From assembly GCF_000526195.1 (NCBI RefSeq), contig NZ_JAFP01000001.1, positions 1,152,001 to 1,216,000 on the forward strand: a stretch of DNA of 64,000 nt. Direction: 5' to 3'. The notes below the pieces were generated by a model that had not been told where the DNA came from, made no database searches, and worked only from the letters and a program-made list of their open reading frames with translations. Made by a program: the position numbers and the translations under genes. This document shows, piece after piece, positions 1-64,000 of the stretch (positions within the stretch are counted from its first letter, which is position 1; each line of letters begins with the position of its first letter). The stretch is from Hippea sp. KM1 (GTDB lineage: Bacteria > Campylobacterota_A > Desulfurellia > Desulfurellales > Hippeaceae).

Positions 1-861
1 ATGGAAAAAATCATAGAAATAGAAAGACTTGTCCCAATAGCATCGGAAGACCTAAAAAAACTGAAACATTTGTTGGAGAATATGGAAAAAAACAGAAAGC
101 CTGTAGTTGCCGCTATAGGTTTATATAACCACGGCAAGAGCTCAATATTAAACGCTTTGATTGACGATTTAGATAACAGAACTTTCAAAGTAGCCGACAA
201 AAGAGAAACAAAGAGAATAGAAATAAAAGATATGGATGATTTTGTATACATGGATACACCTGGTATAGATGCAAGGGAAGACGACGACAGAAGGGTTTTA
301 GACGCTGTCATGGATATTGATGCTATACTTTTTGTTCATAACCCTTCAACAGGTGAGCTTGCAAGCAAAGAAGTGGAGTTTTTACATCTGATTAGAAAGA
401 GTTTTAAGGATGTTAGAGAATTTGCAGATAGAACGATTTTTGTGTTGTCTCGTATAGATGAATTGGAAGAGGGTGAGGTTGAAAGGGTAAAAAATAAAAT
501 AAAAAGCCAAATAAAGGAATACTTAGGAGCTGATATTTACATAAAAGAGGTGTCGGCCAAAAGGTATTTTAAGGGTGTAAAGGAAAACAAAAATATTTTT
601 ATTGAAAAAAGTGGTATAGTTTCCTTGATGGATGCGATTTTTACTATAATTAGATTAAATGCTGACAAAATGATGGCTTCTAAAAAAGAGAAAGTTATAA
701 AAACCATAGATTCTATAATATCTAATTTAAACAGAAGAGCTAAAAAACTGTATAAAGAAGTAAATATTCTAACACAAGAAAAGCAAAAATTTGAGTCAGA
801 CATTTTTGAGGAATTGTGGCTAATAAATTCTACAATAGAAGAGTACAAGAAAGCTTTATAA
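1..861 (+). CDS. Dynamin-like GTPase, first gene of cassette
   Basis: Predicted GTP-binding protein of the bacterial dynamin/LeoA-like type, 286 aa. Residues 40-48 form a P-loop (GLYNHGKSS), residues 85-88 are the DTPG switch motif, and SRID at 150-153 stands where a canonical N/TKxD guanine-specificity motif is expected, so that motif is degenerate. Residues about 225-286 are charged and probably helical, as in the stalk of dynamins, but much shorter than usual. No signal peptide or membrane segment is visible. The reading frame starts at base 1 of the window, so any upstream start, promoter or further operon gene is unseen. It is followed after 12 nt by a small helical protein and then two larger GTPases on the same strand. 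Its role is not known; membrane-associated GTPase is the family expectation. Confidence 0.75.
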   Translation: MEKIIEIERLVPIASEDLKKLKHLLENMEKNRKPVVAAIGLYNHGKSSILNALIDDLDNRTFKVADKRETKRIEIKDMDDFVYMDTPGIDAREDDDRRVLDAVMDIDAILFVHNPSTGELASKEVEFLHLIRKSFKDVREFADRTIFVLSRIDELEEGEVERVKNKIKSQIKEYLGADIYIKEVSAKRYFKGVKENKNIFIEKSGIVSLMDAIFTIIRLNADKMMASKKEKVIKTIDSIISNLNRRAKKLYKEVNILTQEKQKFESDIFEELWLINSTIEEYKKAL

Positions 862-873
862 GTGGAGGATCGT

Positions 874-1302
874 ATGTTTATTATATATGATTTAGTTGAA
901 TACATTTATAATCAAATAAAAGAATTAGTTGACCCTGAGCCAACGCCAACACCGCCATCTCATGCCTATAGAAAGAAAGACGAGAGCGAGTATTTAAAAA
1001 GAAAAAAACAGGAAGAGGAGAGGCGAAGATATATATTAAGCAGGGAGTTGAACTCATACAAAAGCCAATCTGCTATATTCATGAAAAACAAATATGGAGT
1101 TACAATAAACTTTGAGCCCAGTGGGTCGGATATCCATGAGTTAGGCTCTAAACGTATAGACTTTAAAAATGTTTTTCTGGTGTCTGCAGGAGAACAATAT
1201 AAAAACCTTTGTTATGAGATAGAACAAAAGGAAAGCGAGTTAAAGAGGATAGTTGAAGCGATTAATGAATTAGAAAAAATTAAAAGGAGTATGCAGGGAT
1301 GA
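874..1302 (+). CDS. Small helical/coiled-coil protein of GTPase cassette
   Basis: Predicted 142 aa protein with no family that I recognise. The start chosen is ATG 874 because GGAGG lies five bases before it; an upstream in-frame GTG (862) overlaps that ribosome site. After a hydrophobic N-terminal stretch there is a Pro/Thr-rich linker (around residues 20-32), then a Lys/Glu/Arg-rich helix and a C-terminal heptad-like helix. It lies between two dynamin-like GTPase genes and its stop overlaps the next start (ATGA), so translational coupling is likely. By context it could be a partner, or the detached helical arm of the short GTPase upstream. This is inference only. Confidence 0.6.
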   Translation: MFIIYDLVEYIYNQIKELVDPEPTPTPPSHAYRKKDESEYLKRKKQEEERRRYILSRELNSYKSQSAIFMKNKYGVTINFEPSGSDIHELGSKRIDFKNVFLVSAGEQYKNLCYEIEQKESELKRIVEAINELEKIKRSMQG

Positions 1303-3074
1303 ACACTGAGGTAATGGAGAAATTTTATAGGGGAATAGAGGAAATAAGTGTTCATTCAAAGGATTCCCAGGCATTTCTTGAGAGGATAAATAAGATACTG
1401 GAAGGTTTCTCCAAAAAAGTGGAAGCAACTGATATAGCGCGCAGTTTAAGAAAAAATAGGGACATGTACGAACTGGCAACCAATGTTTTAGAGAATATAA
1501 AAAACGGTGTAAATGCTTGGAATGCAGAAATAAACAAATTAATCAAAGAGGAAAAGCTCAGGGAGGAGCTTAGAAATGAATTTGTTGTTATAATCTATGG
1601 TAAAGTGAAAGCAGGGAAAAGCACGCTTGGCAATTTTGTAGCCAAAAACCCAATCAGCAAAAAACTTAATAAAAAGCCGTTCTTTTTTGTTTACGACAAA
1701 GCGGGTAATAAACAAAGTATAGAAGAGCTACAGGAAATAAAGGATGACTCAGGATTTAAGACGGACACTTTGGAATGTACTTCGGAAATACAGGGTTTTA
1801 AGCTTGATGGGTTAGCTTGGATTGATACGCCTGGTTTAGCGTCTATGAATAAGGAAAACGGCGAACTGGCCAAACAGTATATAAACGCAGCCGATTTTAT
1901 AATCTTTCCTACTTCTTCTGATTCGCCTATGCAAAGAACAGAAATGAAAGAAATAGGCGAGCTAATAGAGTACAACAAGGTCTTCTATATTGTGATTACA
2001 AAATCAGACACATTTGAAGAAGACGAAAAGGATGGTGAAATTGTTAAGATAATCGTCAACAAAAGTCCAAGCACACGCAAGGCCCAAGAAGAAGATGTAA
2101 GAAAAAGGCTTAAGGAAGAGATAAATGATGTAAAGGATGAGATATTGAAAAATATAATATCTATCTCTGTTTTAACTGCAAAGAAAGGGCTTGAAGAAAA
2201 CAACGAAGAGTTGTTCGAGGGGAGCAATATAAAAGAATTCTATCATCTTATGAATGAAAAACTGGTTAAAAAGGCCGAATTTGTTAAAAAAAGCTCAAGA
2301 GAAGAAAGAATAGGAGGATTTATAGAAAATACCGTACTTGAAAACATAAGCAATCTAAAAAAACAGCTCACTTTTCTCGATGAGAAAAAGGCGGAAATAA
2401 GAAAAAAACTTGAGAGACTAAAGAGCGATTCGGTAAACGATGTTTATCAAATTGTAAACTTTGTTGTAGCTAAAAAGAGAGGAGAAATAGAATCTACGAA
2501 TATCAAGTTAAAGGTAAAAGAGATAGTTAAAGAGGTTAACGATGAAATTAAAGGTTTTACGATAGATAATTTAAAAAGTGTTTTTGATGAGTTCGATCAA
2601 GCATTGCTCAATTTTAGTATCAATCTCGATCCAGAAAAATACAAGATAAAAGAAAAGCATGAGAAGATAGAGATTTCAAGAGAAAAAGTATACAAGGATG
2701 TAGGTGGAGTTATTGGTGGAGCTATTGGTGGAGTTATTGGTGGAGCCATAGAAGGAGCTATTGTGGGATCAGAAGCAGGGCCAATAGGCACAATAATTGG
2801 TGGCGTAGTAGGTTTAATCATGGGAATGCAAGCTGGTAAAGCTGTTTCCACAACAAAGGTAGAAACAATAAAAATCGGTGATACAAAAGAAGAAACGCTG
2901 GCAAAACTAAGAGAGGATCTTATCAAAACCAAAACTGAAGAGGTTCAAGGTGCTTATGACTATATTTTGGAGAGCTTTTTGTACGAAATTGATAAAGCGA
3001 CACTCAAAATACATGAGTTGATAGAGAATTTTGAAAATGAAATGAATAGGTTATTGCAAGAAATAAGGGGGTGA
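1299..3074 (+). CDS. Dynamin-like GTPase with glycine-zipper segment
   Basis: Large GTPase, 591 aa. An N-terminal helical region (1-92) precedes the G domain: P-loop GKVKAGKS at 101-108, DTPG at 176-179 and an intact G4 motif TKSD at 234-237. Residues about 330-460 are long charged helices. About 467-511 is a striking Gly/Ile/Val repeat (VGGVIGGAIGG and similar), a glycine zipper of the kind that inserts into membranes. A final helical region follows. This order (helix, GTPase, helical stalk, membrane segment, helix) matches bacterial dynamin-like proteins, where the segment acts as a membrane paddle. The gene overlaps the previous one by 4 nt and is followed by another GTPase after 3 nt, so the proteins may work as a hetero-oligomer, as described for LeoABC of enterotoxigenic E. 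coli. Function here is inferred. Confidence 0.75.
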   Translation: MNTEVMEKFYRGIEEISVHSKDSQAFLERINKILEGFSKKVEATDIARSLRKNRDMYELATNVLENIKNGVNAWNAEINKLIKEEKLREELRNEFVVIIYGKVKAGKSTLGNFVAKNPISKKLNKKPFFFVYDKAGNKQSIEELQEIKDDSGFKTDTLECTSEIQGFKLDGLAWIDTPGLASMNKENGELAKQYINAADFIIFPTSSDSPMQRTEMKEIGELIEYNKVFYIVITKSDTFEEDEKDGEIVKIIVNKSPSTRKAQEEDVRKRLKEEINDVKDEILKNIISISVLTAKKGLEENNEELFEGSNIKEFYHLMNEKLVKKAEFVKKSSREERIGGFIENTVLENISNLKKQLTFLDEKKAEIRKKLERLKSDSVNDVYQIVNFVVAKKRGEIESTNIKLKVKEIVKEVNDEIKGFTIDNLKSVFDEFDQALLNFSINLDPEKYKIKEKHEKIEISREKVYKDVGGVIGGAIGGVIGGAIEGAIVGSEAGPIGTIIGGVVGLIMGMQAGKAVSTTKVETIKIGDTKEETLAKLREDLIKTKTEEVQGAYDYILESFLYEIDKATLKIHELIENFENEMNRLLQEIRG

Positions 3075-3077
3075 AGT

Positions 3078-4589
3078 ATGGAAAATGGCTTGATAAACAA
3101 AAACTACTATCTTGAAAAAATCGAAAGTATAAAAAAATGTTTGCCAGGAGATTCTGATGTTCTCGAATTAGAAAAAAAGGTTAGAGAGAAACTTGAGGAA
3201 TTCAGACCTTATTTAATGGTCTACGGCATATATAATTCTGGAAAAAGCACATTAATAAACGCCCTTTTTGGAAGAGATGTGGCCGAGGTAGATGATGTGC
3301 CAAAAACTGATAAGGTGCAGAAATATGAAATTAACGGTGTTATCATTTATGATACGCCAGGAATCGATGCACCTATAGAACATGAGAGGGTAACAGAAGA
3401 ACATCTAAAAAAATGCGAAGTAGTGCTTTTTGTGATGAGCAGTGATGCCTCTTTTGAAGAGAGAAAAGTTTATGAGAAAATAATAGAAATTTTAAAGATG
3501 AATAAGAAGGTCATAATTGTTCTAAACAACAAAAGTGGTGTTGATAACAAAGAAGGACAAAGAATGCTTAATAGAATCGAGGGAAACTTAATTAAAGTAA
3601 TGAACGAAACGGGTTTTAAGTCTGATAATATAGAAAGTTATTTTGTTAACCTAAAAAGCGCTTTAAAAGCAAAAAAAGAGAACAAGGAATTATTATTAGA
3701 GAAAAGCGGGATAAGGACCCTTGAACAAGCCATAGTAAAGGCAGCTATGCAATCTAAAGAAAATATATTGACGACCGTAGAAAACCTCATTTCTAATTTT
3801 ATTAGTGATAAGATAGAATCTCTAAGCAATCAAATAGAAGATGCAGTATTAAAAGAAAAAGAAAGGGTGCCATTAAGCATAAGAAAAGGAAAGGAAAGGG
3901 TGAAATACGAGGCTTTTGCTTTAATTGAGAAGAAAATCATAGATATGAGGGAAAAGATTAGAAGCTTGTTGTTAGAAAATACGGATTCTTACACTTTAGA
4001 AAACTACATTAGAAAAGAAATATTGGAAATACAGAATGAAATTTCCAATAAATTACAACAATCATCCGAATTTATTCTGGGCGAGGTAAATCTAACCATT
4101 AAAAAATTAGAGGAATTAGAAAACCAATTAGGTGGAGAAGACTCTGGAATAGGAGAGTACATTGAGAGTGGCTTGAAAGTGCTAAAAAACAAAGAAGTAA
4201 CCCAAAAAGGCCTATATTCTCTTCTTTTAAAACTAAGAGAATTTAAAGTACCTGGAATTAAAGGAAGGTGGAAAAGAACGCTTACTAAATGGGCAGGAAA
4301 ATGGGCCCAGCGCTTGGTAGTAATTTTTTCTATTGTGGAAATTGGTATTTCAATCAAAAAGCAAATGGACATGGAGAAAGAATTAAGAGAAAATATGATT
4401 AGAGCTAATAGTTTAGCAAGAGAGATAACCAATGAGATTGAAAATAATTTGAAGTCGTTTATTGAGGAAGCTATAAATGAATCTTACGGACCTATAGAAG
4501 AGCAGCTCGAGACTGAAATTTTATCACTAAAAAGTGAAAAGAACGAAGTAACAAGTAGAATAGATTGTCTTAAAAGTGTAGGGTTATAA
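3078..4589 (+). CDS. Dynamin-like GTPase with a membrane segment
   Basis: GTPase of 503 aa. P-loop GIYNSGKS at 50-57, DTPG at 92-95; the G4 position reads NNKSG (150-154), not NKxD, so nucleotide specificity is uncertain. Residues about 225-345 and 430-500 are predicted helices, and one hydrophobic stretch (about residues 412-430, RLVVIFSIVEIGI) could span or insert in a membrane. The P-loop region resembles the first GTPase of the operon (GLYNHGKS), suggesting old duplication, while the third gene is more distant. The start is ATG 3078 with an AAGGGGGTGA ribosome site. It is the last gene of the cassette; a hairpin at 4681-4713 probably ends the transcript. The cassette borders a CRISPR locus on the other strand. 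Confidence 0.72.
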   Translation: MENGLINKNYYLEKIESIKKCLPGDSDVLELEKKVREKLEEFRPYLMVYGIYNSGKSTLINALFGRDVAEVDDVPKTDKVQKYEINGVIIYDTPGIDAPIEHERVTEEHLKKCEVVLFVMSSDASFEERKVYEKIIEILKMNKKVIIVLNNKSGVDNKEGQRMLNRIEGNLIKVMNETGFKSDNIESYFVNLKSALKAKKENKELLLEKSGIRTLEQAIVKAAMQSKENILTTVENLISNFISDKIESLSNQIEDAVLKEKERVPLSIRKGKERVKYEAFALIEKKIIDMREKIRSLLLENTDSYTLENYIRKEILEIQNEISNKLQQSSEFILGEVNLTIKKLEELENQLGGEDSGIGEYIESGLKVLKNKEVTQKGLYSLLLKLREFKVPGIKGRWKRTLTKWAGKWAQRLVVIFSIVEIGISIKKQMDMEKELRENMIRANSLAREITNEIENNLKSFIEEAINESYGPIEEQLETEILSLKSEKNEVTSRIDCLKSVGL

Positions 4590-4680
4590 CTAATGTTGAA
4601 TCTATTATCGGCAGAAAAGGAGAAACTCAAATAGAGCTCGAAATAAAATTCAAATAGTCAGAGTTACCTCGATAAAATAG

Positions 4681-4713
4681 GTGGAAAACACGGGATAGCC
4701 CATTGTTTTCCAC
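4681..4713. terminator. Bidirectional hairpin terminator
   Basis: A perfect 10-bp inverted repeat (GTGGAAAACA at 4681-4690, TGTTTTCCAC at 4704-4713) with a 13-nt loop. T-rich sequence follows on both strands (TTTTTTATTATTT on +, CTATTTTATC on -). It sits between the + strand GTPase operon and the - strand CRISPR trailer, so it could end both transcripts. Apart from this hairpin, the stretch 4590-4991 holds the degenerate repeat and small ORF listed below and nothing else that I can support. Confidence 0.6.
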
Positions 4714-4802
4714 TCCTTCCTTTTTTATTATTTCTCCCTCAATCAATATAACAAAACACTCAAGTATTCTAATTTCTTTCCGTATGTGAAAATTGGGGTA
4801 TA

Positions 4803-4839
4803 GCTGATAAACCACCATTCAATGTACTCTTTAGTCTAC
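4803..4839 (-). repeat. Degenerate CRISPR repeat beyond the array's old end
   Basis: A 37-nt stretch aligns with the array repeat. It keeps CACCATTC, TACTC, AGTC and the final AC, about two thirds identity overall, and matches the array's 'TTCAAC' variant better than the main one. It lies 152 nt from the first clear repeat, a gap too long for one spacer and not a multiple of the repeat-spacer unit. It is best read as a decayed relic of an older, longer array. Confidence 0.5.
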
Positions 4840-4840
4840 G

Positions 4841-4942
4841 CTACATCATAATTGGTGATTTTGCACCAGGATATTTAATTCTAAAAAGTATCAGACCGGC
4901 AACACCAGTCACAATAATTGCTATCTTCACAGCAGTCTTCAT
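4841..4942 (-). CDS. Possible 33-residue single-helix membrane peptide
   Basis: A short frame beginning ATG at 4942 with a good ribosome site (AGGAGGTG, then 4 nt) and ending TAG at 4841. The product is 33 aa: a short basic N terminus (MKTAVK), one hydrophobic helix (IAIIVTGVAGLILF) and a basic tail. This is the usual shape of small membrane peptides, including type I toxins and phage peptides, but no family is recognised. It lies between the decayed repeat and the first intact repeat of the CRISPR array, on the array's transcribed strand. It could be a real small gene, a relic of foreign DNA, or chance. Confidence 0.35.
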   Translation of the reverse strand: MKTAVKIAIIVTGVAGLILFRIKYPGAKSPIMM

Positions 4943-4991
4943 TTTGCACCTCCTATGAATACTTGTGGCTGAACAGCACATTGCTTCAACC

Positions 4992-6607
4992 ATCTCGAAA
5001 TCACCATTTAACATACTCCCCAGTCGACCCGCTGTCTTCTTTGAGGCTCCTCTTTATAAAAATAGGTTTTATGTCTCGAAATCACCATTTAACATACTCC
5101 CCAGTCGACTCGAATAAAATTTTAGAGGAGGTGTCAGAATGGTGAATTCGTCTCGAAATCACCATTTAACATACTCCCCAGTCGACATGTATTCTGGACC
5201 AGAGGATTTCTTACTTAGTTTGAGAAAAGTCTCGAAATCACCATTCAACATACTCCTCAGTCGACTGCTCTTTCTGGACGAGTTGACAAATATCGACCGT
5301 CCAGACACGTCTCGAAATCACCATTCAACATACTCCTCAGTCGACTTCTAGAGCAGAGGATTTCTTACTTGGACTTCAAAAACTGTCTCGAATTCACCAT
5401 TCAACATACTCCTCAGTCGACAAACCCTTGAGAAGGACTCAAGCCTTCTCGGGGATAGGATTGAGGTCTCGAAATCACCATTTAACATACTCCTCAGTCG
5501 ACTTTCATTCGAAGAACTGCTCCACAGTTTACGGATGCTGAGACTTGTCTCGAAATCACCATTCAACATACTCCTCAGTCGACCTGGAGCAAGGAGTTTG
5601 AGCATCTGGGGGATTTGGTCAACTTGTCTCGAAATCACCATTCAACATACTCCTCAGTCGACAAAGTTCTTGTTACCACTGACAAATTGCCTCCTGATAT
5701 GTCTCGAAATCACCATTTAACATACTCCCCAGTCGACTCTAACGGATTCCTCAATATGGATTGGGAGAGAGCATATCAAGTCTCGAAATCACCATTTAAC
5801 ATACTCCCCAGTCGACAGAAATGGTTCAAGACAGGGTTCTATGTAGGAGTTGTTACATCTGTCTCGAAATCACCATTTAACATACTCCCCAGTCGACGGG
5901 TCAACTGCAAAAAGTCAAAGAGGAACACTATACAGACGTGGTGTCTCGAAATCACCATTTAACATACTCCCCAGTCGACAATGATTGCTATGTATATTAT
6001 CCCTAAAATCACCCAAGTGTCTCGAAATCACCATTTAACATACTCCCCAGTCGACGAAGAAAACACTTGGTGAAGTCCCTTACGGGATTATAGCAAGTCT
6101 CGAAATCACCATTTAACATACTCCCCAGTCGACCAACAATCTTGATAGAGTTGAAATATTTGCTTCGTAGGATCGAGTCTCGAAATCACCATTTAACATA
6201 CTCCCCAGTCGACAAAAGTTGATGATGTTGTAATGTTATTAAACAAATTGTTGTATTGTCTCGAAATCACCATTTAACATACTCCCCAGTCGACTGTTCG
6301 GAGCCATTATTGGATCCACAGAGCTGGACGAGGAAACGAAGTCTCGAAATCACCATTTAACATACTCCCCAGTCGACAATATGGATTCTACGTGGGTACT
6401 GCTATAACAACAATCCGTCTCGAAATCACCATTTAACATACTCCCCAGTCGACAAAATAAACTAAAGGAGGTGTTTTGAATGAGGCCGTTAGACGTCTCG
6501 AAATCACCATTTAACATACTCCCCAGTCGACGAGATCTCGAGACAAAGATTTATTGATTTTATTAAAAAAGTCTCGAAATCACCATTTAACATACTCCCC
6601 AGTCGAC
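4992..6607 (-). CRISPR. CRISPR array, 21 repeats of 37 nt and 20 spacers
   Basis: Direct repeats of 37 nt on the + strand begin GTCTCGAAAT and end AGTCGAC; spacers are 38-46 nt. Repeat starts are 4992, 5073, 5150, 5229, 5309, 5385, 5466, 5547, 5626, 5701, 5780, 5861, 5943, 6019, 6097, 6177, 6258, 6341, 6417, 6495 and 6571. Transcription is probably on the - strand: read that way the repeat ends TTCGAGAC, similar to the 8-nt 5' handle of type III crRNAs, a promoter and leader lie just right of 6607, and the cas genes are on -. The newest spacers are then at the right. The first repeat has A for G at its first base. Repeats 4, 5, 6, 8 and 9 carry TTCAAC/CTCCTC instead of TTTAAC/CTCCCC, and repeat 7 is a hybrid. 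A Cmr (III-B) system adjoins. Confidence 0.97.
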
Positions 6608-6621
6608 TGGTGTTATAACTA

Positions 6622-6650
6622 AGCATAATGCAAATTGCCGATTTTTTCAA
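6622..6650 (-). promoter_or_regulatory. Likely promoter of the CRISPR array
   Basis: On the - strand, TTGAAA (6650-6645) and TATGCT (6627-6622) are separated by 17 nt, close to the sigma-70 consensus. Transcription would begin within a few bases of the first repeat (ending 6607). This supports right-to-left transcription of the array. Confidence 0.5.
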
Positions 6651-6685
6651 ATCAATGGTTCTTGTTGTTTCTATGCAGTGATAGA

Positions 6686-7008
6686 AAAAAGTTGGAGAAT
6701 GTATGCCTAAATTCATTTTCAAACCCTGCATTCTGGGCATGTCATTTTCAGATATTGGCGTTTTGACAACAAATTAACTTTTGAAAAAGTTAGAGAATCA
6801 CCTTGTAAGATACAAAATAACCCTCGATTCTCCAACTTTTGCAAAAACACCCCTTAGAAAATGGCGTCAAATCAACATCCAAAAATCGCAAAAATCAAAA
6901 AGTTGGAGAATCGATTTTCAGAAAGACAAAAATATGGGATTCTCCAACTTTTTTGAAGCGATAACGAAATTATGTAAAAAATAAGGGGTAAAAAAGTTGG
7001 AGAATCGA
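6686..7008. repeat. Six copies of a 16-nt motif in the CRISPR leader
   Basis: The motif AAAAAGTTGGAGAATC occurs at 6686-6700 (+), 6784-6799 (+, one mismatch), 6826-6840 (-), 6897-6913 (+), 6938-6954 (-) and 6990-7008 (+). Copies two/three and four/five form two inverted pairs spanning 57 and 58 nt, so each could fold into a 15-16 bp hairpin with a 26-nt loop. The sequence between arms is not conserved. The whole AT-rich stretch 6608-7013 separates cas2 from the array and contains no convincing gene. The role is unknown: protein-binding sites for spacer integration or array transcription, or two copies of a small mobile hairpin, are both possible. Confidence 0.8.
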
Positions 7009-7013
7009 AACCG

Positions 7014-7286
7014 TTATACAAAACCATCAAAACCACAGAAAACACCGCCATTAGAATGAAGTAAAAATGATTTTTCAACACAGCTTTTGCAGATGTGGTA
7101 AAACCTAATATTATCTCTTCTTTTGCTAACGCTTTTTAGCTCCCTCACAAGCTCTTTTAGTTGCGTCTTGTTAAGCTCAACCTCAAAAACAGAGAAGTTT
7201 ACCCTGATACCATAGCCTTCAAGTATTGAAGCGACCTTTTTTCTTCTTTTGTCATCGTCTATATCGTAAGCAATAAGAAAAAACAT
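7014..7286 (-). CDS. cas2: CRISPR-associated endonuclease Cas2
   Basis: Cas2, 90 aa, the dimeric partner of Cas1 in spacer capture. The N terminus has the ferredoxin-like Cas2 pattern, YDIDDDKRRKK followed by GYGIRVNFSVFEV. The C-terminal tail has two closely spaced Cys (ICKSC), not usual for the core fold. The start chosen is ATG 7286, which shares its A with the TGA stop of the RT-cas1 gene (TGATG), implying coupled translation; an in-frame TTG one codon upstream is less likely. It is the last cas gene before the leader. Confidence 0.92.
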   Translation of the reverse strand: MFFLIAYDIDDDKRRKKVASILEGYGIRVNFSVFEVELNKTQLKELVRELKSVSKRRDNIRFYHICKSCVEKSFLLHSNGGVFCGFDGFV

Positions 7287-9400
7287 CAATACCTTCCAAT
7301 AAAGGGCCTGTATTTTTTATCTTTTAAAATAGCATCCTTGAGCCTTAAAGCCTGCATAAATATGACATTTTCCAACTTTCTTTGCTCCTTTCTGTAGATA
7401 GTATAACTTGCAAGGCGTTCGTAAATGTTTTTTGAGATGTTCTTTTTTGACTCCAGTGTAAGCTTACCCTCCAAATCAACCTCTATTTTTTCGTTTTTAT
7501 TAATCATGGAAAAAATGGTTCTATCAACTATGTAAGTTCTAAATTCCTCAATCAAATCGAATACCAGCGTTGGTTTGGTAGAATCAAGAGTATGTAGGTA
7601 TGAAATATGAAGAGAAAGGCCAGCATAGATTAAAGCCTGCCTTATTTTGCCGTATAGTATGGCATAGCCGTAATTTAAGGCTGAGTTAATTTCATCCTTC
7701 GCATCCTTTGTTATCCTTGAGAAATCCCTTTTTATGACTTTTGAGATGGCCTTCCAATAAAGATTTGAGCCGCCGCCTTCTATACCCATTAAAGAGTTTA
7801 TATCTCTTGCTTTTTCAGCCTTTTTTATAGATTGGCTGAGCCCATTTATTTCTATGTCCAATATATCGTGGTATTTGTTTAGGTACTTCAAATAGTTTTT
7901 CTGATTTTTGAGTTTTCCTAAAACAAAGGATTTTGCAATCTCAAGTTGCTTCGGTGTTCCTAAAATAATTGCTTGCTTGTGTATATTTTGATGCGTTGAA
8001 GCCTTGTAGTAGCTAATACTTGCATAAGGAAAGTGCTTTTTATCAATAAAATCCAAAAAAATCTTCTCTTTTGCACATCGATAAATGACATCGCTACTTA
8101 AAAGAAAACCCCTTCCTTCAAAAATTATCCTTTCGACCTTTTTAATAGGAAAGGATTTTACCACTCTCCTGTTTTTCTTCAAAACAAGCTTATTCCTACT
8201 AACACCCAGCATAACGCCAAATCTATTGACATGGATTACGGATGAGGCAAGGAGCCTTTTCTGGGTTTCAACCTTCTTCTTTTTTATCTTCTGATCTACC
8301 GTTATGAGTTTATTGTGGGCTTTTTTCAAACATAGATTTATTACGCCTTGTTTATTTGTAAACATGTTCAAAAATAGAATATTTTTAGATTTCTCTCTGA
8401 GTTTGCTCTTTGATGCTACAAACCCTTTCGTTTTTGAAATAATCATAGCGTTTGTAAGAGACTCAATAACGGCAGATTTAATGAATTTGTTATCTGGTGA
8501 GATTCTTAGGTAATAATTTTTTAAAGCTGTAAAGTATGTGTTCATCTTCTCTACATACTCATCAAACGGTAAACGGGAGTAGTCTTGAAGTTTCTGTTGG
8601 ATTCTTTTTACTCTTTCTTTATCAATTGTCCTGAATCTGTTTGTAAAATAGGCTCCTAAAAAAGCAAAGCCGGAGTCGGTTGTGGTTATATATGTCTTTT
8701 CCTCATTCAGACCCAGTTTATAAACCTTTAGAAATCTCTTTAGGTTTCTGTGGATGAGTTCAATTCTATCGTGCGTCTTTGCAAAAACAACAAAATCATC
8801 GGCAAATCTAACAAAATTAAATCCGTGTCTCTCTAAAAACTTGTCCATCCTATCAAGATATATATTTGAAAGTATGGGAGATATTATATTGCCCTGATGA
8901 ACACCAAGATTATGATCCTCATATTCCAAATTCTTAACAGTTCCAATTTTTATATACATCATAATCAAATCTATCAGACTATCATCTTTTATTTTCTCTT
9001 TAAGCATGCAAATCAAAAGGGAGTGGTCAATTGTCTCAAAGAAATCTTTTATATCTGTTTTAAGCACATATTTTTCGCCCCTTTTTATGTAGTCAAAGGT
9101 TCTATTAACCGCCTTTAGTGGTCCTTTGTTTGGCCTGTAAGCATAGGATTTATCTGAAAATGAAGAATCAAACAGTTCTGTTAGATATTCGTGAAGCAAT
9201 GCCTGTACGATTTTATCCTTTTTTGAGGCTATTGTTATGGGTCTTATCTTATCGTGTTTTTTTAACTCTATTTTTTGAGGGGGTTCTGGTATATAAGTAG
9301 AATTTTGGAGAGCTCTAAATAGGTTCTCTATTTCCTTTTCTGGTAAATGTATTTCTCTTTTTAAAGAAACTCTTTTTAAATTCTCCCTGGTAAATATCAT
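7286..9400 (-). CDS. cas1: Reverse transcriptase-Cas1 fusion
   Basis: A 704 aa fusion of a group II intron-type reverse transcriptase (about residues 1-330) and Cas1 (about 375-704). RT residues are intact: KTDIKDFF with Asp116, QGNIISPILSN at 169-179 and FADD at 199-202. The Cas1 half keeps the MGIEGGGSNLYW glutamate region (about 538) and the LVFDLIEEFR metal-binding region (about 615). In studied systems (Marinomonas type III-B) RT-Cas1 with Cas2 captures spacers from RNA as well as DNA, so that activity is expected here. There is no N-terminal Cas6 domain, unlike some relatives. The start has GAGGGTGTGA before ATG and lies 86 nt inside the end of the upstream CARF gene. Confidence 0.95.
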   Translation of the reverse strand: MIFTRENLKRVSLKREIHLPEKEIENLFRALQNSTYIPEPPQKIELKKHDKIRPITIASKKDKIVQALLHEYLTELFDSSFSDKSYAYRPNKGPLKAVNRTFDYIKRGEKYVLKTDIKDFFETIDHSLLICMLKEKIKDDSLIDLIMMYIKIGTVKNLEYEDHNLGVHQGNIISPILSNIYLDRMDKFLERHGFNFVRFADDFVVFAKTHDRIELIHRNLKRFLKVYKLGLNEEKTYITTTDSGFAFLGAYFTNRFRTIDKERVKRIQQKLQDYSRLPFDEYVEKMNTYFTALKNYYLRISPDNKFIKSAVIESLTNAMIISKTKGFVASKSKLREKSKNILFLNMFTNKQGVINLCLKKAHNKLITVDQKIKKKKVETQKRLLASSVIHVNRFGVMLGVSRNKLVLKKNRRVVKSFPIKKVERIIFEGRGFLLSSDVIYRCAKEKIFLDFIDKKHFPYASISYYKASTHQNIHKQAIILGTPKQLEIAKSFVLGKLKNQKNYLKYLNKYHDILDIEINGLSQSIKKAEKARDINSLMGIEGGGSNLYWKAISKVIKRDFSRITKDAKDEINSALNYGYAILYGKIRQALIYAGLSLHISYLHTLDSTKPTLVFDLIEEFRTYIVDRTIFSMINKNEKIEVDLEGKLTLESKKNISKNIYERLASYTIYRKEQRKLENVIFMQALRLKDAILKDKKYRPFIGRY

Positions 9401-10493
9401 TCACACCCTCAAGGAAAAATCTCTTCATGTTGTCCTTTAAATACCTATTGGTGCTCATAAAGGTTATGTTGTGAATCGAGCCCCTTTTTATGGTTTCGTA
9501 TCTTATATCGCTTAATCTACCTGTTATAACGACGGCCCCCCTACCCTCATCGTCTATAATAGATTTAAGCGTCGCATACTTAAAAAGCAGGCTTTCTAAA
9601 TTCACGCCATATTGGTTACGCCAACTTGTCGGTCTTCTATTCTTGCACTCTATAACATGCAAATGATTATCCTTCATTAGTAAAACATCAAACTCATTTT
9701 CAACACCCTCGTTTTCTATTCTTAAACCCACCCTAACATCGTCAAAGCCAAGCTCCTTTGCTAAGATATAAACATAATATTCCAGCGGATCGCCCAATAT
9801 AACTTGGTTAAAATTTTCAACTTTATTAAATTTATCCAACAGGCCAATCTCTTTAAGAATTCTTTTTACATCCTTAAATTTTTCATTATTAAACAAAAAA
9901 TCAAACTTGTTTGCAGACAAAACATAGGCCCTTTTAAAGTCGATGTAATCTCTAAACAGTTTTGTAAATAGCAATTTTATTTTTTCTGGATGCCTATTGG
10001 GTATAACTTCGCTTTTTGACTCTAAAACCTCAATGCCTTTGAGCAAAAAATGGTCCTTTATTGGAACTGAATCTGTTATTTTTTCCTTCTTTATGCCACC
10101 CATATCAACGATTGAGTAAACATTATCAAATATATCGTATGAGACAATTTTTGCGCCAAGCGGCAGGGTTTTTAGTGACATATAGGTGTTAATAAAAGAC
10201 AGCCCATCGGTTGTGTTAATAAAGATATCTTTATCTGCCAAATCAAAAATAAACCTTATAGCCTTGTCGATAGATGAAAAAGAGTGTTCATCGATAGTAT
10301 AAAGCGTGTTTCTTATATCGAGGTTATATTTATCACAGAAACCATCAACACCCTTTTTGAATTTATGGGCTTTCTTTTTCGATCTTTCGGATTTGTCTGA
10401 GATGATAATATGCGTCTTTATTTCATCTTTGAGCTGATAAAAAATAGGCGCAACAGATGAAAAATAATCGCCGATTACGCTAACCAGTATCAA
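9315..10493 (-). CDS. CARF-domain nuclease, Card1/Can2-like (DUF1887)
   Basis: 392 aa. The N-terminal half is a CARF-like Rossmann domain, which in this family binds cyclic oligoadenylate made by Cas10. The C-terminal half is a PD-(D/E)xK nuclease: GDPLEYYVYILAKELGF, then EFDVLL (catalytic Asp) and HVIECKN (ExK). Family members Card1 and Can2 nick DNA and/or cut RNA when activated. The CARF loop reads NTTDGLSF where many relatives have TGGTK, so ligand contacts may differ. It sits in the cas operon between cmr6 and RT-cas1. Because Cmr2 here lacks an HD nuclease, this protein is the obvious signalling effector. Confidence 0.85.
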   Translation of the reverse strand: MILVSVIGDYFSSVAPIFYQLKDEIKTHIIISDKSERSKKKAHKFKKGVDGFCDKYNLDIRNTLYTIDEHSFSSIDKAIRFIFDLADKDIFINTTDGLSFINTYMSLKTLPLGAKIVSYDIFDNVYSIVDMGGIKKEKITDSVPIKDHFLLKGIEVLESKSEVIPNRHPEKIKLLFTKLFRDYIDFKRAYVLSANKFDFLFNNEKFKDVKRILKEIGLLDKFNKVENFNQVILGDPLEYYVYILAKELGFDDVRVGLRIENEGVENEFDVLLMKDNHLHVIECKNRRPTSWRNQYGVNLESLLFKYATLKSIIDDEGRGAVVITGRLSDIRYETIKRGSIHNITFMSTNRYLKDNMKRFFLEGVNDIYQGEFKKSFFKKRNTFTRKGNREPI

Positions 10494-10503
10494 AACTTAC
10501 CTC

Positions 10504-11598
10504 TTAGTTTAGTAAACTTTGAATATACTCCATCCTTTCCCTTGCCTTCTTGCCCATTTTCTTCTTTTTCTGCTTGGGGGTTTTATCAAACTCGTTTTTT
10601 ATAAAGGCTGCAAGCTTTTTAAAGTCATATTCATTTGGGTCAATCTCATTGTTTTTCATCTTGTTGACCAACTCTGTCAATTCATTTTTTCTTCTATACT
10701 CTTCAAACAGCCTTTCTTCTTTTGACAGAGACTTTAATCTTCTCTCCTCTTGCTCTTTTTCGGCTTCTGCTCTTTTTGCCTTTAATTCCCCATCTCTCTT
10801 TCTCTTGGCTTCGTCCAACTCAACCATCTCGAAATGACCATATCCCGATGCCGTTTTTGCTCCTATTCCACCTTCCAACAACAACCTAAAGAACAAGTAT
10901 TCCTTCTCATCTGCGGATATAATCCCGTCGCGGAGTATAAAGTTAAATTCAAACTCAACTCCAGGCCTGACTTTAATCATTTTTATAGGTATTGGCTCCT
11001 TAAACGGTTCATGTGGTGCAAGATAGTCTTCAGCCAAAATAGGGGCGTTTTTTGTTACAATGCAAGCATCGAGAAACTTGTCCCTTTCATACAGGGGTAT
11101 GTTTTCTTTGGAACCGTTTTTATGTCTTATTCCTTCAAATATTTCATCCTTGAGTTGGTCTATGTTTAGGTCTCTCTTTCTTAGAATATCCCTTATAAAT
11201 TCTTCTTTTTCCTTCTTGATGGCTTTGTCGGTATCCTCAAAGAAACTCCTTAAAACCCCCTTTATGCTGCTTGATGGTATAGTTGGCAAACCCGTTGTGT
11301 AATCAAAGTAGAAACCCATCTTTATATCCGAGTTGTCATCAGGAAGACCGTGAAAATAACCTACACCTACAAGGAGACCCGGATATGCTACTTTGAGTCT
11401 AAAGCCGTGTGTGGATATTAATCTGATTTCCTTTAATAGGTCATCCTCATAATCAACCCTTGACTTAAGACCATCAAGAACCCCGCTATCAACCTTAATC
11501 TTATTTCCACCTTTATTTGATTTAACATACAACCTCTTATAGAACAGCCACCCTAAATTGCCCTTAACAATTACATTCTCATTTTTGCCTTTGTTCAT
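10504..11598 (-). CDS. cmr6: Type III-B RAMP protein Cmr6
   Basis: Cmr6, 364 aa, a Cas7-fold subunit capping the Cmr effector next to the 3' part of the crRNA. RAMP features are the YPGLLVGVGYFHGLP region, SSIKGVLRSFFE and the glycine-rich GGIGAKTASGYGHFE. The last ~100 residues are an unusually long Lys/Glu-rich, probably coiled tail. The start is ATG 11598, preceded by GGCAGGAGA; the longer frame from 11637 lacks a ribosome site. It overlaps cmr5 by 20 nt. Confidence 0.9.
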   Translation of the reverse strand: MNKGKNENVIVKGNLGWLFYKRLYVKSNKGGNKIKVDSGVLDGLKSRVDYEDDLLKEIRLISTHGFRLKVAYPGLLVGVGYFHGLPDDNSDIKMGFYFDYTTGLPTIPSSSIKGVLRSFFEDTDKAIKKEKEEFIRDILRKRDLNIDQLKDEIFEGIRHKNGSKENIPLYERDKFLDACIVTKNAPILAEDYLAPHEPFKEPIPIKMIKVRPGVEFEFNFILRDGIISADEKEYLFFRLLLEGGIGAKTASGYGHFEMVELDEAKRKRDGELKAKRAEAEKEQEERRLKSLSKEERLFEEYRRKNELTELVNKMKNNEIDPNEYDFKKLAAFIKNEFDKTPKQKKKKMGKKARERMEYIQSLLN

Positions 11599-11941
11599 TT
11601 TTCTCCTGCCCCTCAAGTTTAAATGTTCTGAGTGCAAGCTTAAGTGCGACAGCGGCCGCCTCGATGTCCTTTTTTTTCTTTAGTGCCACATCCTTAATTT
11701 GACCCTCACCTATGTCTAATATGTATTCGATTGCCCTTAAAACCTTGCTTCTATCCTCTTGAGAACCCGCATTTCTGTTTTCAAAAAACAGCACTGTTGG
11801 CAAGATGCCTGCCTGTCTTATTGAAGCACCAAATGATGATATATATCCGTTGTATTCCTTTGCTACCTTTCCATCTTTAGATGCTATTTTCTCTTTTACT
11901 GCCTCTAAAGCTTTCGGTATATATTTCTCCACCTTGTTCAT
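11579..11941 (-). CDS. cmr5: Type III-B small subunit Cmr5
   Basis: Cmr5, 120 aa, the small all-helical subunit forming the minor filament of the Cmr complex. Identified by size, helical composition, motifs such as SFGASIRQAGILPTVLFF and position between cmr4 and cmr6. The start is ATG 11941 in an ATGA overlap with the cmr4 stop. Confidence 0.88.
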   Translation of the reverse strand: MNKVEKYIPKALEAVKEKIASKDGKVAKEYNGYISSFGASIRQAGILPTVLFFENRNAGSQEDRSKVLRAIEYILDIGEGQIKDVALKKKKDIEAAAVALKLALRTFKLEGQEKNEQRQK

Positions 11942-12774
11942 TTTTCTATCTCCCTGAATCTGCATATTCCATAACCGATGGATGCGTTTGCACCGAGTTG
12001 AATTACATTTTTGGGTGATGTTATCTCAGATACAAACCCCTCCTCAAACCTCTCCAATTGTTCCTTGTCGTCTTTGTTTAAATTTGTTGGAAAGGAAAAT
12101 ACAGTAAAGAATTTGCTCTTTTTGGACAAAACTTCCTCGTAAAATAGATTTATACTTATACCATTCTCTAACTTGTTTCTGGCTATTGTCGGTAAATCCT
12201 CCACATACTCTTTGAATTTGTACTCAAGTTTCTCAGGATACACTATTATCCTTTCCTCTTTGAAAAGTTCGGTTAATACGCTTAAATCAACATCACTTTT
12301 AGTGACCTTTTTATCTTCATCTTCTACCTCGTAATCGCCGTTTGAAATGATATTACCGCTATCTTTGATTCCTTCAAGAAACCCTTTCAATTGTTCATTC
12401 AACGGCATTTCAACACCCAAATGGTTAAGAAAATCAAGCAGGTTCTTTAAGGCGAATGCCGATGTTGCAAAAACATACGGTTGTTTTGAACTCCTTAAGG
12501 GCATGCCTAAAAACATGGCTTCAAAAAACTTTACACTACCGGGATTTTTGTTTTCATCACCAAACACATACTTTATAAATTCTTTGCTCTCTTTTAGGCC
12601 TACCTCAAAGAACTCCCTTAATGCACCCTTCAATGAAGAAGAATGTATAGTTGGATACCCTGTTAACACATCCCTTTGGATAAGGTTGTCTATAATTCCA
12701 AAGTTTGCCTCTCCACTGCCCACATGCATGTTTGTAATATTCTCGATAATAAAAACCCTGTTTTTGTAATTCAT
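11938..12774 (-). CDS. cmr4: Type III-B backbone RNase Cmr4
   Basis: Cmr4, 278 aa, the Cas7-like backbone subunit that cuts target RNA at 6-nt intervals. The N terminus has the diagnostic HVGSGEANFGIIDNLIQRD; Asp28 in this loop aligns with the catalytic aspartate of the family. SSSLKGALREFFE and the C-terminal GANASIGYGICRF complete the RAMP fold. Target RNA slicing should therefore be active. It follows cmr3 by one base. Confidence 0.93.
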   Translation of the reverse strand: MNYKNRVFIIENITNMHVGSGEANFGIIDNLIQRDVLTGYPTIHSSSLKGALREFFEVGLKESKEFIKYVFGDENKNPGSVKFFEAMFLGMPLRSSKQPYVFATSAFALKNLLDFLNHLGVEMPLNEQLKGFLEGIKDSGNIISNGDYEVEDEDKKVTKSDVDLSVLTELFKEERIIVYPEKLEYKFKEYVEDLPTIARNKLENGISINLFYEEVLSKKSKFFTVFSFPTNLNKDDKEQLERFEEGFVSEITSPKNVIQLGANASIGYGICRFREIEK

Positions 12775-12775
12775 T

Positions 12776-13789
12776 TCAACACTCCTTGTATCTATTCATA
12801 CCTATTTTTTGCAGGTTTGCTATATCCAGAAACTCCTTTAGCTTTTGCCTGTTATGGGTATAGATAACACTTCCTGCTTCAAGCACCCTCTTCCTCGAGC
12901 TCTTTCGGTTTCCTGTTCTTGTTATGTTTCTGATTATCCTGCTTTCACCCAAAATAAAGTCGCACCACTTAAGGGCTTTGGGTGGCAGAATGGTATCACT
13001 TAAGATAACAATCCTTTCAAATCCGTCTTTTTTATCAAAATCAAAGTCCTCAAAACCATCCTCAAGGGTTAGTTTAAAAAGACTGTTTTCACCACCCAGC
13101 TGCACTACTCCCTCAAGATTCACTTCTTCTTCTAACTCAACAGCCAAACCAAAACTGAAGCCGTTTTTCAGTCTGTACATTATCTTCTGAAAAAAACCCT
13201 CATCTTTAGAACCCTTGTTTATGCCTACACTCCAGACCTCTTCAAATATGTCATCCTCACTCACAAAGTCGCTTTTATGTATAAAACCGCCGAAGCTATA
13301 TTTCTTTGGGTCTATTCCAAAATCTATAAAATCCTTCTTAAAATTGCCCAAAAAAAGTTCCACCCCCTCTATCTTTCTTGGGTTTAGTTTCAAATCAGCT
13401 GGTGCTCTGTAGTAAATTTTTCTGTCTCTTACTAAGAATACATTTGATATACTTTTAATAATTCCAAAATCCAGTTCTTCTTGGGCATCAAAATCAAAAG
13501 GCTTATCTCCCACCAATTTTACAACTTCTATAAATTCAGGATTATCTTGATTTGGGTTTCTTTTAGGCAGATCAACCCACTCTCCCCTTTTATGCGTGGT
13601 TAGTTTGCCTTTTGCTCTTAAAATCTCCTTCCTTAACATGCCCAGAATCGTCGTTTGTTGTGGCAACTTGAAGCTTTTTGCAAAAAACCTTGCTTTTTCC
13701 TCGCTCCTTAAATCATCAACGCTAAATGTGTGTTCCCCTCCAAAGAAATATGGCGTTAATGGGGTCAATGTTAAGAACTTTCTAATCAT
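12776..13789 (-). CDS. cmr3: Type III-B subunit Cmr3 (Cas5-like)
   Basis: Cmr3, 337 aa, which binds the 5' handle of the crRNA and contacts Cmr2. The start LTPLTPYFFGGEHTFSVDD and the following LPQQTTILGMLRKEIL are typical of Cmr3. It overlaps the cmr2 end by 8 nt. The C terminus is divergent (THNRQKLKEFL), and the usual final glycine-rich RAMP motif is weak. Confidence 0.88.
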   Translation of the reverse strand: MIRKFLTLTPLTPYFFGGEHTFSVDDLRSEEKARFFAKSFKLPQQTTILGMLRKEILRAKGKLTTHKRGEWVDLPKRNPNQDNPEFIEVVKLVGDKPFDFDAQEELDFGIIKSISNVFLVRDRKIYYRAPADLKLNPRKIEGVELFLGNFKKDFIDFGIDPKKYSFGGFIHKSDFVSEDDIFEEVWSVGINKGSKDEGFFQKIMYRLKNGFSFGLAVELEEEVNLEGVVQLGGENSLFKLTLEDGFEDFDFDKKDGFERIVILSDTILPPKALKWCDFILGESRIIRNITRTGNRKSSRKRVLEAGSVIYTHNRQKLKEFLDIANLQKIGMNRYKEC

Positions 13790-15236
13790 CTTCCCTACCT
13801 TCCAATAGCTTTATCATACTCAACATGGAAAAGAGATTGTTAAACTCCTCATCAAAACTCCCTTTTTTTACTCTGTTTTTATACTTTTCAAGCAAACCCT
13901 TAACCTCAATTAGACCTGCTTTAAATTTGGTTTTGTGTATCTCCTCGTTAAAGAAATTCTCAAAGAAATTGTCCAAGTTTATGTTGTTTTCAATAAGGGC
14001 CTTTAAGTTTCTTAATTTGTATTGAAAAGAGTGCGGAAATTCTATCTCATCCGATAGTGCTCTTTTCAATAAATTCTTAAAATCCGTATAAATGTCGCTG
14101 TCGAATTGTTCTGTGAACTCAAACAACTGGCCGCTGTGTTTTCTAACTTTTACACAAACAGCGTTCTTTTTGGACTTAGCCTTTGCAAACAAAGCCTCCC
14201 TTGATTCCTTCAGTGCCTCATAAAGGGGAAATTTGTAATAGGAGATACTTACACCAAAGCTCAAGGAAGTCTGAATACCGCTTTGCGTATTTTTGTTAAA
14301 CTCCTTAAATGCTTCATCGTATTTTTCTCTTAATTCATCTATTAAATCAAATATGGTGCTTTTATCTCTGAAATAGACGGGAGAGAAGAATAGTAAATCA
14401 TCTCCACCCATAAAAACAATATTGCATCCCCTATCTTTCTTTAATAATATTTTTTCTGCTTCTTTCGTGAAGTTAAATATCATCTCGGATGTCTTTTTGC
14501 CTTTCTCTTCTACAACCTTGCTTAAGTTATCTCCATCTGCATGAACTATGGCTATGTATTTATAAACCTTTAAAAACGGCTCTTCGCTTTCTTTTAGCTG
14601 TTCCTTTAAAGCTTTGTAATAATCATCTTCCTCTTTATCCAGTGCAAATTTTACCTTCACGCCGCTACCCTTGCTGGCAATCTCTGCAATACTTTCATAA
14701 CCCCCTTTTCCGCAATCTTTATAGAGCCTTGATTTTAAAATTCTTTCTCTTATTAAGAACCTTTGAAGATAATCTTTATAATCCGAAGGGCACTCAAAAT
14801 AGTCTATATTGTTTAACAAGCGGCTCACTTCTTTTATAGGGTTTTTAAAATCCTGAAATACCTTTATATATGGGATTCTTATGTATGTGTTTATAAACTC
14901 AAAAACCCTGTTTTTATCCTCATTTATTGCATCTGCAATTAGTTCTGACACATTTTCTTTTACTTCTTGCACAAACCTGTTTAGATCTCCATCTATTTCT
15001 TTTTTTGTTTCGATAATTATTCTATCGGCAAACCTTCCAATGCCACCATCCCTTTTCTCAAACAGACTATCTTCCACATGAGGCACCAAAAATTTCACAT
15101 CAGGATTGTCTTTTAATTTGGAGGCTAAATTCTTCATCATATAGCTGAACATATAACTCGCAGCCCAAATCTCAGCCATCTTTCTTCCCATAGATATGGT
15201 CTCAACAATAGGGGAAATTGTTATTCCATAATACAT
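13782..15236 (-). CDS. cmr2: Cas10/Cmr2 without HD domain; cyclase intact
   Basis: Cmr2, the Cas10 large subunit that converts ATP to cyclic oligoadenylate when target RNA is bound. Only 484 aa: it begins directly at the first palm-like domain (ISPIVETISMGRKMAEIWAASY), with no N-terminal HD nuclease domain, which most full-length Cas10 proteins have. The second palm domain keeps HADGDN (about 235) and FMGGDDLLFF (about 277), the GGDD catalytic motif. Direct ssDNA cutting by HD is therefore not expected, while signalling is. It sits between cmr1 and cmr3. Confidence 0.92.
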   Translation of the reverse strand: MYYGITISPIVETISMGRKMAEIWAASYMFSYMMKNLASKLKDNPDVKFLVPHVEDSLFEKRDGGIGRFADRIIIETKKEIDGDLNRFVQEVKENVSELIADAINEDKNRVFEFINTYIRIPYIKVFQDFKNPIKEVSRLLNNIDYFECPSDYKDYLQRFLIRERILKSRLYKDCGKGGYESIAEIASKGSGVKVKFALDKEEDDYYKALKEQLKESEEPFLKVYKYIAIVHADGDNLSKVVEEKGKKTSEMIFNFTKEAEKILLKKDRGCNIVFMGGDDLLFFSPVYFRDKSTIFDLIDELREKYDEAFKEFNKNTQSGIQTSLSFGVSISYYKFPLYEALKESREALFAKAKSKKNAVCVKVRKHSGQLFEFTEQFDSDIYTDFKNLLKRALSDEIEFPHSFQYKLRNLKALIENNINLDNFFENFFNEEIHKTKFKAGLIEVKGLLEKYKNRVKKGSFDEEFNNLFSMLSMIKLLEGREDD

Positions 15237-15238
15237 AG

Positions 15239-16465
15239 CTACTTCACCTTCTCAAAATTATTTAGCATCCCTTTTAGTTGCCCAAAATCTTTAGAGCCGT
15301 GATATTCTTTATCGACATATTCATCGAGCTTTACTTCAGATACATACCTAAAGAAATCATCAAAATCAAAATCCTCAAGAACCTTAATTTTAAAAGGCTT
15401 ACAATCAATAAATTTGCCCGTTGCTTCTATTTTTAGAGATGTTCCAAGAAATTCATCCAGTCTCTCTTCTTTTCTCCAATCCATAAAGAAATACACATCG
15501 AAACCATTTGATACTTTAATTGGTTTTATGGTGATAGGTGATTTGAATCTTTTTATTTTTCCACTTTGGTCAATTTTTTTAATATAAGCTGAATAAGTAA
15601 ACCACCTTTCATTTGAAGATAAACCAAAAATATCCCTAATATCCCTTTTTTTATCACCCGATTTTAAAACATCGCTGTATGGATAATTTTTTGCTTGAGA
15701 TACAAGAGCATCCGAAAAAAAGTTTTGCTTTATAACCCTCTTTTCCCATTCTATATCAGGAAATATTTTCTTCACATAGGAAAATACTGCTGGTTTGCAG
15801 TAAAAAACCGTTATTCTACTTTCTTTGGTTTTGTTAAAAGAAACTCTATTTATACCTTGCCTTAAGAATCTATAAAATAAATCTACATCTTTCAACGCTT
15901 CAATCCAATCGCTTTTGTTGATTCTCAGCTTGTAAACAAAACCATCTATAAGATTTGGCTTAAACTCTTTATCAGCTAAATAAAAGCTTCCATAACCCTT
16001 ACTCTGTCTTGTGCCAAAATTCGTGCTTGCTAAAAACGCCTCAAAATTATTCTCAATACAGTCCAATAAGGTCTTGTTAAAACTAAAAAAGGAAACGGTT
16101 ATCTTAGACAATGACCTCGAAAACCACTTTTCATGCGGTTTCTTGTAATTTTTATCGGCTTCAGAATAATTCTTGGGTGGTTTCTTATTACCAAGATTTC
16201 CAAAGTACAACGGTGTTTTCTTCTCGATCCCTTCAATTTTTATATTGTTTGCTTTAACAAAAACCTTGTATCTGTATTTGGTCTTAAACTTAATGAGATC
16301 ATCTTTATTTTTTGGATCACCTGCATCCAGAAAATCTTTACATTTGACCAGAAGAAACTTATCCAACTTAGACTTAAGCTCTGTGGGTCTAATTGTTGCG
16401 TTCTCGAGATTCTCAAAGTGAATTAGCGGGGTGTGTTGTATTAAGGAAAAATCTTTTCTATACAT
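15239..16465 (-). CDS. cmr1: Type III-B RAMP protein Cmr1
   Basis: Cmr1, 408 aa, the tandem-RAMP subunit at the 3' end of the crRNA in the Cmr complex. The N terminus SLIQHTPLIHFENLENATIRPTELKSKLD (residues 7-35, shown across the Cmr1 signature) and the later GTRQSKGYGSF loop are characteristic. It is the first gene of the cas operon; GAGG lies six bases before the ATG. About 150 nt upstream separate it from the divergent tRNA-Asn gene. Confidence 0.9.
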   Translation of the reverse strand: MYRKDFSLIQHTPLIHFENLENATIRPTELKSKLDKFLLVKCKDFLDAGDPKNKDDLIKFKTKYRYKVFVKANNIKIEGIEKKTPLYFGNLGNKKPPKNYSEADKNYKKPHEKWFSRSLSKITVSFFSFNKTLLDCIENNFEAFLASTNFGTRQSKGYGSFYLADKEFKPNLIDGFVYKLRINKSDWIEALKDVDLFYRFLRQGINRVSFNKTKESRITVFYCKPAVFSYVKKIFPDIEWEKRVIKQNFFSDALVSQAKNYPYSDVLKSGDKKRDIRDIFGLSSNERWFTYSAYIKKIDQSGKIKRFKSPITIKPIKVSNGFDVYFFMDWRKEERLDEFLGTSLKIEATGKFIDCKPFKIKVLEDFDFDDFFRYVSEVKLDEYVDKEYHGSKDFGQLKGMLNNFEKVK

Positions 16466-16497
16466 ACTAAACCTCTGATTTTTCTAAATTTCGCTTA

Positions 16498-16526
16498 ATT
16501 TTCTAAAAAAACACTCCTCTTGTCAA
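16498..16526 (-). promoter_or_regulatory. Likely promoter of the cas operon
   Basis: On the - strand TTGACA (16526-16521) lies 17 nt before GAAAAT (16503-16498). The -35 is perfect and the -10 is poor. It is about 33 nt upstream of the cmr1 start and is the only plausible promoter before the operon. Confidence 0.4.
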
Positions 16527-16581
16527 GATTAAAGAAAAATTAAATCCCCAAAAAACCACTCAACCCAAAAAAACAAAAAAT

Positions 16582-16609
16582 TTGACAAATGAATTTCTTT
16601 GAATATACT
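16582..16609 (+). promoter_or_regulatory. Promoter of tRNA-Asn
   Basis: TTGACA (16582-16587), a 16-nt spacer and TATACT (16604-16609), 18 nt before the mature tRNA 5' end. Near consensus for sigma-70. Confidence 0.7.
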
Positions 16610-16627
16610 AACACTCGCAAGTGTTGC

Positions 16628-16703
<76 letters not shown>

Positions 16704-16939
16704 TTTTGATTAACACCTCTAATTGTCTCAATTTTAAATTTAGTCTGAAAACCCCAACCTTGGTTATTTTACATTCACGCTATCAAAAAGTATCAATTTT
16801 GACAGAAATTGGAATGCCTTAAAAACTTAGCTTTAGGGCTCCTAATTTTGAAGATTTCCTTATCTCTTTCTTCTGCCCTGCTTAGCAATTGAACTGAAAG
16901 AACTCAAAGGACAAAGCAAAGATAGGTGAGTAAACGTTC

Positions 16940-17431
16940 TTAAAACCAAAACCTTGTCTGAGGGTCTAATTCCAAAGCCTTCTGTTTGTATTCCTCGGAA
17001 AGTTCTTTATTCCCCATTAAGTGGTAAGCATAAGCAAGATCTGAATAGCCAGCCGGGTCATCAGGGCGGTATCGTATTGCTTTATGAAAACACTCTATAG
17101 CTTTTTGATAGTCTTTTTTATCTATATAGGCGTATCCCATGGAATTATAAAGATTATAGGCCTGTGGATAGATGCTTTCGGCTTCTTTCAGCAATCCGAT
17201 TTTAACATCCGGGTCTTTTACAGAATAACTTGCAATGACTTTGTGCATTGCCTTTTGCATTAGCTCCATTTCTTCTTTTGTTTTATTGAATAGCTTTCCT
17301 ATTTTATCCTCAAGTCCTTTTAACTTAGTGTATTCGACATATGCAAAAACAAGAAAGAGAACTCCTATAACAGCAACAATTACATTCAATAAAGTTATAG
17401 TTGCATTTGTCAAGCTCCAAATTGAGGACAT
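16940..17431 (-). CDS. Membrane-anchored TPR protein
   Basis: 163 aa from the start chosen here (ATG 17431, with GGGGGT about ten bases upstream; a longer frame reaches 17485). One transmembrane helix (about residues 10-32), a short coiled stretch, then two tetratricopeptide repeats (about residues 90-157, with YNLYNSMGYAYIDKKDYQKA and the following AGYSDLAYAYHLMGN). TPRs bind partner proteins; the partner is not apparent. It is a single gene between tRNA genes. Confidence 0.7.
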   Translation of the reverse strand: MSSIWSLTNATITLLNVIVAVIGVLFLVFAYVEYTKLKGLEDKIGKLFNKTKEEMELMQKAMHKVIASYSVKDPDVKIGLLKEAESIYPQAYNLYNSMGYAYIDKKDYQKAIECFHKAIRYRPDDPAGYSDLAYAYHLMGNKELSEEYKQKALELDPQTRFWF

Positions 17432-17593
17432 AAAACAATACCCCCACTCTTTTTTAAATTCTAAGATTTTTACCAAAACCGTCAAGGAAAAACCATTCAG
17501 GTCTCATGTTTTGCAGTTTATCAGCAAAGGTATATCGGCAAAGCAGGAAAAATATCCGCAGCAAACACCTCTTCTATGTGCCAAAAGGGAAAA

Positions 17594-17633
17594 ACAAGCA
17601 AAAAGCCAACCAAGATTAACCGGCCTGGTTGGC
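17594..17633 (-). terminator. Terminator of tRNA-Gly/Cys/Leu operon
   Basis: Read on -, GCCAACCA (17633-17626) pairs with TGGTTGGC (17612-17605) over an 8-bp stem, followed by TTTTTGCTTGTTTTT. It lies about 20 nt past the 3' end of tRNA-Leu, a standard intrinsic terminator. Confidence 0.7.
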
Positions 17634-17651
17634 GCTATAGCGGGCTTTGCG

Positions 17652-17739
17652 TGGTGCCGAGGGTGGGAATCGAACCCACACGGAGCATAGCTCCAAGGGA
17701 TTTTAAGTCCCTTGCGTCTACCAATTCCGCCACCCCGGC
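17652..17739 (-). tRNA. tRNA-Leu (TAA)
   Basis: An 88-nt tRNA with a long variable arm, as expected for leucine. Acceptor GCCGGGG pairs with CCTCGGC, the anticodon loop CTTAAAA gives TAA, the T arm is GGTTCGATTCC, the discriminator is A and CCA is encoded. Last gene of a three-tRNA operon. Confidence 0.95.
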
Positions 17740-17751
17740 ACAATAAAAAAA

Positions 17752-17827
17752 TGGAGGCGGCACCCGGACTCGAACCGGGGATCAGGGTTTTGCAGACCCG
17801 TGCCTTAGCCAGCTTGGCTATGCCGCC
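17752..17827 (-). tRNA. tRNA-Cys (GCA)
   Basis: Acceptor GGCGGCA pairs with TGCCGCC, the anticodon loop CTGCAAA gives GCA, the T arm contains GGTTCGAGTCC, the discriminator is U and CCA is encoded. Middle gene of the operon. Confidence 0.95.
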
Positions 17828-17860
17828 TCTATTGTGGATTTTTTTCTGTGTAAATAAAAA

Positions 17861-17936
<76 letters not shown>

Positions 17937-17950
17937 TCTTGCTGTTGGCT

Positions 17951-17978
17951 AATATAATGTTTTTTTCTCTTTTGTCAA
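17951..17978 (-). promoter_or_regulatory. Promoter of the three-tRNA operon
   Basis: On -, TTGACA (17978-17973), a 16-nt spacer and TATATT (17956-17951), 14 nt before tRNA-Gly. Confidence 0.7.
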
Positions 17979-18037
17979 TAAAAAAATTCACCTGGAGATG
18001 TTAAGTTAATTTTTAATCATTTTTAATTATTCTTAGC

Positions 18038-18065
18038 TTGACTTTTGAGGATTAACACCTATTAT
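18038..18065 (+). promoter_or_regulatory. Promoter of the chemoreceptor gene
   Basis: TTGACT (18038-18043), a 16-nt spacer and TATTAT (18060-18065), 32 nt before the start codon. The stretch 17979-18097 shows nothing else. Confidence 0.5.
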
Positions 18066-18097
18066 TAGGCGAGGAAGATTTTTTGGAGGTGGGGCTT

Positions 18098-19762
18098 ATG
18101 TTGTTTAAGCTGTTTAGCTTTACGGCAGTTACCTTTCTGCTGTATGTAATTTTTGGTATTGTATCGTATCTTTTCTTTAAACAAACCTTTGAAAACAACT
18201 TTCTTTTGTTCTTTTTAGGGGCATCCGTATTATTCGCCGGCGTTAACTTAGCCTATTACTATTATCAGCTCATCTCCCAGGTCGATAAAATTAACAAACA
18301 ATTCAAGGAAATACTGACCGATGAGAGAATCGACCTACTTAAGGAGATAAAGACACCATCAATTCCTTTTGTTGAAACATTCGTAAAGAAATTCAGGGAA
18401 CTAATAAACACGGTGCTTGGCAATCTTATCACAGCAGCAGGCAAGGCCAGCGTGTTCAACGCTAAATTCAATCACGAACTAAAAAAGACAATCGAGGCCA
18501 TAAACGAGAACATGGAGCAGTTTGATGCCATCAACTCAACAATGAAGGACGCCTCATACGCCATAACCGACATTTCAAAAAATGTGGAGGAGTTTAGCAA
18601 CTTCATGACAGAAATCGAGAATGCAGCAAAGGATGTGCTCCAGATAGCGGAAAATGTCGAAAAAACCATGGAATCCAATGTGGAGATGATGGAAAGCGGC
18701 AAAAATCTAATAAACGAGTTGGGTGACAATTTAAAAAACATCTCAAACATCGTGAATGTCATCAACGATATTGCAGACCAAACAAACCTGTTGGCCTTAA
18801 ATGCAGCTATTGAGGCAGCAAGAGCAGGGGAAGCCGGCAGGGGCTTTGCCGTTGTCGCTGATGAGGTTAGGAAGCTGGCTGAAAAAACACAATCAAATGC
18901 ACACGAGATTTATGAAATGATTAACACGGTTAGTATTAATGCCGAAAAGCTCATTGAGCAAAATCTAAAAATAGCAAGCAAGATTAAAGAAAGCGGTAAA
19001 GAGACTGCAAAAATAAAGGATACCTTCGAAGGTGTGGTATCAGAAATCGAAAAGGCCTCTCAGATGCTATCCAATATTACTGCGGCTGTTGAGGAGCAGT
19101 CTGCCTCTATCGAGGAGGTTACACAAACCGTTACAACGGTAACCCAATCAACAAGAGAGGTTGTAAACAGCCTCAACGAGGTCGCTGGCCAGAGTGTTGA
19201 CTTAACGGAGGTGTCCAACCAGGCATTCAAGATGCTCCAAAAGCTCAGGATAGACCACCCGATGGAGGATATATACAAACTCTTAAGGGAAGCAAAGTCT
19301 GAGATAGAGCAAACGATAGAAAACGCCATAAAAAACGGCGTTATATCATCGTCGGATATATGGGATAGAAACTATCAACCCATACCAAACACCAATCCGC
19401 AAAAATACGAAACGAGATTTACAGACTTTGTAAAGAAATACATACAGCCCATCGAGGATAAGTATCTGGCAAAGAACAATAAGTTCAAATACTTCCTTTT
19501 GGTTGATAATAACGGCTATGCTGCAGCGCACAACTCCATATACGACAAACCATTAACTGGAGATTACGAGAAGGATTTAATAGGCAATAGATCCAAAAGG
19601 AAATTTGACGACCCTGTGGGTCTTGCCTGCGCTAAAAACACAGACCCATTGCTTGTTCAGACATACCTAAGGGATACAGGCAATGCTATGTATGACATGT
19701 CTGTGCCGATTTATGTGGATGGTAAACACTGGGGCGGCTTAAGGGTCGGCGTTGAGGTTTAA
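18098..19762 (+). CDS. Methyl-accepting chemotaxis protein with C-terminal sensor
   Basis: Chemoreceptor of 554 aa feeding CheA/CheW. Two close transmembrane helices lie at the N terminus (about residues 5-60) with almost no periplasmic domain. The signalling hairpin tip is canonical ([20 protein letters not shown], then [15 protein letters not shown]). Uncommonly, a domain of about 170 aa follows the signalling region, with [39 protein letters not shown] and HWGGLRVG. This pattern recurs in receptors with a cytoplasmic C-terminal PAS/Cache-like sensor, so an intracellular cue is likely. The start is ATG 18098 after GGAGGTGGGG; the TTG at 18083 overlaps that site. Confidence 0.92.
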
Positions 19763-19768
19763 AAAATC

Positions 19769-19788
19769 GCCGGGCTTTAAGGCCCGGC
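19769..19788. terminator. Bidirectional terminator
   Basis: A 7-bp GC-rich stem, GCCGGGC (19769-19775) and GCCCGGC (19782-19788), with a 6-nt loop, followed by CTTCTTTCTTTT on + and by TTTTT on -. It lies between the convergent chemoreceptor and DUF302 genes. Confidence 0.8.
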
Positions 19789-19797
19789 TTCTTTCTT

Positions 19798-20286
19798 TTA
19801 GCTGAAAATCCTTCTTAACATCTCCTTCTCTGTTTTTTCAACCTCCAACATCATTTCCTTGATTTTACCCGTAAACATCTTTGACATAAGCCCTATATTC
19901 ATTTTGGCTATATATGCCTTGCCGTTATCCTTTTCATTCACAGCCCATGAGCAGGGCATTATACCCATCATGGCATTATTTTCGTTTATAACCGTTGCAG
20001 CAAGCCCTGCGTTGCATATAAAATACACCATTATATTCCTTATGCCCTCAACCTCGATATTCCTGGACTCAAACACCTTATAAAAATTCCACTTATCAAA
20101 GGGAAAACCCCAACCCTCATCGGCAAATTCAGGTATTACCCTCTCAATAGCCCTGCAGGTCTCCTCAAAGCTCTTGGGGCTTTCTATCTCCTTTACCATC
20201 TTGGTTTGAAAGAGCTTAAGACCGGCAAGGCCCAACGATGAGGCACCAACAACAGCACCACCAACAAATCCCTTAAAATTAAGCAT
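19798..20286 (-). CDS. DUF302-family protein
   Basis: 162 aa. A short hydrophobic N terminus (VGGAVVGASSLGLAGL) suggests a membrane anchor, followed by a DUF302-like domain (SFEETCRAIERVIPEFADEG, VYFICNAGLAATVI, IMPCSWAV). Proteins of this family are small, often found with sulfur or heavy-metal metabolism genes, and of unknown reaction. The start is ATG 20286 with GGGAGG seven bases upstream. Confidence 0.75.
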   Translation of the reverse strand: MLNFKGFVGGAVVGASSLGLAGLKLFQTKMVKEIESPKSFEETCRAIERVIPEFADEGWGFPFDKWNFYKVFESRNIEVEGIRNIMVYFICNAGLAATVINENNAMMGIMPCSWAVNEKDNGKAYIAKMNIGLMSKMFTGKIKEMMLEVEKTEKEMLRRIFS

Positions 20287-20364
20287 AACAAAACCTCCCA
20301 ACAAAAACTTAATTTTTAACAATAATAAATAAAAGTGAACATAATTTCAACCTTAAAATTAGCG

Positions 20365-20393
20365 TTGCTTGCTACTGTTTTTTTTAATATACT
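20365..20393 (+). promoter_or_regulatory. Promoter of lptD, placing transcription start at the ATG
   Basis: TTGCTT (20365-20370), a 17-nt spacer and TATACT (20388-20393). The expected transcription start, about seven bases on, coincides with the ATG at 20401. No ribosome site precedes that ATG. Confidence 0.5.
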
Positions 20394-20400
20394 TTGATAG

Positions 20401-22503
20401 ATGAAGAGGGTATTTTTTGTTGTTCTTGCCATCCTGCTTCTAAATACGGCCGCAAAATCCGACGGGGTTATACACATAAAGGCCGATCATGTCTCATATA
20501 GCAAACAACTAAACACCTACTATGCCTATGGACACTGCCTTATATACGACGAAAACTACACACTGAAGGCCGACAAGGTCAGCTACAACACAAAAACATA
20601 CATAGCCACAGCAAAAGGCCATGTGGTGTTAAGCGACAGAAACGGCAATTGGATAAAGGGCAGCTATGCCGTATTAAATTATTCAACATACAAGGGATAC
20701 ATCAAAAAAGCCCTTTTGTATTCCACCAACAACGGCTATGGGCTATACATCAGGGCAAAAAGGATCGTGGTATATTCGAAAGATAGATACTTCATAAAAA
20801 GCGGAACCATAACCACCTGCAAATGCGACGATTTTATAAATTTCAAAAATCGCCATTCGCCGAAGTGGACAATATCAGCATCAAACACATATGTGATAAA
20901 AGACGATTTTATGTTTGCATATCCAGTGGTGTTTAAGATAAAAAAAGCACCCGTCCTATTCAGTCCGTTTTTTTACAAAAGCCTCGATAAAGAGAGAAGA
21001 ACAGGATTCCTCTTTCCACAGTTGGGCTCCTCAAGCATAAACGGCTTTGAATACATACAGCCGTTTTTTATCAACCTATCCAAATCCCAAGACATAACAC
21101 TCTATCCATTCACATACTCAAAGAAGGGCAACGGCCTCAGGGTCCAGTATAGGTTTTACTGGACAAGACACTCAAAAGGTGAATGGAACATAACGGTATT
21201 CAAAGAAAAAACGCCATACAAAGGCAGGCAAAACAAAAAAACAAGGCTGAACATAAAAGCAGAACAGTATGCCGATTTTGGCAAATACGGCACACTGAGC
21301 TATGATATAAATGTTGTAAACCACAAAAACAACCTAAGGGTCGTAAATCTAAACAAAATAGAAGAGGCATCCGATAGGTATACCACATCAAAGGCCAGCT
21401 ACTACATATCAAAAGACAACTATTACCTATCCCTATACGGTGAATACAACCAGGACCTAATATCAGATAACAACAAAGAGACGCTTCAGAGGCTTCCTGT
21501 GGTAAAATTCGGTTTGATAAACAAAAAGCTATACAAAAACCTAACGCTGGATTTCTCCCAAACCATCTCAAACAACTTCAGGATCAAGGGAGAAAGGGGA
21601 ATAGCCTCTGACACGACAGCCTTTTTGTATTACCCTATGAAGGTGTCGTATTTCAATATCACACCAAAGGCCGGATTTCATCAACTGTACTCGCATTACA
21701 AAAATGCTCCATCGGATAAGACATACACAGAAAAGGCCTTTATTCCGGATTACATAATCACGGCAAGCACAACCATAAACGGCATCTTCCTAAACAACAA
21801 CACAGAAGGGTTTAAGGGTCTAAAACACACAATAAAGCCCACCCTGGAATACGAATACATACCATACAGGGATCAGAGCAATTTTCCCGATTTTGTCAAC
21901 ACCTACTCAAAAACCAACCTTATAACCTTTAGGCTTGAAAACACGCTGACGGCCAAATTCATCAAAAAGCTAAAAGCCAACTACAGGGATATAGTGTATA
22001 ACAAGATAGAGATTCAATACGACTTTGCCAAAAAATACAACAGTCCGTTTCCACCGATATACGAGGAAACCATATTAAAACCGTTTGAATTCTTAACTAT
22101 TCACAGCCAGGCGCATTACTTCTTTAAAAAGCATCTATTCACATCATCATCCGAGGATCTGGATGTCCACCTAAACAGGTTTGGCTTTTCCATTGGACAC
22201 TCCATGTCAAGGGACGACAACTATAAACTCACAGATGATACCATAAACGGCAAGGTATACCTCTACCCGATAAAAAATCTATACATCTACGCCTCTGCAA
22301 ACAAAAGCACCATTCACGATTACTATCCATCCAAAAAGATAGGCTTTCTCTATCAGGAGGATTGTTGGGGCATAGGCTTAGACCTATACTTCAACAGGGA
22401 AGCAGAGGAACAGGAAGACGGCTCATATAAAACCGTATTGAACAAAGGCTTCTGGATAACACTCAATCTCACAGGTTTATTTAGCATCAAGAAACAATAC
22501 TAA
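20401..22503 (+). CDS. lptD: LPS-assembly outer-membrane protein LptD
   Basis: LptD, 700 aa, the outer-membrane barrel that delivers lipopolysaccharide to the cell surface with LptE (encoded at 47431-47937). A signal peptide (about 1-20) precedes an OstA/LptA-like beta-jellyroll (about 21-150: ADHVSYSKQLNTYYAYGH, then KADKVSYNTKTYIATAKGHV). The rest is a strand-rich barrel. Cys46, Cys140 and Cys142 in the N-terminal part and Cys655 near the C terminus could form the inter-domain disulfides known in E. coli LptD. The next gene starts one base after its stop. Confidence 0.92.
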   Translation: MKRVFFVVLAILLLNTAAKSDGVIHIKADHVSYSKQLNTYYAYGHCLIYDENYTLKADKVSYNTKTYIATAKGHVVLSDRNGNWIKGSYAVLNYSTYKGYIKKALLYSTNNGYGLYIRAKRIVVYSKDRYFIKSGTITTCKCDDFINFKNRHSPKWTISASNTYVIKDDFMFAYPVVFKIKKAPVLFSPFFYKSLDKERRTGFLFPQLGSSSINGFEYIQPFFINLSKSQDITLYPFTYSKKGNGLRVQYRFYWTRHSKGEWNITVFKEKTPYKGRQNKKTRLNIKAEQYADFGKYGTLSYDINVVNHKNNLRVVNLNKIEEASDRYTTSKASYYISKDNYYLSLYGEYNQDLISDNNKETLQRLPVVKFGLINKKLYKNLTLDFSQTISNNFRIKGERGIASDTTAFLYYPMKVSYFNITPKAGFHQLYSHYKNAPSDKTYTEKAFIPDYIITASTTINGIFLNNNTEGFKGLKHTIKPTLEYEYIPYRDQSNFPDFVNTYSKTNLITFRLENTLTAKFIKKLKANYRDIVYNKIEIQYDFAKKYNSPFPPIYEETILKPFEFLTIHSQAHYFFKKHLFTSSSEDLDVHLNRFGFSIGHSMSRDDNYKLTDDTINGKVYLYPIKNLYIYASANKSTIHDYYPSKKIGFLYQEDCWGIGLDLYFNREAEEQEDGSYKTVLNKGFWITLNLTGLFSIKKQY

Positions 22504-22755
22504 ATGGAAGAAGACAGCAAAAAGGCCGTAGCCTTAAGATACAAAAAAGAAGAGGACAATGCACCAAAAGTCATAGCCAAAGGCAGGGGCTTTTTGGCAG
22601 AAAAAATAGAAGAAACAGCCAAAGAGCACGGTGTTTATATAGAAAAAGACCCGGCTTTGGCAGAAAGCCTTTATAAAATAAAGCTAAATGAGGAAATACC
22701 AGAGGAGCTTTACGAGGCTGTGGCAAAGATCTTGGCCTACATTTACAGCTTTTGA
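22504..22755 (+). CDS. Orphan FlhB C-terminal domain protein
   Basis: 83 aa matching only the cytoplasmic C-terminal domain of the flagellar export switch FlhB/Ysc[33 protein letters not shown] and [17 protein letters not shown]. The membrane part and the NPTH self-cleavage site are absent. Such short FlhB-like proteins occur in other flagellated bacteria and may replace or bind the cleaved domain. It begins right after lptD with no flagellar genes nearby. It overlaps the convergent regulator by 13 nt. Confidence 0.85.
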
Positions 22756-24290
22756 ACCTTTATGCCGTATTTCTTTATCCTGTAATCAAGCTGCCTAATT
22801 GTATATCCCAATAGCCTGGCCGCCTTTGATTTTACATATCCCGTTTTCTTTAGGGCGTCTTGAATCTGTTGTTTTTCTATAGACTCTATCGTTGATGGCA
22901 TATCAGAAAAGTTAACCTTCTCTATTATATTGTCTTCAAAATCCATGTCCTCTTTCAGGTAATCCGGCAGGTCCATCGGTGTTATCTTCTTATCGTTCAT
23001 AACCACGAGTCTCTCTATGGTATTTTCAAGCTCCCTTATATTACCAGGCCATCTGTAATTGATGAGCATCTTCATTGTGGCGTTATCTATGGACAGCCTC
23101 TTTTTGTATCTCTGGCCGAATTTCCTTAAAAAATAATCCACCAATATGGGTATATCCTCCCTCCTGTCCCTCAAAGAAGGCACATGCAGCGGTATCACAT
23201 TGAGTCTGTAATACAGATCCTCCCTAAAATGACCCAGGCTTATCAATTTCTTTATATCCTTATTCGTGGCGGCAATTATCCTTACATCTATAGATATGGT
23301 CTGCTCGCTGCCCAATCTCGATATCTCCTTATCCTGCAAGACATTCAACAGCTTAGCCTGCAGGCTCAAGGGCATATCGCCAATCTCATCCAAAAATAGC
23401 GTTCCACCATCGGCAAGCTCAAACTTACCCTTCTTTTTGGAGATTGCACCGCTAAACGCACCCTTTTCATACCCAAACAATTCACTCTCTAACAGATTCT
23501 CCGGTATAGCGGCGCAATTTATAGTGGCAAAGGGCTTATCCTTTCTTAAAGATAACCTGTGTATGGTTTTGGCTATCAGGCTCTTTCCCGTCCCGGATTC
23601 TCCTGTAATCAACACCGTGGAATCGGTGGAGGCGATCTTTAGAATGGCTTTTTTAAGGTTGGTTATGGCATCGGATACCCCTATTATCTCATTCAGCGCT
23701 ATTGTATCCTTGCTCAAATTACTCAAAAGCAGTTCCTTCTCCTCCTGCCAATACTTGCGTTCCTCTTCCATGCGTTCATACATCTTTCTTGTCAAGCCGA
23801 TGAGCGTTGCAAGCGTGGAGAGCATCTTTATGGCATCATCTGGCGAAAACTCCCTCCCCTTCTCTTTGTAAACACACAAAACACCGAACTTCTCACCACC
23901 CACCTTTATAGGCACGCCCAAAAAGACCAAATCCCTATCCACTCTCTTTGTTATCTTTGTCTTGTTCAGGTATTTTGGGTTTGTCTTTATATCGTAAATA
24001 ACGGCCGGAATCTCGTTTTTGAATATACTGCCGACTATACCCTCACCCTTTTTGAATATACCCCTTGAGACCTCCTTTTTGGTCATACCAAAGCTCTCAC
24101 TAATCCTTAAATCGGCGCTTTGCTCATCATACAAGGCAACAAAGGAAACGGGGGCATCCCAATACGAATAGAGAATCTTCAATATCTCCTTAAGCGCCTC
24201 ATTCAAGGTGTTTTTCTTGCTCAATATCTTACTGACTTCATGTATAATAGAGAGATAACCCTCTTTAATGCTTATCCTTGCCATCACCAT
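22743..24290 (-). CDS. Sigma-54-dependent activator, GAF-AAA-HTH (NifA/NorR type)
   Basis: An enhancer-binding protein of about 515 aa. A GAF sensor (about residues 25-165) is followed by the AAA+ domain with Walker A GESGTGKS, the sigma-54 contact loop GAFSGA (usual form GAFTGA), Walker [12 protein letters not shown] and R-finger region. A C-terminal Fis-type helix-turn-helix contains [20 protein letters not shown]. The effector bound by GAF is not known; there is no receiver domain. The start is uncertain: ATG 24290 is used, ATG 24284 is possible, and the open frame extends to 24395 without a ribosome site. It is divergent from glnA, whose promoter is of sigma-54 type, so it probably activates glnA. 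Confidence 0.9.
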
Positions 24291-24305
24291 AATTCTGTTA
24301 TCAAT

Positions 24306-24321
24306 TTTACATTTTTGTAAA
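24306..24321. promoter_or_regulatory. Candidate activator-binding palindrome
   Basis: A perfect 6-bp inverted repeat, TTTACA-TTTT-TGTAAA, in the regulator-glnA intergenic region. It lies 16 nt upstream of the regulator start and 65 nt upstream of the glnA sigma-54 promoter, the right kind of distance for an enhancer site. It may serve both activation of glnA and autoregulation. Confidence 0.45.
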
Positions 24322-24385
24322 CAATCCTGCAACTTTTTTACGCCTAATATCGTATTTCTTTTGAAAACCCTTAAAGAAACAACAA

Positions 24386-24401
24386 CGGAACACACTTTGC
24401 T
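24386..24401 (+). promoter_or_regulatory. Sigma-54 promoter of glnA
   Basis: CGGAACACACTTTGCT fits the -24/-12 consensus TGGCAC-N5-TTGCW, with the invariant GG (24387-24388) and GC (24399-24400) exactly 10 nt apart. It lies 37 nt upstream of the glnA ATG. Confidence 0.7.
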
Positions 24402-24437
24402 TAAAATAAGGGCAAATAACGCATTGGAGGTGAAGGG

Positions 24438-25850
24438 ATGACTCCAGAGGAGTTGGTAAAGAAGATCCAGGAAGAGGATATCAAATTAGTGGATGTAAGG
24501 TTTGTCGATCTGCTCGGCACATGGCAACACTTTACAGTTCCTGCTCATGTCATAACAGAGGATGTCTTTGAGGAGGGTTTGGGTTTTGATGGTTCCTCTA
24601 TCAGGGGATGGAAGAGCATCGACGAAAGCGACATGCTTGTAATCCCAGACGCCTCAACGGCTTTTGTCGACCCGTTCGCAGAGGTCAACACACTAAACAT
24701 CATCTGCGACATAGTAGATCCAATAACAAAGGAGCCGTACCAGAGGCATCCAAGGGCTATAGCAAAGAAGGCAGAGGAGTATCTAAAATCCACAGGCATA
24801 GCCGATGTTGCCTTCTTCGGTCCAGAGCTTGAGTTTTTCATCTTTGACGATGTCAGGTTCGATATAAAATCAAACACGGCTTACTATCAGGTCGACTCCA
24901 TAGAGGGTATATGGAATTCGGGCAAGGATGAGGATCCAAACCTCGGATACAAAATCAGACACAAAGAGGGATACTTCCCCGTTCCACCGGCCGATACACT
25001 GCAGGATTTAAGAAGCGAGATAGTGCTTGAGCTTGAAAAGGCAGGGATAGAGGTTGAGGCTCACCACCACGAGGTTGCAACGGCCGGCCAGGCAGAGATA
25101 GATATAAAATACGCACCGCTTCTGCAGCAGGCAGATAATGTGATGAAGTATAAATACTTGGCAAAGAATGTGGCATCAATGTATGGCAAAACTATTACAT
25201 TCATGCCCAAGCCGCTCTCAGGAGATAATGGAACCGGCATGCACACGCATCAGAGCCTATGGAAAGACGGAAAACCGCTATTTGCCGGCAACGGTTATGC
25301 AGGATTGAGCGAGATAGGCCTTTACTACATAGGTGGAATCTTAAAACACGGCAAGGCTTTAGCTGCATTTACAAACCCAACAACAATATCATACAAAAGG
25401 CTGATACCGGGCTTTGAGGCTCCAATCAATTTGGCATACTCATCAAGGAACAGATCCGCAGCAATAAGGATACCCATGTATTCACCCTCTCCAAAGGCAA
25501 AAAGGATAGAGGTAAGATTCCCAGACCCAACAGCCAATCCATACCTGGCATTCACGGCAATGCTCATGGCTGGATTGGATGGCATTATAAACAAGATCGA
25601 CCCCGGCGAGCCTTTGGATAAAAATATCTACGATCTGCCGCCCGAGGAGCTTGCAAGGGTAAACAAGATGCCCGCAAGCCTTGAGGAGGCATTAAATGAG
25701 CTTGAGAAGGATTACGAGTTCTTGCTAAGGGGAGATGTATTCACAGAGGATCTAATCAGGGCCTGGATAGATTACAAAAGAGAGAATGAGATCAAGTATG
25801 TAAACTCCATCCCACACCCAGCGGAGTTTTACCTATACTTCGATGTGTAA
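24438..25850 (+). CDS. glnA: Glutamine synthetase type I
   Basis: GlnA, 470 aa, joins ammonia to glutamate using ATP in a dodecamer; the main route of ammonia assimilation. Visible signatures are FDGSSIRGW (about residue 52), [44 protein letters not shown], the NRSAAIRIP loop and [14 protein letters not shown]. The Tyr in NIYDLPPEE (about 398) is the site adenylylated by GlnE in class I-beta enzymes. The ribosome site GGAGGTGAAGGG precedes the ATG. It is transcribed alone from a sigma-54 promoter, away from the sigma-54 activator, implying control by nitrogen status. Confidence 0.97.
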
Positions 25851-25872
25851 GATAGGGGGCTATCCCCCTATC
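25851..25872. terminator. Bidirectional terminator between glnA and hemY
   Basis: A perfect 9-bp stem, GATAGGGGG (25851-25859) with CCCCCTATC (25864-25872), loop CTAT. It begins on the base after the glnA stop and overlaps the last codons of the convergent hemY gene. Only a weak T-tract follows. Confidence 0.6.
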
Positions 25873-27188
25873 CTTTCAATCAAATTGTAAGAGGCCTTAA
25901 CACAATCGTTTAGGCTTATACCCCAGAAAGCATTACCCGTGATAAAAAGTCCTCTATTCCTATTTTCAAAGTCTTTTATAGTGTTCAAAACATCCTTATG
26001 ATTAAGGGAATATTGCGGTATGGCTTTGGGGTGAACAACCTTATAAAAAAACTCAGGTGGTCTAAATATAGAGGCACTCCTTTGAAGTTCCTTTATGCCT
26101 ATCTGAAATAGATTGGATTTAAACGGACTATCCTTTCTTAAAGCCCCTCCAACCATACACCTCACAAGCAGTTTATCTTCCTTAGCCCTGTGCTGAAATA
26201 TGGTGCTGTCGAATAGAACGCCTATGATGTCCTCTATCTCATTTAAATCAAACAGATAGCCAAAGGAATCAACAACACTGCCCAGCCACTTCCTATCGAA
26301 ACCAAAAGACAAAACGGCCATGGGGGCATACTCTATCGATGAGACGGCCCTTGATACATCAGGGTCGTATCCTGAAAGAACATCGGCTATAGCATAGGCC
26401 GGGATAGCAAATACAACAATGTCAGCAGAATAGCTGTCCTTTAAACCCTTTAGATGGAAGCGATCCCCTTTGGATATCTCGCCTATCTTATCAAAAACAA
26501 CATCAACCCCATCCAACAGATGCCTTACAAAGCTCAAGATGCCCTTTTTGAACGATAGAAGATCCGCAGAAAAACTCCCCTTTGCCGATGAAGCCTTAGC
26601 CTTTTTTTCTGCCATCAAACTCATAAGTCCCTTGATTAGTGAGCCGTATCTTCTCTCTATCTCCTTTATCCGTGGAAAATTCGACTCCATGCTCATGTAA
26701 GAGGGATCCCCTGCAAACACACCGCAAACCATAGGGCCTATGAGTTTATCTAACATCTCTTTAGAGAACCTTCTCAAAACGAACTCCTCAACCGTCTCAT
26801 CCTCAAAAAAAGGCCTGACAAACGGTTCCCTAAAAAAGGCATACAATCCACCCAAAGAAAAAAAGCCGCTGAACAACAGCGATAACGGATTATCTTTCAA
26901 CTCCCACAATCTACCATTTGAATAGATAAACCGCCTCTTTGAGTCGCTGTTTGCCTTGATCAGCTCAGACTCAAAACCGCTTTCATACACCAAGCTTAAT
27001 ATCTCTTTTTTGTTCTCCAAGAATCCGTTTGGGCCTGTCTCTATAAGATAGCCGTCTCTTTCAACGCTATAAGCCTTCCCGCCTATGCTCTGCTTCTCTA
27101 TGACAAAAACATCGCATTTTAGTTTTTTCTTTATCAGATAAGCGGCAGAGGCACCGCTTATTCCAGAGCCTATAACAGCCGCTTTCAT
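25860..27188 (-). CDS. hemY: Protoporphyrinogen/coproporphyrinogen oxidase (HemY type)
   Basis: FAD-dependent oxidase of 442 aa acting near the end of haem synthesis. The N terminus is a dinucleotide fold, VIGSGISGASAAYLI, then VIEKQSIGGKAYS and GYLIETGPNGFLENK, the family's substrate-side motif. The C-terminal GLFITGNAFWGISLNDCVKA closes the FAD site. In an anaerobe the natural electron acceptor cannot be oxygen and remains open. It overlaps the upstream SIMPL gene by ATGA. Haem is needed by the cytochrome b of the hydrogenase in this window. Confidence 0.88.
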   Translation of the reverse strand: MKAAVIGSGISGASAAYLIKKKLKCDVFVIEKQSIGGKAYSVERDGYLIETGPNGFLENKKEILSLVYESGFESELIKANSDSKRRFIYSNGRLWELKDNPLSLLFSGFFSLGGLYAFFREPFVRPFFEDETVEEFVLRRFSKEMLDKLIGPMVCGVFAGDPSYMSMESNFPRIKEIERRYGSLIKGLMSLMAEKKAKASSAKGSFSADLLSFKKGILSFVRHLLDGVDVVFDKIGEISKGDRFHLKGLKDSYSADIVVFAIPAYAIADVLSGYDPDVSRAVSSIEYAPMAVLSFGFDRKWLGSVVDSFGYLFDLNEIEDIIGVLFDSTIFQHRAKEDKLLVRCMVGGALRKDSPFKSNLFQIGIKELQRSASIFRPPEFFYKVVHPKAIPQYSLNHKDVLNTIKDFENRNRGLFITGNAFWGISLNDCVKASYNLIERIGG

Positions 27189-27871
27189 TTCAAGGGGGAG
27201 ATAGCCTCAAACCTTACATTAACCTTAATAACCCTCTTGCCGGAGGAGGTATTAAATCCACCACCTGAAAAGTCTCCATTCTTTGCCGGGGCCTTCATAA
27301 AGGAGCGTGCAAGCATAACCGGGCTGCCAAAGTTATAGTTTACAGAAAGATTACCCAAATAATACTTCTGATTCATTATGCTGTTTATCGTTTTTAGAAG
27401 TTCTTTTGCCTTTAACAGCGCCTCCTTAAATATCTCCTGCTTGAGCCTGGCCTGCTTGTTGTAAGAGACAGCGTATGAGACATAGTCAACCTCTATGCCC
27501 GTTTTGTAGGGAAAGTTCTTCTCAGAAAGATAGTTGAGTATCTTGGAAAGCACAGACATCTTGCTCGTATCTATCTTTATCACCACGGTTGCCCTCTTTG
27601 AATAAGAATAGCTGTTGTTGGTCTTTATATCGCTTTTTGGCAGTAAACTGCTTAAGAACCTCATAAAATCTTTGTTTATGGGCTTTAATCTGCCCAGGGC
27701 CATAGCGTAGTTGTCTGCCTCAGCCCAAACAGAAAAACCGGCTATCAACCTGTCGCACTCCACACTCTTTGAGATTTTGAAGTTGGTGGATATAACAGAA
27801 TACCTCTCGGCTGCAAATGCATTAATACCAAAGGCAAAAACAAGCAAAACAATCCAAACAACCCTTCTCAT
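27185..27871 (-). CDS. Exported SIMPL (DUF541)-like protein
   Basis: 228 aa with a signal peptide (VVWIVLLVFAFGINAFA). The mature part resembles SIMPL/DUF541 periplasmic proteins: alternating strands, VKIDTSKMSVLSKILNYLSE, then ARLKQEIFKEALLKAKELL and a C-terminal VIKVNVRFEAI. The function of the family is poorly defined. The start is ATG 27871 with GGAGG six bases upstream. Coupled to hemY through ATGA. Confidence 0.65.
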   Translation of the reverse strand: MRRVVWIVLLVFAFGINAFAAERYSVISTNFKISKSVECDRLIAGFSVWAEADNYAMALGRLKPINKDFMRFLSSLLPKSDIKTNNSYSYSKRATVVIKIDTSKMSVLSKILNYLSEKNFPYKTGIEVDYVSYAVSYNKQARLKQEIFKEALLKAKELLKTINSIMNQKYYLGNLSVNYNFGSPVMLARSFMKAPAKNGDFSGGGFNTSSGKRVIKVNVRFEAISPLK

Positions 27872-27963
27872 AACAACCTCCACTCATTTAATTGAATTAC
27901 AATAACACCAACCTAAACAAAAATCAACGGCCATAATAACCCCTTATAATCCACCCTTTTGGT

Positions 27964-30900
27964 CTATCTTCTGCCGCTACAGGTTATATACTTAAACCCA
28001 TCACAGAAAGCCTGATTGCATACCTTGCCGTCATCAATCACATATGTTGGTGATTTTGCACCGATGTCGTAATCCTCCTCAAATGCTATTGCCCTTGCAA
28101 AGCCCATTCTTCTGCAGAATGCATCTGCAGCGCCTTTTCCGCAATCCTGAGCCCACCTTCTGCACCAATCCAGTCTATAGCCGTTTATTGTTGGGTATCT
28201 GAATGTTTTTGTGTTTTTAGAATATGTATGTTTTATGCCTGATATACAACAGCTTCTTTTTACTTGGTTTGGTATAGAGCCTTTTAGCCAGCATCTTGCC
28301 CGTGGTCCTTGAATTGTGTAGGGCTTTACATATGTCCAGGCTTTGCATTTGGGGTCCTTTTTGCAGGCATTCTGGCAGAGCCTATAGTCTGGGTAAGGTA
28401 AATCGAAGCTTTTATAATCCAAACCCGGCCTATCTGTGTTAACCTCGACTCCACTGTAATTAATCCTCGGTATATTGAGGTGTGTTATCCTGTATATGCT
28501 ATTTGCCCAACTTCCGCCGCATATCTTGGATTTATCGCCATTGCATTGCATATTGCAGTTTTCAGCCCTTCCGTATCTTCCATAGGTGTTGCCGCAGAAG
28601 CAGTATCCGCTGTATTGAACGCCTGCATACCTAAAGCCCCTTTTTGCACACTCCCTCATACACAAGCTCGGTGTCATCTTGTCGCTTCCAAAGCCAAAGG
28701 CTGCCAGATCTCTGCCCCTTAAACCGTAGGGGTCGCCTTGGTCTTTGAAGCAGCCCAAGTATTCGTAGTTGTTGTCGGTCTTGTATGAGTTGTTGTTTTG
28801 GTTGTTGCCTAAGAAGTCTTCTCCACCCTCTGCTGTGTTGTAAATAATGTTATCGTTCTTATTGCCTGTGGCCTGGCCATTTACACTGTAAACACTATTT
28901 GCCCAAACCCCTCCACATATCTGATTTCTATCACCCGAGCAGTGCATATTACAGCTTTTAGATTTTCCATACCTTCCATAACTATTGCCACAGAAGCATT
29001 GACTGCCGTATTGAACAGCTGCATACCTAAAGCCCTTTTCTTTACAATACGCCATACACCTATCAGGCGTCATTTTCGAGTCATTAAACAAGGCTGCACC
29101 GTGCAAGTCTCTGCCCTTGAGCCCATACGGATCACCCCTATCACTAAAACATCCAATATAATTAGAAGCATGGTGTTCTTTTTTAGAAACCTCATCAGAA
29201 TGGTTGGGCTGCTGCGTGGTTATATTTGATTTTGAACGATTCTTACAAGACATATAGCGTTCTCTTGCTTTTTTGTAGACCCCATAAGCCTTCCTTGCCT
29301 CATCGGTATTACCCTTACCGCTGCTCATGAGCTTAACCACCCTGTTATAGGCCTCAACATAGGCCTTATAATACCCCTTGCAACTATTGTCCGTCCCGGA
29401 TATATCTTTGTGTTTTGATGGTTGGTGACTTTTGGCAGCAGGAGGTTTAGCTTTGCCGTTATTATCCCCGTTTATCTGCTTATTGGTTTTGGGTTTATGG
29501 CTATCTGTCTCTTTGGGCTTTTTTTCTTTATAGCTATCCGGATTGGCCTGCTCCTTACCCTCCCCTTCTTCTTCATCCTTATCGGTTGTATTAGACACCC
29601 AATAAACAGATACAGGGCAATCCCTTGGTGCAATGCTTGTTCTATCCTTCAAAACACACGAAACCTCTATTCTGTATACAGCCCCCTTTATGGGCATCTT
29701 GTATACATAGTTAAAGTTGTAATTCGAGCTGACCTTAATCATGGGCTTGTTTTCGCACTCCGCCCTTAACTTATCGTTCTGATTACTGCCTGCAACAATA
29801 ATTGGACAGATGCGTAAGTATACCTCTTTTGTAAACCTCTTAACACCTTCTGAAGCCCTGTATGTCTTTACGGATAGGTTTGGGCTGGTTGAGTATATCT
29901 TTATAAAATTGGAGCCCTTAAACAATTTCTTCAATTTAGACAGCGGCGTTGAGTTTATCTCTATCTCACAGAAATCCTTATTCGGATCCAGACGAACGGG
30001 TTTTATGCTGTACTCCTCAAATCTCTTCATTGCAAGGTATACCCCGCATGGGTATTTCAAAAACGGGTTCTGCCTATACCTCTTGCTCAATACATACCCA
30101 TCATCCACAACAAATAGTTCTTTATATACCTTTTCTGCCTGTTTATAGGTGTTGTGATCATACCTCTTATCAAGAGAATCTAATATCTTATTCAACTGTT
30201 CCACCTTTTTGCACTTCTTTACAACAATGGGCATATCGGCATTCCTGGCAGCAATTATATCCTGGGGGTATCTATTTAAGAATGTGTGCATAAAAGCAGC
30301 ATGCGAACTATAACAACAATAGCAATCCGGACAATTACAATCAACAGCCCTATCATGGCCATCGCTGTTTATATACCTCAAAAGATACGGTGCCATCGAC
30401 TTCTTCTCCCTTTCAGGGATAAAATACATCCAGTTCCTTACAGAGTACCTATCCCACAGATCGTTGTATATGTCGATTCTTGCCAGTTCTAATTCGCTAA
30501 AGAGGGGCCTTCTTGATATATCGTTAATCTTGCGTATTCTTTCGGATAGCTCAATCAATAGCTGCCTAATCCTCTCACTCTTTCCGTTATAATCCCACTC
30601 ATTAGGCACACCGTCCTTCGATAGCTTACATATGTGCAATACTTTATTGTATCTTCTTTTAATATCGGATGCAGTAATGCTCCACTCCCTAACAAAATCC
30701 CCATCATTTATCCTTCCGGATCTATATTTCTTATCCAGATAGAGTATTCTCATCACATCCTTCTTTATGAGGCTCCTTTGCTTTTTAACATACTCCGGAT
30801 TTATTATCTGAACCATGAACTCAAGATAGTCGGCAAACAGCTTATTTATCTGCCTTCTCTTTTCCACCCCTTTTTGAGCCAGGCTAAGAACATCTCCAGG

Positions 30901-32871
30901 CAAGTATCTCTGATAAGAAGGAATTATGCTTGTATTTTCATCTGCATCTTTATCCCCCTCTTTTTGAGAAATCATATTGACTATGTTAGCTTCGGTCTCA
31001 TCCTCTATCTGGGAGATCCTATTGCCAATATCAATGGGGTCTACATCAAACTTGCATGCCCTCATCTTAACCCTATAACCCCAGCTATAAGGCTCATCAT
31101 AACCGTATAAACAACTGGCAGGCTTAAAAGCCCCCTCTTCAAAGAAATACATGTAATTCGCCTCAGCAAACATCTCATAGCTTTTAACAAAATCATCAAC
31201 ATACTTTCTGCATTCCTCTATTTTGTCGTCTAATTTTTCAAGCATATCCTCAATATGCCTCTTCTTCTGCTCAATCAAAGCATAATCACGAGGCCTAAAG
31301 CCAATGCCCATACTTTTGGTTTCTTCCTTTATATCTTTGGCAAGGGCCATCCCTTCTTTTCTGTATTTATTTAAACCCGCCTGAAACCTGCTAAACATAC
31401 CGTCAAGCTGATTCTTTATACTCAAACAGCGATTATAGTATGACTGCCGCCTGTTTCTATACCAACTATACAACTCATTAAATTCCTTATCCATCTTGCC
31501 GCTAAGATGGCCACCATAACACTCAAGCAATCGATTGCGCAACTCCTTAAACACCTCGTCTGAGGCCTCCACATACTCATCAAACGATATACTGCCGCCT
31601 GAAAACAGATTATCAATCTTTAACAATGCCCCCTTGTATTTCTCTATGTCGGTTTTGCAGTTTTGCTTTTTTGTCTTGTGTTCTGGGTTTATGGTCTCTG
31701 TCACCCTTTCTATTTTGCTTATTCCATTTGAGTTAGGCGCCACATAGCCCTTTATGTTGGGCGTGGCCGGTATGCTACTTGCAGCCTTTATCTGCCTGAG
31801 CTTTTTGGCAAGCGCCTTTCTATCAAAATAATACTCGTTAACCAGATCATCGCACACATCCTTGTGCCTCCTCTTTCTACAATCGTAATTCGCAGCCATT
31901 CTTGCCAGTTCTATTAGCCTCTTCTGCGTCTGGAGTTGATCCTCTATTAACTCCTCGCCAATCCATATCTGAACAGATTTCTTCAACAGTTCAGAGCCAA
32001 AAACAACCGAAGCAAACAGAGAATCGGCCTTTGATTTTGCCTCCTCCTTTAGCTTCTCCTTAAGCTCCTTAGCTGTTAACCCTCTGTATTTTCCAATGCC
32101 CTTTATGAGTTGATCCTTTAACTTCTTTTCTGCCTCTTTCTGGAGCTTTTCCTTGAGTTTATCGTTCATCTTCTCGCCGATCTTATCAAGAACCTTTTGA
32201 GCGGGTGTATCGTCCACCTTAGGCATCACCATACTATCCCAGAGATACTCTGCTATTTGTGGAGTGGCATTTATCCTTCTCTCCATATCAACTATAAATC
32301 TCCTCTTCCATGTCTTTTCAACCAACTCCAACACCAAATTCGTAATATGGCCCGTTATATCGAGGCATTTATCCTTATCCAACTCCTTGAAGCAATCTGT
32401 TATATTCTTAAACACATTACTCCAATCGAGGTTCTTTACTATCCAATCCACATCCTCATAAACACCCTGCCAAAAATCGTTCTTCATACTCTCAAAGGTC
32501 AGTGCATCCATACCCTCCAATGTCAACAGCTTCTGTTTTAGCTCAAAATGGAGGGCCTCCAAGTATTTCAGATGCAGATCTTCTAACTTCTCCCCCTTTA
32601 TTCCTTTAGATTCAGCAGAACTATACGCCACATAGGCCTTATACCTATTCTTCTCCAGCCTGCTAAAATCCATCACCCTGTATTCGAAGTATTTATTCTG
32701 AATCTTATTCAACCTATCGGACAACTCCTTGATTATGAATTTTTCTTTTTCTATTAAATCCTTATTGCTAATATCCTTCTTAGAGTCCTTGTTTGAAGCC
32801 AAAGAAGCATCAACACCAAATACAGCAAACAACAAAATCAAAAAAAACGAAAAACCTGATACGCATCCCAT
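27964..32871 (-). CDS. Giant secreted protein with two WSC-like domains and a PAN-like domain
   Basis: 1,635 aa. An N-terminal signal (FSFFLILLFAVFGVDASLA) is followed by about 1,050 residues of Lys/Glu-rich, largely helical sequence with scattered Cys pairs, then a Pro/Lys/Asn-rich linker (about 1,100-1,155). Two WSC-like cysteine modules follow at about 1,238-1,330 and 1,372-1,465 (YIGCFSDRGDPYGLKGRDL, QYGSQCFCGNSYGRYG, GDRNQICGG; the second is a close copy). A PAN/Apple-like segment (about 1,481-1,547, DYRLCQNACKKDPKCKAWTY) and a Cys-rich tail complete it. WSC modules bind glycans at fungal cell surfaces and are rare in bacteria. The start is unsure: GGGAGG directly abuts the ATG. No partner genes are evident. 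Confidence 0.8.
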   Translation of the reverse strand: MGCVSGFSFFLILLFAVFGVDASLASNKDSKKDISNKDLIEKEKFIIKELSDRLNKIQNKYFEYRVMDFSRLEKNRYKAYVAYSSAESKGIKGEKLEDLHLKYLEALHFELKQKLLTLEGMDALTFESMKNDFWQGVYEDVDWIVKNLDWSNVFKNITDCFKELDKDKCLDITGHITNLVLELVEKTWKRRFIVDMERRINATPQIAEYLWDSMVMPKVDDTPAQKVLDKIGEKMNDKLKEKLQKEAEKKLKDQLIKGIGKYRGLTAKELKEKLKEEAKSKADSLFASVVFGSELLKKSVQIWIGEELIEDQLQTQKRLIELARMAANYDCRKRRHKDVCDDLVNEYYFDRKALAKKLRQIKAASSIPATPNIKGYVAPNSNGISKIERVTETINPEHKTKKQNCKTDIEKYKGALLKIDNLFSGGSISFDEYVEASDEVFKELRNRLLECYGGHLSGKMDKEFNELYSWYRNRRQSYYNRCLSIKNQLDGMFSRFQAGLNKYRKEGMALAKDIKEETKSMGIGFRPRDYALIEQKKRHIEDMLEKLDDKIEECRKYVDDFVKSYEMFAEANYMYFFEEGAFKPASCLYGYDEPYSWGYRVKMRACKFDVDPIDIGNRISQIEDETEANIVNMISQKEGDKDADENTSIIPSYQRYLPGDVLSLAQKGVEKRRQINKLFADYLEFMVQIINPEYVKKQRSLIKKDVMRILYLDKKYRSGRINDGDFVREWSITASDIKRRYNKVLHICKLSKDGVPNEWDYNGKSERIRQLLIELSERIRKINDISRRPLFSELELARIDIYNDLWDRYSVRNWMYFIPEREKKSMAPYLLRYINSDGHDRAVDCNCPDCYCCYSSHAAFMHTFLNRYPQDIIAARNADMPIVVKKCKKVEQLNKILDSLDKRYDHNTYKQAEKVYKELFVVDDGYVLSKRYRQNPFLKYPCGVYLAMKRFEEYSIKPVRLDPNKDFCEIEINSTPLSKLKKLFKGSNFIKIYSTSPNLSVKTYRASEGVKRFTKEVYLRICPIIVAGSNQNDKLRAECENKPMIKVSSNYNFNYVYKMPIKGAVYRIEVSCVLKDRTSIAPRDCPVSVYWVSNTTDKDEEEGEGKEQANPDSYKEKKPKETDSHKPKTNKQINGDNNGKAKPPAAKSHQPSKHKDISGTDNSCKGYYKAYVEAYNRVVKLMSSGKGNTDEARKAYGVYKKARERYMSCKNRSKSNITTQQPNHSDEVSKKEHHASNYIGCFSDRGDPYGLKGRDLHGAALFNDSKMTPDRCMAYCKEKGFRYAAVQYGSQCFCGNSYGRYGKSKSCNMHCSGDRNQICGGVWANSVYSVNGQATGNKNDNIIYNTAEGGEDFLGNNQNNNSYKTDNNYEYLGCFKDQGDPYGLRGRDLAAFGFGSDKMTPSLCMRECAKRGFRYAGVQYSGYCFCGNTYGRYGRAENCNMQCNGDKSKICGGSWANSIYRITHLNIPRINYSGVEVNTDRPGLDYKSFDLPYPDYRLCQNACKKDPKCKAWTYVKPYTIQGPRARCWLKGSIPNQVKRSCCISGIKHTYSKNTKTFRYPTINGYRLDWCRRWAQDCGKGAADAFCRRMGFARAIAFEEDYDIGAKSPTYVIDDGKVCNQAFCDGFKYITCSGRR

Positions 32872-33019
32872 CCTCCCAATCTTGAATTATCCGATTAGAA
32901 AGCCCTTCCTGTATAACCCCTCTTCAGGGAGTCAAATAGATAACCCTATACTATTAATTCAGCTAACCAACATCTTATTGTTTACTTATATCAAATTTAG
33001 AATAAGGTGTCCAAAAATA

Positions 33020-33048
33020 TTGACACATCCAATAAATAGTGGTAAACA
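33020..33048 (+). promoter_or_regulatory. Promoter of the nickel transporter
   Basis: TTGACA (33020-33025), a 17-nt spacer and TAAACA (33043-33048), 32 nt before the GTG start. No NikR-type palindrome was found nearby. Confidence 0.5.
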
Positions 33049-33080
33049 CAAGGAAAACACTTTAATTTAGGAGGGGAAAG

Positions 33081-34088
33081 GTGGGCAGGAACGCTAAAAT
33101 CTTGATTTTATTTCTCATCCTGTTTAATTTAACCTCATGGGCTGTATTCATCGGTGTTGTGAAATTTTCCACAGCTATGTTAAGTTTAGGCGCTTTAGCC
33201 TATTTCTTTGGTTTAAGGCATGCTTTTGATGCAGACCACATAGCAGCTATAGACAATGTTACAAGAAAACTTAGACAAGACGGAAGAAGGGATGTTGGTG
33301 TTGGATTATTCTTCTCGTTGGGTCATTCCACGGTTGTCCTTATTATGTCTATAGTCATAGTGGTTGTTGTGAGAGGATTCTCTCCTGCAATAAAATCCAT
33401 AGAAGAAGCCGGTGGACTATTTGGAAGCATAGTTTCTGCAGGTTTTTTAACAATAATAGGCATAATAAACCTATTTATTCTAAAAGATCTATACTCGATC
33501 TTTAAATCCTACAAACAGAACGGATCAATGGACAAAAAGACTCAGCAGATGACAGAGGAGCTTTTAAACAAAAGGGGGATGATGGGCAAATTCTTCGGAT
33601 TTATGTATAGAAAAATAGACAGAAGCTGGAAGATGTATCCCCTTGGATTCCTTTTCGGTCTTGGATTCGATACTGCAACAGAGATAGCCATACTTGGAAT
33701 ATCTGCAACAATGGCAAAGAACTCTCAACTTCCCATATGGGGTGTAATTATGTTCCCTCTGCTTTTTGCCGCAGGTATGAGTTTAATGGACTCCTTAGAT
33801 GGCCTAATAATGATGAAGATATACGACTGGGCTATGGTGGATGCTATAAGAAAGCTATTCTTCAACATAGCAATTACGGCAGCAAGCGTATTTGTGGCCT
33901 TAGCGATAGGAGCTATAGAGTGGGTTCAGGTTATCTCTGAGAAATTCAATCTAAACTATGCATTCTTTGAGTTTATAGACAATCTAAATTTTGAGGTTTT
34001 GGGTGGCGCCGTTGTTGTAATAATGATACTTAGTTGGATTTATGCATTCTTCTACTACAAAAAATACCTCCAAGTTAAAGTCAGATAG
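33081..34088 (+). CDS. NiCoT-family nickel/cobalt transporter
   Basis: 335 aa inner-membrane permease of the HoxN/NixA type. The signature in the second helix is RHAFDADHIAAIDN (the HX4DH metal motif); other family signatures are FFSLGHSTVV and LGFDTATEIAILG. About eight transmembrane helices are visible. The start is GTG 33081 after GGAGGGGAAAG. Nickel import fits the [NiFe] hydrogenase and its HypA/HypB nickel-insertion proteins encoded a few kb away. The next gene follows after 9 nt. Confidence 0.93.
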   Translation: MGRNAKILILFLILFNLTSWAVFIGVVKFSTAMLSLGALAYFFGLRHAFDADHIAAIDNVTRKLRQDGRRDVGVGLFFSLGHSTVVLIMSIVIVVVVRGFSPAIKSIEEAGGLFGSIVSAGFLTIIGIINLFILKDLYSIFKSYKQNGSMDKKTQQMTEELLNKRGMMGKFFGFMYRKIDRSWKMYPLGFLFGLGFDTATEIAILGISATMAKNSQLPIWGVIMFPLLFAAGMSLMDSLDGLIMMKIYDWAMVDAIRKLFFNIAITAASVFVALAIGAIEWVQVISEKFNLNYAFFEFIDNLNFEVLGGAVVVIMILSWIYAFFYYKKYLQVKVR

Positions 34089-34097
34089 GAGAGTAAG

Positions 34098-35276
34098 ATG
34101 AAAGAGGAGTTTTTAAGCAGAATAAGCAAGCTATCGGAAACGCTAAAGGAAAACGGCATCGATGTTGCATTAATTATGCAAAACACCGATCTGTATTACT
34201 ATTCAGGCAGCATACCGTCAGGGGTTTTGGCCATATCCTCAGAAGGAGATATACTCTATGCCATACGAAGGGGATATCTAAGAACAAAAAACGAGACTGC
34301 GGTGCCCGACGATGCCCTCATACAGATAAAGGGCCTAAGCCAGCTGCCCGCTTTATTAAAAGAAAGGGGCATGAGGCTTGATACAGTGGGAATAGAGATG
34401 GATGTCGTGCCTGCTGATATGTATCTAAGACTCAAAAGCATATTCAAGGAATCCAACATAACCGATGTATCGTTTCATATAAGATGGCAAAGAGCCAAAA
34501 AATCGCCCTACGAGATAGAAAAGATGCAGAATGCAGCAAGGATGCTTGACTGCACAATGGAAGATGCAAAAGAGCTCATAAGGGCTGGAAAAAGCGAGAT
34601 TCAGGTAAGTGCCGAACTTGAATTCAGGGCAAGAAAAAGGGGACACCAAGGAAGGAGCAAGATGAGGGGCTTCAACGGTGAGGTATTTATGGGGCATGTC
34701 CATTCAGGATACAGAAGCGCATACCCCTCAGGCTTTTTAAAACCAACAACAGGCATAGGACCGCACCCAAGCTATCCCGAAGGGGCCTCGTTTGAGAAGA
34801 TAGATAAGGACTCACCCGTGATTGTGGACTTTTTAGCAAACTATCAAGGGTATCTATCCGATGAGACCAGGCTATTTGTCGACGGTAAGCTTCCAAAAGA
34901 GTTGGAAAGGGCTTTCTATTTTTGCGCAGAGATGCTCGAGTGGCTGGAGGAAACCGTAAAGGTAGGAATGATAGCAGAGGATGTTTACAATCAATGCCTA
35001 TCAATGGCAGAAAAGGCCGGATACAAAGACAACTTCATGGGCGTAAAACACAACCAAACGCCATTTGTTGGCCACGGTATAGGGCTTGAACTGGATGAGT
35101 TCCCCTTTATCGCAAAGGGTCAGCAATACGCCTTAGAGGAGAATATGACATTTGCCTTTGAGCCAAAGATCGCATTTGAAGGCATAGGGGCTGTCGGCAT
35201 AGAAAATACATACCTCTTGACAAAAGAGGGGCCAAAGCCCTTCAATAGATTTCCAAGGGAGATTGTCTATCTGTGA
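34098..35276 (+). CDS. Xaa-Pro aminopeptidase family (M24) peptidase
   Basis: 392 aa. The N-terminal creatinase-like domain (1-160) is followed by a pita-bread M24 domain. Metal ligands are visible: VIVDFLANYQGYLSDETRLF (two Asp 11 apart), FVGHGIGLELDE (His), MTFAFEPKIAF (Glu) and GIENTYLL (Glu). It should release N-terminal residues before proline or cleave Xaa-Pro dipeptides. It lies 9 nt after the nickel transporter, probably in one transcript, and overlaps the convergent hypB by 10 nt. Confidence 0.9.
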   Translation: MKEEFLSRISKLSETLKENGIDVALIMQNTDLYYYSGSIPSGVLAISSEGDILYAIRRGYLRTKNETAVPDDALIQIKGLSQLPALLKERGMRLDTVGIEMDVVPADMYLRLKSIFKESNITDVSFHIRWQRAKKSPYEIEKMQNAARMLDCTMEDAKELIRAGKSEIQVSAELEFRARKRGHQGRSKMRGFNGEVFMGHVHSGYRSAYPSGFLKPTTGIGPHPSYPEGASFEKIDKDSPVIVDFLANYQGYLSDETRLFVDGKLPKELERAFYFCAEMLEWLEETVKVGMIAEDVYNQCLSMAEKAGYKDNFMGVKHNQTPFVGHGIGLELDEFPFIAKGQQYALEENMTFAFEPKIAFEGIGAVGIENTYLLTKEGPKPFNRFPREIVYL

Positions 35277-35920
35277 GATTTTATTAAAGATTTGAGATAC
35301 TCAAACCACAATTCGAGGTTGGTGCCTTTCTTGGCGCTAACCTCAAACACCTCAGCCTTAGGCGATACCTCTTTTAGCTCCCTTCTAACCTTTTCGATAT
35401 CAAAATCCAGTATGCCCAACAGATCTATCTTGTTTATCAAAACCACATCGGCAACATTGAACATGACGGGGTATTTTTTTACCTTATCATCCCCTTCGGG
35501 CACGCTCAATATAACGACATTTCTATCGGCTCCAATGTCGAATGTCGCAGGGCAGACAAGATTACCCACATTCTCAATGATAAGCAGATCGCAATCCAGC
35601 GAAACCTTATCAATGGCCCTATACACCATCTGTGCATCCAGATGGCAGGCACCCGATGTGTTAATCTGAACAACATCGACCCCTAAAGCCTTAACCCTCT
35701 CCGCATCCCTGTCTGTATCTAAATCACCGTCTATAAAGGAAATTCTAAAATCATCCTTGAGCGCCTCGATGGTTTTTTCAACAATAGTGGTCTTACCGGC
35801 ACCCGGCGAGGACATAAAATTCACAGAGAAGATACCTTTAGACCTTAAAAGCTCCCTGATCCTTTCTGCCGTCTCATCGTTTCTCTGGAGTATCTTCCTT
35901 TCAACAACAACCCTCTTCAT
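35267..35920 (-). CDS. hypB: Hydrogenase nickel-insertion GTPase HypB
   Basis: 217 aa. HypB hydrolyses GTP while delivering nickel to the hydrogenase large subunit with HypA. P-loop MSSPGAGKTTIVEKT, FIDGDLDTDRDAERVK, the metal-site region NTSGACHLDAQMV and VLINKIDLL are visible. There is no His-rich nickel-storage stretch at the N terminus. The start is ATG 35920, sharing its A with the hypA stop (TGATG). Last gene of the hydrogenase operon; hypC, D, E and F are not in the window. Confidence 0.95.
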   Translation of the reverse strand: MKRVVVERKILQRNDETAERIRELLRSKGIFSVNFMSSPGAGKTTIVEKTIEALKDDFRISFIDGDLDTDRDAERVKALGVDVVQINTSGACHLDAQMVYRAIDKVSLDCDLLIIENVGNLVCPATFDIGADRNVVILSVPEGDDKVKKYPVMFNVADVVLINKIDLLGILDFDIEKVRRELKEVSPKAEVFEVSAKKGTNLELWFEYLKSLIKSHR

Positions 35921-36270
35921 CACACACCCTCTATATCAACAATTTCCATCTCTTTTCCCGATATTATCTCCAAAGGCATACCGCAAGAAGGACATATCAA
36001 AGCCATTTCGGTTTCATCATCAAAACTAAACTCCCTATTGCAGATATTGCACTTAGCCACAACATCGACCCTTTCTATCTCAAACAGAGTCGATTCGATT
36101 ATCTTTTCTTCCGTTCTTAATGCCTCTAAAGCAAAAAGGAGGGCATCAACCATAACGCCACTGAGTTTGCCTATCCTAAGATGCACCTTAACAATACCCT
36201 TCAAATCGTTCTCTAAAGCCGTCTGTTTCAGTATATCAACTATGCTTTCAGCTATCGCCCCTTCGTGCAT
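35920..36270 (-). CDS. hypA: Hydrogenase nickel chaperone HypA
   Basis: 116 aa. The N-terminal MHEGAIA supplies the nickel ligand (Met-His-Glu); CNIC at about 71-74 and CPSC at about 91-94 form the zinc site. Works with HypB. Its start lies 23 nt inside the preceding protease gene. Confidence 0.95.
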   Translation of the reverse strand: MHEGAIAESIVDILKQTALENDLKGIVKVHLRIGKLSGVMVDALLFALEALRTEEKIIESTLFEIERVDVVAKCNICNREFSFDDETEMALICPSCGMPLEIISGKEMEIVDIEGV

Positions 36271-36739
36271 AAACCCCGCCTAACCTTTCCACCTCATCAA
36301 GCACTATCTCAGCAACAGGGACTATCTTGGATTGCAGAAGGCCTGTAAGCTCAACACTCAAATCATTGGGCGTTACGGCCAAAGGAACAACACCCACAAC
36401 CGTGGCATCCCTATCCTCACCCATCAGTTTAACATGATGCAAGACATCACCCAATCCTATCTCGTGGATGGACGATACAAATGTTAGATTCGGCGGAACC
36501 TCACTCAACCTAAACTTATAGATACTCCCGGGTTCATCATCAACCCTAATAGCATCGATAAAAATGAGGCTTTTATAGGTAAGGAAGTACTCTATCAGCC
36601 CAAACCCTATAGTCCCGCCGTCTATAATGTCCACATTGTCAAATCGATAATGCTTAAGGAGGTATCGGACCAGGTGAACCCCAAAGCCCTCATCGGCCAA
36701 AAGGAGATTACCCAGCCCGATTACAGCTATACTATTCAT
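36248..36739 (-). CDS. Hydrogenase maturation protease (HyaD/HycI family)
   Basis: 163 aa endopeptidase that trims the C terminus of the nickel-loaded large subunit. Signatures are VIGLGNLLLADEGFGVHLV (nickel-binding Glu/Asp) and VDIIDGGTIGF (second Asp); SSIHEIGLGDVLHH carries the third ligand, His. The start is ATG 36739, which overlaps the cytochrome b end by 8 nt. Its substrate should be the large subunit encoded two genes upstream. Confidence 0.92.
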   Translation of the reverse strand: MNSIAVIGLGNLLLADEGFGVHLVRYLLKHYRFDNVDIIDGGTIGFGLIEYFLTYKSLIFIDAIRVDDEPGSIYKFRLSEVPPNLTFVSSIHEIGLGDVLHHVKLMGEDRDATVVGVVPLAVTPNDLSVELTGLLQSKIVPVAEIVLDEVERLGGVYARRGDS

Positions 36740-37412
36740 CTTCACACTTATAACCAGTAAACATGGAGGATAGCGATCCGTTCTTCTCGCCAATATCGTG
36801 GGCGATAACCATATACACATGCGCTATAACAAAGATGATAAAGAACCACATAAGCAGATGGTGGGCTATCCTTATATTGGGATAGCCGCCAAAAAGCTGA
36901 ACAAGCGGGAAGAACAACTTTTGCACAAACGAAACGCCCCTGATTGAGTTGTCGTTCATTGTATAGAGGATTATTCCCGTAAAGATCTGAAGAATCGAGG
37001 CAACAATAAAGGCAAAATAGGCCAACGACTGAACCGGATTGTATTTTGTCTTCAAACCCTCAACACCGTATGGTTTGAAGGTAAGGTAATTCTTAAGCGT
37101 TAAACCCCACTCCCTAATGTTAAGCCACCTGAAGAGAAACTCCTTCCAATCTGCATCGAAGCGTGAGAAGAAGGCGTAATACAACCTGAGAATGATGGCA
37201 AAGATAAACACATAGGCGGCAACAAAGTGTATAAACCTGACATTGGCCATGGAGAATGTATTGTAAGCCTCCTTTGTGCCTGGTGTATGCACAAACCAGA
37301 ACGGATCGGCTATGTAAAAACCGGTGAATGTCAATACGGCAATGGAGATGAATGTAAGCCAATGCAGAACCCTTATACCCACCGTCCATTCATACTTCTT
37401 CTTCAAACACAT
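36732..37412 (-). CDS. Hydrogenase cytochrome b subunit (HyaC/HupC type)
   Basis: 226 aa di-haem membrane protein passing electrons from the hydrogenase to quinone. Four transmembrane helices are visible. Likely haem-ligand histidines occur in RVLHWLTF (about 17), RFIHFVAAY (about 61), and RIAHHLLMW plus VIAHVYMV near the C terminus. Lies 2 nt after the large-subunit gene. Confidence 0.93.
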   Translation of the reverse strand: MCLKKKYEWTVGIRVLHWLTFISIAVLTFTGFYIADPFWFVHTPGTKEAYNTFSMANVRFIHFVAAYVFIFAIILRLYYAFFSRFDADWKEFLFRWLNIREWGLTLKNYLTFKPYGVEGLKTKYNPVQSLAYFAFIVASILQIFTGIILYTMNDNSIRGVSFVQKLFFPLVQLFGGYPNIRIAHHLLMWFFIIFVIAHVYMVIAHDIGEKNGSLSSMFTGYKCEDE

Positions 37413-37414
37413 CG

Positions 37415-39109
37415 TTAGACCTCTACCTTAAACTTTTTAACCTTACCGCTATCCACATCGGTTATATGGACAGCACAGGCAAGGCACGGGTCAAATGAAT
37501 GGATGGTTCTTAACACCTCCAACGGCTCCTCCGTATCGGGCACAGGCAAACCTATCAACGACTCCTCATAGGCGCCCCTCTGGCCCTTCTCATCCCTCGG
37601 TGATGCATTCCATGTTGAAGGCACAACAACCTGATAATGCGTAACCTTCTTGCCCTTTATTCTGACAAAGTGGGCAAGCGAACCCCTTGGAGCCTCATAA
37701 AGGGCCACGGATGTATTGGTCTCTTTCTCTGGATATTCAAACCTCGTCCAGGTTCTCTCATCGCCCTGTTTTAGGTTGGCAACAAGGTCGTTGGCCCACC
37801 TATAGGCCCCATACCATATATAGAATGTCTCAATGGCCCTTGCAGCCGTCCTTCCAACTGTGGAGAACATCTGCCTTACATCGGCATTGTGTTTGTTTAG
37901 ATAGGTATCAACAAGTTGCCTTATGTTGTTGTGATTTGAGGCATAACCCACCAACATCCTTGACAACGGGCCAACCTCCATCATCTTACCCTTATACCTT
38001 GGAGCCTTAACCCAGCTGTATTTTTCATTTCCCTTTATCGTGCCATCCTCGTTTAGGCCTGTATATTGAGGTATGGTCTCCTCCTTACCTGGATAGACAC
38101 CCTCATTGGGGCCTTTATACCACGAATGGGCAACACTCTCTGTAATAAACTTCTCATCCACCTTCTCAACCTTGCTTAGATCTCTGTCGTATATAACACC
38201 CTGCGGCAGATACCTGTATTCTGCCTCCCAATCGTTTGTCTCGGGGAATCCACCATAGCTTAAGAAGTTATAAGAACCGCAACCCCAACCCTCAACGAAT
38301 TCATCCTTATAGAAGTGGGTAATGAGGTCTATATCGGCAAGATAGGCATGCCTTATAAACCCACCAACCTCATCCAGCTTAGAAAGATACTGTCCCAACC
38401 TCCTTGCATCGAGCATATCCATAACGCTTGTGATACCACCAACAACCAAGCTCTGCGGGTGGGGGTTCTTGGCACCGTATATAGCCATCATCTGAGCCAG
38501 AACAACCTGAACATAGAGGGCATCCAGATAGTGAGAAATAACGATTAAATCACCCTCCGGTGGCAGCTTGTATAGCTTATTACCCAGATAGGCGCCAGAG
38601 AACGGTCCAAGCTGGCCGCTTGCAACAAACTTCTTCAGCTTCTCGATCACCTCTTTGTAATGTTCAACAGACGCATTGTAAGGCTTTTTGGAAAACTGAT
38701 GCGCCATCTCGTTTGCTTTAACCGGATCGGCCTTCAAGGCACCTGCAACATCAGCCCAATCCAGTGAGTGTAAAGCATAAAAGTGAACAATATGGTCATG
38801 CATGAACTGGCTTGCGTTTATCATATTCCTTATAAGCCTTGCATTCGTGGGCGGTCTTATACCCAAAGCCACCTCAGCAGACATGGTGTTGGCCTCATAA
38901 TGGGCCCATGTGCAAACGCCACAGATTCTCTGAACCAAAAGACCTGCATCCCTTATGTCCCTACCCTGAAGGATAGGCTCAATACCCCTCCAGAGCGTTC
39001 CACTGCTCCAGGCGTTATCTATTTTTCCATCCTTAACATCTATCTCTATCCTCAAATGACCCTCTATCCTCGTGATAGGGTCAATTACCACATGTTTTTT
39101 CTCAGCCAT
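37415..39109 (-). CDS. [NiFe] hydrogenase large subunit
   Basis: 564 aa catalytic subunit of a group 1 membrane-bound uptake hydrogenase. Nickel-iron ligands are RICGVC (Cys63, Cys66) and DPCLAC (Cys542, Cys545). Cleavage is expected after His548, releasing the 16-residue tail ITDVDSGKVKKFKVEV. It shares the A of its ATG with the TAA of the small-subunit gene (TAATG). Oxidises H2 on the outer face of the inner membrane after Tat export with its partner. Confidence 0.97.
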   Translation of the reverse strand: MAEKKHVVIDPITRIEGHLRIEIDVKDGKIDNAWSSGTLWRGIEPILQGRDIRDAGLLVQRICGVCTWAHYEANTMSAEVALGIRPPTNARLIRNMINASQFMHDHIVHFYALHSLDWADVAGALKADPVKANEMAHQFSKKPYNASVEHYKEVIEKLKKFVASGQLGPFSGAYLGNKLYKLPPEGDLIVISHYLDALYVQVVLAQMMAIYGAKNPHPQSLVVGGITSVMDMLDARRLGQYLSKLDEVGGFIRHAYLADIDLITHFYKDEFVEGWGCGSYNFLSYGGFPETNDWEAEYRYLPQGVIYDRDLSKVEKVDEKFITESVAHSWYKGPNEGVYPGKEETIPQYTGLNEDGTIKGNEKYSWVKAPRYKGKMMEVGPLSRMLVGYASNHNNIRQLVDTYLNKHNADVRQMFSTVGRTAARAIETFYIWYGAYRWANDLVANLKQGDERTWTRFEYPEKETNTSVALYEAPRGSLAHFVRIKGKKVTHYQVVVPSTWNASPRDEKGQRGAYEESLIGLPVPDTEEPLEVLRTIHSFDPCLACAVHITDVDSGKVKKFKVEV

Positions 39110-40296
39110 TATTCACTCTCCTTCTGGGATGTTTTTGTTGTTTTTCCTCTAACTATACTACCTGCAGCATGAATACCGATAGCTGCCGCTGTTGCACCGG
39201 CCAGGAAGGCCCCAATCTGATCACTGGTTGCCTCAACGCCCTTACCAGCCGGCACTCTAATATCCGCCTTCTCGTTGGGTTCCTCAAACGGAGCCATCGT
39301 ATCCCAGAAATTGGGCTCAGAACAGCCTATACAACCATGACCGGCACCGATAGGCCAGTTGGTTCCCTGATTAAACCTATACCTTGAGCAGTTGTTGTAT
39401 GTAAATGGACCCTTGCAACCCATCTTATACAGGCACCAACCCTTCTTTGCTCCTTCATCGCCCCACTCTTCCACAAATTCACCTGCATCGAAGTGGGCCC
39501 TTCTTTCGCAGTAGTCGTGAATCCTCGAACCGTAAGCCCACAAAGGCCTGTATAACAGATCCAACGGCGGGATCTTGTCAAACAAGAGTATATGCAAAAG
39601 TGTTCCTACCATGTTCACGCTATTGGGAGGACAACCCGGCACATTCACTATCTCTATACCAAGAGCATCCCTCACACCCTTCGCACCGGTTGGGTTAGGA
39701 TATGCAGCCTGAACTCCACCAAAAGCAGCGCAGGTACCAAACGCCAGAACAACCTTTGCATCCTTTGTTACCCTTCTTGCCCTTTCAAGGCCTGTCTCAC
39801 CTTTGGAGCCAACCCTCAGGTATATGCCCCCGTCTTTTGTCGGAATAGCACCCTCGATTATGCATATATATTTGCCCTTGTACCTCTTTATAGCATCGTC
39901 AAGGTGCTTTTCGACCCTCTCGCCGGAGGCCATCATCAGCGTATCGTGGTATGTTAGGGAAACCTGATCAAAGATAAGCGTGGCAATGTCTGGTTCTCTT
40001 GTTCTTAAGAAACTCTCAGAGCATCCGGTGCACTCGGCCATGTGAAGCCAGATAATAGGCGTCCTCTCCTTGATGGCAGCAGCCTTTGCAATCCTGGATT
40101 CAAAGGCCGGTGGCAGCATCAAAGTGGCCGTAAGGAACGAAGCCCACTTAAGGAAGTCCCTTCTTGAGAAGCCATTTTCCTTAAGCCTCTCTTCAAATTC
40201 CTCTTCCCTTTCTTTGCTGTAGAGGTCGTTTAGCTTCTCATCGACCTCACCAAGCAAAGACTCATAATACTCCTGCAAATCCCTACTATTAGCCAA
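39109..40296 (-). CDS. [NiFe] hydrogenase small subunit
   Basis: 395 aa iron-sulfur subunit carrying electrons from the nickel site. The Tat signal SRRDFLK at 44-50 and its hydrophobic stretch follow an unusually long N-terminal extension of about 43 charged residues. Cluster ligands include HMAECTGCSESFLR, FGTCAAFGG, VPGCPPNS and MGCKGPFTYNNC. A C-terminal hydrophobic helix (about 370-385) anchors it to the membrane. The start appears to be TTG 40296 with GGAGG six bases upstream. First gene of the operon. Confidence 0.95.
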   Translation of the reverse strand: MANSRDLQEYYESLLGEVDEKLNDLYSKEREEEFEERLKENGFSRRDFLKWASFLTATLMLPPAFESRIAKAAAIKERTPIIWLHMAECTGCSESFLRTREPDIATLIFDQVSLTYHDTLMMASGERVEKHLDDAIKRYKGKYICIIEGAIPTKDGGIYLRVGSKGETGLERARRVTKDAKVVLAFGTCAAFGGVQAAYPNPTGAKGVRDALGIEIVNVPGCPPNSVNMVGTLLHILLFDKIPPLDLLYRPLWAYGSRIHDYCERRAHFDAGEFVEEWGDEGAKKGWCLYKMGCKGPFTYNNCSRYRFNQGTNWPIGAGHGCIGCSEPNFWDTMAPFEEPNEKADIRVPAGKGVEATSDQIGAFLAGATAAAIGIHAAGSIVRGKTTKTSQKESE

Positions 40297-40337
40297 AGCC
40301 CACCTCCCACCTTAAATCTAAAGTTATAGTTAACTCT

Positions 40338-40366
40338 TTTATAAAACTTTTTTGTATAGATGTCAA
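40338..40366 (-). promoter_or_regulatory. Promoter of the hydrogenase operon
   Basis: On -, TTGACA (40366-40361), a 17-nt spacer and TATAAA (40343-40338), 42 nt before the start codon. Near-perfect sigma-70 match suggests strong constitutive expression. Confidence 0.75.
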
Positions 40367-40412
40367 GTAATATTTTATCTGTATTACTCAATCACCTATT
40401 TTAGTGGAAAAC

Positions 40413-42164
40413 TCATTGATAATTTATCTTTATTGAAAACTCGCTATCCTCCGGCAACGAATACACCGTCTCTATCTTCCTTGCCTCAACACCCAGACCC
40501 TCCAAGAAGTTTACCACGGATCTGAGCCTGTTTTTAGAAAGCCCATCCGAACCACCGTAAATAACTATTTTGCTATAATCCTTGCCGATAACCTCCCTTT
40601 TCATCTTAAGGAGAACCCTAACGCCATACGGTGTAAGCCTATAGCTATCACCATCAAACAAGATTCCCTTTTTTATGCCATAGCCGTCATCAACCCTAAC
40701 AACAGGGGCAAAATCCCCTATATCAAAAACCCTATACTTACCATTATCCTTCACATACAAAACCAGAGCAACCTCATACCTCGGACCCTGGAAGTAATCA
40801 ACCTCTATTCTATGCGAACCCTTATCCAAAAACACGCTGCCGTATCTCTTTCTTGGTGGGTGTATGCCGTCGTTGTTTATAATCCTTTTGCCGTCAATAT
40901 ACAGCCTTGCACCGTCATCGCTTAAAAGGGCAAACCTAAACAGCCTGGGTTTTAGAAGAAATATCTCACCCCTGTATCTGATGCCAAACCACTCATACCT
41001 TGAGCCTATACCATCAAAACCCTCATCAAATCTTCTGGGCGTAATGTCCAAAATAGACGTATACACAACACCCGCCCTCCTCAATCTGTTAAAATTGGGA
41101 AGCCTGCTGGTGCCCTCCTTTAAATAAAAAACCTCGCCCATAAACACAAACGGGTCTTTGTTTACCCCACCAAACGGATTATGTGTCTGTTGTTGAGCAA
41201 GCTTATCAACGCACGGCTTTACCATTCTAACCCTTACATCGGTCTCCCTATCGTATGCCACCTGAAGAATCGATGTATAAGCGGGTTTTGTAAAATCGGC
41301 AGAAGGCATGGTAAAGGAGAAGCTATAGACACCGTCTGATGTGCTATCGTTTGAGAAATTCAGATTGATGACATCGCTGGTCTTCCAGTGGTTATCCTTT
41401 ATGATGATCTTGGATTCCACAATGTTATCAACATTGGCCTTAATCTTGCCCCTAAACAGATAGCTATCGCCCTGTTTGTAAACATTATAGCTCAATATCC
41501 TAACATACCTGTTGATGGGCATCTGGCCTTCCTCAAAGAAATAGAACGCACCGTCGTTATAGCGACCATCGGCCCTTGCAGCATCCTCAAACCTGAAGTA
41601 ATACTTCCTGTCGTTTATCTTCTTTGAGATGAAGTATTCGCTGTCTGTGGAATAGATAGGCCCCTTCCAACCGTAATAGTGTGTTTTGACCAAAAACACG
41701 ACCCTATCACCCTCTTTTAAGCCCTTAATCGGTATGGGTGCACCCGTATCCTTGGGCAATCCAGCAAACTCAACAAGGAACCTGGGTTCACCGCCGTTTA
41801 CAGAATAATAGACCCTGCTGCAGGCTGCAGCACTAAACTTCTGCATCTTAAAATACCAGGTCTTGCCCGAATCCGGTATAACAACCTCACCGTCGAAGAT
41901 GGGCTGCTCTATATGGCTTGTTATGTGCGTATCCTGTTGGATGTTTTCATCTTCGTTGTATTCCTCCTGATACCCCTCATCCTGCTGCTGTTCTTGTTGT
42001 TCTTCCTTTTGTTTATCTTCGCCTTTGAATGTGTCTTTGATCTTGTTTACCTCTTTTTGTATCTTTTGAACCTTGTTGAATATATCCATCAAGCCATCAG
42101 CTTTAGAAGAGACCGGTGCAACAACCAAAAAAATAGCCAATACAAACCTTATAAGCATCCTCAC
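40413..42164 (-). CDS. Secreted PA14-domain protein
   Basis: 583 aa. A signal peptide (about 1-22), a short coiled stretch and a Gln/Glu-rich linker (about 50-80) precede beta-rich domains. Residues about 355-480 match a PA14 lectin-like domain (YEWFGIRYRGEIFLLKPRLF, then LLSDDGARLYIDGKRIINND and LDKGSHRIEVDYFQG). The last ~80 residues (LTPYGVRVLLKMKREVI, then IVIYGGSDGLSKNRLRSVVN) resemble an OmpA-type peptidoglycan-binding fold loosely. PA14 domains often bind glycans, so a surface protein tethered to the wall is plausible. The function is unknown. Confidence 0.7.
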   Translation of the reverse strand: MRMLIRFVLAIFLVVAPVSSKADGLMDIFNKVQKIQKEVNKIKDTFKGEDKQKEEQQEQQQDEGYQEEYNEDENIQQDTHITSHIEQPIFDGEVVIPDSGKTWYFKMQKFSAAACSRVYYSVNGGEPRFLVEFAGLPKDTGAPIPIKGLKEGDRVVFLVKTHYYGWKGPIYSTDSEYFISKKINDRKYYFRFEDAARADGRYNDGAFYFFEEGQMPINRYVRILSYNVYKQGDSYLFRGKIKANVDNIVESKIIIKDNHWKTSDVINLNFSNDSTSDGVYSFSFTMPSADFTKPAYTSILQVAYDRETDVRVRMVKPCVDKLAQQQTHNPFGGVNKDPFVFMGEVFYLKEGTSRLPNFNRLRRAGVVYTSILDITPRRFDEGFDGIGSRYEWFGIRYRGEIFLLKPRLFRFALLSDDGARLYIDGKRIINNDGIHPPRKRYGSVFLDKGSHRIEVDYFQGPRYEVALVLYVKDNGKYRVFDIGDFAPVVRVDDGYGIKKGILFDGDSYRLTPYGVRVLLKMKREVIGKDYSKIVIYGGSDGLSKNRLRSVVNFLEGLGVEARKIETVYSLPEDSEFSIKINYQ

Positions 42165-42190
42165 GGCTCACCTCCTATCTCGTTTTTTCC

Positions 42191-42218
42191 ATTATACCAC
42201 AATTCTTCATCCAGCCAA
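42191..42218 (-). promoter_or_regulatory. Promoter of the PA14-protein gene
   Basis: On -, TTGGCT (42218-42213), a 16-nt spacer and TATAAT (42196-42191), 27 nt before the ATG. Confidence 0.55.
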
Positions 42219-42229
42219 AATTATGATAC

Positions 42230-42259
42230 TTGACACACAAAAACACAAAGAAGTATTAT
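42230..42259 (+). promoter_or_regulatory. Promoter of the TRIC-type channel gene
   Basis: TTGACA (42230-42235), an 18-nt spacer and TATTAT (42254-42259). The expected transcription start coincides with the ATG at 42267, and no ribosome site precedes it. Confidence 0.5.
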
Positions 42260-42266
42260 CAAACCC

Positions 42267-42872
42267 ATGGATCTATTTGCCGTATTCAACGCTATAGGCA
42301 TTGTGGCTTTTGCCGTATCCGGCGTATTCAAGGGCATTGCCAAGAATTTAGACATCTTAGGTGTCTCCATCTTGGGTTTTCTAACCGCCTTAGGCGGCGG
42401 CATGCTAAGAGATACCCTATCAAACAGAACGCCGGCCGTATTCGTTGGATATTCGGATGTAAGCTTTGCCCTTCTTGGCGTTATTATAGGTGTGTTTATT
42501 TACAAAACCCTGAAAAGGGATATATCAAATCTAATGATAATAAAGATATCGGATGCTATAGGTCTTGCCACATTTACCGTTATAGGCGCCGTTATAGGCT
42601 TTGATAAGGGGTTTAATGCGATAGGTGTGATAGTTTTGGCAACATTAACAGGCACAGGCGGCGGAGCCTTAAGCGATCTATTGATAGGCGAAATACCCCT
42701 GATTCTAAGGGAAGACTTCTATGCCTCCTGCTCTATCATCGGGGCTTTGATCTTCTTTTTAATAATGACACAACCCATAGAGGAGCGGTTGGCCATGACC
42801 ATAACGCTGTTTTTCACTTTATCCTTGAGGCTTTTCGCAATAGCAAAAAACCTTTCCCTACCCAGACTGTAA
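42267..42872 (+). CDS. TRIC-type cation channel family protein (UPF0126)
   Basis: 201 aa, seven predicted transmembrane helices arranged as an inverted repeat. Each half has a glycine-rich signature: LTALGGGMLRD (about 41-51) and LTGTGGGALSD (about 127-137). Bacterial members form trimeric cation channels; the physiological ion is uncertain. It overlaps the convergent rimO gene by 15 nt. Confidence 0.9.
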   Translation: MDLFAVFNAIGIVAFAVSGVFKGIAKNLDILGVSILGFLTALGGGMLRDTLSNRTPAVFVGYSDVSFALLGVIIGVFIYKTLKRDISNLMIIKISDAIGLATFTVIGAVIGFDKGFNAIGVIVLATLTGTGGGALSDLLIGEIPLILREDFYASCSIIGALIFFLIMTQPIEERLAMTITLFFTLSLRLFAIAKNLSLPRL

Positions 42873-44153
42873 AACAGCCACAAGGTCGGTCTGATTTTTA
42901 ACCAACTCCACCCTAACCTTAACAAAATCACCGGGCTTTAGGCTGTCTGACTTTACAAAGATAACGCCGTCTATCTCATAGGCGCTTCTGTAGCTCCTTC
43001 CTATCCAATAACCCTCATCCTCTGCAGGCTCATCCACTATAACCTCAAGCACCTCACCCACAAGCCTTTCATTTATGCCTTCTGTAATCGACAGGGCAAG
43101 GCTTTGCGCCTCTATCAGCCTATCCTCCTTAATCTCCTCATCCATATCGTAAAAACTCTTAAATGCCTGGGTGCCCTCTTCATGGTAATACTTAAAAAAA
43201 CCAGCCCAATCAAGCTGGCTATAGTCAAGAAAACTCAAAAGCCTATCAAAATCCTCATCTTCTTCGGTTGGAAACCCCACTATAAATGTTGAGCGTATGG
43301 CTATACCCTTAACCTTTAACCTCAACCTATCTATCAATCCCTCCATATCCTTCAGGGTATAACCCCGCCCCATGTCGGCCAAAACCCTATCCGATGCATG
43401 TTGAAACGGCACATCGATGTATCTAACAACCCTCTTAGAGGTCGACATAAACTCGATCAACTCATCCGTTATATAGCTCGGATAGGTATACATCAACCGA
43501 ATCCAGGGTAAGCCCTCGATTTCATCAAGCCTTTTTAGGAGTTCAACAAGGGCGTTTTTTTTATTCTTTTCAAACATATAGGCTGTTGTATCCTGAGCCG
43601 TTATGTAAAGCTCCCTAACGCCTTTTTCTGATAGTATCTGCGCCTCATCAACAAGCTCATCCATATCCCTGCTTCTAAAGCCACCTTTAATTAGAGGGAT
43701 GGCGCAAAAGGTGCAACCGTTTGAGCAGCCGTCTGCAATCTTTAGATAGCCTATATGCTTATGCCCTATAATATGCCTATAAATATAAGGTTTCTTTAGA
43801 TTATGGGGGCTATCTAAAACAACATCGGAGATCCTATCCAGTTCATTAACACCCACAAAACCATCAACCTCTGGCAACTCCTCTTTCAACTGCTGCCTGT
43901 ACCGCTCATAAAGACAGCCGCAAACTATAAGCCTCTTTGACGGGTCATCCTTCTTAAATTGGGCAAGTTCAAGTATAGTATCGATCGATTCCTCTCTGGC
44001 AGGCTCGATAAAGCCGCAGGTGTTCACCATCAACACATCGGCCTGCTGCGGGTCTTTTTCTATTGTACACCCCTTGGCTTTTAAAATACCCACCATATAT
44101 TCACTGTCTGCTGTATTCTTTGGGCAACCCAAACTCTCAATATATACCTTCAT
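42858..44153 (-). CDS. rimO: Ribosomal protein S12 methylthiotransferase
   Basis: RimO, 431 aa, a radical-SAM enzyme that methylthiolates an aspartate of ribosomal protein S12. An N-terminal UPF0004 domain with Cys at GCPKNTAD, VNTCGF and CGCLY holds the auxiliary cluster. The radical-SAM motif is DGCSNGCTFC (about 146-155), followed by FRSR, and a C-terminal TRAM domain ends the protein. The GCPKN and SNGC forms favour RimO over MiaB. Its start overlaps the typA stop (ATGA). Confidence 0.94.
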   Translation of the reverse strand: MKVYIESLGCPKNTADSEYMVGILKAKGCTIEKDPQQADVLMVNTCGFIEPAREESIDTILELAQFKKDDPSKRLIVCGCLYERYRQQLKEELPEVDGFVGVNELDRISDVVLDSPHNLKKPYIYRHIIGHKHIGYLKIADGCSNGCTFCAIPLIKGGFRSRDMDELVDEAQILSEKGVRELYITAQDTTAYMFEKNKKNALVELLKRLDEIEGLPWIRLMYTYPSYITDELIEFMSTSKRVVRYIDVPFQHASDRVLADMGRGYTLKDMEGLIDRLRLKVKGIAIRSTFIVGFPTEEDEDFDRLLSFLDYSQLDWAGFFKYYHEEGTQAFKSFYDMDEEIKEDRLIEAQSLALSITEGINERLVGEVLEVIVDEPAEDEGYWIGRSYRSAYEIDGVIFVKSDSLKPGDFVKVRVELVKNQTDLVAVLQSG

Positions 44154-45970
44154 ATCCTATTGTGCTCTGTCATCCTTCTTTTTTGGGCTGATAAAATCTT
44201 CTTCCTCAATCTTATCGATTTGGGCGTTATCTCAACCAGCTCATCCTCTTTTATGAAGTTAATGGCCCTCTGCAGGCTCATGGGCGTTATGGGTGCTAAG
44301 ATTATATTATCATCCTTACCGGCAGCCCTCATGTTGGAGAGTTTCTTTTCTTTTGTGGGATTCACATTCAGATCGTTCTCCTTGTTGTGCTCACCTATTA
44401 TCATCCCCTCATAGACTTTTTCATTGGGTGTAATAAACAACCTCCCCCTCGGCTGAAGATTGAAAAGCGCATACGCCGTTGCGACACCCTCTCTATCCGA
44501 AACCAAAGAACCCGTAAACCTCCTCTTGATCTCACCCTTAAACTCCTCATAACCCTCAAGATAGCTGTTCATAATGCCTGTGCCCTTCGTGTCGGTTAAA
44601 AACTCATCCCTGTATCCTATCAAAGCCCTTGTCGGAATCAAAAACTCAAGCCTGACCCTGCCTGAGCCCTTGTTGGTCATGTTAATCAGCCTACCCTTCC
44701 TAAGTTGCAATTTACTGGTAATTACACCCATGAATTCCTCGTTGCAGTCTATAAACAGATGCTCAATGGGCTCCAAAACCTTGCCGTTTTCCCTTTTTAA
44801 GATAACCTCAGGCCTTCCAACGGTTAGCTCATACCCCTCTTTTCTTAAGGATTCTATTAAAATAATAAGTTGCAGCTCGCCCCTTCCTTTAACTATCACC
44901 TCATCGGGGTTTTCTGTTTGCTCAACCCTTAATGAAACATTGCGCCTCTCCTCCAAAAAGAGCCTATCCTTTATTTTGTTTGCCTGAACAATAGAGCCCT
45001 CTTTGGAGGCAAACGGTGAGGTATTGGCAGAAAAGCGCATGGCAACCGTTGGCTCATCAATCCTCAACCCAACCACAGGCCTTTGGATCTGTGGTGAACC
45101 TATCACATCACCTATGGTTATATCCTCAATGTTTCCCGCAATAATGGCTATATCACCGGCAACTACGCTATCCACCTCTTTTAGGCCCAAACCCTCATAA
45201 ACCTCTAATCTTGCAATCTTAAACGGCCTTTTTCTGCCATCCTTAGAAAACAGAACAAGCTCATCACCCCTGTTCAAATCCCTATTCAACACCTTCCCTA
45301 TGGCGAGCCTGCCCAAATAATCCGAATAGGAGACATCGGCAACAAGCATTTGAAAGGGTTTGTTCTCGTTAATCTCTGGTGGTGGCACATCCTTTATAAT
45401 CGCATCAAATAGCGGTTTTAAATCATCGCTATGCTCATCCAAGCCAAACCTTGCTATACCCTGTTTTGCAATGCAGTAAAGATAGCTAAACTCCAACTGT
45501 TCATCATTTGCATCCAGATCTATAAACAAATCATAAATCTCATCTAAAACCTCACCAGGGCGTGCATCCCTTCTGTCTATCTTATTTAGAACAACGATTA
45601 TGGGCAGCTTAAGTCTCAACGCCTTAGTCAGAACAAACCGAGTTTGAGGCAAAACGCCCTCTGCGGCATCCACAAGCAGAATAGCACCATCCACCATTGA
45701 TAGTGCCCTTTCAACCTCACCCCCAAAGTCGGCATGCCCCGGTGTATCGACTATATTGATTTTGACCCCTTTATAATTTACGGCACAGTTCTTTGCCCTT
45801 ATGGTTATGCCGTGCTCCCTTTCTAAGTCTATGTTATCAAGCATCCTTTCCTGAATGATTTGATTTTCCCTAAAAAGCCCACTCTGCTTAAGCATAGCAT
45901 CAACAAGGGTGGTCTTGCCGTGATCAACATGCGCAATGATGGCTATGTTCCTTATCTTTTCGTTTCTCAT
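44150..45970 (-). CDS. typA: Translational GTPase TypA/BipA
   Basis: 606 aa ribosome-binding GTPase related to EF-G. P-loop [10 protein letters not shown], switch [20 protein letters not shown], then domains II, III, V and the TypA-specific C-terminal domain ([27 protein letters not shown]). Helps ribosome assembly or stress translation. Coupled to rimO. Confidence 0.97.
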
Positions 45971-45990
45971 ATATCTCCTATCTTATTGGA

Positions 45991-47085
45991 TTAGTGGCTT
46001 CTGCAGGCCCTTGCGTATCCCTCTTTTAACTCATCAAACAGCTCTTTTGTGGAAACTATCTTATCCACCCTGTAAACATTGGCACCGGCAAAGGCAAAAC
46101 CACCGGCAAACCTGCCCTTCTGGGCGTTCACAAGCGCCTGGGTTATGCAGTATGGTGCTTTTTTATAATCACACCCCTTCAAACACTGCCAGATACACTT
46201 AAACGGCTGCCTTTTACCTTTTTCAACATCCTCTAAAAATTTGTTCCTTATGGCCCTTCCCGGCAGTCCCACAGGGCTTTTTATTATAACCACATCCTCT
46301 TTCTTGGCCTTTATGTATGCCTCTTTAAACCTTATATCGGCATCGCACTCATGCGTTGCAACAAAACGGGTGCCCATCTGCACCCCGTCTGCGCCTATCT
46401 CGTTTATGAAATAGTATATATCCTCACCCGTATATATACCACCCGCTGCGATCACCGGTATCTTTCTGTCATACTTATCCTCATACGGCTTAACGGCCTC
46501 TATTATAGGCGGCAAAAGCCTCTCCAAAGCAAAATCAGGATCGTCTATCTGCTGGGGTTTAAAACCTAAATGGCCTCCAGCCTTTGGGCCTTCCACAACC
46601 ACACAATCGGGGACATCCTTATAGTGCCTATCCCAATACCTAAAGATCAACTTCAAAGCCCTATCGGATGATACAATGGCCCCAAACTTCGTATCACTGT
46701 CTCTTAACTTCTCATACGGCACATCAAGCGGCAGGCCAGCACCTGCAAATACGATGTCAATCCCTTCCTCCACAGACACCTCAAACAGATGCTCAAATTC
46801 ACTCATGGCCACCATTATGTTGACGCCTATAATCCCGCCACCTGAAAGCTCTCTGGCCTTTCTGATTTCTTTTCTCAAAGCCCTCTCATTGGCCTGTTGA
46901 GGGTGTTTCATAAAATCCTTCTCATCCACCATTCCGATCTCGGCGGCGGATATTACGCCTATACCGCCTTCTTTAGCCACAGCACTGGCCAGGGAAGATA
47001 AAGATATGCCTACACCCATTCCCCCCTGAACTATGGCGTATTTAGCCTCCTTATCGCCTATCTTCAAAGATGGTATCTCACACAT
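45991..47085 (-). CDS. Nitronate monooxygenase / FabK-like flavoprotein
   Basis: 364 aa FMN-dependent TIM-barrel of the NMO/enoyl-ACP reductase II family. The N-terminal IVQGGMGVGISL, FAGAGLP, VVVEGPKAGGHLGFK (catalytic His region) and AAGGIYTGEDI are visible. The C terminus has a Cys-rich segment (CIWQCLKGC, then APYCI) not needed for FabK. No fatty-acid synthesis genes adjoin, so nitronate oxidation or an uncharacterised flavin reaction is as likely as enoyl-ACP reduction. Confidence 0.85.
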   Translation of the reverse strand: MCEIPSLKIGDKEAKYAIVQGGMGVGISLSSLASAVAKEGGIGVISAAEIGMVDEKDFMKHPQQANERALRKEIRKARELSGGGIIGVNIMVAMSEFEHLFEVSVEEGIDIVFAGAGLPLDVPYEKLRDSDTKFGAIVSSDRALKLIFRYWDRHYKDVPDCVVVEGPKAGGHLGFKPQQIDDPDFALERLLPPIIEAVKPYEDKYDRKIPVIAAGGIYTGEDIYYFINEIGADGVQMGTRFVATHECDADIRFKEAYIKAKKEDVVIIKSPVGLPGRAIRNKFLEDVEKGKRQPFKCIWQCLKGCDYKKAPYCITQALVNAQKGRFAGGFAFAGANVYRVDKIVSTKELFDELKEGYARACRSH

Positions 47086-47086
47086 G

Positions 47087-47434
47087 CTATTCTTCTCCTA
47101 CAAACATACTCAAAATAAAACTAATAAAGCTCATAAATAGCGAGGCAACAAAAGCTGCCCAGAAACCACTGACATCAAAACCCCTAACGATCTGCGATGT
47201 GATTAAAATCATAATGGTGTTTATAACAAGCGTAAAAAGCCCCATGGTAAGTATATTCAAAGGCAACGTCAATATAATCATGATGGGCTTTAGGGATGCA
47301 TTGAGAAAACCTATTATCAACGATGCAACAGCAAGCGCAACAACGCTGTGCACGACAACGCCCTTCACGATTATGGCAGCAACCCCCAAAGCTATGGTGT
47401 TAATGGCCCATTTAATAAGAAAATACATCCTCAA
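47087..47434 (-). CDS. YvlD-like four-helix membrane protein (phage holin family 4 type)
   Basis: 115 aa with about four transmembrane helices. LNASLKPIMIILTLPLNILTMGLF (residues about 44-67) is the hallmark of the family annotated as 'phage holin family protein'/YvlD. There is no sign of phage genes around, so it is a cellular membrane protein of unknown role. It overlaps lptE's stop by 4 nt. Confidence 0.85.
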   Translation of the reverse strand: MRMYFLIKWAINTIALGVAAIIVKGVVVHSVVALAVASLIIGFLNASLKPIMIILTLPLNILTMGLFTLVINTIMILITSQIVRGFDVSGFWAAFVASLFMSFISFILSMFVGEE

Positions 47435-47937
47435 AAACCCACAAACAATAGATCCTTAATCTTGTCGGCCAGATCCTTGATAACCTCTTTGGAGACTTCC
47501 CTTCTGGCCTTTTCTGTGGCATCAACGCTGCCTGATGCGTTAAAATCCCTATAGCTGGACACCTCCCTATTATTCAAAAGCTCTTCCCCGTTTTTAGAGA
47601 TCAGGCTAACTTTAGCATCTATGGTGCACCTGTATCTTGAGCTGAGTCCACTTTCATCATAGGATATAGGCTCAATTACATAGTGCAGTATAGAAACCCT
47701 CAATATACCATCTGCCCCATCCTTGCTCTCTACAACAGATACCCTTGAGTCCAAATTCATCGTATTAATCAAATCGCCCTTTAGATATATCTGGAGATTG
47801 GGCTGGGTTGTAAGATTAACAACATTATCGATATAGAGCCTTTTTATGCCACCCATCATTGACGAGTTCTGTCCAACAAAGCTATAGGCACACCCATAAA
47901 CAAAAAGCAGAACAGCCAATAAAACAAATCTCTTCAT
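47431..47937 (-). CDS. lptE: LPS-assembly lipoprotein LptE
   Basis: 168 aa. A lipoprotein signal with lipobox ends at Cys16 (LFVYGC), so it is anchored in the outer membrane. The mature part (YSFVGQNSSMMGGIKRLYI, then VSVVESKDGADGILRVSI and a C-terminal helix) fits LptE, which plugs the LptD barrel. It is one base from leuS, a leuS-lptE order common in Gram-negative bacteria. Its partner LptD is encoded at 20401-22503. Confidence 0.85.
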   Translation of the reverse strand: MKRFVLLAVLLFVYGCAYSFVGQNSSMMGGIKRLYIDNVVNLTTQPNLQIYLKGDLINTMNLDSRVSVVESKDGADGILRVSILHYVIEPISYDESGLSSRYRCTIDAKVSLISKNGEELLNNREVSSYRDFNASGSVDATEKARREVSKEVIKDLADKIKDLLFVGF

Positions 47938-50396
47938 TATTTCACCACTATATTCAATAGTTTATCCTTAACAAAAATCCTCTTAACTATAGTCTTACCC
48001 TCTATGTGCCTTTTTACCTTATTGCTCTGCTTTGCCTTCTCAAAGACCTCATCCTCTTTGATGCCCCTGGGCAGAGTCAATGTATCCCTCAACTTACCAT
48101 TGACCGTTATGGCTATGGTTATGGTATCCTTGACAGTGGCAGACTCATCGTATTCGGGCCACGGTTCAAACGCTATCAATGTCTCATGTCCGGTTAACTG
48201 CCACAGCTCCTCAGCAATATGCGGAACTATGGGGTTGAGCATAACAAGGAGCACCTCAATAGCCTTGGCAAATAGGGCCTTCTCATCCTCACTCTGCGGC
48301 TTAAACTCATACAGGAAATTCACAAACTCCATACTTGCGGCAATAGCCGTATTGAAGTGGTAATGCTCAAAATCGTGCGTAATCCTCTTTATGGTGGAGT
48401 GTATCATGTAATTTAACTCTTTCAGCCTATCGGTCTTTATCTCAACATCCCTAACCCTCAAATCCCTATGCTCATAAACCAGACGCCAGACCCTGTTTAA
48501 AAACCTATAGGCACCCTCAACACCCTCATCAGACCATTCAAGGTCCTTCTCAGGGGGTGCGGCAAACAGGATAAACAGCCTTGCCGTATCGGCTCCGTAT
48601 TGGTTGATAATATCATCCGGATCAACCACATTGCCCTTGGATTTGCTCATCTTGGCGCCGTCTTTTATAACCATGCCCTGGGTTAGAAGCCTCTTAAACG
48701 GCTCCGTTGAGCTGGTATAGCCCAAATCCCTCAAAACCTTCGTAAAATACCTTGCATAGAGCAGATGCATAACGGCATGCTCAATACCGCCAACATACTG
48801 GTCAACATCCATCCAGTAATCCGCTTTTTCTCTATCGAAGATGGCCTTGTCGTATTTGGGCGAACAATAGCGCAGAAAATACCATGAAGACTCAACGAAT
48901 GTATCGAATGTATCGGTCTCCCTTTTTGCATCGGCCCCGCAGACAGGGCATTTGGTATTAACAAACTCATCCACCCTGGCAAGCGGTGAGCCGCCCTCAC
49001 CCGTAATCTCCACATTCTCAGGCAACCTTACAGGCAGGTTCTCCTCCTTTTCAGGCACTATTCCACAATTGGGACAGTAAATAACGGGAATTGGTGCACC
49101 CCAATACCTCTGGCGTGAGACATTCCAATCCCTCAGCCTGTATTGATAGCCAACCCTGGCAAGACCCTTATCCTCAAGCCATTTTACTATCTCCCATTTG
49201 GCCTTCTCATTATCCATGCCATCAAATTGAGCCGAATTTACCAATACACCCGGCTCTGTGTATGCCCTATCAAGCTCATCCGGATTATCCGTTAAGCCTT
49301 CGGTGGTTATGACGATCTTCTTTTTGAGGCCATACTTTGTGGCAAATTCAAAATCCCTCTGATCATGGGCAGGAACAGCCATAACAACGCCCGTTCCGTA
49401 ATCCATCAAGACGAAATTTGCAGCATATAGGGGAACCTCCTCCCCTGTGGCCGGATTTATCAGATAAGCCCCCGTAAACACACCCTCTTTTTCTTTGGAG
49501 AAATCCCTATCAACCTTCTTAAACTCCTCAACAAACGCCTCAACGGCTTCCTTCTGCTCATCGCTGACCAACTCCATCAGCTTGGGATGGTTCGGGGCTA
49601 TACTGACAAATGTAACACCAAACAGTGTATCCGGCCTTGTTGTAAATACCTCAAAATACTCATCCTTACCCTTTATTTTAAACCTAACAAAGGCGCCCTT
49701 GGATTTTCCTATCCAGTTTTTCTGCTGAATCAGAACCTTCTCTGGCCAACCATCCTTTATGAGTTCCATATCGTCAAGCAGCTGATCGGCATAATCGGTG
49801 ATCTTTAAGAACCATTCGTCCATCTCCTTCTGAATAACCTCATCGCCGCATCTCCAGCACTTGCCATCCTCAACCTGCTCGTTGGCCAGAACGGTTTTAC
49901 ATGTCGGGCAGTAATTCACCGTGCTCTTTGCACGATAAACCATGCCCCTTTTGAACATCTCTATAAAGACCTTCTGCTCCCATTTGTAATAATTCGCATC
50001 ACAGGTAATAACGAGCCTGTCCCAATCGTATGAAAAGCCAAGCCTTTTGAGTTCTTTAATCATGTAATCGATGTTGGAATATGTCCATTTAGCAGGATGG
50101 GTTTTGTTGCTGATTGCTGCATTCTCAGCAGGCATTCCAAATGCATCAAAACCCATAGGATGCAAAACATTATACCCCTGGGCAAATTTATACCTGGCTA
50201 TGGCATCACCTATGGAGTAATTCCTGACATGCCCCATATGGATCCTGCCCGAAGGATAGGGGAACATCTCAAGCTGATAGAACTTGGGTTTTTTGTCAAA
50301 ATCCTTAGCCTTAAAAACCCCCTTCTCTTCCCAAACCCTCTGCCATTTTGTCTCTATCTCAGCCGGGTTGTACTTCTTCAACGCCTCAACCTCCAT
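47937..50396 (-). CDS. leuS: Leucyl-tRNA synthetase
   Basis: 819 aa class I aminoacyl-tRNA synthetase charging tRNA-Leu. HIGH-type motif HMGH (about 53-56), a zinc-like CPTC/CWRC module, the editing domain, KMSKS (AKMSKSKGN, about 580) and the C-terminal anticodon-binding domain. Full length for the bacterial enzyme. It begins immediately after the ilvD stop. Confidence 0.97.
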   Translation of the reverse strand: MEVEALKKYNPAEIETKWQRVWEEKGVFKAKDFDKKPKFYQLEMFPYPSGRIHMGHVRNYSIGDAIARYKFAQGYNVLHPMGFDAFGMPAENAAISNKTHPAKWTYSNIDYMIKELKRLGFSYDWDRLVITCDANYYKWEQKVFIEMFKRGMVYRAKSTVNYCPTCKTVLANEQVEDGKCWRCGDEVIQKEMDEWFLKITDYADQLLDDMELIKDGWPEKVLIQQKNWIGKSKGAFVRFKIKGKDEYFEVFTTRPDTLFGVTFVSIAPNHPKLMELVSDEQKEAVEAFVEEFKKVDRDFSKEKEGVFTGAYLINPATGEEVPLYAANFVLMDYGTGVVMAVPAHDQRDFEFATKYGLKKKIVITTEGLTDNPDELDRAYTEPGVLVNSAQFDGMDNEKAKWEIVKWLEDKGLARVGYQYRLRDWNVSRQRYWGAPIPVIYCPNCGIVPEKEENLPVRLPENVEITGEGGSPLARVDEFVNTKCPVCGADAKRETDTFDTFVESSWYFLRYCSPKYDKAIFDREKADYWMDVDQYVGGIEHAVMHLLYARYFTKVLRDLGYTSSTEPFKRLLTQGMVIKDGAKMSKSKGNVVDPDDIINQYGADTARLFILFAAPPEKDLEWSDEGVEGAYRFLNRVWRLVYEHRDLRVRDVEIKTDRLKELNYMIHSTIKRITHDFEHYHFNTAIAASMEFVNFLYEFKPQSEDEKALFAKAIEVLLVMLNPIVPHIAEELWQLTGHETLIAFEPWPEYDESATVKDTITIAITVNGKLRDTLTLPRGIKEDEVFEKAKQSNKVKRHIEGKTIVKRIFVKDKLLNIVVK

Positions 50397-52064
50397 TTAG
50401 TATTCTAAAACAGCCCCTTTGCTTGCAGGCCCAACCATCTTGGCATACCTTGCAAGCCAACCCTCTCTAATCTTGGGTGGTTTGGGCTTAAAGTTCTTCT
50501 TCCTTTCTTGAATTGCCTTATCATCAACAAGGAGATTCATCTTCTTATTCTCAACATCAAACTCTATCTTATCGCCCTCCTCAATCAATCCTATCAAACC
50601 GCCCCTTGCAGCCTCAGGCGATATATGGCCCACAGAAAGACCCCTCGTTGCCCCTGAGAATCTTCCGTCTGTAATCAAGGCCACATCCTTGTCAAGACCC
50701 ATTCCTGCTATGGCGCTTGTGGGCTGCAACATCTCCTTCATTCCAGGCCCTCCAGCAGGCCCCTCATACCTGATAACCACAACATCGCCCTTGTTTATCT
50801 GCTTTCCAAATATAGCCTTTAGCGCCTCTTCTTCTGAGTCAAACACCCTGGCTCTTCCAACAAACCTGTTCATGGATGTATCAACACCGGACTGCTTCAG
50901 CACAGCACCATCGGGTGCTAAATTGCCTTTTAAGATTGTAAGACCGCCCCTCGGGTAATACGGCTTATCCAACGGCCTTATAACCTCATCCCTATAAACC
51001 CTTGCATCCTTATAGCTCTCATAAATCGTCTTGCCGCTTACCGTTATGCAGTCGTGATTCAAAAGTCCCAAAGGCTCAAGCCTATTTAGAAGCGCCATCA
51101 TACCGCCTGCTTCATCTAAATCCTGTAAATGATACGGACCAACCGGAGAAAATGCACACAGATCAGGCACCTTATCCGTAAATCTATCAAAATCATCCAG
51201 CGTCAAATCGACCTTTGCCTCCTGTGCTATGGCCAAAAGGTGAAGCACCGTATTTGTTGAGCAGCCCATAGCCATATCGGCAATAATGGCGTTATGGAAC
51301 GCCTCTTTTGTCATTATATCCCTGGGTCTTATACCCCTGTTTACAAGCTCAACTATCTTCATTCCGGCAATTTTTGCAAGCCTGACCCTTGCAGCCATAG
51401 GGGCAGGAATTGTGCCGTTTCCAGGCAAAGAAAGGCCCAAAACCTCGCTGATGCAGTTTATCGAGTTTGCCGAATACATGCCCGAGCACGAACCACAAGA
51501 AGGACACCCAACATCCTCTATCTGCTTTAGCTCTTCTTCGGTTATCTGGCCGCTTAAATATTTACCCACACCCTCAAATACCTGGGCCAGATCTATATCG
51601 GTGCCGTTGTATCTGCCGGCAAGCATTGGACCGCCGGAGATCATGATCGTCGGTATATTGACCCTTGCAGCAGCCATCATCATGCCGGGCACAATCTTAT
51701 CGCATGCCGGCAAGATCACAAGACCATCAACTGGGTGCGCATTGACCATCGTTTCCACAGAATCGGCTATAAGCTCACGCGAGGGCAGCGAATAGTGCAT
51801 ACCCAAATGCCCCATCGCTATACCGTCATCAACGCCTATCACATTGAACTCTATAGGTGTGCCACCGGCCATGTATATGCCGTATTTAACAGCCTCAACG
51901 AGCTGTTGCATATGCACATGTCCCGGCACTATCGTATTATATGAATTGGCTATGGCTATTATCGGCCTGTTTAGCTCAATATCGGTATAACCGTCGGCTT
52001 TAAATAAAGACCTATGCGGCGCCCTCTCTGGCCCCCTTAACATCACATCACTTCTTCTTGCCAT
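50397..52064 (-). CDS. ilvD: Dihydroxy-acid dehydratase
   Basis: 555 aa iron-sulfur enzyme for the third common step of branched-chain amino acid synthesis. Cluster ligands lie in [23 protein letters not shown] and [29 protein letters not shown] is the substrate-side motif. Its pairing with leuS links leucine supply and use. Confidence 0.97.
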
Positions 52065-52091
52065 CTTAAAGCCCCCCTTAAAAATTAGAAC

Positions 52092-52120
52092 AATTATTAT
52101 TAAATTCTAATCTATGTCAA
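52092..52120 (-). promoter_or_regulatory. Possible promoter of ilvD-leuS
   Basis: On -, TTGACA (52120-52115), a 17-nt spacer and ATAATT (52097-52092), 28 nt before the ilvD ATG; the -35 overlaps the end of the upstream thioesterase gene. The -10 is imperfect. Confidence 0.4.
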
Positions 52121-52501
52121 CAATTTGGATACACAATCGGGCAGTTTTACTATTCTGCTATCCGTATCAACCGCAACAGACAGTATCTCAGCCTCGGCCC
52201 TAAGCTCATCATTTACCTTTACCTGAAAGTAAAGCTCTATACTAGCCTTCTTTATCCTTTTAACCTCAACAAAGACCAAGGCCTCCTCACCAAGCCTTAA
52301 GCTCTTTATGTAATTGGCCTTAACCTCTTTTACTATCAGATAAACCCCCTCATAGTGAAGCCTAAACAGATCACATCCTTTCTTTAGAAAAAACTCCTGC
52401 TTTGCCCTCTCATAAAGCTTAAGATAATTAGCATAATAGACAACACCGCCGGCATCTGTATCATCATAGTAAATCTTGGTTTTGTAAGCCAACTCAGCCA
52501 T
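52112..52501 (-). CDS. YbgC-type acyl-CoA thioesterase
   Basis: 129 aa hotdog-fold protein. KIYYDDTDAGGVVYYANYLK contains the catalytic Asp and is diagnostic of the YbgC/4-hydroxybenzoyl-CoA thioesterase family. In other bacteria it often lies with tol-pal; here it overlaps pgi by 8 nt. The substrate is unknown. Confidence 0.88.
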   Translation of the reverse strand: MAELAYKTKIYYDDTDAGGVVYYANYLKLYERAKQEFFLKKGCDLFRLHYEGVYLIVKEVKANYIKSLRLGEEALVFVEVKRIKKASIELYFQVKVNDELRAEAEILSVAVDTDSRIVKLPDCVSKLLT

Positions 52502-53672
52502 TCTTCAATGCCTCTTTTGTATATCTTTTGCCCAGCTCAACGCCGGGCTGGTTAAACGGATCAACGCCCAAAACCTCACCCGCCTTGGCCGTTGCTATCA
52601 TCAAACCCATCAACAGCCCGCCAAGGGCAAACTCATCATTCCTTTTAAGCCTCAAATGGGCAACATCCACACCGCTTTCCTTAAGGGCCCTCATCGTTGA
52701 ATTCTTCTCTATCTCCATTATTTGAGATAGGGTTTTGCCCTTTAGATAGTCAAACCCGTAATCGTCTTCTATCTCAAAATCGCACCTGCTTGGTGCATCA
52801 ATAAAGACTATGGCCTTATCTTTAGGGCCTTCCTGATACAGTTGCAACTGCGAATGCTGATCGGTCACACCCAACGCATTAATGGGGGTTTGCCCCTTTG
52901 AGTCCTTGCCCAAACTTTCAGCCCACAATTGCCTAAACCAATCGACTATGCCGAACAGATAGTCCTTATAGGCAAACATAACCAGCATATTTTTACTATC
53001 CTGATATGCACCTATAGCAAAATTGACAAAATCGTTGGGAAAATCCCAGCCGTTTCTGTATGCCCTGACCGCAGTTTTTGCCCCTTCTATAAAGGCGTCT
53101 ATGTCAAAACCAAAGAAAGCCAGACCAACAAGACCAACAGGGCTAAAGACCGAATACCTGCCGCCGACCTCATCGGGTATAAAGAACAACTCTATACCCT
53201 CTTTGGCTCCCACCTCATACAAAAACCCCTTGTTGGATGTTGTAAAGGCAATCTGCTCAGGCTTCAGCCTCTTTTTAAGCACAAAGAACTCTGCAAGCGT
53301 CTCTATGGTTGAACCGCTTTTTGACACCACATGAAAGAAGGTTTTATCTATATCCAAAGACAAAACCCTCTCGATGCGGCACGGGTCGATGTTATCAAGG
53401 CTCAAAAATCGCTCCATAACGCCCCTTTTATCTAAAAAACGCAAAGAGGCCTCAAGGGGTAAGGCAGACCCACCGATACCCACCTGAACAAAGCTTTCAT
53501 ACCTATCCCTTATGCCTTTAGAAAACTCCAATATCCTTTCTTTCTGCCCTTTTACACACAGGCTCCTTATGAAGCCGTAATGGGCAAGGTATTTAAGCTC
53601 AAAGTCGTGCTTTTTGGTGTATTCAAAATCCAGTATATCCTCCATCATACCAACTTCTTTTGCTTTCCTCAT
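52494..53672 (-). CDS. pgi: Glucose-6-phosphate isomerase
   Basis: 392 aa, interconverting glucose-6-phosphate and fructose-6-phosphate. GIGGSALPLEA, VVSKSGSTIETLAEF and QPGVELGKRY are family signatures. It is short compared with the ~550 aa enterobacterial enzyme but matches the compact form of Campylobacterota and other lineages. The start could be ATG 53672 or one of two Met codons 8-9 residues on. Fba is two genes upstream. Confidence 0.93.
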   Translation of the reverse strand: MRKAKEVGMMEDILDFEYTKKHDFELKYLAHYGFIRSLCVKGQKERILEFSKGIRDRYESFVQVGIGGSALPLEASLRFLDKRGVMERFLSLDNIDPCRIERVLSLDIDKTFFHVVSKSGSTIETLAEFFVLKKRLKPEQIAFTTSNKGFLYEVGAKEGIELFFIPDEVGGRYSVFSPVGLVGLAFFGFDIDAFIEGAKTAVRAYRNGWDFPNDFVNFAIGAYQDSKNMLVMFAYKDYLFGIVDWFRQLWAESLGKDSKGQTPINALGVTDQHSQLQLYQEGPKDKAIVFIDAPSRCDFEIEDDYGFDYLKGKTLSQIMEIEKNSTMRALKESGVDVAHLRLKRNDEFALGGLLMGLMIATAKAGEVLGVDPFNQPGVELGKRYTKEALKNG

Positions 53673-53676
53673 AAGC

Positions 53677-54861
53677 CTAAACCCTAAACTCCTCTATATG
53701 CGCCTTCAACGAGCGCACCTCTCTCATCAATTCATCCATTCTATCGCCAATACGCTTAACTAAATCCCCATTCTCCTTTATTATGCCCATATTCTCTATG
53801 TTTGAACCAACAACATCCACAACACTGGATAACTCCTCAATGTCCTTAAAAAAGGACATCAGCTCATCATACACCCTGTTCATCTCATCGTGCAGGCCCC
53901 TGGTCTTGTTTATCAGAATTTCACTATCCCTTTTGCTTTCCTCTGTCTTTAGGCTTATGCGGTTAATATCCTCATAGAACCCCTCGGCCATGCCAACGAG
54001 TTCCTTTATAACATCGCCTATCTTCTTTGTCGAGGAGTGTGTATCCTCCGCCAATTTTCTAACCTCATCGGCAACAACGGCAAAGCCTCGCCCAGCTTCT
54101 CCTGCTCTTGCTGCCTCAATGGCCGCATTTAGGGCCAATAGATTCGTCTGATTGGCTATCTCATCTATCACGCCAACGGTCTTTGCCACAACATCCACTA
54201 TGCCCCTTAGCTGCTCTATGGAGGATTTCATCTCCCTGAAGGAATCAGAAAACCTGTTTATCGTATTTAGATTGCCCTCAATTAAACCAAAGCTCTCATT
54301 AAAGGCTTCATTTGAATTCTCTAAGCTCTCCCTGACCGAGGATAGCTTCTCCTCAAGTCCACTGTAAAGCCCCTTTAAAGAATCCATTGCTTCTTTAACA
54401 TCGATGAGATGCCTTTCTGCCTTATCGGACAACTCCTTTACGCCCCTTGTGCCGCTATCCACAGAGGATGACAGCTCACTCAATGACTGAGCCAAGCCCT
54501 TGGTCTTTACTATAACACCACTCAAAGCATCCAGCGCCTTGTTGAAGTTACGGGCAAGCATACCTATCTCATCCTCTGAGTTGAGCAAATCCTCATTCTC
54601 TATCCTATCCTTCAAATCGCCGCTTTCTATGTTCTTGGCTATAAAGGCTATCCTCTCTAACTGCTTCAAAATGGTTATCTTTGTAATGTAAAACCCACTT
54701 AAGCCCACAACTACACCGGCTGCTATGCAAGAGATGTCAAAAACTACAGAATAGCCCTTATTCACCTTGACAAAAAGAGAGGCAAAGATGGGGAATATAA
54801 CCCCCATCGCAATCCCAAAGGTCAACATATAAATAAGTAATTTCTTCCTAAAGCTTCCCAT
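53677..54861 (-). CDS. Methyl-accepting chemotaxis protein
   Basis: 394 aa. Two N-terminal transmembrane helices (about 8-30 and 38-60) with almost no periplasmic loop, a HAMP-like stretch, and a standard signalling domain ([20 protein letters not shown], then [20 protein letters not shown]). It has no obvious ligand domain, so it may sense membrane or redox state. It lies between pgi and fba with 3-4 nt gaps, an odd place for a receptor. Confidence 0.92.
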
Positions 54862-54864
54862 AAA

Positions 54865-55851
54865 TCACACCCTGTTTGCGCTTCCCAATACCTCTTTATT
54901 CTTCCTCATATACATCTTTATCAACTCTTCCCTTGCAGGCCCCAAATACTTCCTTGGGTCAAACTCCTTAGGCTGCGTCCAGAGAATCTCCCTGACCTTT
55001 GCCGTCATAGCAAGCCTTCCGTCTGAATCTATGTTTATCTTGCACACTGCGCTCCTTGCCGCCCTTCTTAGCTGATCCTCCGGCACACCGACAGCACCAC
55101 CCAAATCACCGCCGTATTTATTTATCATCTCAACATACTCCTGCAATACGCTCGAAGCCCCGTGCAACACTATCGGAAAGCCCGGAATCCTCTTCTCTAT
55201 CTCCTCCAAAATATCGAATCTCAATGGTGGTGGCTGTTCACCGGGCTTAACCTTAAATTTATAGGCTCCATGGCTTGTTCCTATGGCAATGGCAAGCGAG
55301 TCAACGCCTGTCCTTTTTACAAAATCCTCAACATCATCCGGATTTGTATAAATACTCTTTTCAGCCTGGACATCCTCCTCAATTCCAGCTAAAACGCCAA
55401 GCTCGCCCTCGACACTAACATCGTATTTATGGGCATATTCAACGACCCTGGCCGTGATTTCAACATTCTCCTCATAGGGCAGATGACTCCCATCAATCAT
55501 AACGGATGAAAAGCCCATCTCTATGCAGCTTTTGCACAATTCAAAGCTATCACCGTGGTCTAAATGCAGGGCTATTGGAATCTCCTTTAAGTTGTTCTCC
55601 TTAGCAATCTCCTTCATAAGCTCAACGGCACCCTGGGCCATCCACCTCAAAAGCGTCTGGTTGGCATACTTCCTTGCACCCTTTGAAACCTGCAGAATCA
55701 CGGGGGATTGGGTCAATGTGCATGCGGTAATAATGGCCTGCAGCTGTTCCATATTATTGAAGTTGTATGCAGGCACGGCATAGCCCTTCTCCATAGCATC
55801 CTTGAACATTTCTTTAGTATTTACAAAACCCAACTCCTTGTAGCTTACCAT
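54865..55851 (-). CDS. fba: Class II fructose-1,6-bisphosphate aldolase
   Basis: 328 aa zinc-dependent aldolase linking fructose-1,6-bisphosphate with two triose phosphates; in an autotroph or peptide user it would work towards gluconeogenesis. IALHLDHGDSFE (zinc and catalytic residues), EGELGVLAG, GTSHGAYKF and VLHGASSV are family motifs. The start is ATG 55851 after GGAGGGG; an upstream frame extension lacks a ribosome site. Confidence 0.95.
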   Translation of the reverse strand: MVSYKELGFVNTKEMFKDAMEKGYAVPAYNFNNMEQLQAIITACTLTQSPVILQVSKGARKYANQTLLRWMAQGAVELMKEIAKENNLKEIPIALHLDHGDSFELCKSCIEMGFSSVMIDGSHLPYEENVEITARVVEYAHKYDVSVEGELGVLAGIEEDVQAEKSIYTNPDDVEDFVKRTGVDSLAIAIGTSHGAYKFKVKPGEQPPPLRFDILEEIEKRIPGFPIVLHGASSVLQEYVEMINKYGGDLGGAVGVPEDQLRRAARSAVCKINIDSDGRLAMTAKVREILWTQPKEFDPRKYLGPAREELIKMYMRKNKEVLGSANRV

Positions 55852-55884
55852 AGCACCCCTCCTTAAAGGTTTACTTATCTTCAA

Positions 55885-55913
55885 GTTATAATGGAAAAAC
55901 GCCTTTTGTTCAA
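55885..55913 (-). promoter_or_regulatory. Promoter of fba-MCP-pgi-ybgC
   Basis: On -, TTGAAC (55913-55908), a 17-nt spacer and TATAAC (55890-55885), 34 nt before the fba ATG. The tight spacing downstream suggests one four-gene transcript. Confidence 0.65.
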
Positions 55914-55920
55914 CAAAAAT

Positions 55921-56880
55921 CTAATCCTCTAAACCAATGCCGGCTATTCTTGCCATGCTTCCTGTAATAAAATCCTTGCCGCCATAGCTGTATTCAAAGG
56001 CCTTACCCTCTCTTGAGAAACGCTGCAGGATATCCTCAAGCTCATCCTCACCAATACCAAAGATCTTCATCAGCTCCGCCCTTGAACACGGCCTTATGTT
56101 TATAAGCTTTAGGATGGCCTTCTCCTTGTCCTCCTCGAAGGCATCATTCTCCTTATCGAAACCGCCAATCACCTCAACATCGCAGGCTATCCCTTTTTTT
56201 ATCCTATCCGCTATCGCCTGCAAAGATTCAAAATCCACCTTCTCTGCCCAGGGCAGCGTTGGGGGTCTGTCCACCGTTCCTATCTGCACCCTATTGGGAG
56301 CAATCATGCTAATGGCATCTATAAGGGAGTCTATGTTCCTTTTGTTGTCGTTCACACCCTTTACAAGCAGTATCTCAAGCCAGACCTCACCCCTAAATGA
56401 ATGCGTAAAATCAGCTATGCCGTGTATGATCTTAGTCAAATCCAACGACGGATGGGGTCTGTTTATCCTTAAAAAGCTATCACCCTCTGCTGCATCCAGA
56501 CTCGGTATAACAACATCTGCGTTATAGAGATCTGATTTCACATCATCCCTCCACATCAGACTCCCATTGGTCAGAACGGCCGTTTTATAACCAAACCCCT
56601 TAACAAACCTGATCAGATCGCCTATATCTGCATTCAGGGTCGGCTCCCCGCTGCCTGAGAAGGTAACAAAGTCTATCTTGCCTATCCTGGATATGTTCTC
56701 TTCAAATTCCCTTTTTATTGCATCAACATCAAAGAAGCTCTTTCTCTCTATGGTAAGCTCTGTGGTCTTACCCACCTCGCAGTATATACACCTATAGCTG
56801 CACACCTTAAACGGTATAATGTTTATACCCAGACTCAAACCCAGCCGCCTTGACGGAACAGGCCCAAACAAGAAATCCAT
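55921..56880 (-). CDS. Radical SAM protein of the COG0731 (wyosine-like) group
   Basis: 319 aa. PSRRLGLSLGINIIP leads into the SAM-cluster motif CSYRCIYC (about 28-35), followed by TFSGSGEPTLN. The C-terminal ~70 residues look like a winged-helix (AELMKIFGIGEDELEDIL). This arrangement is common in an uncharacterised bacterial family related to TYW1; there is no evidence for wyosine tRNA modification in this organism. The preceding gene ends one base upstream. Confidence 0.85.
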   Translation of the reverse strand: MDFLFGPVPSRRLGLSLGINIIPFKVCSYRCIYCEVGKTTELTIERKSFFDVDAIKREFEENISRIGKIDFVTFSGSGEPTLNADIGDLIRFVKGFGYKTAVLTNGSLMWRDDVKSDLYNADVVIPSLDAAEGDSFLRINRPHPSLDLTKIIHGIADFTHSFRGEVWLEILLVKGVNDNKRNIDSLIDAISMIAPNRVQIGTVDRPPTLPWAEKVDFESLQAIADRIKKGIACDVEVIGGFDKENDAFEEDKEKAILKLINIRPCSRAELMKIFGIGEDELEDILQRFSREGKAFEYSYGGKDFITGSMARIAGIGLED

Positions 56881-57660
56881 CTATAATCCTCCCAAAAAAA
56901 CCTTACTTACAAGTTCTATAGGGACAAACTCAAAATACACATTCAAAACCTCAACAGGCAAAGCCGTTATCTCCTCTTTAGGCATGCTCACTATTTTATA
57001 AATCCTCCTCAGCTGGTTGTTTAGAAATTTAAATCTATTGGCAACCACATAGAACGGTATTGAATGTTCTTTAGATAAAAGCGCAAGATAATAGCTGCCA
57101 ATTTTATTAACAATGCCATCATCAAAGACAGCATCGGCCCCAACCAAGAAGGCGTCTATCCTATCCACAACAAGAGAATAGGCAACATCCTCAAACAGCA
57201 CAACATCCATACCAGCCCTTTTCAGCTTATCTGCCAAAATCTCGCCCTCCTTAGCAGGATGAGAAACAGAAAGAAAAACCCTTTCAGGCTTAAGCCTCTC
57301 TATTAAGGCAAAAACGCTATGGGAGAATGAAATGGTGGCTATGTTTTTTAAGCCCTTAAGTTCTCTGTATGCCTGATTTATGGACAACTCTTCGGCCTCA
57401 TCAAGCCTTTTTAGAAGCAGCGCTAAACTCTTGCAATCCCTGCTTTTCAAAACCTCATTGCCGATGTTTATCACCACACTCATAGAGGGCTGCCCATCCA
57501 TTACACCCTCAACCAGCGGTCTAAAATCAAAACTGCCACACAACTCAATGCAACACTTAAGCATCCTTTTTGCTATACTAAAGGAGGAGGAAACCCTATC
57601 AACCGCCAGATCTTTTAAAACCTCAATGCAATCCATGAAAGCTATTTTAACCTTTGACAT
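56881..57660 (-). CDS. eIF2B-alpha/MtnA-like sugar-phosphate isomerase fold protein
   Basis: 259 aa. The C-terminal two thirds match the eIF-2B/ribose-1,5-bisphosphate isomerase/MtnA Rossmann fold: IATISFSHSVFALI, VFLSVSHPAKEGEILADKL and VDAFLVGADAVFDDGIVNKIGSY (typed here in part as IDAFLVGADAV). In bacteria this fold acts on methylthioribose-1-phosphate or ribose-1,5-bisphosphate; the exact substrate is not clear. The start is taken at ATG 57660; ATG 57636 is also possible. It is one base from the radical SAM gene. Confidence 0.75.
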   Translation of the reverse strand: MSKVKIAFMDCIEVLKDLAVDRVSSSFSIAKRMLKCCIELCGSFDFRPLVEGVMDGQPSMSVVINIGNEVLKSRDCKSLALLLKRLDEAEELSINQAYRELKGLKNIATISFSHSVFALIERLKPERVFLSVSHPAKEGEILADKLKRAGMDVVLFEDVAYSLVVDRIDAFLVGADAVFDDGIVNKIGSYYLALLSKEHSIPFYVVANRFKFLNNQLRRIYKIVSMPKEEITALPVEVLNVYFEFVPIELVSKVFLGGL

Positions 57661-57687
57661 ACAAAAAGCAAAGGTTATTATGGAAGC

Positions 57688-58281
57688 ATGATGGAGTTGT
57701 GCCTGCATGAGGCTTTAAAGCTAAACGACTGTCCCGTATGCCACTGTATAAAAAAGGAGTTTGATGAATATATGAAGTGGTTTAAAATAGAGGGTTATAA
57801 GGAGCCTTCTGTCTGTAAGTCCATACAAGAGGCAGGATACATATGCGACAGGCACAAAAGCATCCTTAAGGATATGGGGGAATACCTAAACAATACATTC
57901 GATTTCATACTGCCAATAGATTTAGAGGCGTTTAAAAGCCCAAAATCCATAAAGAAAATGGCAAAACACCTCATGTGCAAATTCTGCTTGGAAGAGGAGC
58001 GTATAGAAAAGCTATCCATCATGCAGCTATGCAAGATAGTGGCATCAAAAAAAGGCCTATCGATTTACATGAACTCATCGGCAAACCTATGCAAAAGACA
58101 CCTTATCCTAACGATAGATCAGCTAAAAGACAGCTCTGCAGCCGAAGCCATACTCAATAAATACAAAAAGAGGCTTTCTCAAACCATTGAGGCGTTAGAG
58201 GCATACTTTAACTCGCTCGATTACAACTCAGCCGAGAAGAAAAACAAAAGGGCCTTCCAAGAGGCCCTAAAACTTTACTGA
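57688..58281 (+). CDS. Cys/His-rich protein, DUF6062-like
   Basis: 197 aa, no confident family. Paired metal-ligand motifs CPVCHC (about 15-20), CDRH (about 53-56), CKFC (about 97-100) and CKRH (about 134-137) recur as two CxxC-CxxH sets, suggesting two structural zinc sites in a helical protein. It resembles DUF6062-type proteins of unknown role. It is divergent from the isomerase-fold gene with a 27-nt gap, too short for separate full promoters, so the two may share overlapping control. Confidence 0.6.
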   Translation: MMELCLHEALKLNDCPVCHCIKKEFDEYMKWFKIEGYKEPSVCKSIQEAGYICDRHKSILKDMGEYLNNTFDFILPIDLEAFKSPKSIKKMAKHLMCKFCLEEERIEKLSIMQLCKIVASKKGLSIYMNSSANLCKRHLILTIDQLKDSSAAEAILNKYKKRLSQTIEALEAYFNSLDYNSAEKKNKRAFQEALKLY

Positions 58282-58865
58282 AATAGATCGACTATCGATC
58301 CAATGTCGAAGTTCTCCATAAAATCAACCACTTCCTCATAATCCATGTTCTCAAAATTAACACCCATAACGGCGTTGGGCGCCCTGTTTTTTACATCATC
58401 TGTAAGCGGTATAACTATACTCCCGCTGTGCTCCTTCTTTCTATAGTTGAAACCTGCCCTGAAACCGTTAATGGTTGTAAAACCTCCAAGCTCCTTATCG
58501 TTATCCACCTTAACCTCCTGTGCAAACGGAGCCCATGAGGATTGAGCCATTATACCGTTGAAGATTATTATCGTTATGACCTTATCGCCATCCCTGTATT
58601 CCTTTTCGACCTTTACCATATCCCCGGCAGGTGTGCCGCTCATCTTAAGCTTATCACACTCACCAGACTTCCATCCATCAACATCCACCAAATACTCACA
58701 CAGCTTCGATGGATCTGGTGCAGGAACATCGGCCGTCTGAGACTTCTGAGTGCCTATACCGCCCAAGATCTTGCCAATCTCTGTATTCTCATAACCCCCG
58801 ACTGCAAATGCCACACCCAACAATAGAAAGAAAAACAGAGAACTCAGCAAACCAACCCTTCTCAT
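58275..58865 (-). CDS. Exported protein of unknown function
   Basis: 196 aa with a signal peptide (LLSSLFFFLLLGVAFAVGG). The mature part has a Pro-rich linker, one Cys pair (KLCEYLVDVDGWKSGECDKL), a beta-rich region (DKVITIIIFNGIMA) and an acidic C terminus (about residues 173-196). Not recognised. GGAGGG precedes the ATG. Single gene downstream of rubrerythrin. Confidence 0.7.
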   Translation of the reverse strand: MRRVGLLSSLFFFLLLGVAFAVGGYENTEIGKILGGIGTQKSQTADVPAPDPSKLCEYLVDVDGWKSGECDKLKMSGTPAGDMVKVEKEYRDGDKVITIIIFNGIMAQSSWAPFAQEVKVDNDKELGGFTTINGFRAGFNYRKKEHSGSIVIPLTDDVKNRAPNAVMGVNFENMDYEEVVDFMENFDIGSIVDLFQ

Positions 58866-58886
58866 AAAACCCTCCTTACTTTTATT

Positions 58887-59393
58887 TTAAAATTCAACAA
58901 ATTTATCTGCGGGCACACCACAAACGGGACATTTATCAAAATCTAAATCGCCAATAGCCGTATAGCCACAGACGGGGCAGACATAGACCTTGTCAACCTC
59001 CTTGTCCTTATTGTTCTCAACATCCTTCAGCGCATCGTTATACATCTCCTCATGAACCTTCTCAGCCTCCAGGGCATAGTGGATATACCTTTCTGCTAAC
59101 TTCTCCCCCTGCAGTTTTGCTATTGCATCATAGGCGGGATACATCTCGTTTATCTCAAAGTTTTCGCCGCCTGCAGCCTCCTTTAGGTTCTCCTTGGTGG
59201 TGCCTATCAAACCCAACGCCTTTGCGTGGTTTGTTGCATGCACCTGTTCAGCATAGGCAATCGCCTTAAAAAGCTTGGCAATGCCCGGATAACCCTCTTT
59301 CTCTGCAACCTCACTGAATGCAAGATACTTCATATGAGCCATAGACTCACCGGCAAATGCATCCAACAGCGCCTTTTTTGTCATCTGTCTCAT
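58887..59393 (-). CDS. Rubrerythrin
   Basis: 168 aa peroxide-reducing protein of anaerobes. The four-helix diiron domain has AGESMAHMKYLAFSEVAEKE, YAEQVHATNH and ALEAEKVHEEMY as metal ligands. The C-terminal rubredoxin-like domain has CPVCGY and CPVCGV. The start is ATG 59393, because GGAGGTGAAAAAG lies just upstream, rather than the in-frame GTG at 59402. Confidence 0.95.
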   Translation of the reverse strand: MRQMTKKALLDAFAGESMAHMKYLAFSEVAEKEGYPGIAKLFKAIAYAEQVHATNHAKALGLIGTTKENLKEAAGGENFEINEMYPAYDAIAKLQGEKLAERYIHYALEAEKVHEEMYNDALKDVENNKDKEVDKVYVCPVCGYTAIGDLDFDKCPVCGVPADKFVEF

Positions 59394-59425
59394 CTTTTTC
59401 ACCTCCAGATTGTTTTATATAATAA

Positions 59426-59454
59426 ATTTTACACCAATATTCACCTAAGGTCAA
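59426..59454 (-). promoter_or_regulatory. Promoter of rubrerythrin
   Basis: On -, TTGACC (59454-59449), a 17-nt spacer and TAAAAT (59431-59426), 32 nt before the ATG. The -35 falls inside the 3' end of the upstream gene. Confidence 0.65.
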
Positions 59455-61118
59455 CCTTCCATGTTCACATAGAACCTATCCAGCTTGGCCTTAAAAAAAT
59501 CCAAAGCCTTTTCTCTTGCCTTATAGGGATAGCGATACATGCCGTTCTCATACACAAGACCCCTCAAAACCGCAGCAGATTTTTCAAGCATAGCCTTGTA
59601 ATCGTTCTTATCAAACCTTAAGAACCCTATCTCAACGGAATGGAGGTTTTTTATACCCTTAACAAAATCAATCAGCTTACCGTAATCCTCAAGATACTCC
59701 ACAATTACAGGATCAAACCTGATGCCAATCAAAAAACCGGCATCATCCAATCTTTTTATAGCCTTCATTCTTGCTTCTATGCTCGGTGTAAACGCCTCAT
59801 ATCTGTCATACACCCTATCGGGAGAAATAGAAAAGGCAAATATAACATTACCCGAGGGTTTTAGCTCAAAAAACGGTTTTAAATATGTGGATTTTGTTCT
59901 AATCTCTAAGAAGACACCGCTTTCTAAGGATGAGAAAAATTCGGCTATCTTCACATAAAAATCGCTAAAAACACTCAATGCCACAGGGTCGGAAAAGCTG
60001 CCGGCATAGAAATACAAAGGCCTTCTTTTATCCCTTTCAATTGTCTTCAAGATAGATTCAATGTAATCCTCATGATTCAAAAACACCACGGGGTTAAAGC
60101 TTCTAAAATACCCCTTCAAAAAACAGTATGAGCAGTCATATATGCAATTGTATGAGCCAAGCAGTGAATAACCATAGCCATTCTCTGGCGTATAATTATC
60201 GGGCGTCTTCCTTAGAAACTCCCCCTTCTTGTTTGCAAATATCAAACCAGACCTATCCTTCAGGTTGTGAAAATAAGACACATAGTCATCAATATAGACA
60301 ACCCTTTTCGAATTTAGCGGTATTTTTATCCTGGATGTATCGACTCCCTTCTCAACAAAAACTATTCCCGTTTTTAACGGTTTGGCCTCTTTTTGCGTAT
60401 TGTTTATTGCTATCTTTTTATAAAGCATCTGACGAAAGCTAAAGCTTAAGCGTTTCTTTTTAATAAGCCTCTCTATGCCGCTTAAAATTCCAACATCCAG
60501 AATACCCGTATGCCTGAAGATCTCAGAAAGCATCAGGTTCTGCTCTATCCTATTAAGCCTGTCAACCAGATCCTTAAGCTTCTCAACATCATAGTTAAAA
60601 CAGCCCTTTTTTAGCCTTGCAATACCGTCTTCTGTATTTCTATCACTGATAACCTTCAGTATTAGGCCAAATGAGTTCGAAATACTTACAGCCTTTGCAA
60701 AGAAATAGGCCTCCCTATCCACGCAGTCTGCAAAAAGACTTAAGTATTCGTTGTCAAAATTGAATCCATCAAGCAGCGTAAGGCCATTAACACAACTAAA
60801 ACCATAAACCCTTGTAAGCTCAACAGGATTAAAAATAGCTCTATTGCTTTTATCAAGAAGCTTCACCCTATTAACAAAAACAAACTGCCCAACATCCAAA
60901 TTGCAAACACTGCCTGCAAACCCAAACAACAAGACTATACCAACATCGTATCTTTCTAAGAGCTGAGAAACCTTAAAACCCAAAGACAGACCGCCCCTGC
61001 CGTGGTTAACAAAGACGGCTAAATTATCATATCGATATAACTCACCTTCCTTCTCAAAGGGAAAGGACTCAAGGAGGGGTCTTATTTCACCTAAATGCTC
61101 TGCAGCTATCAGGAGCAT
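59451..61118 (-). CDS. Nucleosidase-like domain fused to a spore-photoproduct-lyase-like radical SAM domain
   Basis: 555 aa. Residues 1-185 look like an MTA/SAH-type nucleosidase: FVNHGRGGLSLGFKVSQLL, VLLFGFAGSVCNLDVGQFV, and DREAYFFAKA with LKVISD near the end, the region that holds catalytic Glu and Asp in that fold. Residues about 270-555 resemble spore photoproduct lyase: LGSYNCIYDCSYCFLKGYF carries CxxxCxxC for the 4Fe-4S cluster, then YFYAGSFSDPVALS and FSISPDRVYDRYE. Spore formation is not expected here, so the target nucleoside or nucleic acid is unknown. It overlaps the lolA end by 32 nt. Confidence 0.75.
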   Translation of the reverse strand: MLLIAAEHLGEIRPLLESFPFEKEGELYRYDNLAVFVNHGRGGLSLGFKVSQLLERYDVGIVLLFGFAGSVCNLDVGQFVFVNRVKLLDKSNRAIFNPVELTRVYGFSCVNGLTLLDGFNFDNEYLSLFADCVDREAYFFAKAVSISNSFGLILKVISDRNTEDGIARLKKGCFNYDVEKLKDLVDRLNRIEQNLMLSEIFRHTGILDVGILSGIERLIKKKRLSFSFRQMLYKKIAINNTQKEAKPLKTGIVFVEKGVDTSRIKIPLNSKRVVYIDDYVSYFHNLKDRSGLIFANKKGEFLRKTPDNYTPENGYGYSLLGSYNCIYDCSYCFLKGYFRSFNPVVFLNHEDYIESILKTIERDKRRPLYFYAGSFSDPVALSVFSDFYVKIAEFFSSLESGVFLEIRTKSTYLKPFFELKPSGNVIFAFSISPDRVYDRYEAFTPSIEARMKAIKRLDDAGFLIGIRFDPVIVEYLEDYGKLIDFVKGIKNLHSVEIGFLRFDKNDYKAMLEKSAAVLRGLVYENGMYRYPYKAREKALDFFKAKLDRFYVNMEG

Positions 61119-61620
61119 AGAATGTATAGATCGTTCTATTTGCGTATATATCGCTTATCGTCAACTCCCTAACGGTTCCATTATCCAATCTAACCACAAC
61201 CGAGTCGATATTACTCTGGTATTTTGGATAAAGCCTGTAGGTGTTGTTATCAAGCTCTTCTGTCCTAAACAGTTCATTGAGGTCTTTTTTGCCTATAAAC
61301 ATTAAAAAAAGCACCTTCTCAAAACCACTGAGCTTGTAAACCTGGGTCTTGTTGTCCCTGTAATCTATCGCCTTGAAGTTGTCTATAACCAATCTCTCGT
61401 TTTTGTAACTAAACATTAGTTTCTCATTCGCTACGATTTTCAGTCTGCCTTTCTTTTCTATGGTTTGCCCACTCATACCGTTTATGGATTTCTGCTCAAA
61501 ACACAATTCAATATCTTTATGCTTATACACATCAAATATCTGCCTAAGCCCGCCGGCAACGCAGACGCTATTCAGAATGAGCAATACCAACAAGGCTATT
61601 GATACTCTCAATGCCCTCAT
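61087..61620 (-). CDS. LolA-like periplasmic lipoprotein carrier
   Basis: 177 aa. A signal peptide (ALLVLLILNSVCVAGG) is followed by an open-barrel type sequence (CFEQKSINGMSGQTIEKKGR, LKIVANEKLMFSYKNERLVI, then YKLSGFEKVLFLMF) as in LolA family proteins that carry lipoproteins to the outer membrane. Divergent; the match rests on pattern and length. The signal-peptide codons overlap the end of pyrD by 53 nt. Confidence 0.65.
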   Translation of the reverse strand: MRALRVSIALLVLLILNSVCVAGGLRQIFDVYKHKDIELCFEQKSINGMSGQTIEKKGRLKIVANEKLMFSYKNERLVIDNFKAIDYRDNKTQVYKLSGFEKVLFLMFIGKKDLNELFRTEELDNNTYRLYPKYQSNIDSVVVRLDNGTVRELTISDIYANRTIYTFYAPDSCRAFR

Positions 61621-62491
61621 TGATTAAATACTCCTCTATGCCCTTTATGATACTAATCGTTATAGAAGGATCTATAAAGTTTGCCGTTCCAACCTCAACC
61701 AAAGAAGCACCTGCCATTATGTATTGCAGGGCAACATCTGCATTGTATATGCCGCCCACACCGATTATGGGGATCTTAACCTTTTTGTATGTCTCATAGA
61801 CCATCCTGACGCCTATGGGATAGATAGCAGGCCCGCTCAAACCGCCTGTCTTGTTTGCCAAAAACGGTTTTCTGGTCTTTGTATCTATTACCATGCCGGT
61901 TATGGTGTTTATAAGGCTCACCGCATCAGCACCGCCTGACTGTGCCGCCTGAGCAATAAATGCAATATCCTCAACATTGGGTGTCAACTTAACAATTACG
62001 GGCTTCTTTGTGGCTTTCTTTATAGAGCTTGTAAGCACAAAAACCATATCCGGGTCCTTACCAAATAAGGCACCGCCTGCTGAAACATTTGGGCAGGATA
62101 CATTGACCTCTATAGCACTAACAAGCCTCTCTTTATCGAGCTTCTCTGCAATCTCAACAAACTCTGCAACCTCTGTGCCGTATATATTGGCTATGATGTG
62201 GGTGTTGAGGGAGGCCATTTTTGGAAGCTTCTCCTCAATAAACCTATCCACACCTATATTTTGTAATCCTATCGCATTAAGCATACCACAAGGGGTCTCA
62301 ACGATCCTCGGCGGCTTGTTGCCCAATTTCTCGACTATACTCAAACCCTTCACAACAAACCCGCCCAGCCTATTCAAATCCAAGAACCTCTCATACTCAA
62401 GACCATAACCAAAGGTTCCCGAGGCTGTTAAAACCGGGTTCTTAAATATCAAATTGCCCAATTTAACCGCTAAATTTACAGAGCCTGCCAT
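61568..62491 (-). CDS. pyrD: Dihydroorotate dehydrogenase B, catalytic subunit
   Basis: 307 aa FMN enzyme making orotate in pyrimidine synthesis. NPVLTASGTFGYG, EVNVSCPNVSAGG (catalytic Cys of class 1), VIVKLTPNV and ISLVEVGTANF-type C-terminal phosphate site (here ASLVEVGTANF) are visible. The neighbouring PyrK makes this the NAD-linked 1B type. It overlaps pyrK by 16 nt. Confidence 0.96.
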   Translation of the reverse strand: MAGSVNLAVKLGNLIFKNPVLTASGTFGYGLEYERFLDLNRLGGFVVKGLSIVEKLGNKPPRIVETPCGMLNAIGLQNIGVDRFIEEKLPKMASLNTHIIANIYGTEVAEFVEIAEKLDKERLVSAIEVNVSCPNVSAGGALFGKDPDMVFVLTSSIKKATKKPVIVKLTPNVEDIAFIAQAAQSGGADAVSLINTITGMVIDTKTRKPFLANKTGGLSGPAIYPIGVRMVYETYKKVKIPIIGVGGIYNADVALQYIMAGASLVEVGTANFIDPSITISIIKGIEEYLINEGIESINSLVGIAHSE

Positions 62492-63207
62492 TGTATCTCC
62501 TCAAAATCAAAAACAGGTCCATCAACGCAGACCTTTTTGTATCTATTGTCTGATGTTTGAACAACACAACCCAAACACACACCTATGCCACATGCCATCC
62601 TCGATTCAAGCGAAACCTGCATAGACGAATTCTTCTCAAAACACAAAAATGCAAGCCTCTTTAACATCAGCGTCGGCCCGCAAGCATAGACAAGTGTATT
62701 CTCATCAAGCGCACCCTCAACCATATCCACAACATTGCCCTTAAAGCCGAAACTGCCATCCATTGTTGCTATGTTTCCATTCCTTGTGAATATCTCATCA
62801 GAGCTATTGAAACCAAAATAGGCATCACACTCTATCCTGTAAGTCTCCTCTATGGTTTTTTTCAGATACAGAAGCGGGGCAACGCCTATGCCTCCACCAA
62901 CAAGCAAAAGCCTCTTTGTCGAATTTATACTAAAGCCCTTCCCCAAAGGGCCTAAGGCATCAACAAACTCTCCGGGCTTTTTGGTGGTTAAGATCTTCGT
63001 GCCCTCACCTACAACCCTATAGATAAACTCAAGATAATCACCAAAATCCGCTACGCTAAACGGCCTCCTCAATAAAGGAAAAGGATAAGCATTGATCTTA
63101 ACCATAAAAAACTGCCCCGGCTCAACATCAAACAGGGCCGGATTCTCCAACTTCAGGGAATAGGTGTTCTTTGCAACCTCTACATTCTCAACTATCTTTA
63201 GTCTCAC
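62476..63207 (-). CDS. pyrK: Dihydroorotate dehydrogenase electron-transfer subunit
   Basis: 243 aa FAD/[2Fe-2S] protein. RPFSVADFGD is the FAD site, GGGIGVAPL the NAD-binding loop, and MACGIGVCLGC with a later Cys (KKVCVDGP) the iron-sulfur site. Passes electrons from PyrD to NAD. Overlaps greA by 4 nt. Confidence 0.95.
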   Translation of the reverse strand: MRLKIVENVEVAKNTYSLKLENPALFDVEPGQFFMVKINAYPFPLLRRPFSVADFGDYLEFIYRVVGEGTKILTTKKPGEFVDALGPLGKGFSINSTKRLLLVGGGIGVAPLLYLKKTIEETYRIECDAYFGFNSSDEIFTRNGNIATMDGSFGFKGNVVDMVEGALDENTLVYACGPTLMLKRLAFLCFEKNSSMQVSLESRMACGIGVCLGCVVQTSDNRYKKVCVDGPVFDFEEIQWQAL

Positions 63208-63674
63208 TTTATCTCCTCTATCTCAAATCTTCTAACCCCTGCAGGCACCTTAACCTCAACCTCGTCCCCCTCCTGTTTTCCTAAAAGCGACCTGGCTATG
63301 GGGCTGTTTACGGAGATCTTCCCGTTTTCGGGATCGGACTCATCCTCACCCACAATCATGTATTCAATCTCCTCGTCGTTATCTATATCGTAAAGTATAA
63401 CCCTGCAGCCGAAATTCACCCTATCCTTGGGAACCGTCGCAGGATCAACAACCTGAGCATTGTTTATCTTCCTTGAAAGCTCAGAAATCCTGTTTTCTAT
63501 TAAGGCGTGCTTCTCCTTTGCTGCATGGTATTCGGCATTCTCGCTCAAATCACCCTTAGCCCTTGCCTCTTCTATCTCCTTTATAATCGCAGGCCTCTGG
63601 TTCTTTTGCAGATCCTCCATCTCCTCAAGCAATCTTTTATAACCCTCAGGTGTAATAAGCATCTTCTCAGCCAT
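63204..63674 (-). CDS. greA: Transcription elongation factor GreA
   Basis: 156 aa. The coiled-coil tip EEARAKGDLSENAEYHAAKE holds the acidic residues that stimulate RNA polymerase to cleave backtracked RNA; the C-terminal FKBP-like domain has NFGCRVILYDIDND and SPIARSLLGKQEGDEV. The start is ATG 63674 after GGGGTGGGA; an N-terminal extension to 63770 would read into carB. Overlaps carB by 8 nt. Confidence 0.96.
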   Translation of the reverse strand: MAEKMLITPEGYKRLLEEMEDLQKNQRPAIIKEIEEARAKGDLSENAEYHAAKEKHALIENRISELSRKINNAQVVDPATVPKDRVNFGCRVILYDIDNDEEIEYMIVGEDESDPENGKISVNSPIARSLLGKQEGDEVEVKVPAGVRRFEIEEIK

Positions 63675-64000
63675 CTGTCCCACCCCTTCTGTAATAATCC
63701 TGAATCGGCACAACATCGAGTTTCTTGCCCTTAGCAATAGCTTCAATCGCCCTAACAGCCGCAATTGCACCAGAAATCGTCGTGCAGTAAGGTATATTCA
63801 TAACTAAAGCCGTTCTCCTGATATAGAACGAATCGGTCCTTGAGCGCTTGCCCGATGGTGTATTTATCAAGAAATGTATGTTATTGTTCTTCATCTTGTC
63901 AAGGATATTGGGTCTTCCCTCACTGAGCTTCTTCACATACTTAACATCAACCCCCTCTTTTTTCAGATACTCATATGTGCCCCTTGTGCAGAAAATATCA
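63667..64000 (-). CDS. carB: Carbamoyl-phosphate synthase large subunit, C-terminal part
   Basis: Only the last ~110 codons are in the window; the gene continues past base 64000. The MGS-like allosteric domain is visible: TRGTYEYLKKEGV, KKLSEGRPNILDKMKN and HFLINTPSGKRSRTDSFYIRR. The enzyme makes carbamoyl phosphate for pyrimidines and arginine, and its place before greA-pyrK-pyrD fits a pyrimidine cluster. Confidence 0.93.
   Translation of the reverse strand, partial: DIFCTRGTYEYLKKEGVDVKYVKKLSEGRPNILDKMKNNNIHFLINTPSGKRSRTDSFYIRRTALVMNIPYCTTISGAIAAVRAIEAIAKGKKLDVVPIQDYYRRGGTDG

Follow-up and report, generated by a model that had tools for sequence, protein, structure and literature searches.

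The CRISPR array found at 4992-6607 of a 64,000-nucleotide stretch of the Hippea sp. KM1 genome (the window; contig NZ_JAFP01000001.1, positions 1,152,001 to 1,216,000) raises the question of which invader its spacers record and in which way they were captured. This array (array A) is composed of 21 repeats of 37 nt (GTCGACTGGGGAGTATGTTAAATGGTGATTTCGAGAC) and 20 spacers of 38-46 nt (A1-A20), and it shows the regular direct repeats, unique spacers and leader of a CRISPR array. The reading favoured here, to which we give a probability of roughly 0.85, is that its related spacers were captured independently by a type III-B system containing an RT-Cas1 fusion, which took sense sequence from a small number of genes belonging to a single family of invaders (viruses, most probably) that have diverged from one another. 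The invader is absent from the collections searched.

The system of array A is a type III-B (Cmr) CRISPR-Cas, located beside the RT-Cas1 fusion, and all its genes lie on the - strand. The adaptation module comprises cas2 (7014-7289, PF09827) and, adjoining it, the fusion (7286-9400; PF00078, PF01867 and TIGR00287), a single 704-aa ORF with an RT domain at about residues 47-250, whose FADD motif is intact, and a Cas1 domain at about residues 390-642. A Card1-like accessory nuclease (9315-10493, PF09002) is followed by cmr6 (10504-11637, TIGR01898), cmr5 (11579-11965, PF09701), cmr4 (11938-12774, TIGR02580), cmr3 (12776-13789, PF09700) and cas10/cmr2 (13782-15236, PF22335 and TIGR02577), the last of which has a GGDD motif; Cas10/Cmr2 and Cmr3, Cmr4, Cmr5 and Cmr6 are thus all recognised. 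The ORF at 15239-16465 gave no family match in profile searches, and gene order suggests that it is cmr1. A scan of the genome contigs with RT-Cas1 returned solely a relative that was already known.

Transcription of array A on the - strand follows from the position of its leader at the 6607 side, common to three arrays, from a degenerate repeat located at the 4809 end, as well as from a relative (L064) that has the same layout of repeat and leader beside RT-Cas1-Cas2 (an RT-Cas1 61% identical, cas2, a leader and the repeat GTATGCATAGAGGTTTGAGTTTTGGTGATTTCGAGAC). The leader (6608-7006, - strand) is homologous to those of two sister arrays: the match to the array B leader spans 399 nt at 96% identity, and the match to the leader of a one-spacer mini-array near 866340 spans 221 nt at 98%. 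Array B (about 1149979-1151101 of the contig; 1480-2602 of L009) is located about 6 kb from array A and contains 14 spacers (B0-B13), the repeat of array A and the copied leader, without cas genes of its own. A genome of the same family (G010) carries an array with the identical repeat and six spacers at the site orthologous to that of array B (L055, contig C62), the flanks of both sites being 89% identical; neither RT-Cas1 nor Cas10 was found in G010, so that its array is either an orphan or lies at an assembly gap. The repeats of array B are mostly TCC-T-CAG variants, from which the leader half of array A differs. In the middle of array A (5229-5662) there are repeats with paired variants (CATTC...CCTCAG) that are also found in array B, as if a block had been exchanged between both arrays. 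In the leader region (6680-7010), AAAAAGTTGGAGAATCGA occurs several times, some copies pointing one way and some the other, and the L064 leader has copies too.

In the initial annotation, spacers 3, 5 and 7 (5187-5228, 5346-5384 and 5503-5546, coordinates that are correct; A3, A5 and A7 here) were read on the + strand as versions of one viral peptide. The likeness of A3 (MYSGPEDFLLSLRK, + strand) and A5 (SRAEDFLLGLQK in 5347-5382, + strand) is real. They share 17 identical bases (CAGAGGATTTCTTACTT), more than any other two of the genome's 35 spacers, and about 6e-5 matches of this kind are estimated to be expected by chance; their peptides, SGPEDFLLSLRK and SRAEDFLLGLQK, reach a score of 36 (BLOSUM62, ungapped). 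When the full set of spacers was dinucleotide-shuffled 60 times, this score was attained once across all pairs and frames. Their edges differ by an offset of two codons.

Spacer 7 did not bear out that claim. Read as FEELLHSLRM, its best score is only 21, against spacer 3, a value that 166 out of 5000 shuffled versions of this spacer reach, and this frame was rejected; it has 54% DNA identity to spacer 3 across 8 codons, with three of the eight residues changed, and fits spacer 1 slightly better (score 22). In frame +1 (5504-5545, + strand), A7 encodes FIRRTAPQFTDAET, which scores 42 against B5 (FIKRTAPMYSNA), a level that none of 5000 shuffles reached, and 37 against B2 (FIKRSAPQY). Spacer 7 encodes, then, a different peptide in another frame, probably adjacent to that of spacers 3 and 5. 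All three probably derive from one gene, with spacer 7 lying just upstream and overlapping the start of the other two by at most 7 codons, although this falls short of proof: the residues at the end of the one group and the start of the other are compatible (MYSNAE / MYSGPED / SRAED / FTDAET), and when only end overlaps are considered the join scores 43, a value that 19 of 5000 shuffles attain (none of the 14 other cluster pairs scores above 18), whereas with every offset permitted its score is reached in 3003 of 20000 shuffles and the join is unsupported.

The same kind of relatedness extends well beyond these three spacers. Comparison of 41 spacers in all six frames (the 35 of this genome and the six of G010) yielded peptide clusters that take in 16 of the 35, so that 13 further spacers, unseen in the initial annotation, behave like the ones it had singled out. 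Cluster 1a is formed by A20 (EISRQRFIDFIKK), B2 (RLINFIKRSAPQY), B5 (VNFIKRTAPMYSNA) and A7, and cluster 1b by A3 and A5. Cluster 2 comprises B1 (FVAQQLRKWFKD), A11 (KWFKTGFYVGVVTS; 5817-5860, + strand, scoring 38 to B8 and 29 to A18), B8 (WFKYGFCSGLI), A18 (YGFYVGTAITTI; 6378-6416, + strand), B4 (SGLIVGTLLVEAKYL) and A15 (TILIELKYLLRRI; 6134-6176, + strand, scoring 34 to B4 in TLLVEAKYL). In cluster 3, the first 15 nt of A12 (GSTAKSQRGTLYRRG; 5898-5942, + strand) are identical to the last 15 nt of B13 (VSYDDIRGSTAK), giving the joined peptide VSYDDIRGSTAKSQRGTLYRRG; cluster 4 contains B6 (VLSKLLLKDKPNEYF) and B7 (LLLKDKPDNYIEK). Cluster 5 pairs A13 (MIAMYIIPKITQ; 5980-6018, + strand) with D4 (LVLMYIVPKITQNQ), a spacer of G010, at a score of 49 (to LVLMYIVPKITQ of D4). 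Some links (A20-B2, A18, B1) are not significant alone and lean partly on their fit in the tiling; A20 (6532-6570, + strand), the leader-proximal spacer, scores 27 to B2, and its position backs the assignment. The other 19 spacers match no other spacer in the arrays of this genome.

Chance or low-complexity similarity accounts for spacer 7 in the FEELLHSLRM frame and for pairs scoring no more than about 32, but as an explanation of the clusters it is already refuted and retains a practically negligible probability. Among the 41 spacers, a score of 34 or higher is found for eleven spacer-frame pairs, where the shuffles predict 0.05, and five of them score at least 38, a value that none of the 60 shuffles reached (their highest score being 36). 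At the DNA level, the identities of 17 nt (A3/A5) and 15 nt (A12/B13) stand against a maximum of 10 nt between any other spacers.

All spacers in the clusters read as coding sequence on the + strand. Of the eleven pairs scoring at least 34, ten are +/+, and the one left over is A13/D4 again, in its mirror frame. The crRNAs read the - strand and are therefore antisense to the + strand coding sequence, that is, to the mRNA. Divergence within most pairs amounts to 22-42% of bases (58-78% DNA identity), A12/B13 being identical where they overlap, and over seven independent pairs the differences at codon positions 1, 2 and 3 amount to 30, 11 and 38, second positions being spared, a count somewhat biased in that frames were picked by protein score. 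The proposal of repeated sampling at one position of one gene from diverging invaders is supported by the clusters, which show nearly always sense against sense pairing and a coding pattern of change, and this support goes beyond what the initial annotation could draw on; that spacer 7 has the same peptide is not supported, and a viral source is probable. The homology of A13 with a spacer from a related host somewhat favours a family of related invaders over a gene family within one invader.

The array, its leader and its repeats are duplicated in the genome, which could suggest that the arrays themselves generated the related spacers, by copying and then mutating them. This origin is very unlikely, because copied units would keep their edges and gain changes blind to frame, whereas the related spacers have different edges and overlap partially, and their differences respect codons; different edges point to separate captures. 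Two further spacers on the + strand contain gene starts: A2 (5110-5149) has a ribosome-binding site (AGGAGGTG) followed by ATG, and A19 (6454-6494) a gene junction composed of a stop codon, AGGAGGTG and ATG, a content that would be expected of polycistronic messages of bacterial type. At 6454-6570, the end of A19 (ATGAGGCCGTTAGAC) and the start of the next spacer, A20 (GAGATCTCGAGACAAAGA), read through as MRPLDEISRQRFIDFIKK; A20 may continue the gene begun in A19, coincidence being conceivable.

Sampling of the invader was far from even. There are two stretches of about 30 codons with six spacers each (the first only if clusters 1a and 1b are joined), and the tilings contain 18 spacer pairs that overlap by at least 15 nt if 1a and 1b are one stretch. 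Whatever target size between 1 and 40 kb is assumed, uniform sampling fails to yield both such hot spots and 19 unclustered spacers, and an estimate of target size on that basis was dropped since the two segments are far too dense for every size. Sampling, or spacer survival, must consequently have been uneven, whether through the abundance of certain transcripts, a preference for particular RNA segments or the conservation of some stretches; in part the pattern reflects ascertainment, because related spacers can be recognised only through conserved peptides.

Searches for the source of the spacers gave no match to protospacers, cluster peptides or concatenated spacers in the host genome outside the arrays, and a self-targeting or prophage origin was rejected for this reason. 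Among 24 relatives no protospacer was found beyond arrays; six weak matches fell in housekeeping genes or other frames, at chance level. Plasmid records contained none, and phage records gave only chance-level matches, those of spacer 3 in BLAST covering half its length with E values of 2-8. A scan of IMG/VR with exact degenerate patterns returned chance matches only: twelve were considered and failed, being in the wrong frame or in short frames, or belonging to a tail-protein family that has only DFIKRVAPMYG in common. Searches of Pfam, PHROGs and PDB with the spacer peptides gave nothing convincing. The genome collection holds only 25 genomes of the phylum, and close phages are therefore hardly sampled.

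As for the nature of the invader, we lean slightly towards a DNA phage or plasmid, from which type III interference selected antisense spacers and whose highly expressed genes were sampled most. The RT-Cas1 of Marinomonas takes spacers from RNA as well as from DNA, whichever way round, and it is interference that shapes the bias (PMC5576922); those RT-associated spacers that have matches are mostly directed against DNA phages or prophages (PMC5513706), a precedent that also speaks against an RNA virus. A DNA invader fits less easily with clustered spacers that are all in sense, when natural type III spacers are on average 65% from the coding strand (PMC8482600), and with the lack of a DNA match in the collections searched. 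The second possibility, tentative though with several observations in its favour, is an RNA virus whose RNA was copied into spacers by RT-Cas1 and which has no DNA copy. The intact FADD motif, the strict sense orientation of the clusters, gene starts with Shine-Dalgarno sequences captured in sense, the few heavily resampled segments (suggestive of a small target or of few abundant RNAs), rapid divergence with conservation of peptides and the absence of a DNA match anywhere in the collections searched are all consistent with it, and riboviruses are reported as targets of RT-containing type III systems in work cited in PMC10847044. However, the missing DNA match is a weak argument, since few phages of thermophiles have been sampled and scanning was confined to exact degenerate patterns, and no cluster peptide belongs to a Pfam or PHROGs family, which leaves no RdRp or coat evidence. 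The collections in which no protospacer was found were dominated by DNA. Strict sense is explainable by directed capture or by selection, and alone it does not prove an RNA source. The more specific idea that the arrays record a long-standing infection of a thermophilic bacterium by an as yet undescribed family of RNA viruses with small genomes, with two hot spots on the viral RNA captured repeatedly by RT-Cas1, is rather unlikely; if true, the spacer-derived peptides would be the first sequence of that family.

Under the favoured reading of independent captures from one invader family, RT-Cas1-Cas2 would take up pieces of invader RNA or DNA, and over time new spacers would be taken from homologous positions in related invader transcripts. 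By analogy with studied relatives (PMC5576922), capture from RNA and interference by Cmr may also operate here. Cmr-type interference needs antisense spacers (PMC5576922), and the inserts kept would be those whose orientation gives crRNAs antisense to the invader mRNA, so that the orientation observed probably reflects RNA targeting. Cmr with Cas10 (GGDD) would cut RNA that a crRNA matches, and a signal may pass from it to the Card1-like nuclease. Each of the two stretches would have been captured up to six times, the first of them with spacers 3 and 5 at one end (EDFLLxLxK) and spacer 7 just upstream (FIxRTAPxxxxAE).

The system itself is an ordinary member of the RT-Cas1 type III-B group. 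Like that of Marinomonas mediterranea MMB-1 (III-B), it has Cmr genes, an RT N-terminal to Cas1, Cas2, and spacers of about 40 nt that lack a known source and are oriented to give antisense crRNAs; unlike it, it includes a Card1-like nuclease, and in contrast to the acquisition in either orientation described there (PMC5576922), the spacers cluster on few peptides of one invader family. Almost none of the spacers in RT-Cas1 arrays match anything, and their source is an open question (PMC5513706). Arthrospira platensis, with an RT-Cas1 III-B system whose spacers have likewise practically no database match, has a hyperdiverse pool with one identified target site (PMC5513706), whereas here spacers match one another. 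The gene starts recall the bacterial ribosome-binding sites that precede genes of the riboviruses targeted by RT-containing type III systems (Neri et al. 2022, as cited in PMC10847044), although neither an RdRp nor any further hallmark of RNA viruses was identified among the spacer peptides. The unusual feature of the system is the common target family that its spacers reveal, RT-associated spacers being otherwise enigmatic (PMC5513706). Spacers that match one another provide peptide probes of 12-34 residues, whose frame and sense are known, for an invader not yet seen, which can thereby be sought directly in metatranscriptomes, metagenomes and viromes from hydrothermal sites, and translated comparison of spacers within and between related arrays is usable as a method to find target families in systems without a known protospacer. 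Between arrays A and B, the first part of the window (1-4589) contains several dynamin-like or Era-like GTPase genes (with a LeoA/HP0731-like match), possibly a further defence cassette.

What the first reader, a model, noticed from the sequence alone, without database searches (positions are those of the whole stretch)
4992..6607. Apparent strand bias: crRNAs antisense to coding sequence
Every spacer has at least one open frame on +, and the informative ones (homologous sets, ribosome sites, and spacer 4, which reads LFLDELTNIDRPD like a Walker B segment) all point the same way. Open frames alone prove little at 40 nt, but these internal signals agree. The bias fits a type III system, which needs RNA targets, and either RNA-derived capture by RT-Cas1 or selection afterwards.
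Basis: partly seen in the sequence, partly recalled or inferred. Interest (0 to 1): 0.7.

Follow-up and report, generated by a model that had tools for sequence, protein, structure and literature searches.

The report
Type III CRISPR spacers antisense to genes
The immune memory of this bacterium's RNA-targeting CRISPR system is stored almost entirely in the orientation that recognises messenger RNA of unknown invaders; this is expected for such systems, but here it can be shown without finding the invaders, and the memories pile up on a few gene positions.

Summary
The array is real: 21 repeats, 20 spacers at 4992-6607. Three arrays in this genome share a leader on the right side only, with a promoter-like site pointing into the array, so crRNA is inferred to be the reverse complement of the + strand. 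Internal evidence was extended to 35 spacers of the genome plus 6 from another genus with the same repeat. In the six best-supported homologous sets all members share one orientation, and a + frame is the conserved one. All three Shine-Dalgarno-plus-ATG spacers read +. A codon model gives 31 of 41 spacers + (p=0.0015; estimated fraction 0.84, CI 0.66-0.98); the genome's own type I-B array is even (20 of 44). The window array alone is not significant by codons (14 of 20, p=0.12), and 'every spacer has an open + frame' is false for spacers 2 and 19. The bias is the published norm for type III (65% on average, 88% in Moraxella III-B). Selection versus RNA capture stays unresolved. Less expected: homologous spacers pile up as if drawn from about 3-4 kb of sense sequence.

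The parts
4992..6607 (-). CRISPR array, 21 repeats of 37 nt and 20 spacers of 38-46 nt; transcription inferred on -
6608..6825 (-). Leader, conserved on the right side of all three arrays of the genome; left flanks unrelated
6622..6650 (-). Promoter-like TTGAAA-17-TATGCT in the leader, pointing into the array (consensus match only)
4894..4910 (-). Terminator-like hairpin beyond the leader-distal end of the array (consensus match only)
5110..5149 (+). Spacer 2: Shine-Dalgarno AGGAGGTG and ATG read on +
5187..5228 (+). Spacer 3, homologous to spacer 5 (PEDFLLSLRK / AEDFLLGLQK); 16 identical bases
5346..5384 (+). Spacer 5, homologous to spacer 3
5503..5546 (+). Spacer 7 (FIRRTAPQFTDA), homologous to spacers A2_3 and A2_6 of the second array
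5817..5860 (+). Spacer 11 (KWFKTGFYVGVVTS), homologous to A2_9; weaker links to spacer 18 and A2_2
5898..5942 (+). Spacer 12; shares 15 identical bases with A2_14, which carries a Shine-Dalgarno site and ATG
5980..6018 (+). Spacer 13 (MIAMYIIPKITQ), homologous to spacer B_4 in a genome of another genus (LVLMYIVPKITQ)
6134..6176 (+). Spacer 15 (TILIELKYL), weaker homology to A2_5 (TLLVEAKYL)
   Evidence: score 34, within the range of shuffles
6378..6416 (+). Spacer 18 (YGFYVGTAITTI), weaker homology to spacer 11
   Evidence: score 29
6454..6494 (+). Spacer 19: Shine-Dalgarno AAGGAGGTG and ATG read on +
6532..6570 (+). Spacer 20 (RFIDFIKK), weaker homology to A2_3 (RLINFIKR)
   Evidence: score 27
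7014..7286 (-). cas2
   Evidence: (PF09827), reading frame
7286..9400 (-). RT-Cas1 fusion, 704 aa
9315..10493 (-). Card1-like CRISPR ancillary nuclease
   Evidence: PF09002
10504..15236 (-). cmr6, cmr5, cmr4, cmr3, cmr2/cas10
   Evidence: Cmr5 just under and Cmr3 below the curated cut-off
15239..16465 (-). Probable cmr1 by position; no family match
   Evidence: none

Best explanation
[quoted passage not shown] Most and possibly all spacers are in this orientation. The most likely cause is that only a crRNA complementary to an expressed transcript protects, so wrongly oriented spacers are lost with their cells, perhaps helped by a modest orientation preference of RT-Cas1 when it copies RNA. Shown here: the shared leader side, the orientation of 15 spacers (20 with weaker cases), and the absence of the bias in the type I-B array of the same genome. 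Inferred: that the array is transcribed as stated, that the bias arises by selection, that the targets are viruses, and that the system is active.
For: Leader on the right of all three arrays with promoter-like site. Homologous spacer sets unanimous in orientation and conserved in a + frame. SD+ATG 3 on +, 0 on -. Codon model 31/41 +, I-B control 20/44. III-B effector genes present. Literature: type III needs crRNA antisense to RNA (PMC5576922); selection gives strong bias in Thermus (PMC7515739); natural type III spacers 65% coding, Moraxella III-B 88% (PMC8482600).
Against: No protospacer found, so no direct strand count. The codon estimate leaves room for up to about a third of spacers in the other orientation. 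Leader-proximal spacers are as biased as old ones, where selection alone might leave some unsorted recent spacers. Array transcription was not observed.
Confidence: 0.65

Rival explanations
1. The bias is made at acquisition: RT-Cas1 captures transcripts and integrates them in a fixed, functional orientation.
For: RT-Cas1 is present and is the only uninterrupted Cas1 in the genome. Newest spacers are as biased as old ones. Spacers over Shine-Dalgarno sites are compatible with mRNA sources.
Against: In Marinomonas, RT-Cas1 acquisition is only marginally oriented and nearly half of new spacers would be useless (PMC5576922).
Confidence: 0.2
2. The targets are small RNA viruses of the positive-sense kind, so that only one strand is coding and the orientation follows from the source molecule.
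For: Overlap of spacers fits an effective one-strand pool of about 3-4 kb. No match in DNA collections. The paper PMC10847044 states that some RNA viruses of prokaryotes are targeted by RT-containing type III systems and that hot-spring RNA viruses have Shine-Dalgarno sites before nearly every gene.
Against: The viral-contig search was narrow and exact, so absence is weak. Hot spots on a DNA phage explain the clustering as well. PMC5513706 found no RNA phage matches to RT-linked spacers. A double-stranded RNA or replicating genome would offer both strands.
Confidence: 0.1
3. There is no real bias: the agreement is chance and selective reading of open frames.
For: Window array alone 14/20, p=0.12; nine of 35 own spacers score negative.
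Against: Homologous sets and SD sites do not depend on the codon model and are unanimous. Spacers scoring negative include ones fixed as + by homology (13, A2_9). The I-B control is even.
Confidence: 0.04

Closest known systems
Marinomonas mediterranea MMB-1 type III-B with RT-Cas1 (PMC5576922)
   Same: III-B effector with an RT-Cas1 fusion and Cas2; crRNA must be antisense to RNA to work.
   Different: There newly acquired spacers are nearly evenly oriented; here the standing array is strongly one-sided. Acquisition was not measured here.
RT-linked type III-B arrays of Arthrospira platensis (PMC5513706)
   Same: RT-linked III-B spacers with almost no traceable protospacers, distinct from the pool of the other system in the same cell.
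   Different: Here homologous spacers hit the same protein positions repeatedly and the coding strand could be read from them.
Natural type III arrays in general; Moraxella III-B (PMC8482600)
   Same: Bias toward the coding strand, 65% on average and 88% in Moraxella III-B.
   Different: Those were counted on mapped protospacers; here the direction is inferred from the spacers alone. The estimate is 84% (66-98%).
Thermus thermophilus type III arrays under phage infection (PMC7515739)
   Same: Strong strand bias and strong positional bias.
   Different: No RT there and selection was demonstrated; neither selection nor its absence is shown here.

Membership tests
Type III-B CRISPR-Cas | Cas10/Cmr2 with Cmr3, Cmr4, Cmr5, Cmr6 | tested here: met
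   Cmr2, Cmr4 and Cmr6 over their curated cut-offs; Cmr3 (8.6e-12) and Cmr5 (3.4e-6) below theirs.
Type III-B CRISPR-Cas | Cmr1 | tested here: inconclusive
   The 408-aa gene in the expected place has no NCBIfam or Pfam match.
RT-Cas1 adaptation module | Group II intron-like RT fused to Cas1, with Cas2 adjacent | tested here: met
   RT at residues 21-306, Cas1 at 389-699; Cas2.
RT-Cas1 adaptation module | Acquires spacers from RNA | not testable with these tools
   Needs an acquisition experiment.
Type III array with coding-strand bias | Most spacers yield crRNA antisense to transcripts | tested here: met
   with type I-B control; inferred from spacers, not from mapped protospacers.
RNA-virus-targeting CRISPR array | Spacers match an RNA virus and are absent from DNA | tested here: inconclusive
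   No match in the DNA collections searched; no RNA virome was available.

The most novel reading that the evidence does not exclude
The III-B arrays record a distinct, small target pool, possibly RNA phages, sampled repeatedly at the same few gene positions from diverged relatives, by an adaptation module that inserts RNA-derived spacers in the functional orientation from the start.
Probability: 0.12. Interest if true: 0.8.

Novelty: new member of a known kind. Interest (0 to 1): 0.42.

Why it matters
Coding-strand bias in type III arrays is known, so the finding itself is a clean further case. Its value is that direction can be read from homologous spacers without any protospacer, with a type I array of the same cell as control. 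The repeated sampling of the same protein positions gives peptide probes for fishing the unknown targets out of DNA and RNA viromes, which bears on the open question of where RT-linked spacers come from.

Tried and rejected
Protospacer search: all 35 spacers against phages by blastn, chance hits only; the window array against plasmids, chance only; concatenated translations against phages, none, and against the 25 held genomes of the class and phylum, only the arrays themselves apart from one weak match of 17% identity in G021 that is not a protospacer; seven degenerate patterns and one alignment search over viral contigs, none. These scans need exact matches to a few peptides, so they are weak evidence of absence. 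Chimeric peptides against PHROGs, Pfam and PDB: nothing convincing (DUF5380 at E=0.03 is below its cut-off). RT-Cas1 in genome contigs: one remote partial hit. A related RT-Cas1 locus (G006, L043) gave 8 spacers, +13.9 bits, too few to conclude. Open-frame counting was rejected as a test because most spacers are open on both strands. Shared acquisition with the I-B system was rejected as explanation: spacer length (41.4 versus 36.1), GC, strand bias and targets differ.

Full report
What is there. The window holds a CRISPR array of 21 repeats and 20 spacers. To its right, all on -, lie cas2, an RT-Cas1 fusion, a Card1-like nuclease and the cmr genes of a type III-B system. The whole genome, one contig of 1.74 Mb, holds two more arrays of the same repeat: one with 14 spacers ending about 5.9 kb to the left of this array (L009) and one with a single spacer (L010). 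A genome of another genus of the same family carries the same repeat with six further complete spacers (L042).

Direction of the crRNA. About 215 nt are conserved on the right side of all three arrays and the left sides are unrelated, so the leader is on the right. A promoter-like TTGAAA-17-TATGCT in the leader points into the array, and a terminator-like hairpin on - follows its far end; both are consensus matches only. The degenerate terminal repeat is at the left end in array 2 and in L042. The crRNA is therefore taken as the reverse complement of the + strand. This is inference from anatomy; no RNA was seen.

Coding direction, test 1: homologous spacers. A six-frame comparison of all spacer pairs gave ten +/+ scores of 34-49. 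One -/- score of 34 is another reading of the top pair. Opposite-strand scores reach 29. Dinucleotide shuffles reach 39 at most in 60 trials, so the top four scores exceed all shuffles, while those of 34-38 are individually within reach of chance and count through their pile-up in +/+. The same test on 44 type I-B spacers gave nothing above 31. The six best-supported sets are 13/B_4, 7/A2_3/A2_6, A2_7/A2_8, 11/A2_9, 3/5 and 12/A2_14; the last two are supported by 16 and 15 identical bases. Over the ten aligned pairs, differences fall at codon positions 1/2/3 as 36/18/52 in the + frame, and the chosen + frame outscores every - frame in every pair. The pairs were picked for their + frame scores, so this second point is partly built in; the third-position excess is not a free choice in the same way. 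Seven members beyond the first of each set agree in orientation, which by chance is 1 in 128 before the coding direction is considered.

Test 2: starts. A Shine-Dalgarno site followed by ATG occurs in spacers 2, 19 and A2_14 on +, never on - and never in I-B spacers; 0.18 are expected by shuffle.

Test 3: codon model trained on 45 genes of the window (88% correct on held-out 42-mers). Window array 14/20 (p=0.12), own arrays 26/35 (p=0.006), all 41 31/41 (p=0.0015), I-B 20/44 (p=0.65). Maximum-likelihood fraction + is 0.84 (0.66-0.98), and 0.42 (0.22-0.62) for I-B. The model fits these targets imperfectly: spacer 13 scores -5.3 although homology fixes it as +. The true fraction may be higher than the estimate, but a minority in the other orientation is not excluded.

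Spacers 2 and 19 have no fully open + frame. Open frames are common on both strands. The Walker-B reading of spacer 4 is plausible but adds nothing on direction.

What the targets are. None was found anywhere searched. The viral-contig scans needed exact degenerate matches and covered few peptides, so this is weak. III-B and I-B spacers share no target at peptide level and differ in GC and length.

Clustering. Six pairs of own spacers overlap on homologous proteins, most by 27 nt or more. If spacers were drawn evenly from one strand, the pool would be about 3-4 kb; at 10 kb the chance of six or more such pairs is 0.025 and at 20 kb none of 400 trials reached it. Either the target is tiny or acquisition or selection favours a few positions. 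Weaker similarities suggest that six spacers (A2_2, 11, 18, A2_9, A2_5, 15) tile one stretch of about 34 codons, and four (20, A2_3, A2_6, 7) another; the tiling was put together by eye.

Mechanism. Type III interference needs crRNA complementary to RNA, so selection for oriented spacers is expected, and it was shown in Thermus (PMC7515739). For RT-Cas1, measured acquisition is only marginally oriented (PMC5576922). Natural type III spacers are 65% coding on average and 88% in Moraxella III-B (PMC8482600). The present arrays lie at the high end of a known trend. The evidence here cannot separate selection from directional capture. Newest spacers being as biased as old ones mildly favours early selection or directional capture.

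Verdict. The strand bias is real and ordinary in kind. The concentrated, untraced target pool is the part worth following.

Noticed in passing
window 6688-7006 and the leaders of the other two arrays (C1:1151182-1151500, C1:866148-866259): The motif AAAGTTGGAGAATC, in both orientations, occurs 15 times in the genome with up to one mismatch and 14 of these lie in the three III-B leaders. The remaining one is in the window at 63141-63154. It could be a leader-binding or integration signal.
   Followed up: partly
L067:10499-16292 (C1:476499-482292): Type I-B-like array of 49 repeats with 44 unique spacers and a segmental duplication; its cas1 is interrupted by a transposase gene, leaving RT-Cas1 as the only uninterrupted Cas1.
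   Followed up: partly
window 1-4589: Three GTPase or dynamin-like genes and a small gene on + lie between the second array and this array, a possible further defence module.
   Followed up: no
window 5232-5662: Repeats 4 to 9 carry variants (CTCCTC, mostly with CAAC) that are also typical of arrays 2 and 3, which hints at exchange between arrays.
   Followed up: no
window 4809-4839: A diverged repeat-like stretch (AAACCACCATTCAATGTACTCTTTAGTCTAC, 74-81% alike) left of the array may be an old leader-distal repeat remnant.
   Followed up: no
L042:1-533: The same repeat occurs in a genome of another genus of the family at a contig end; one of its spacers (B_4) targets the same protein position as window spacer 13.
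   Followed up: yes
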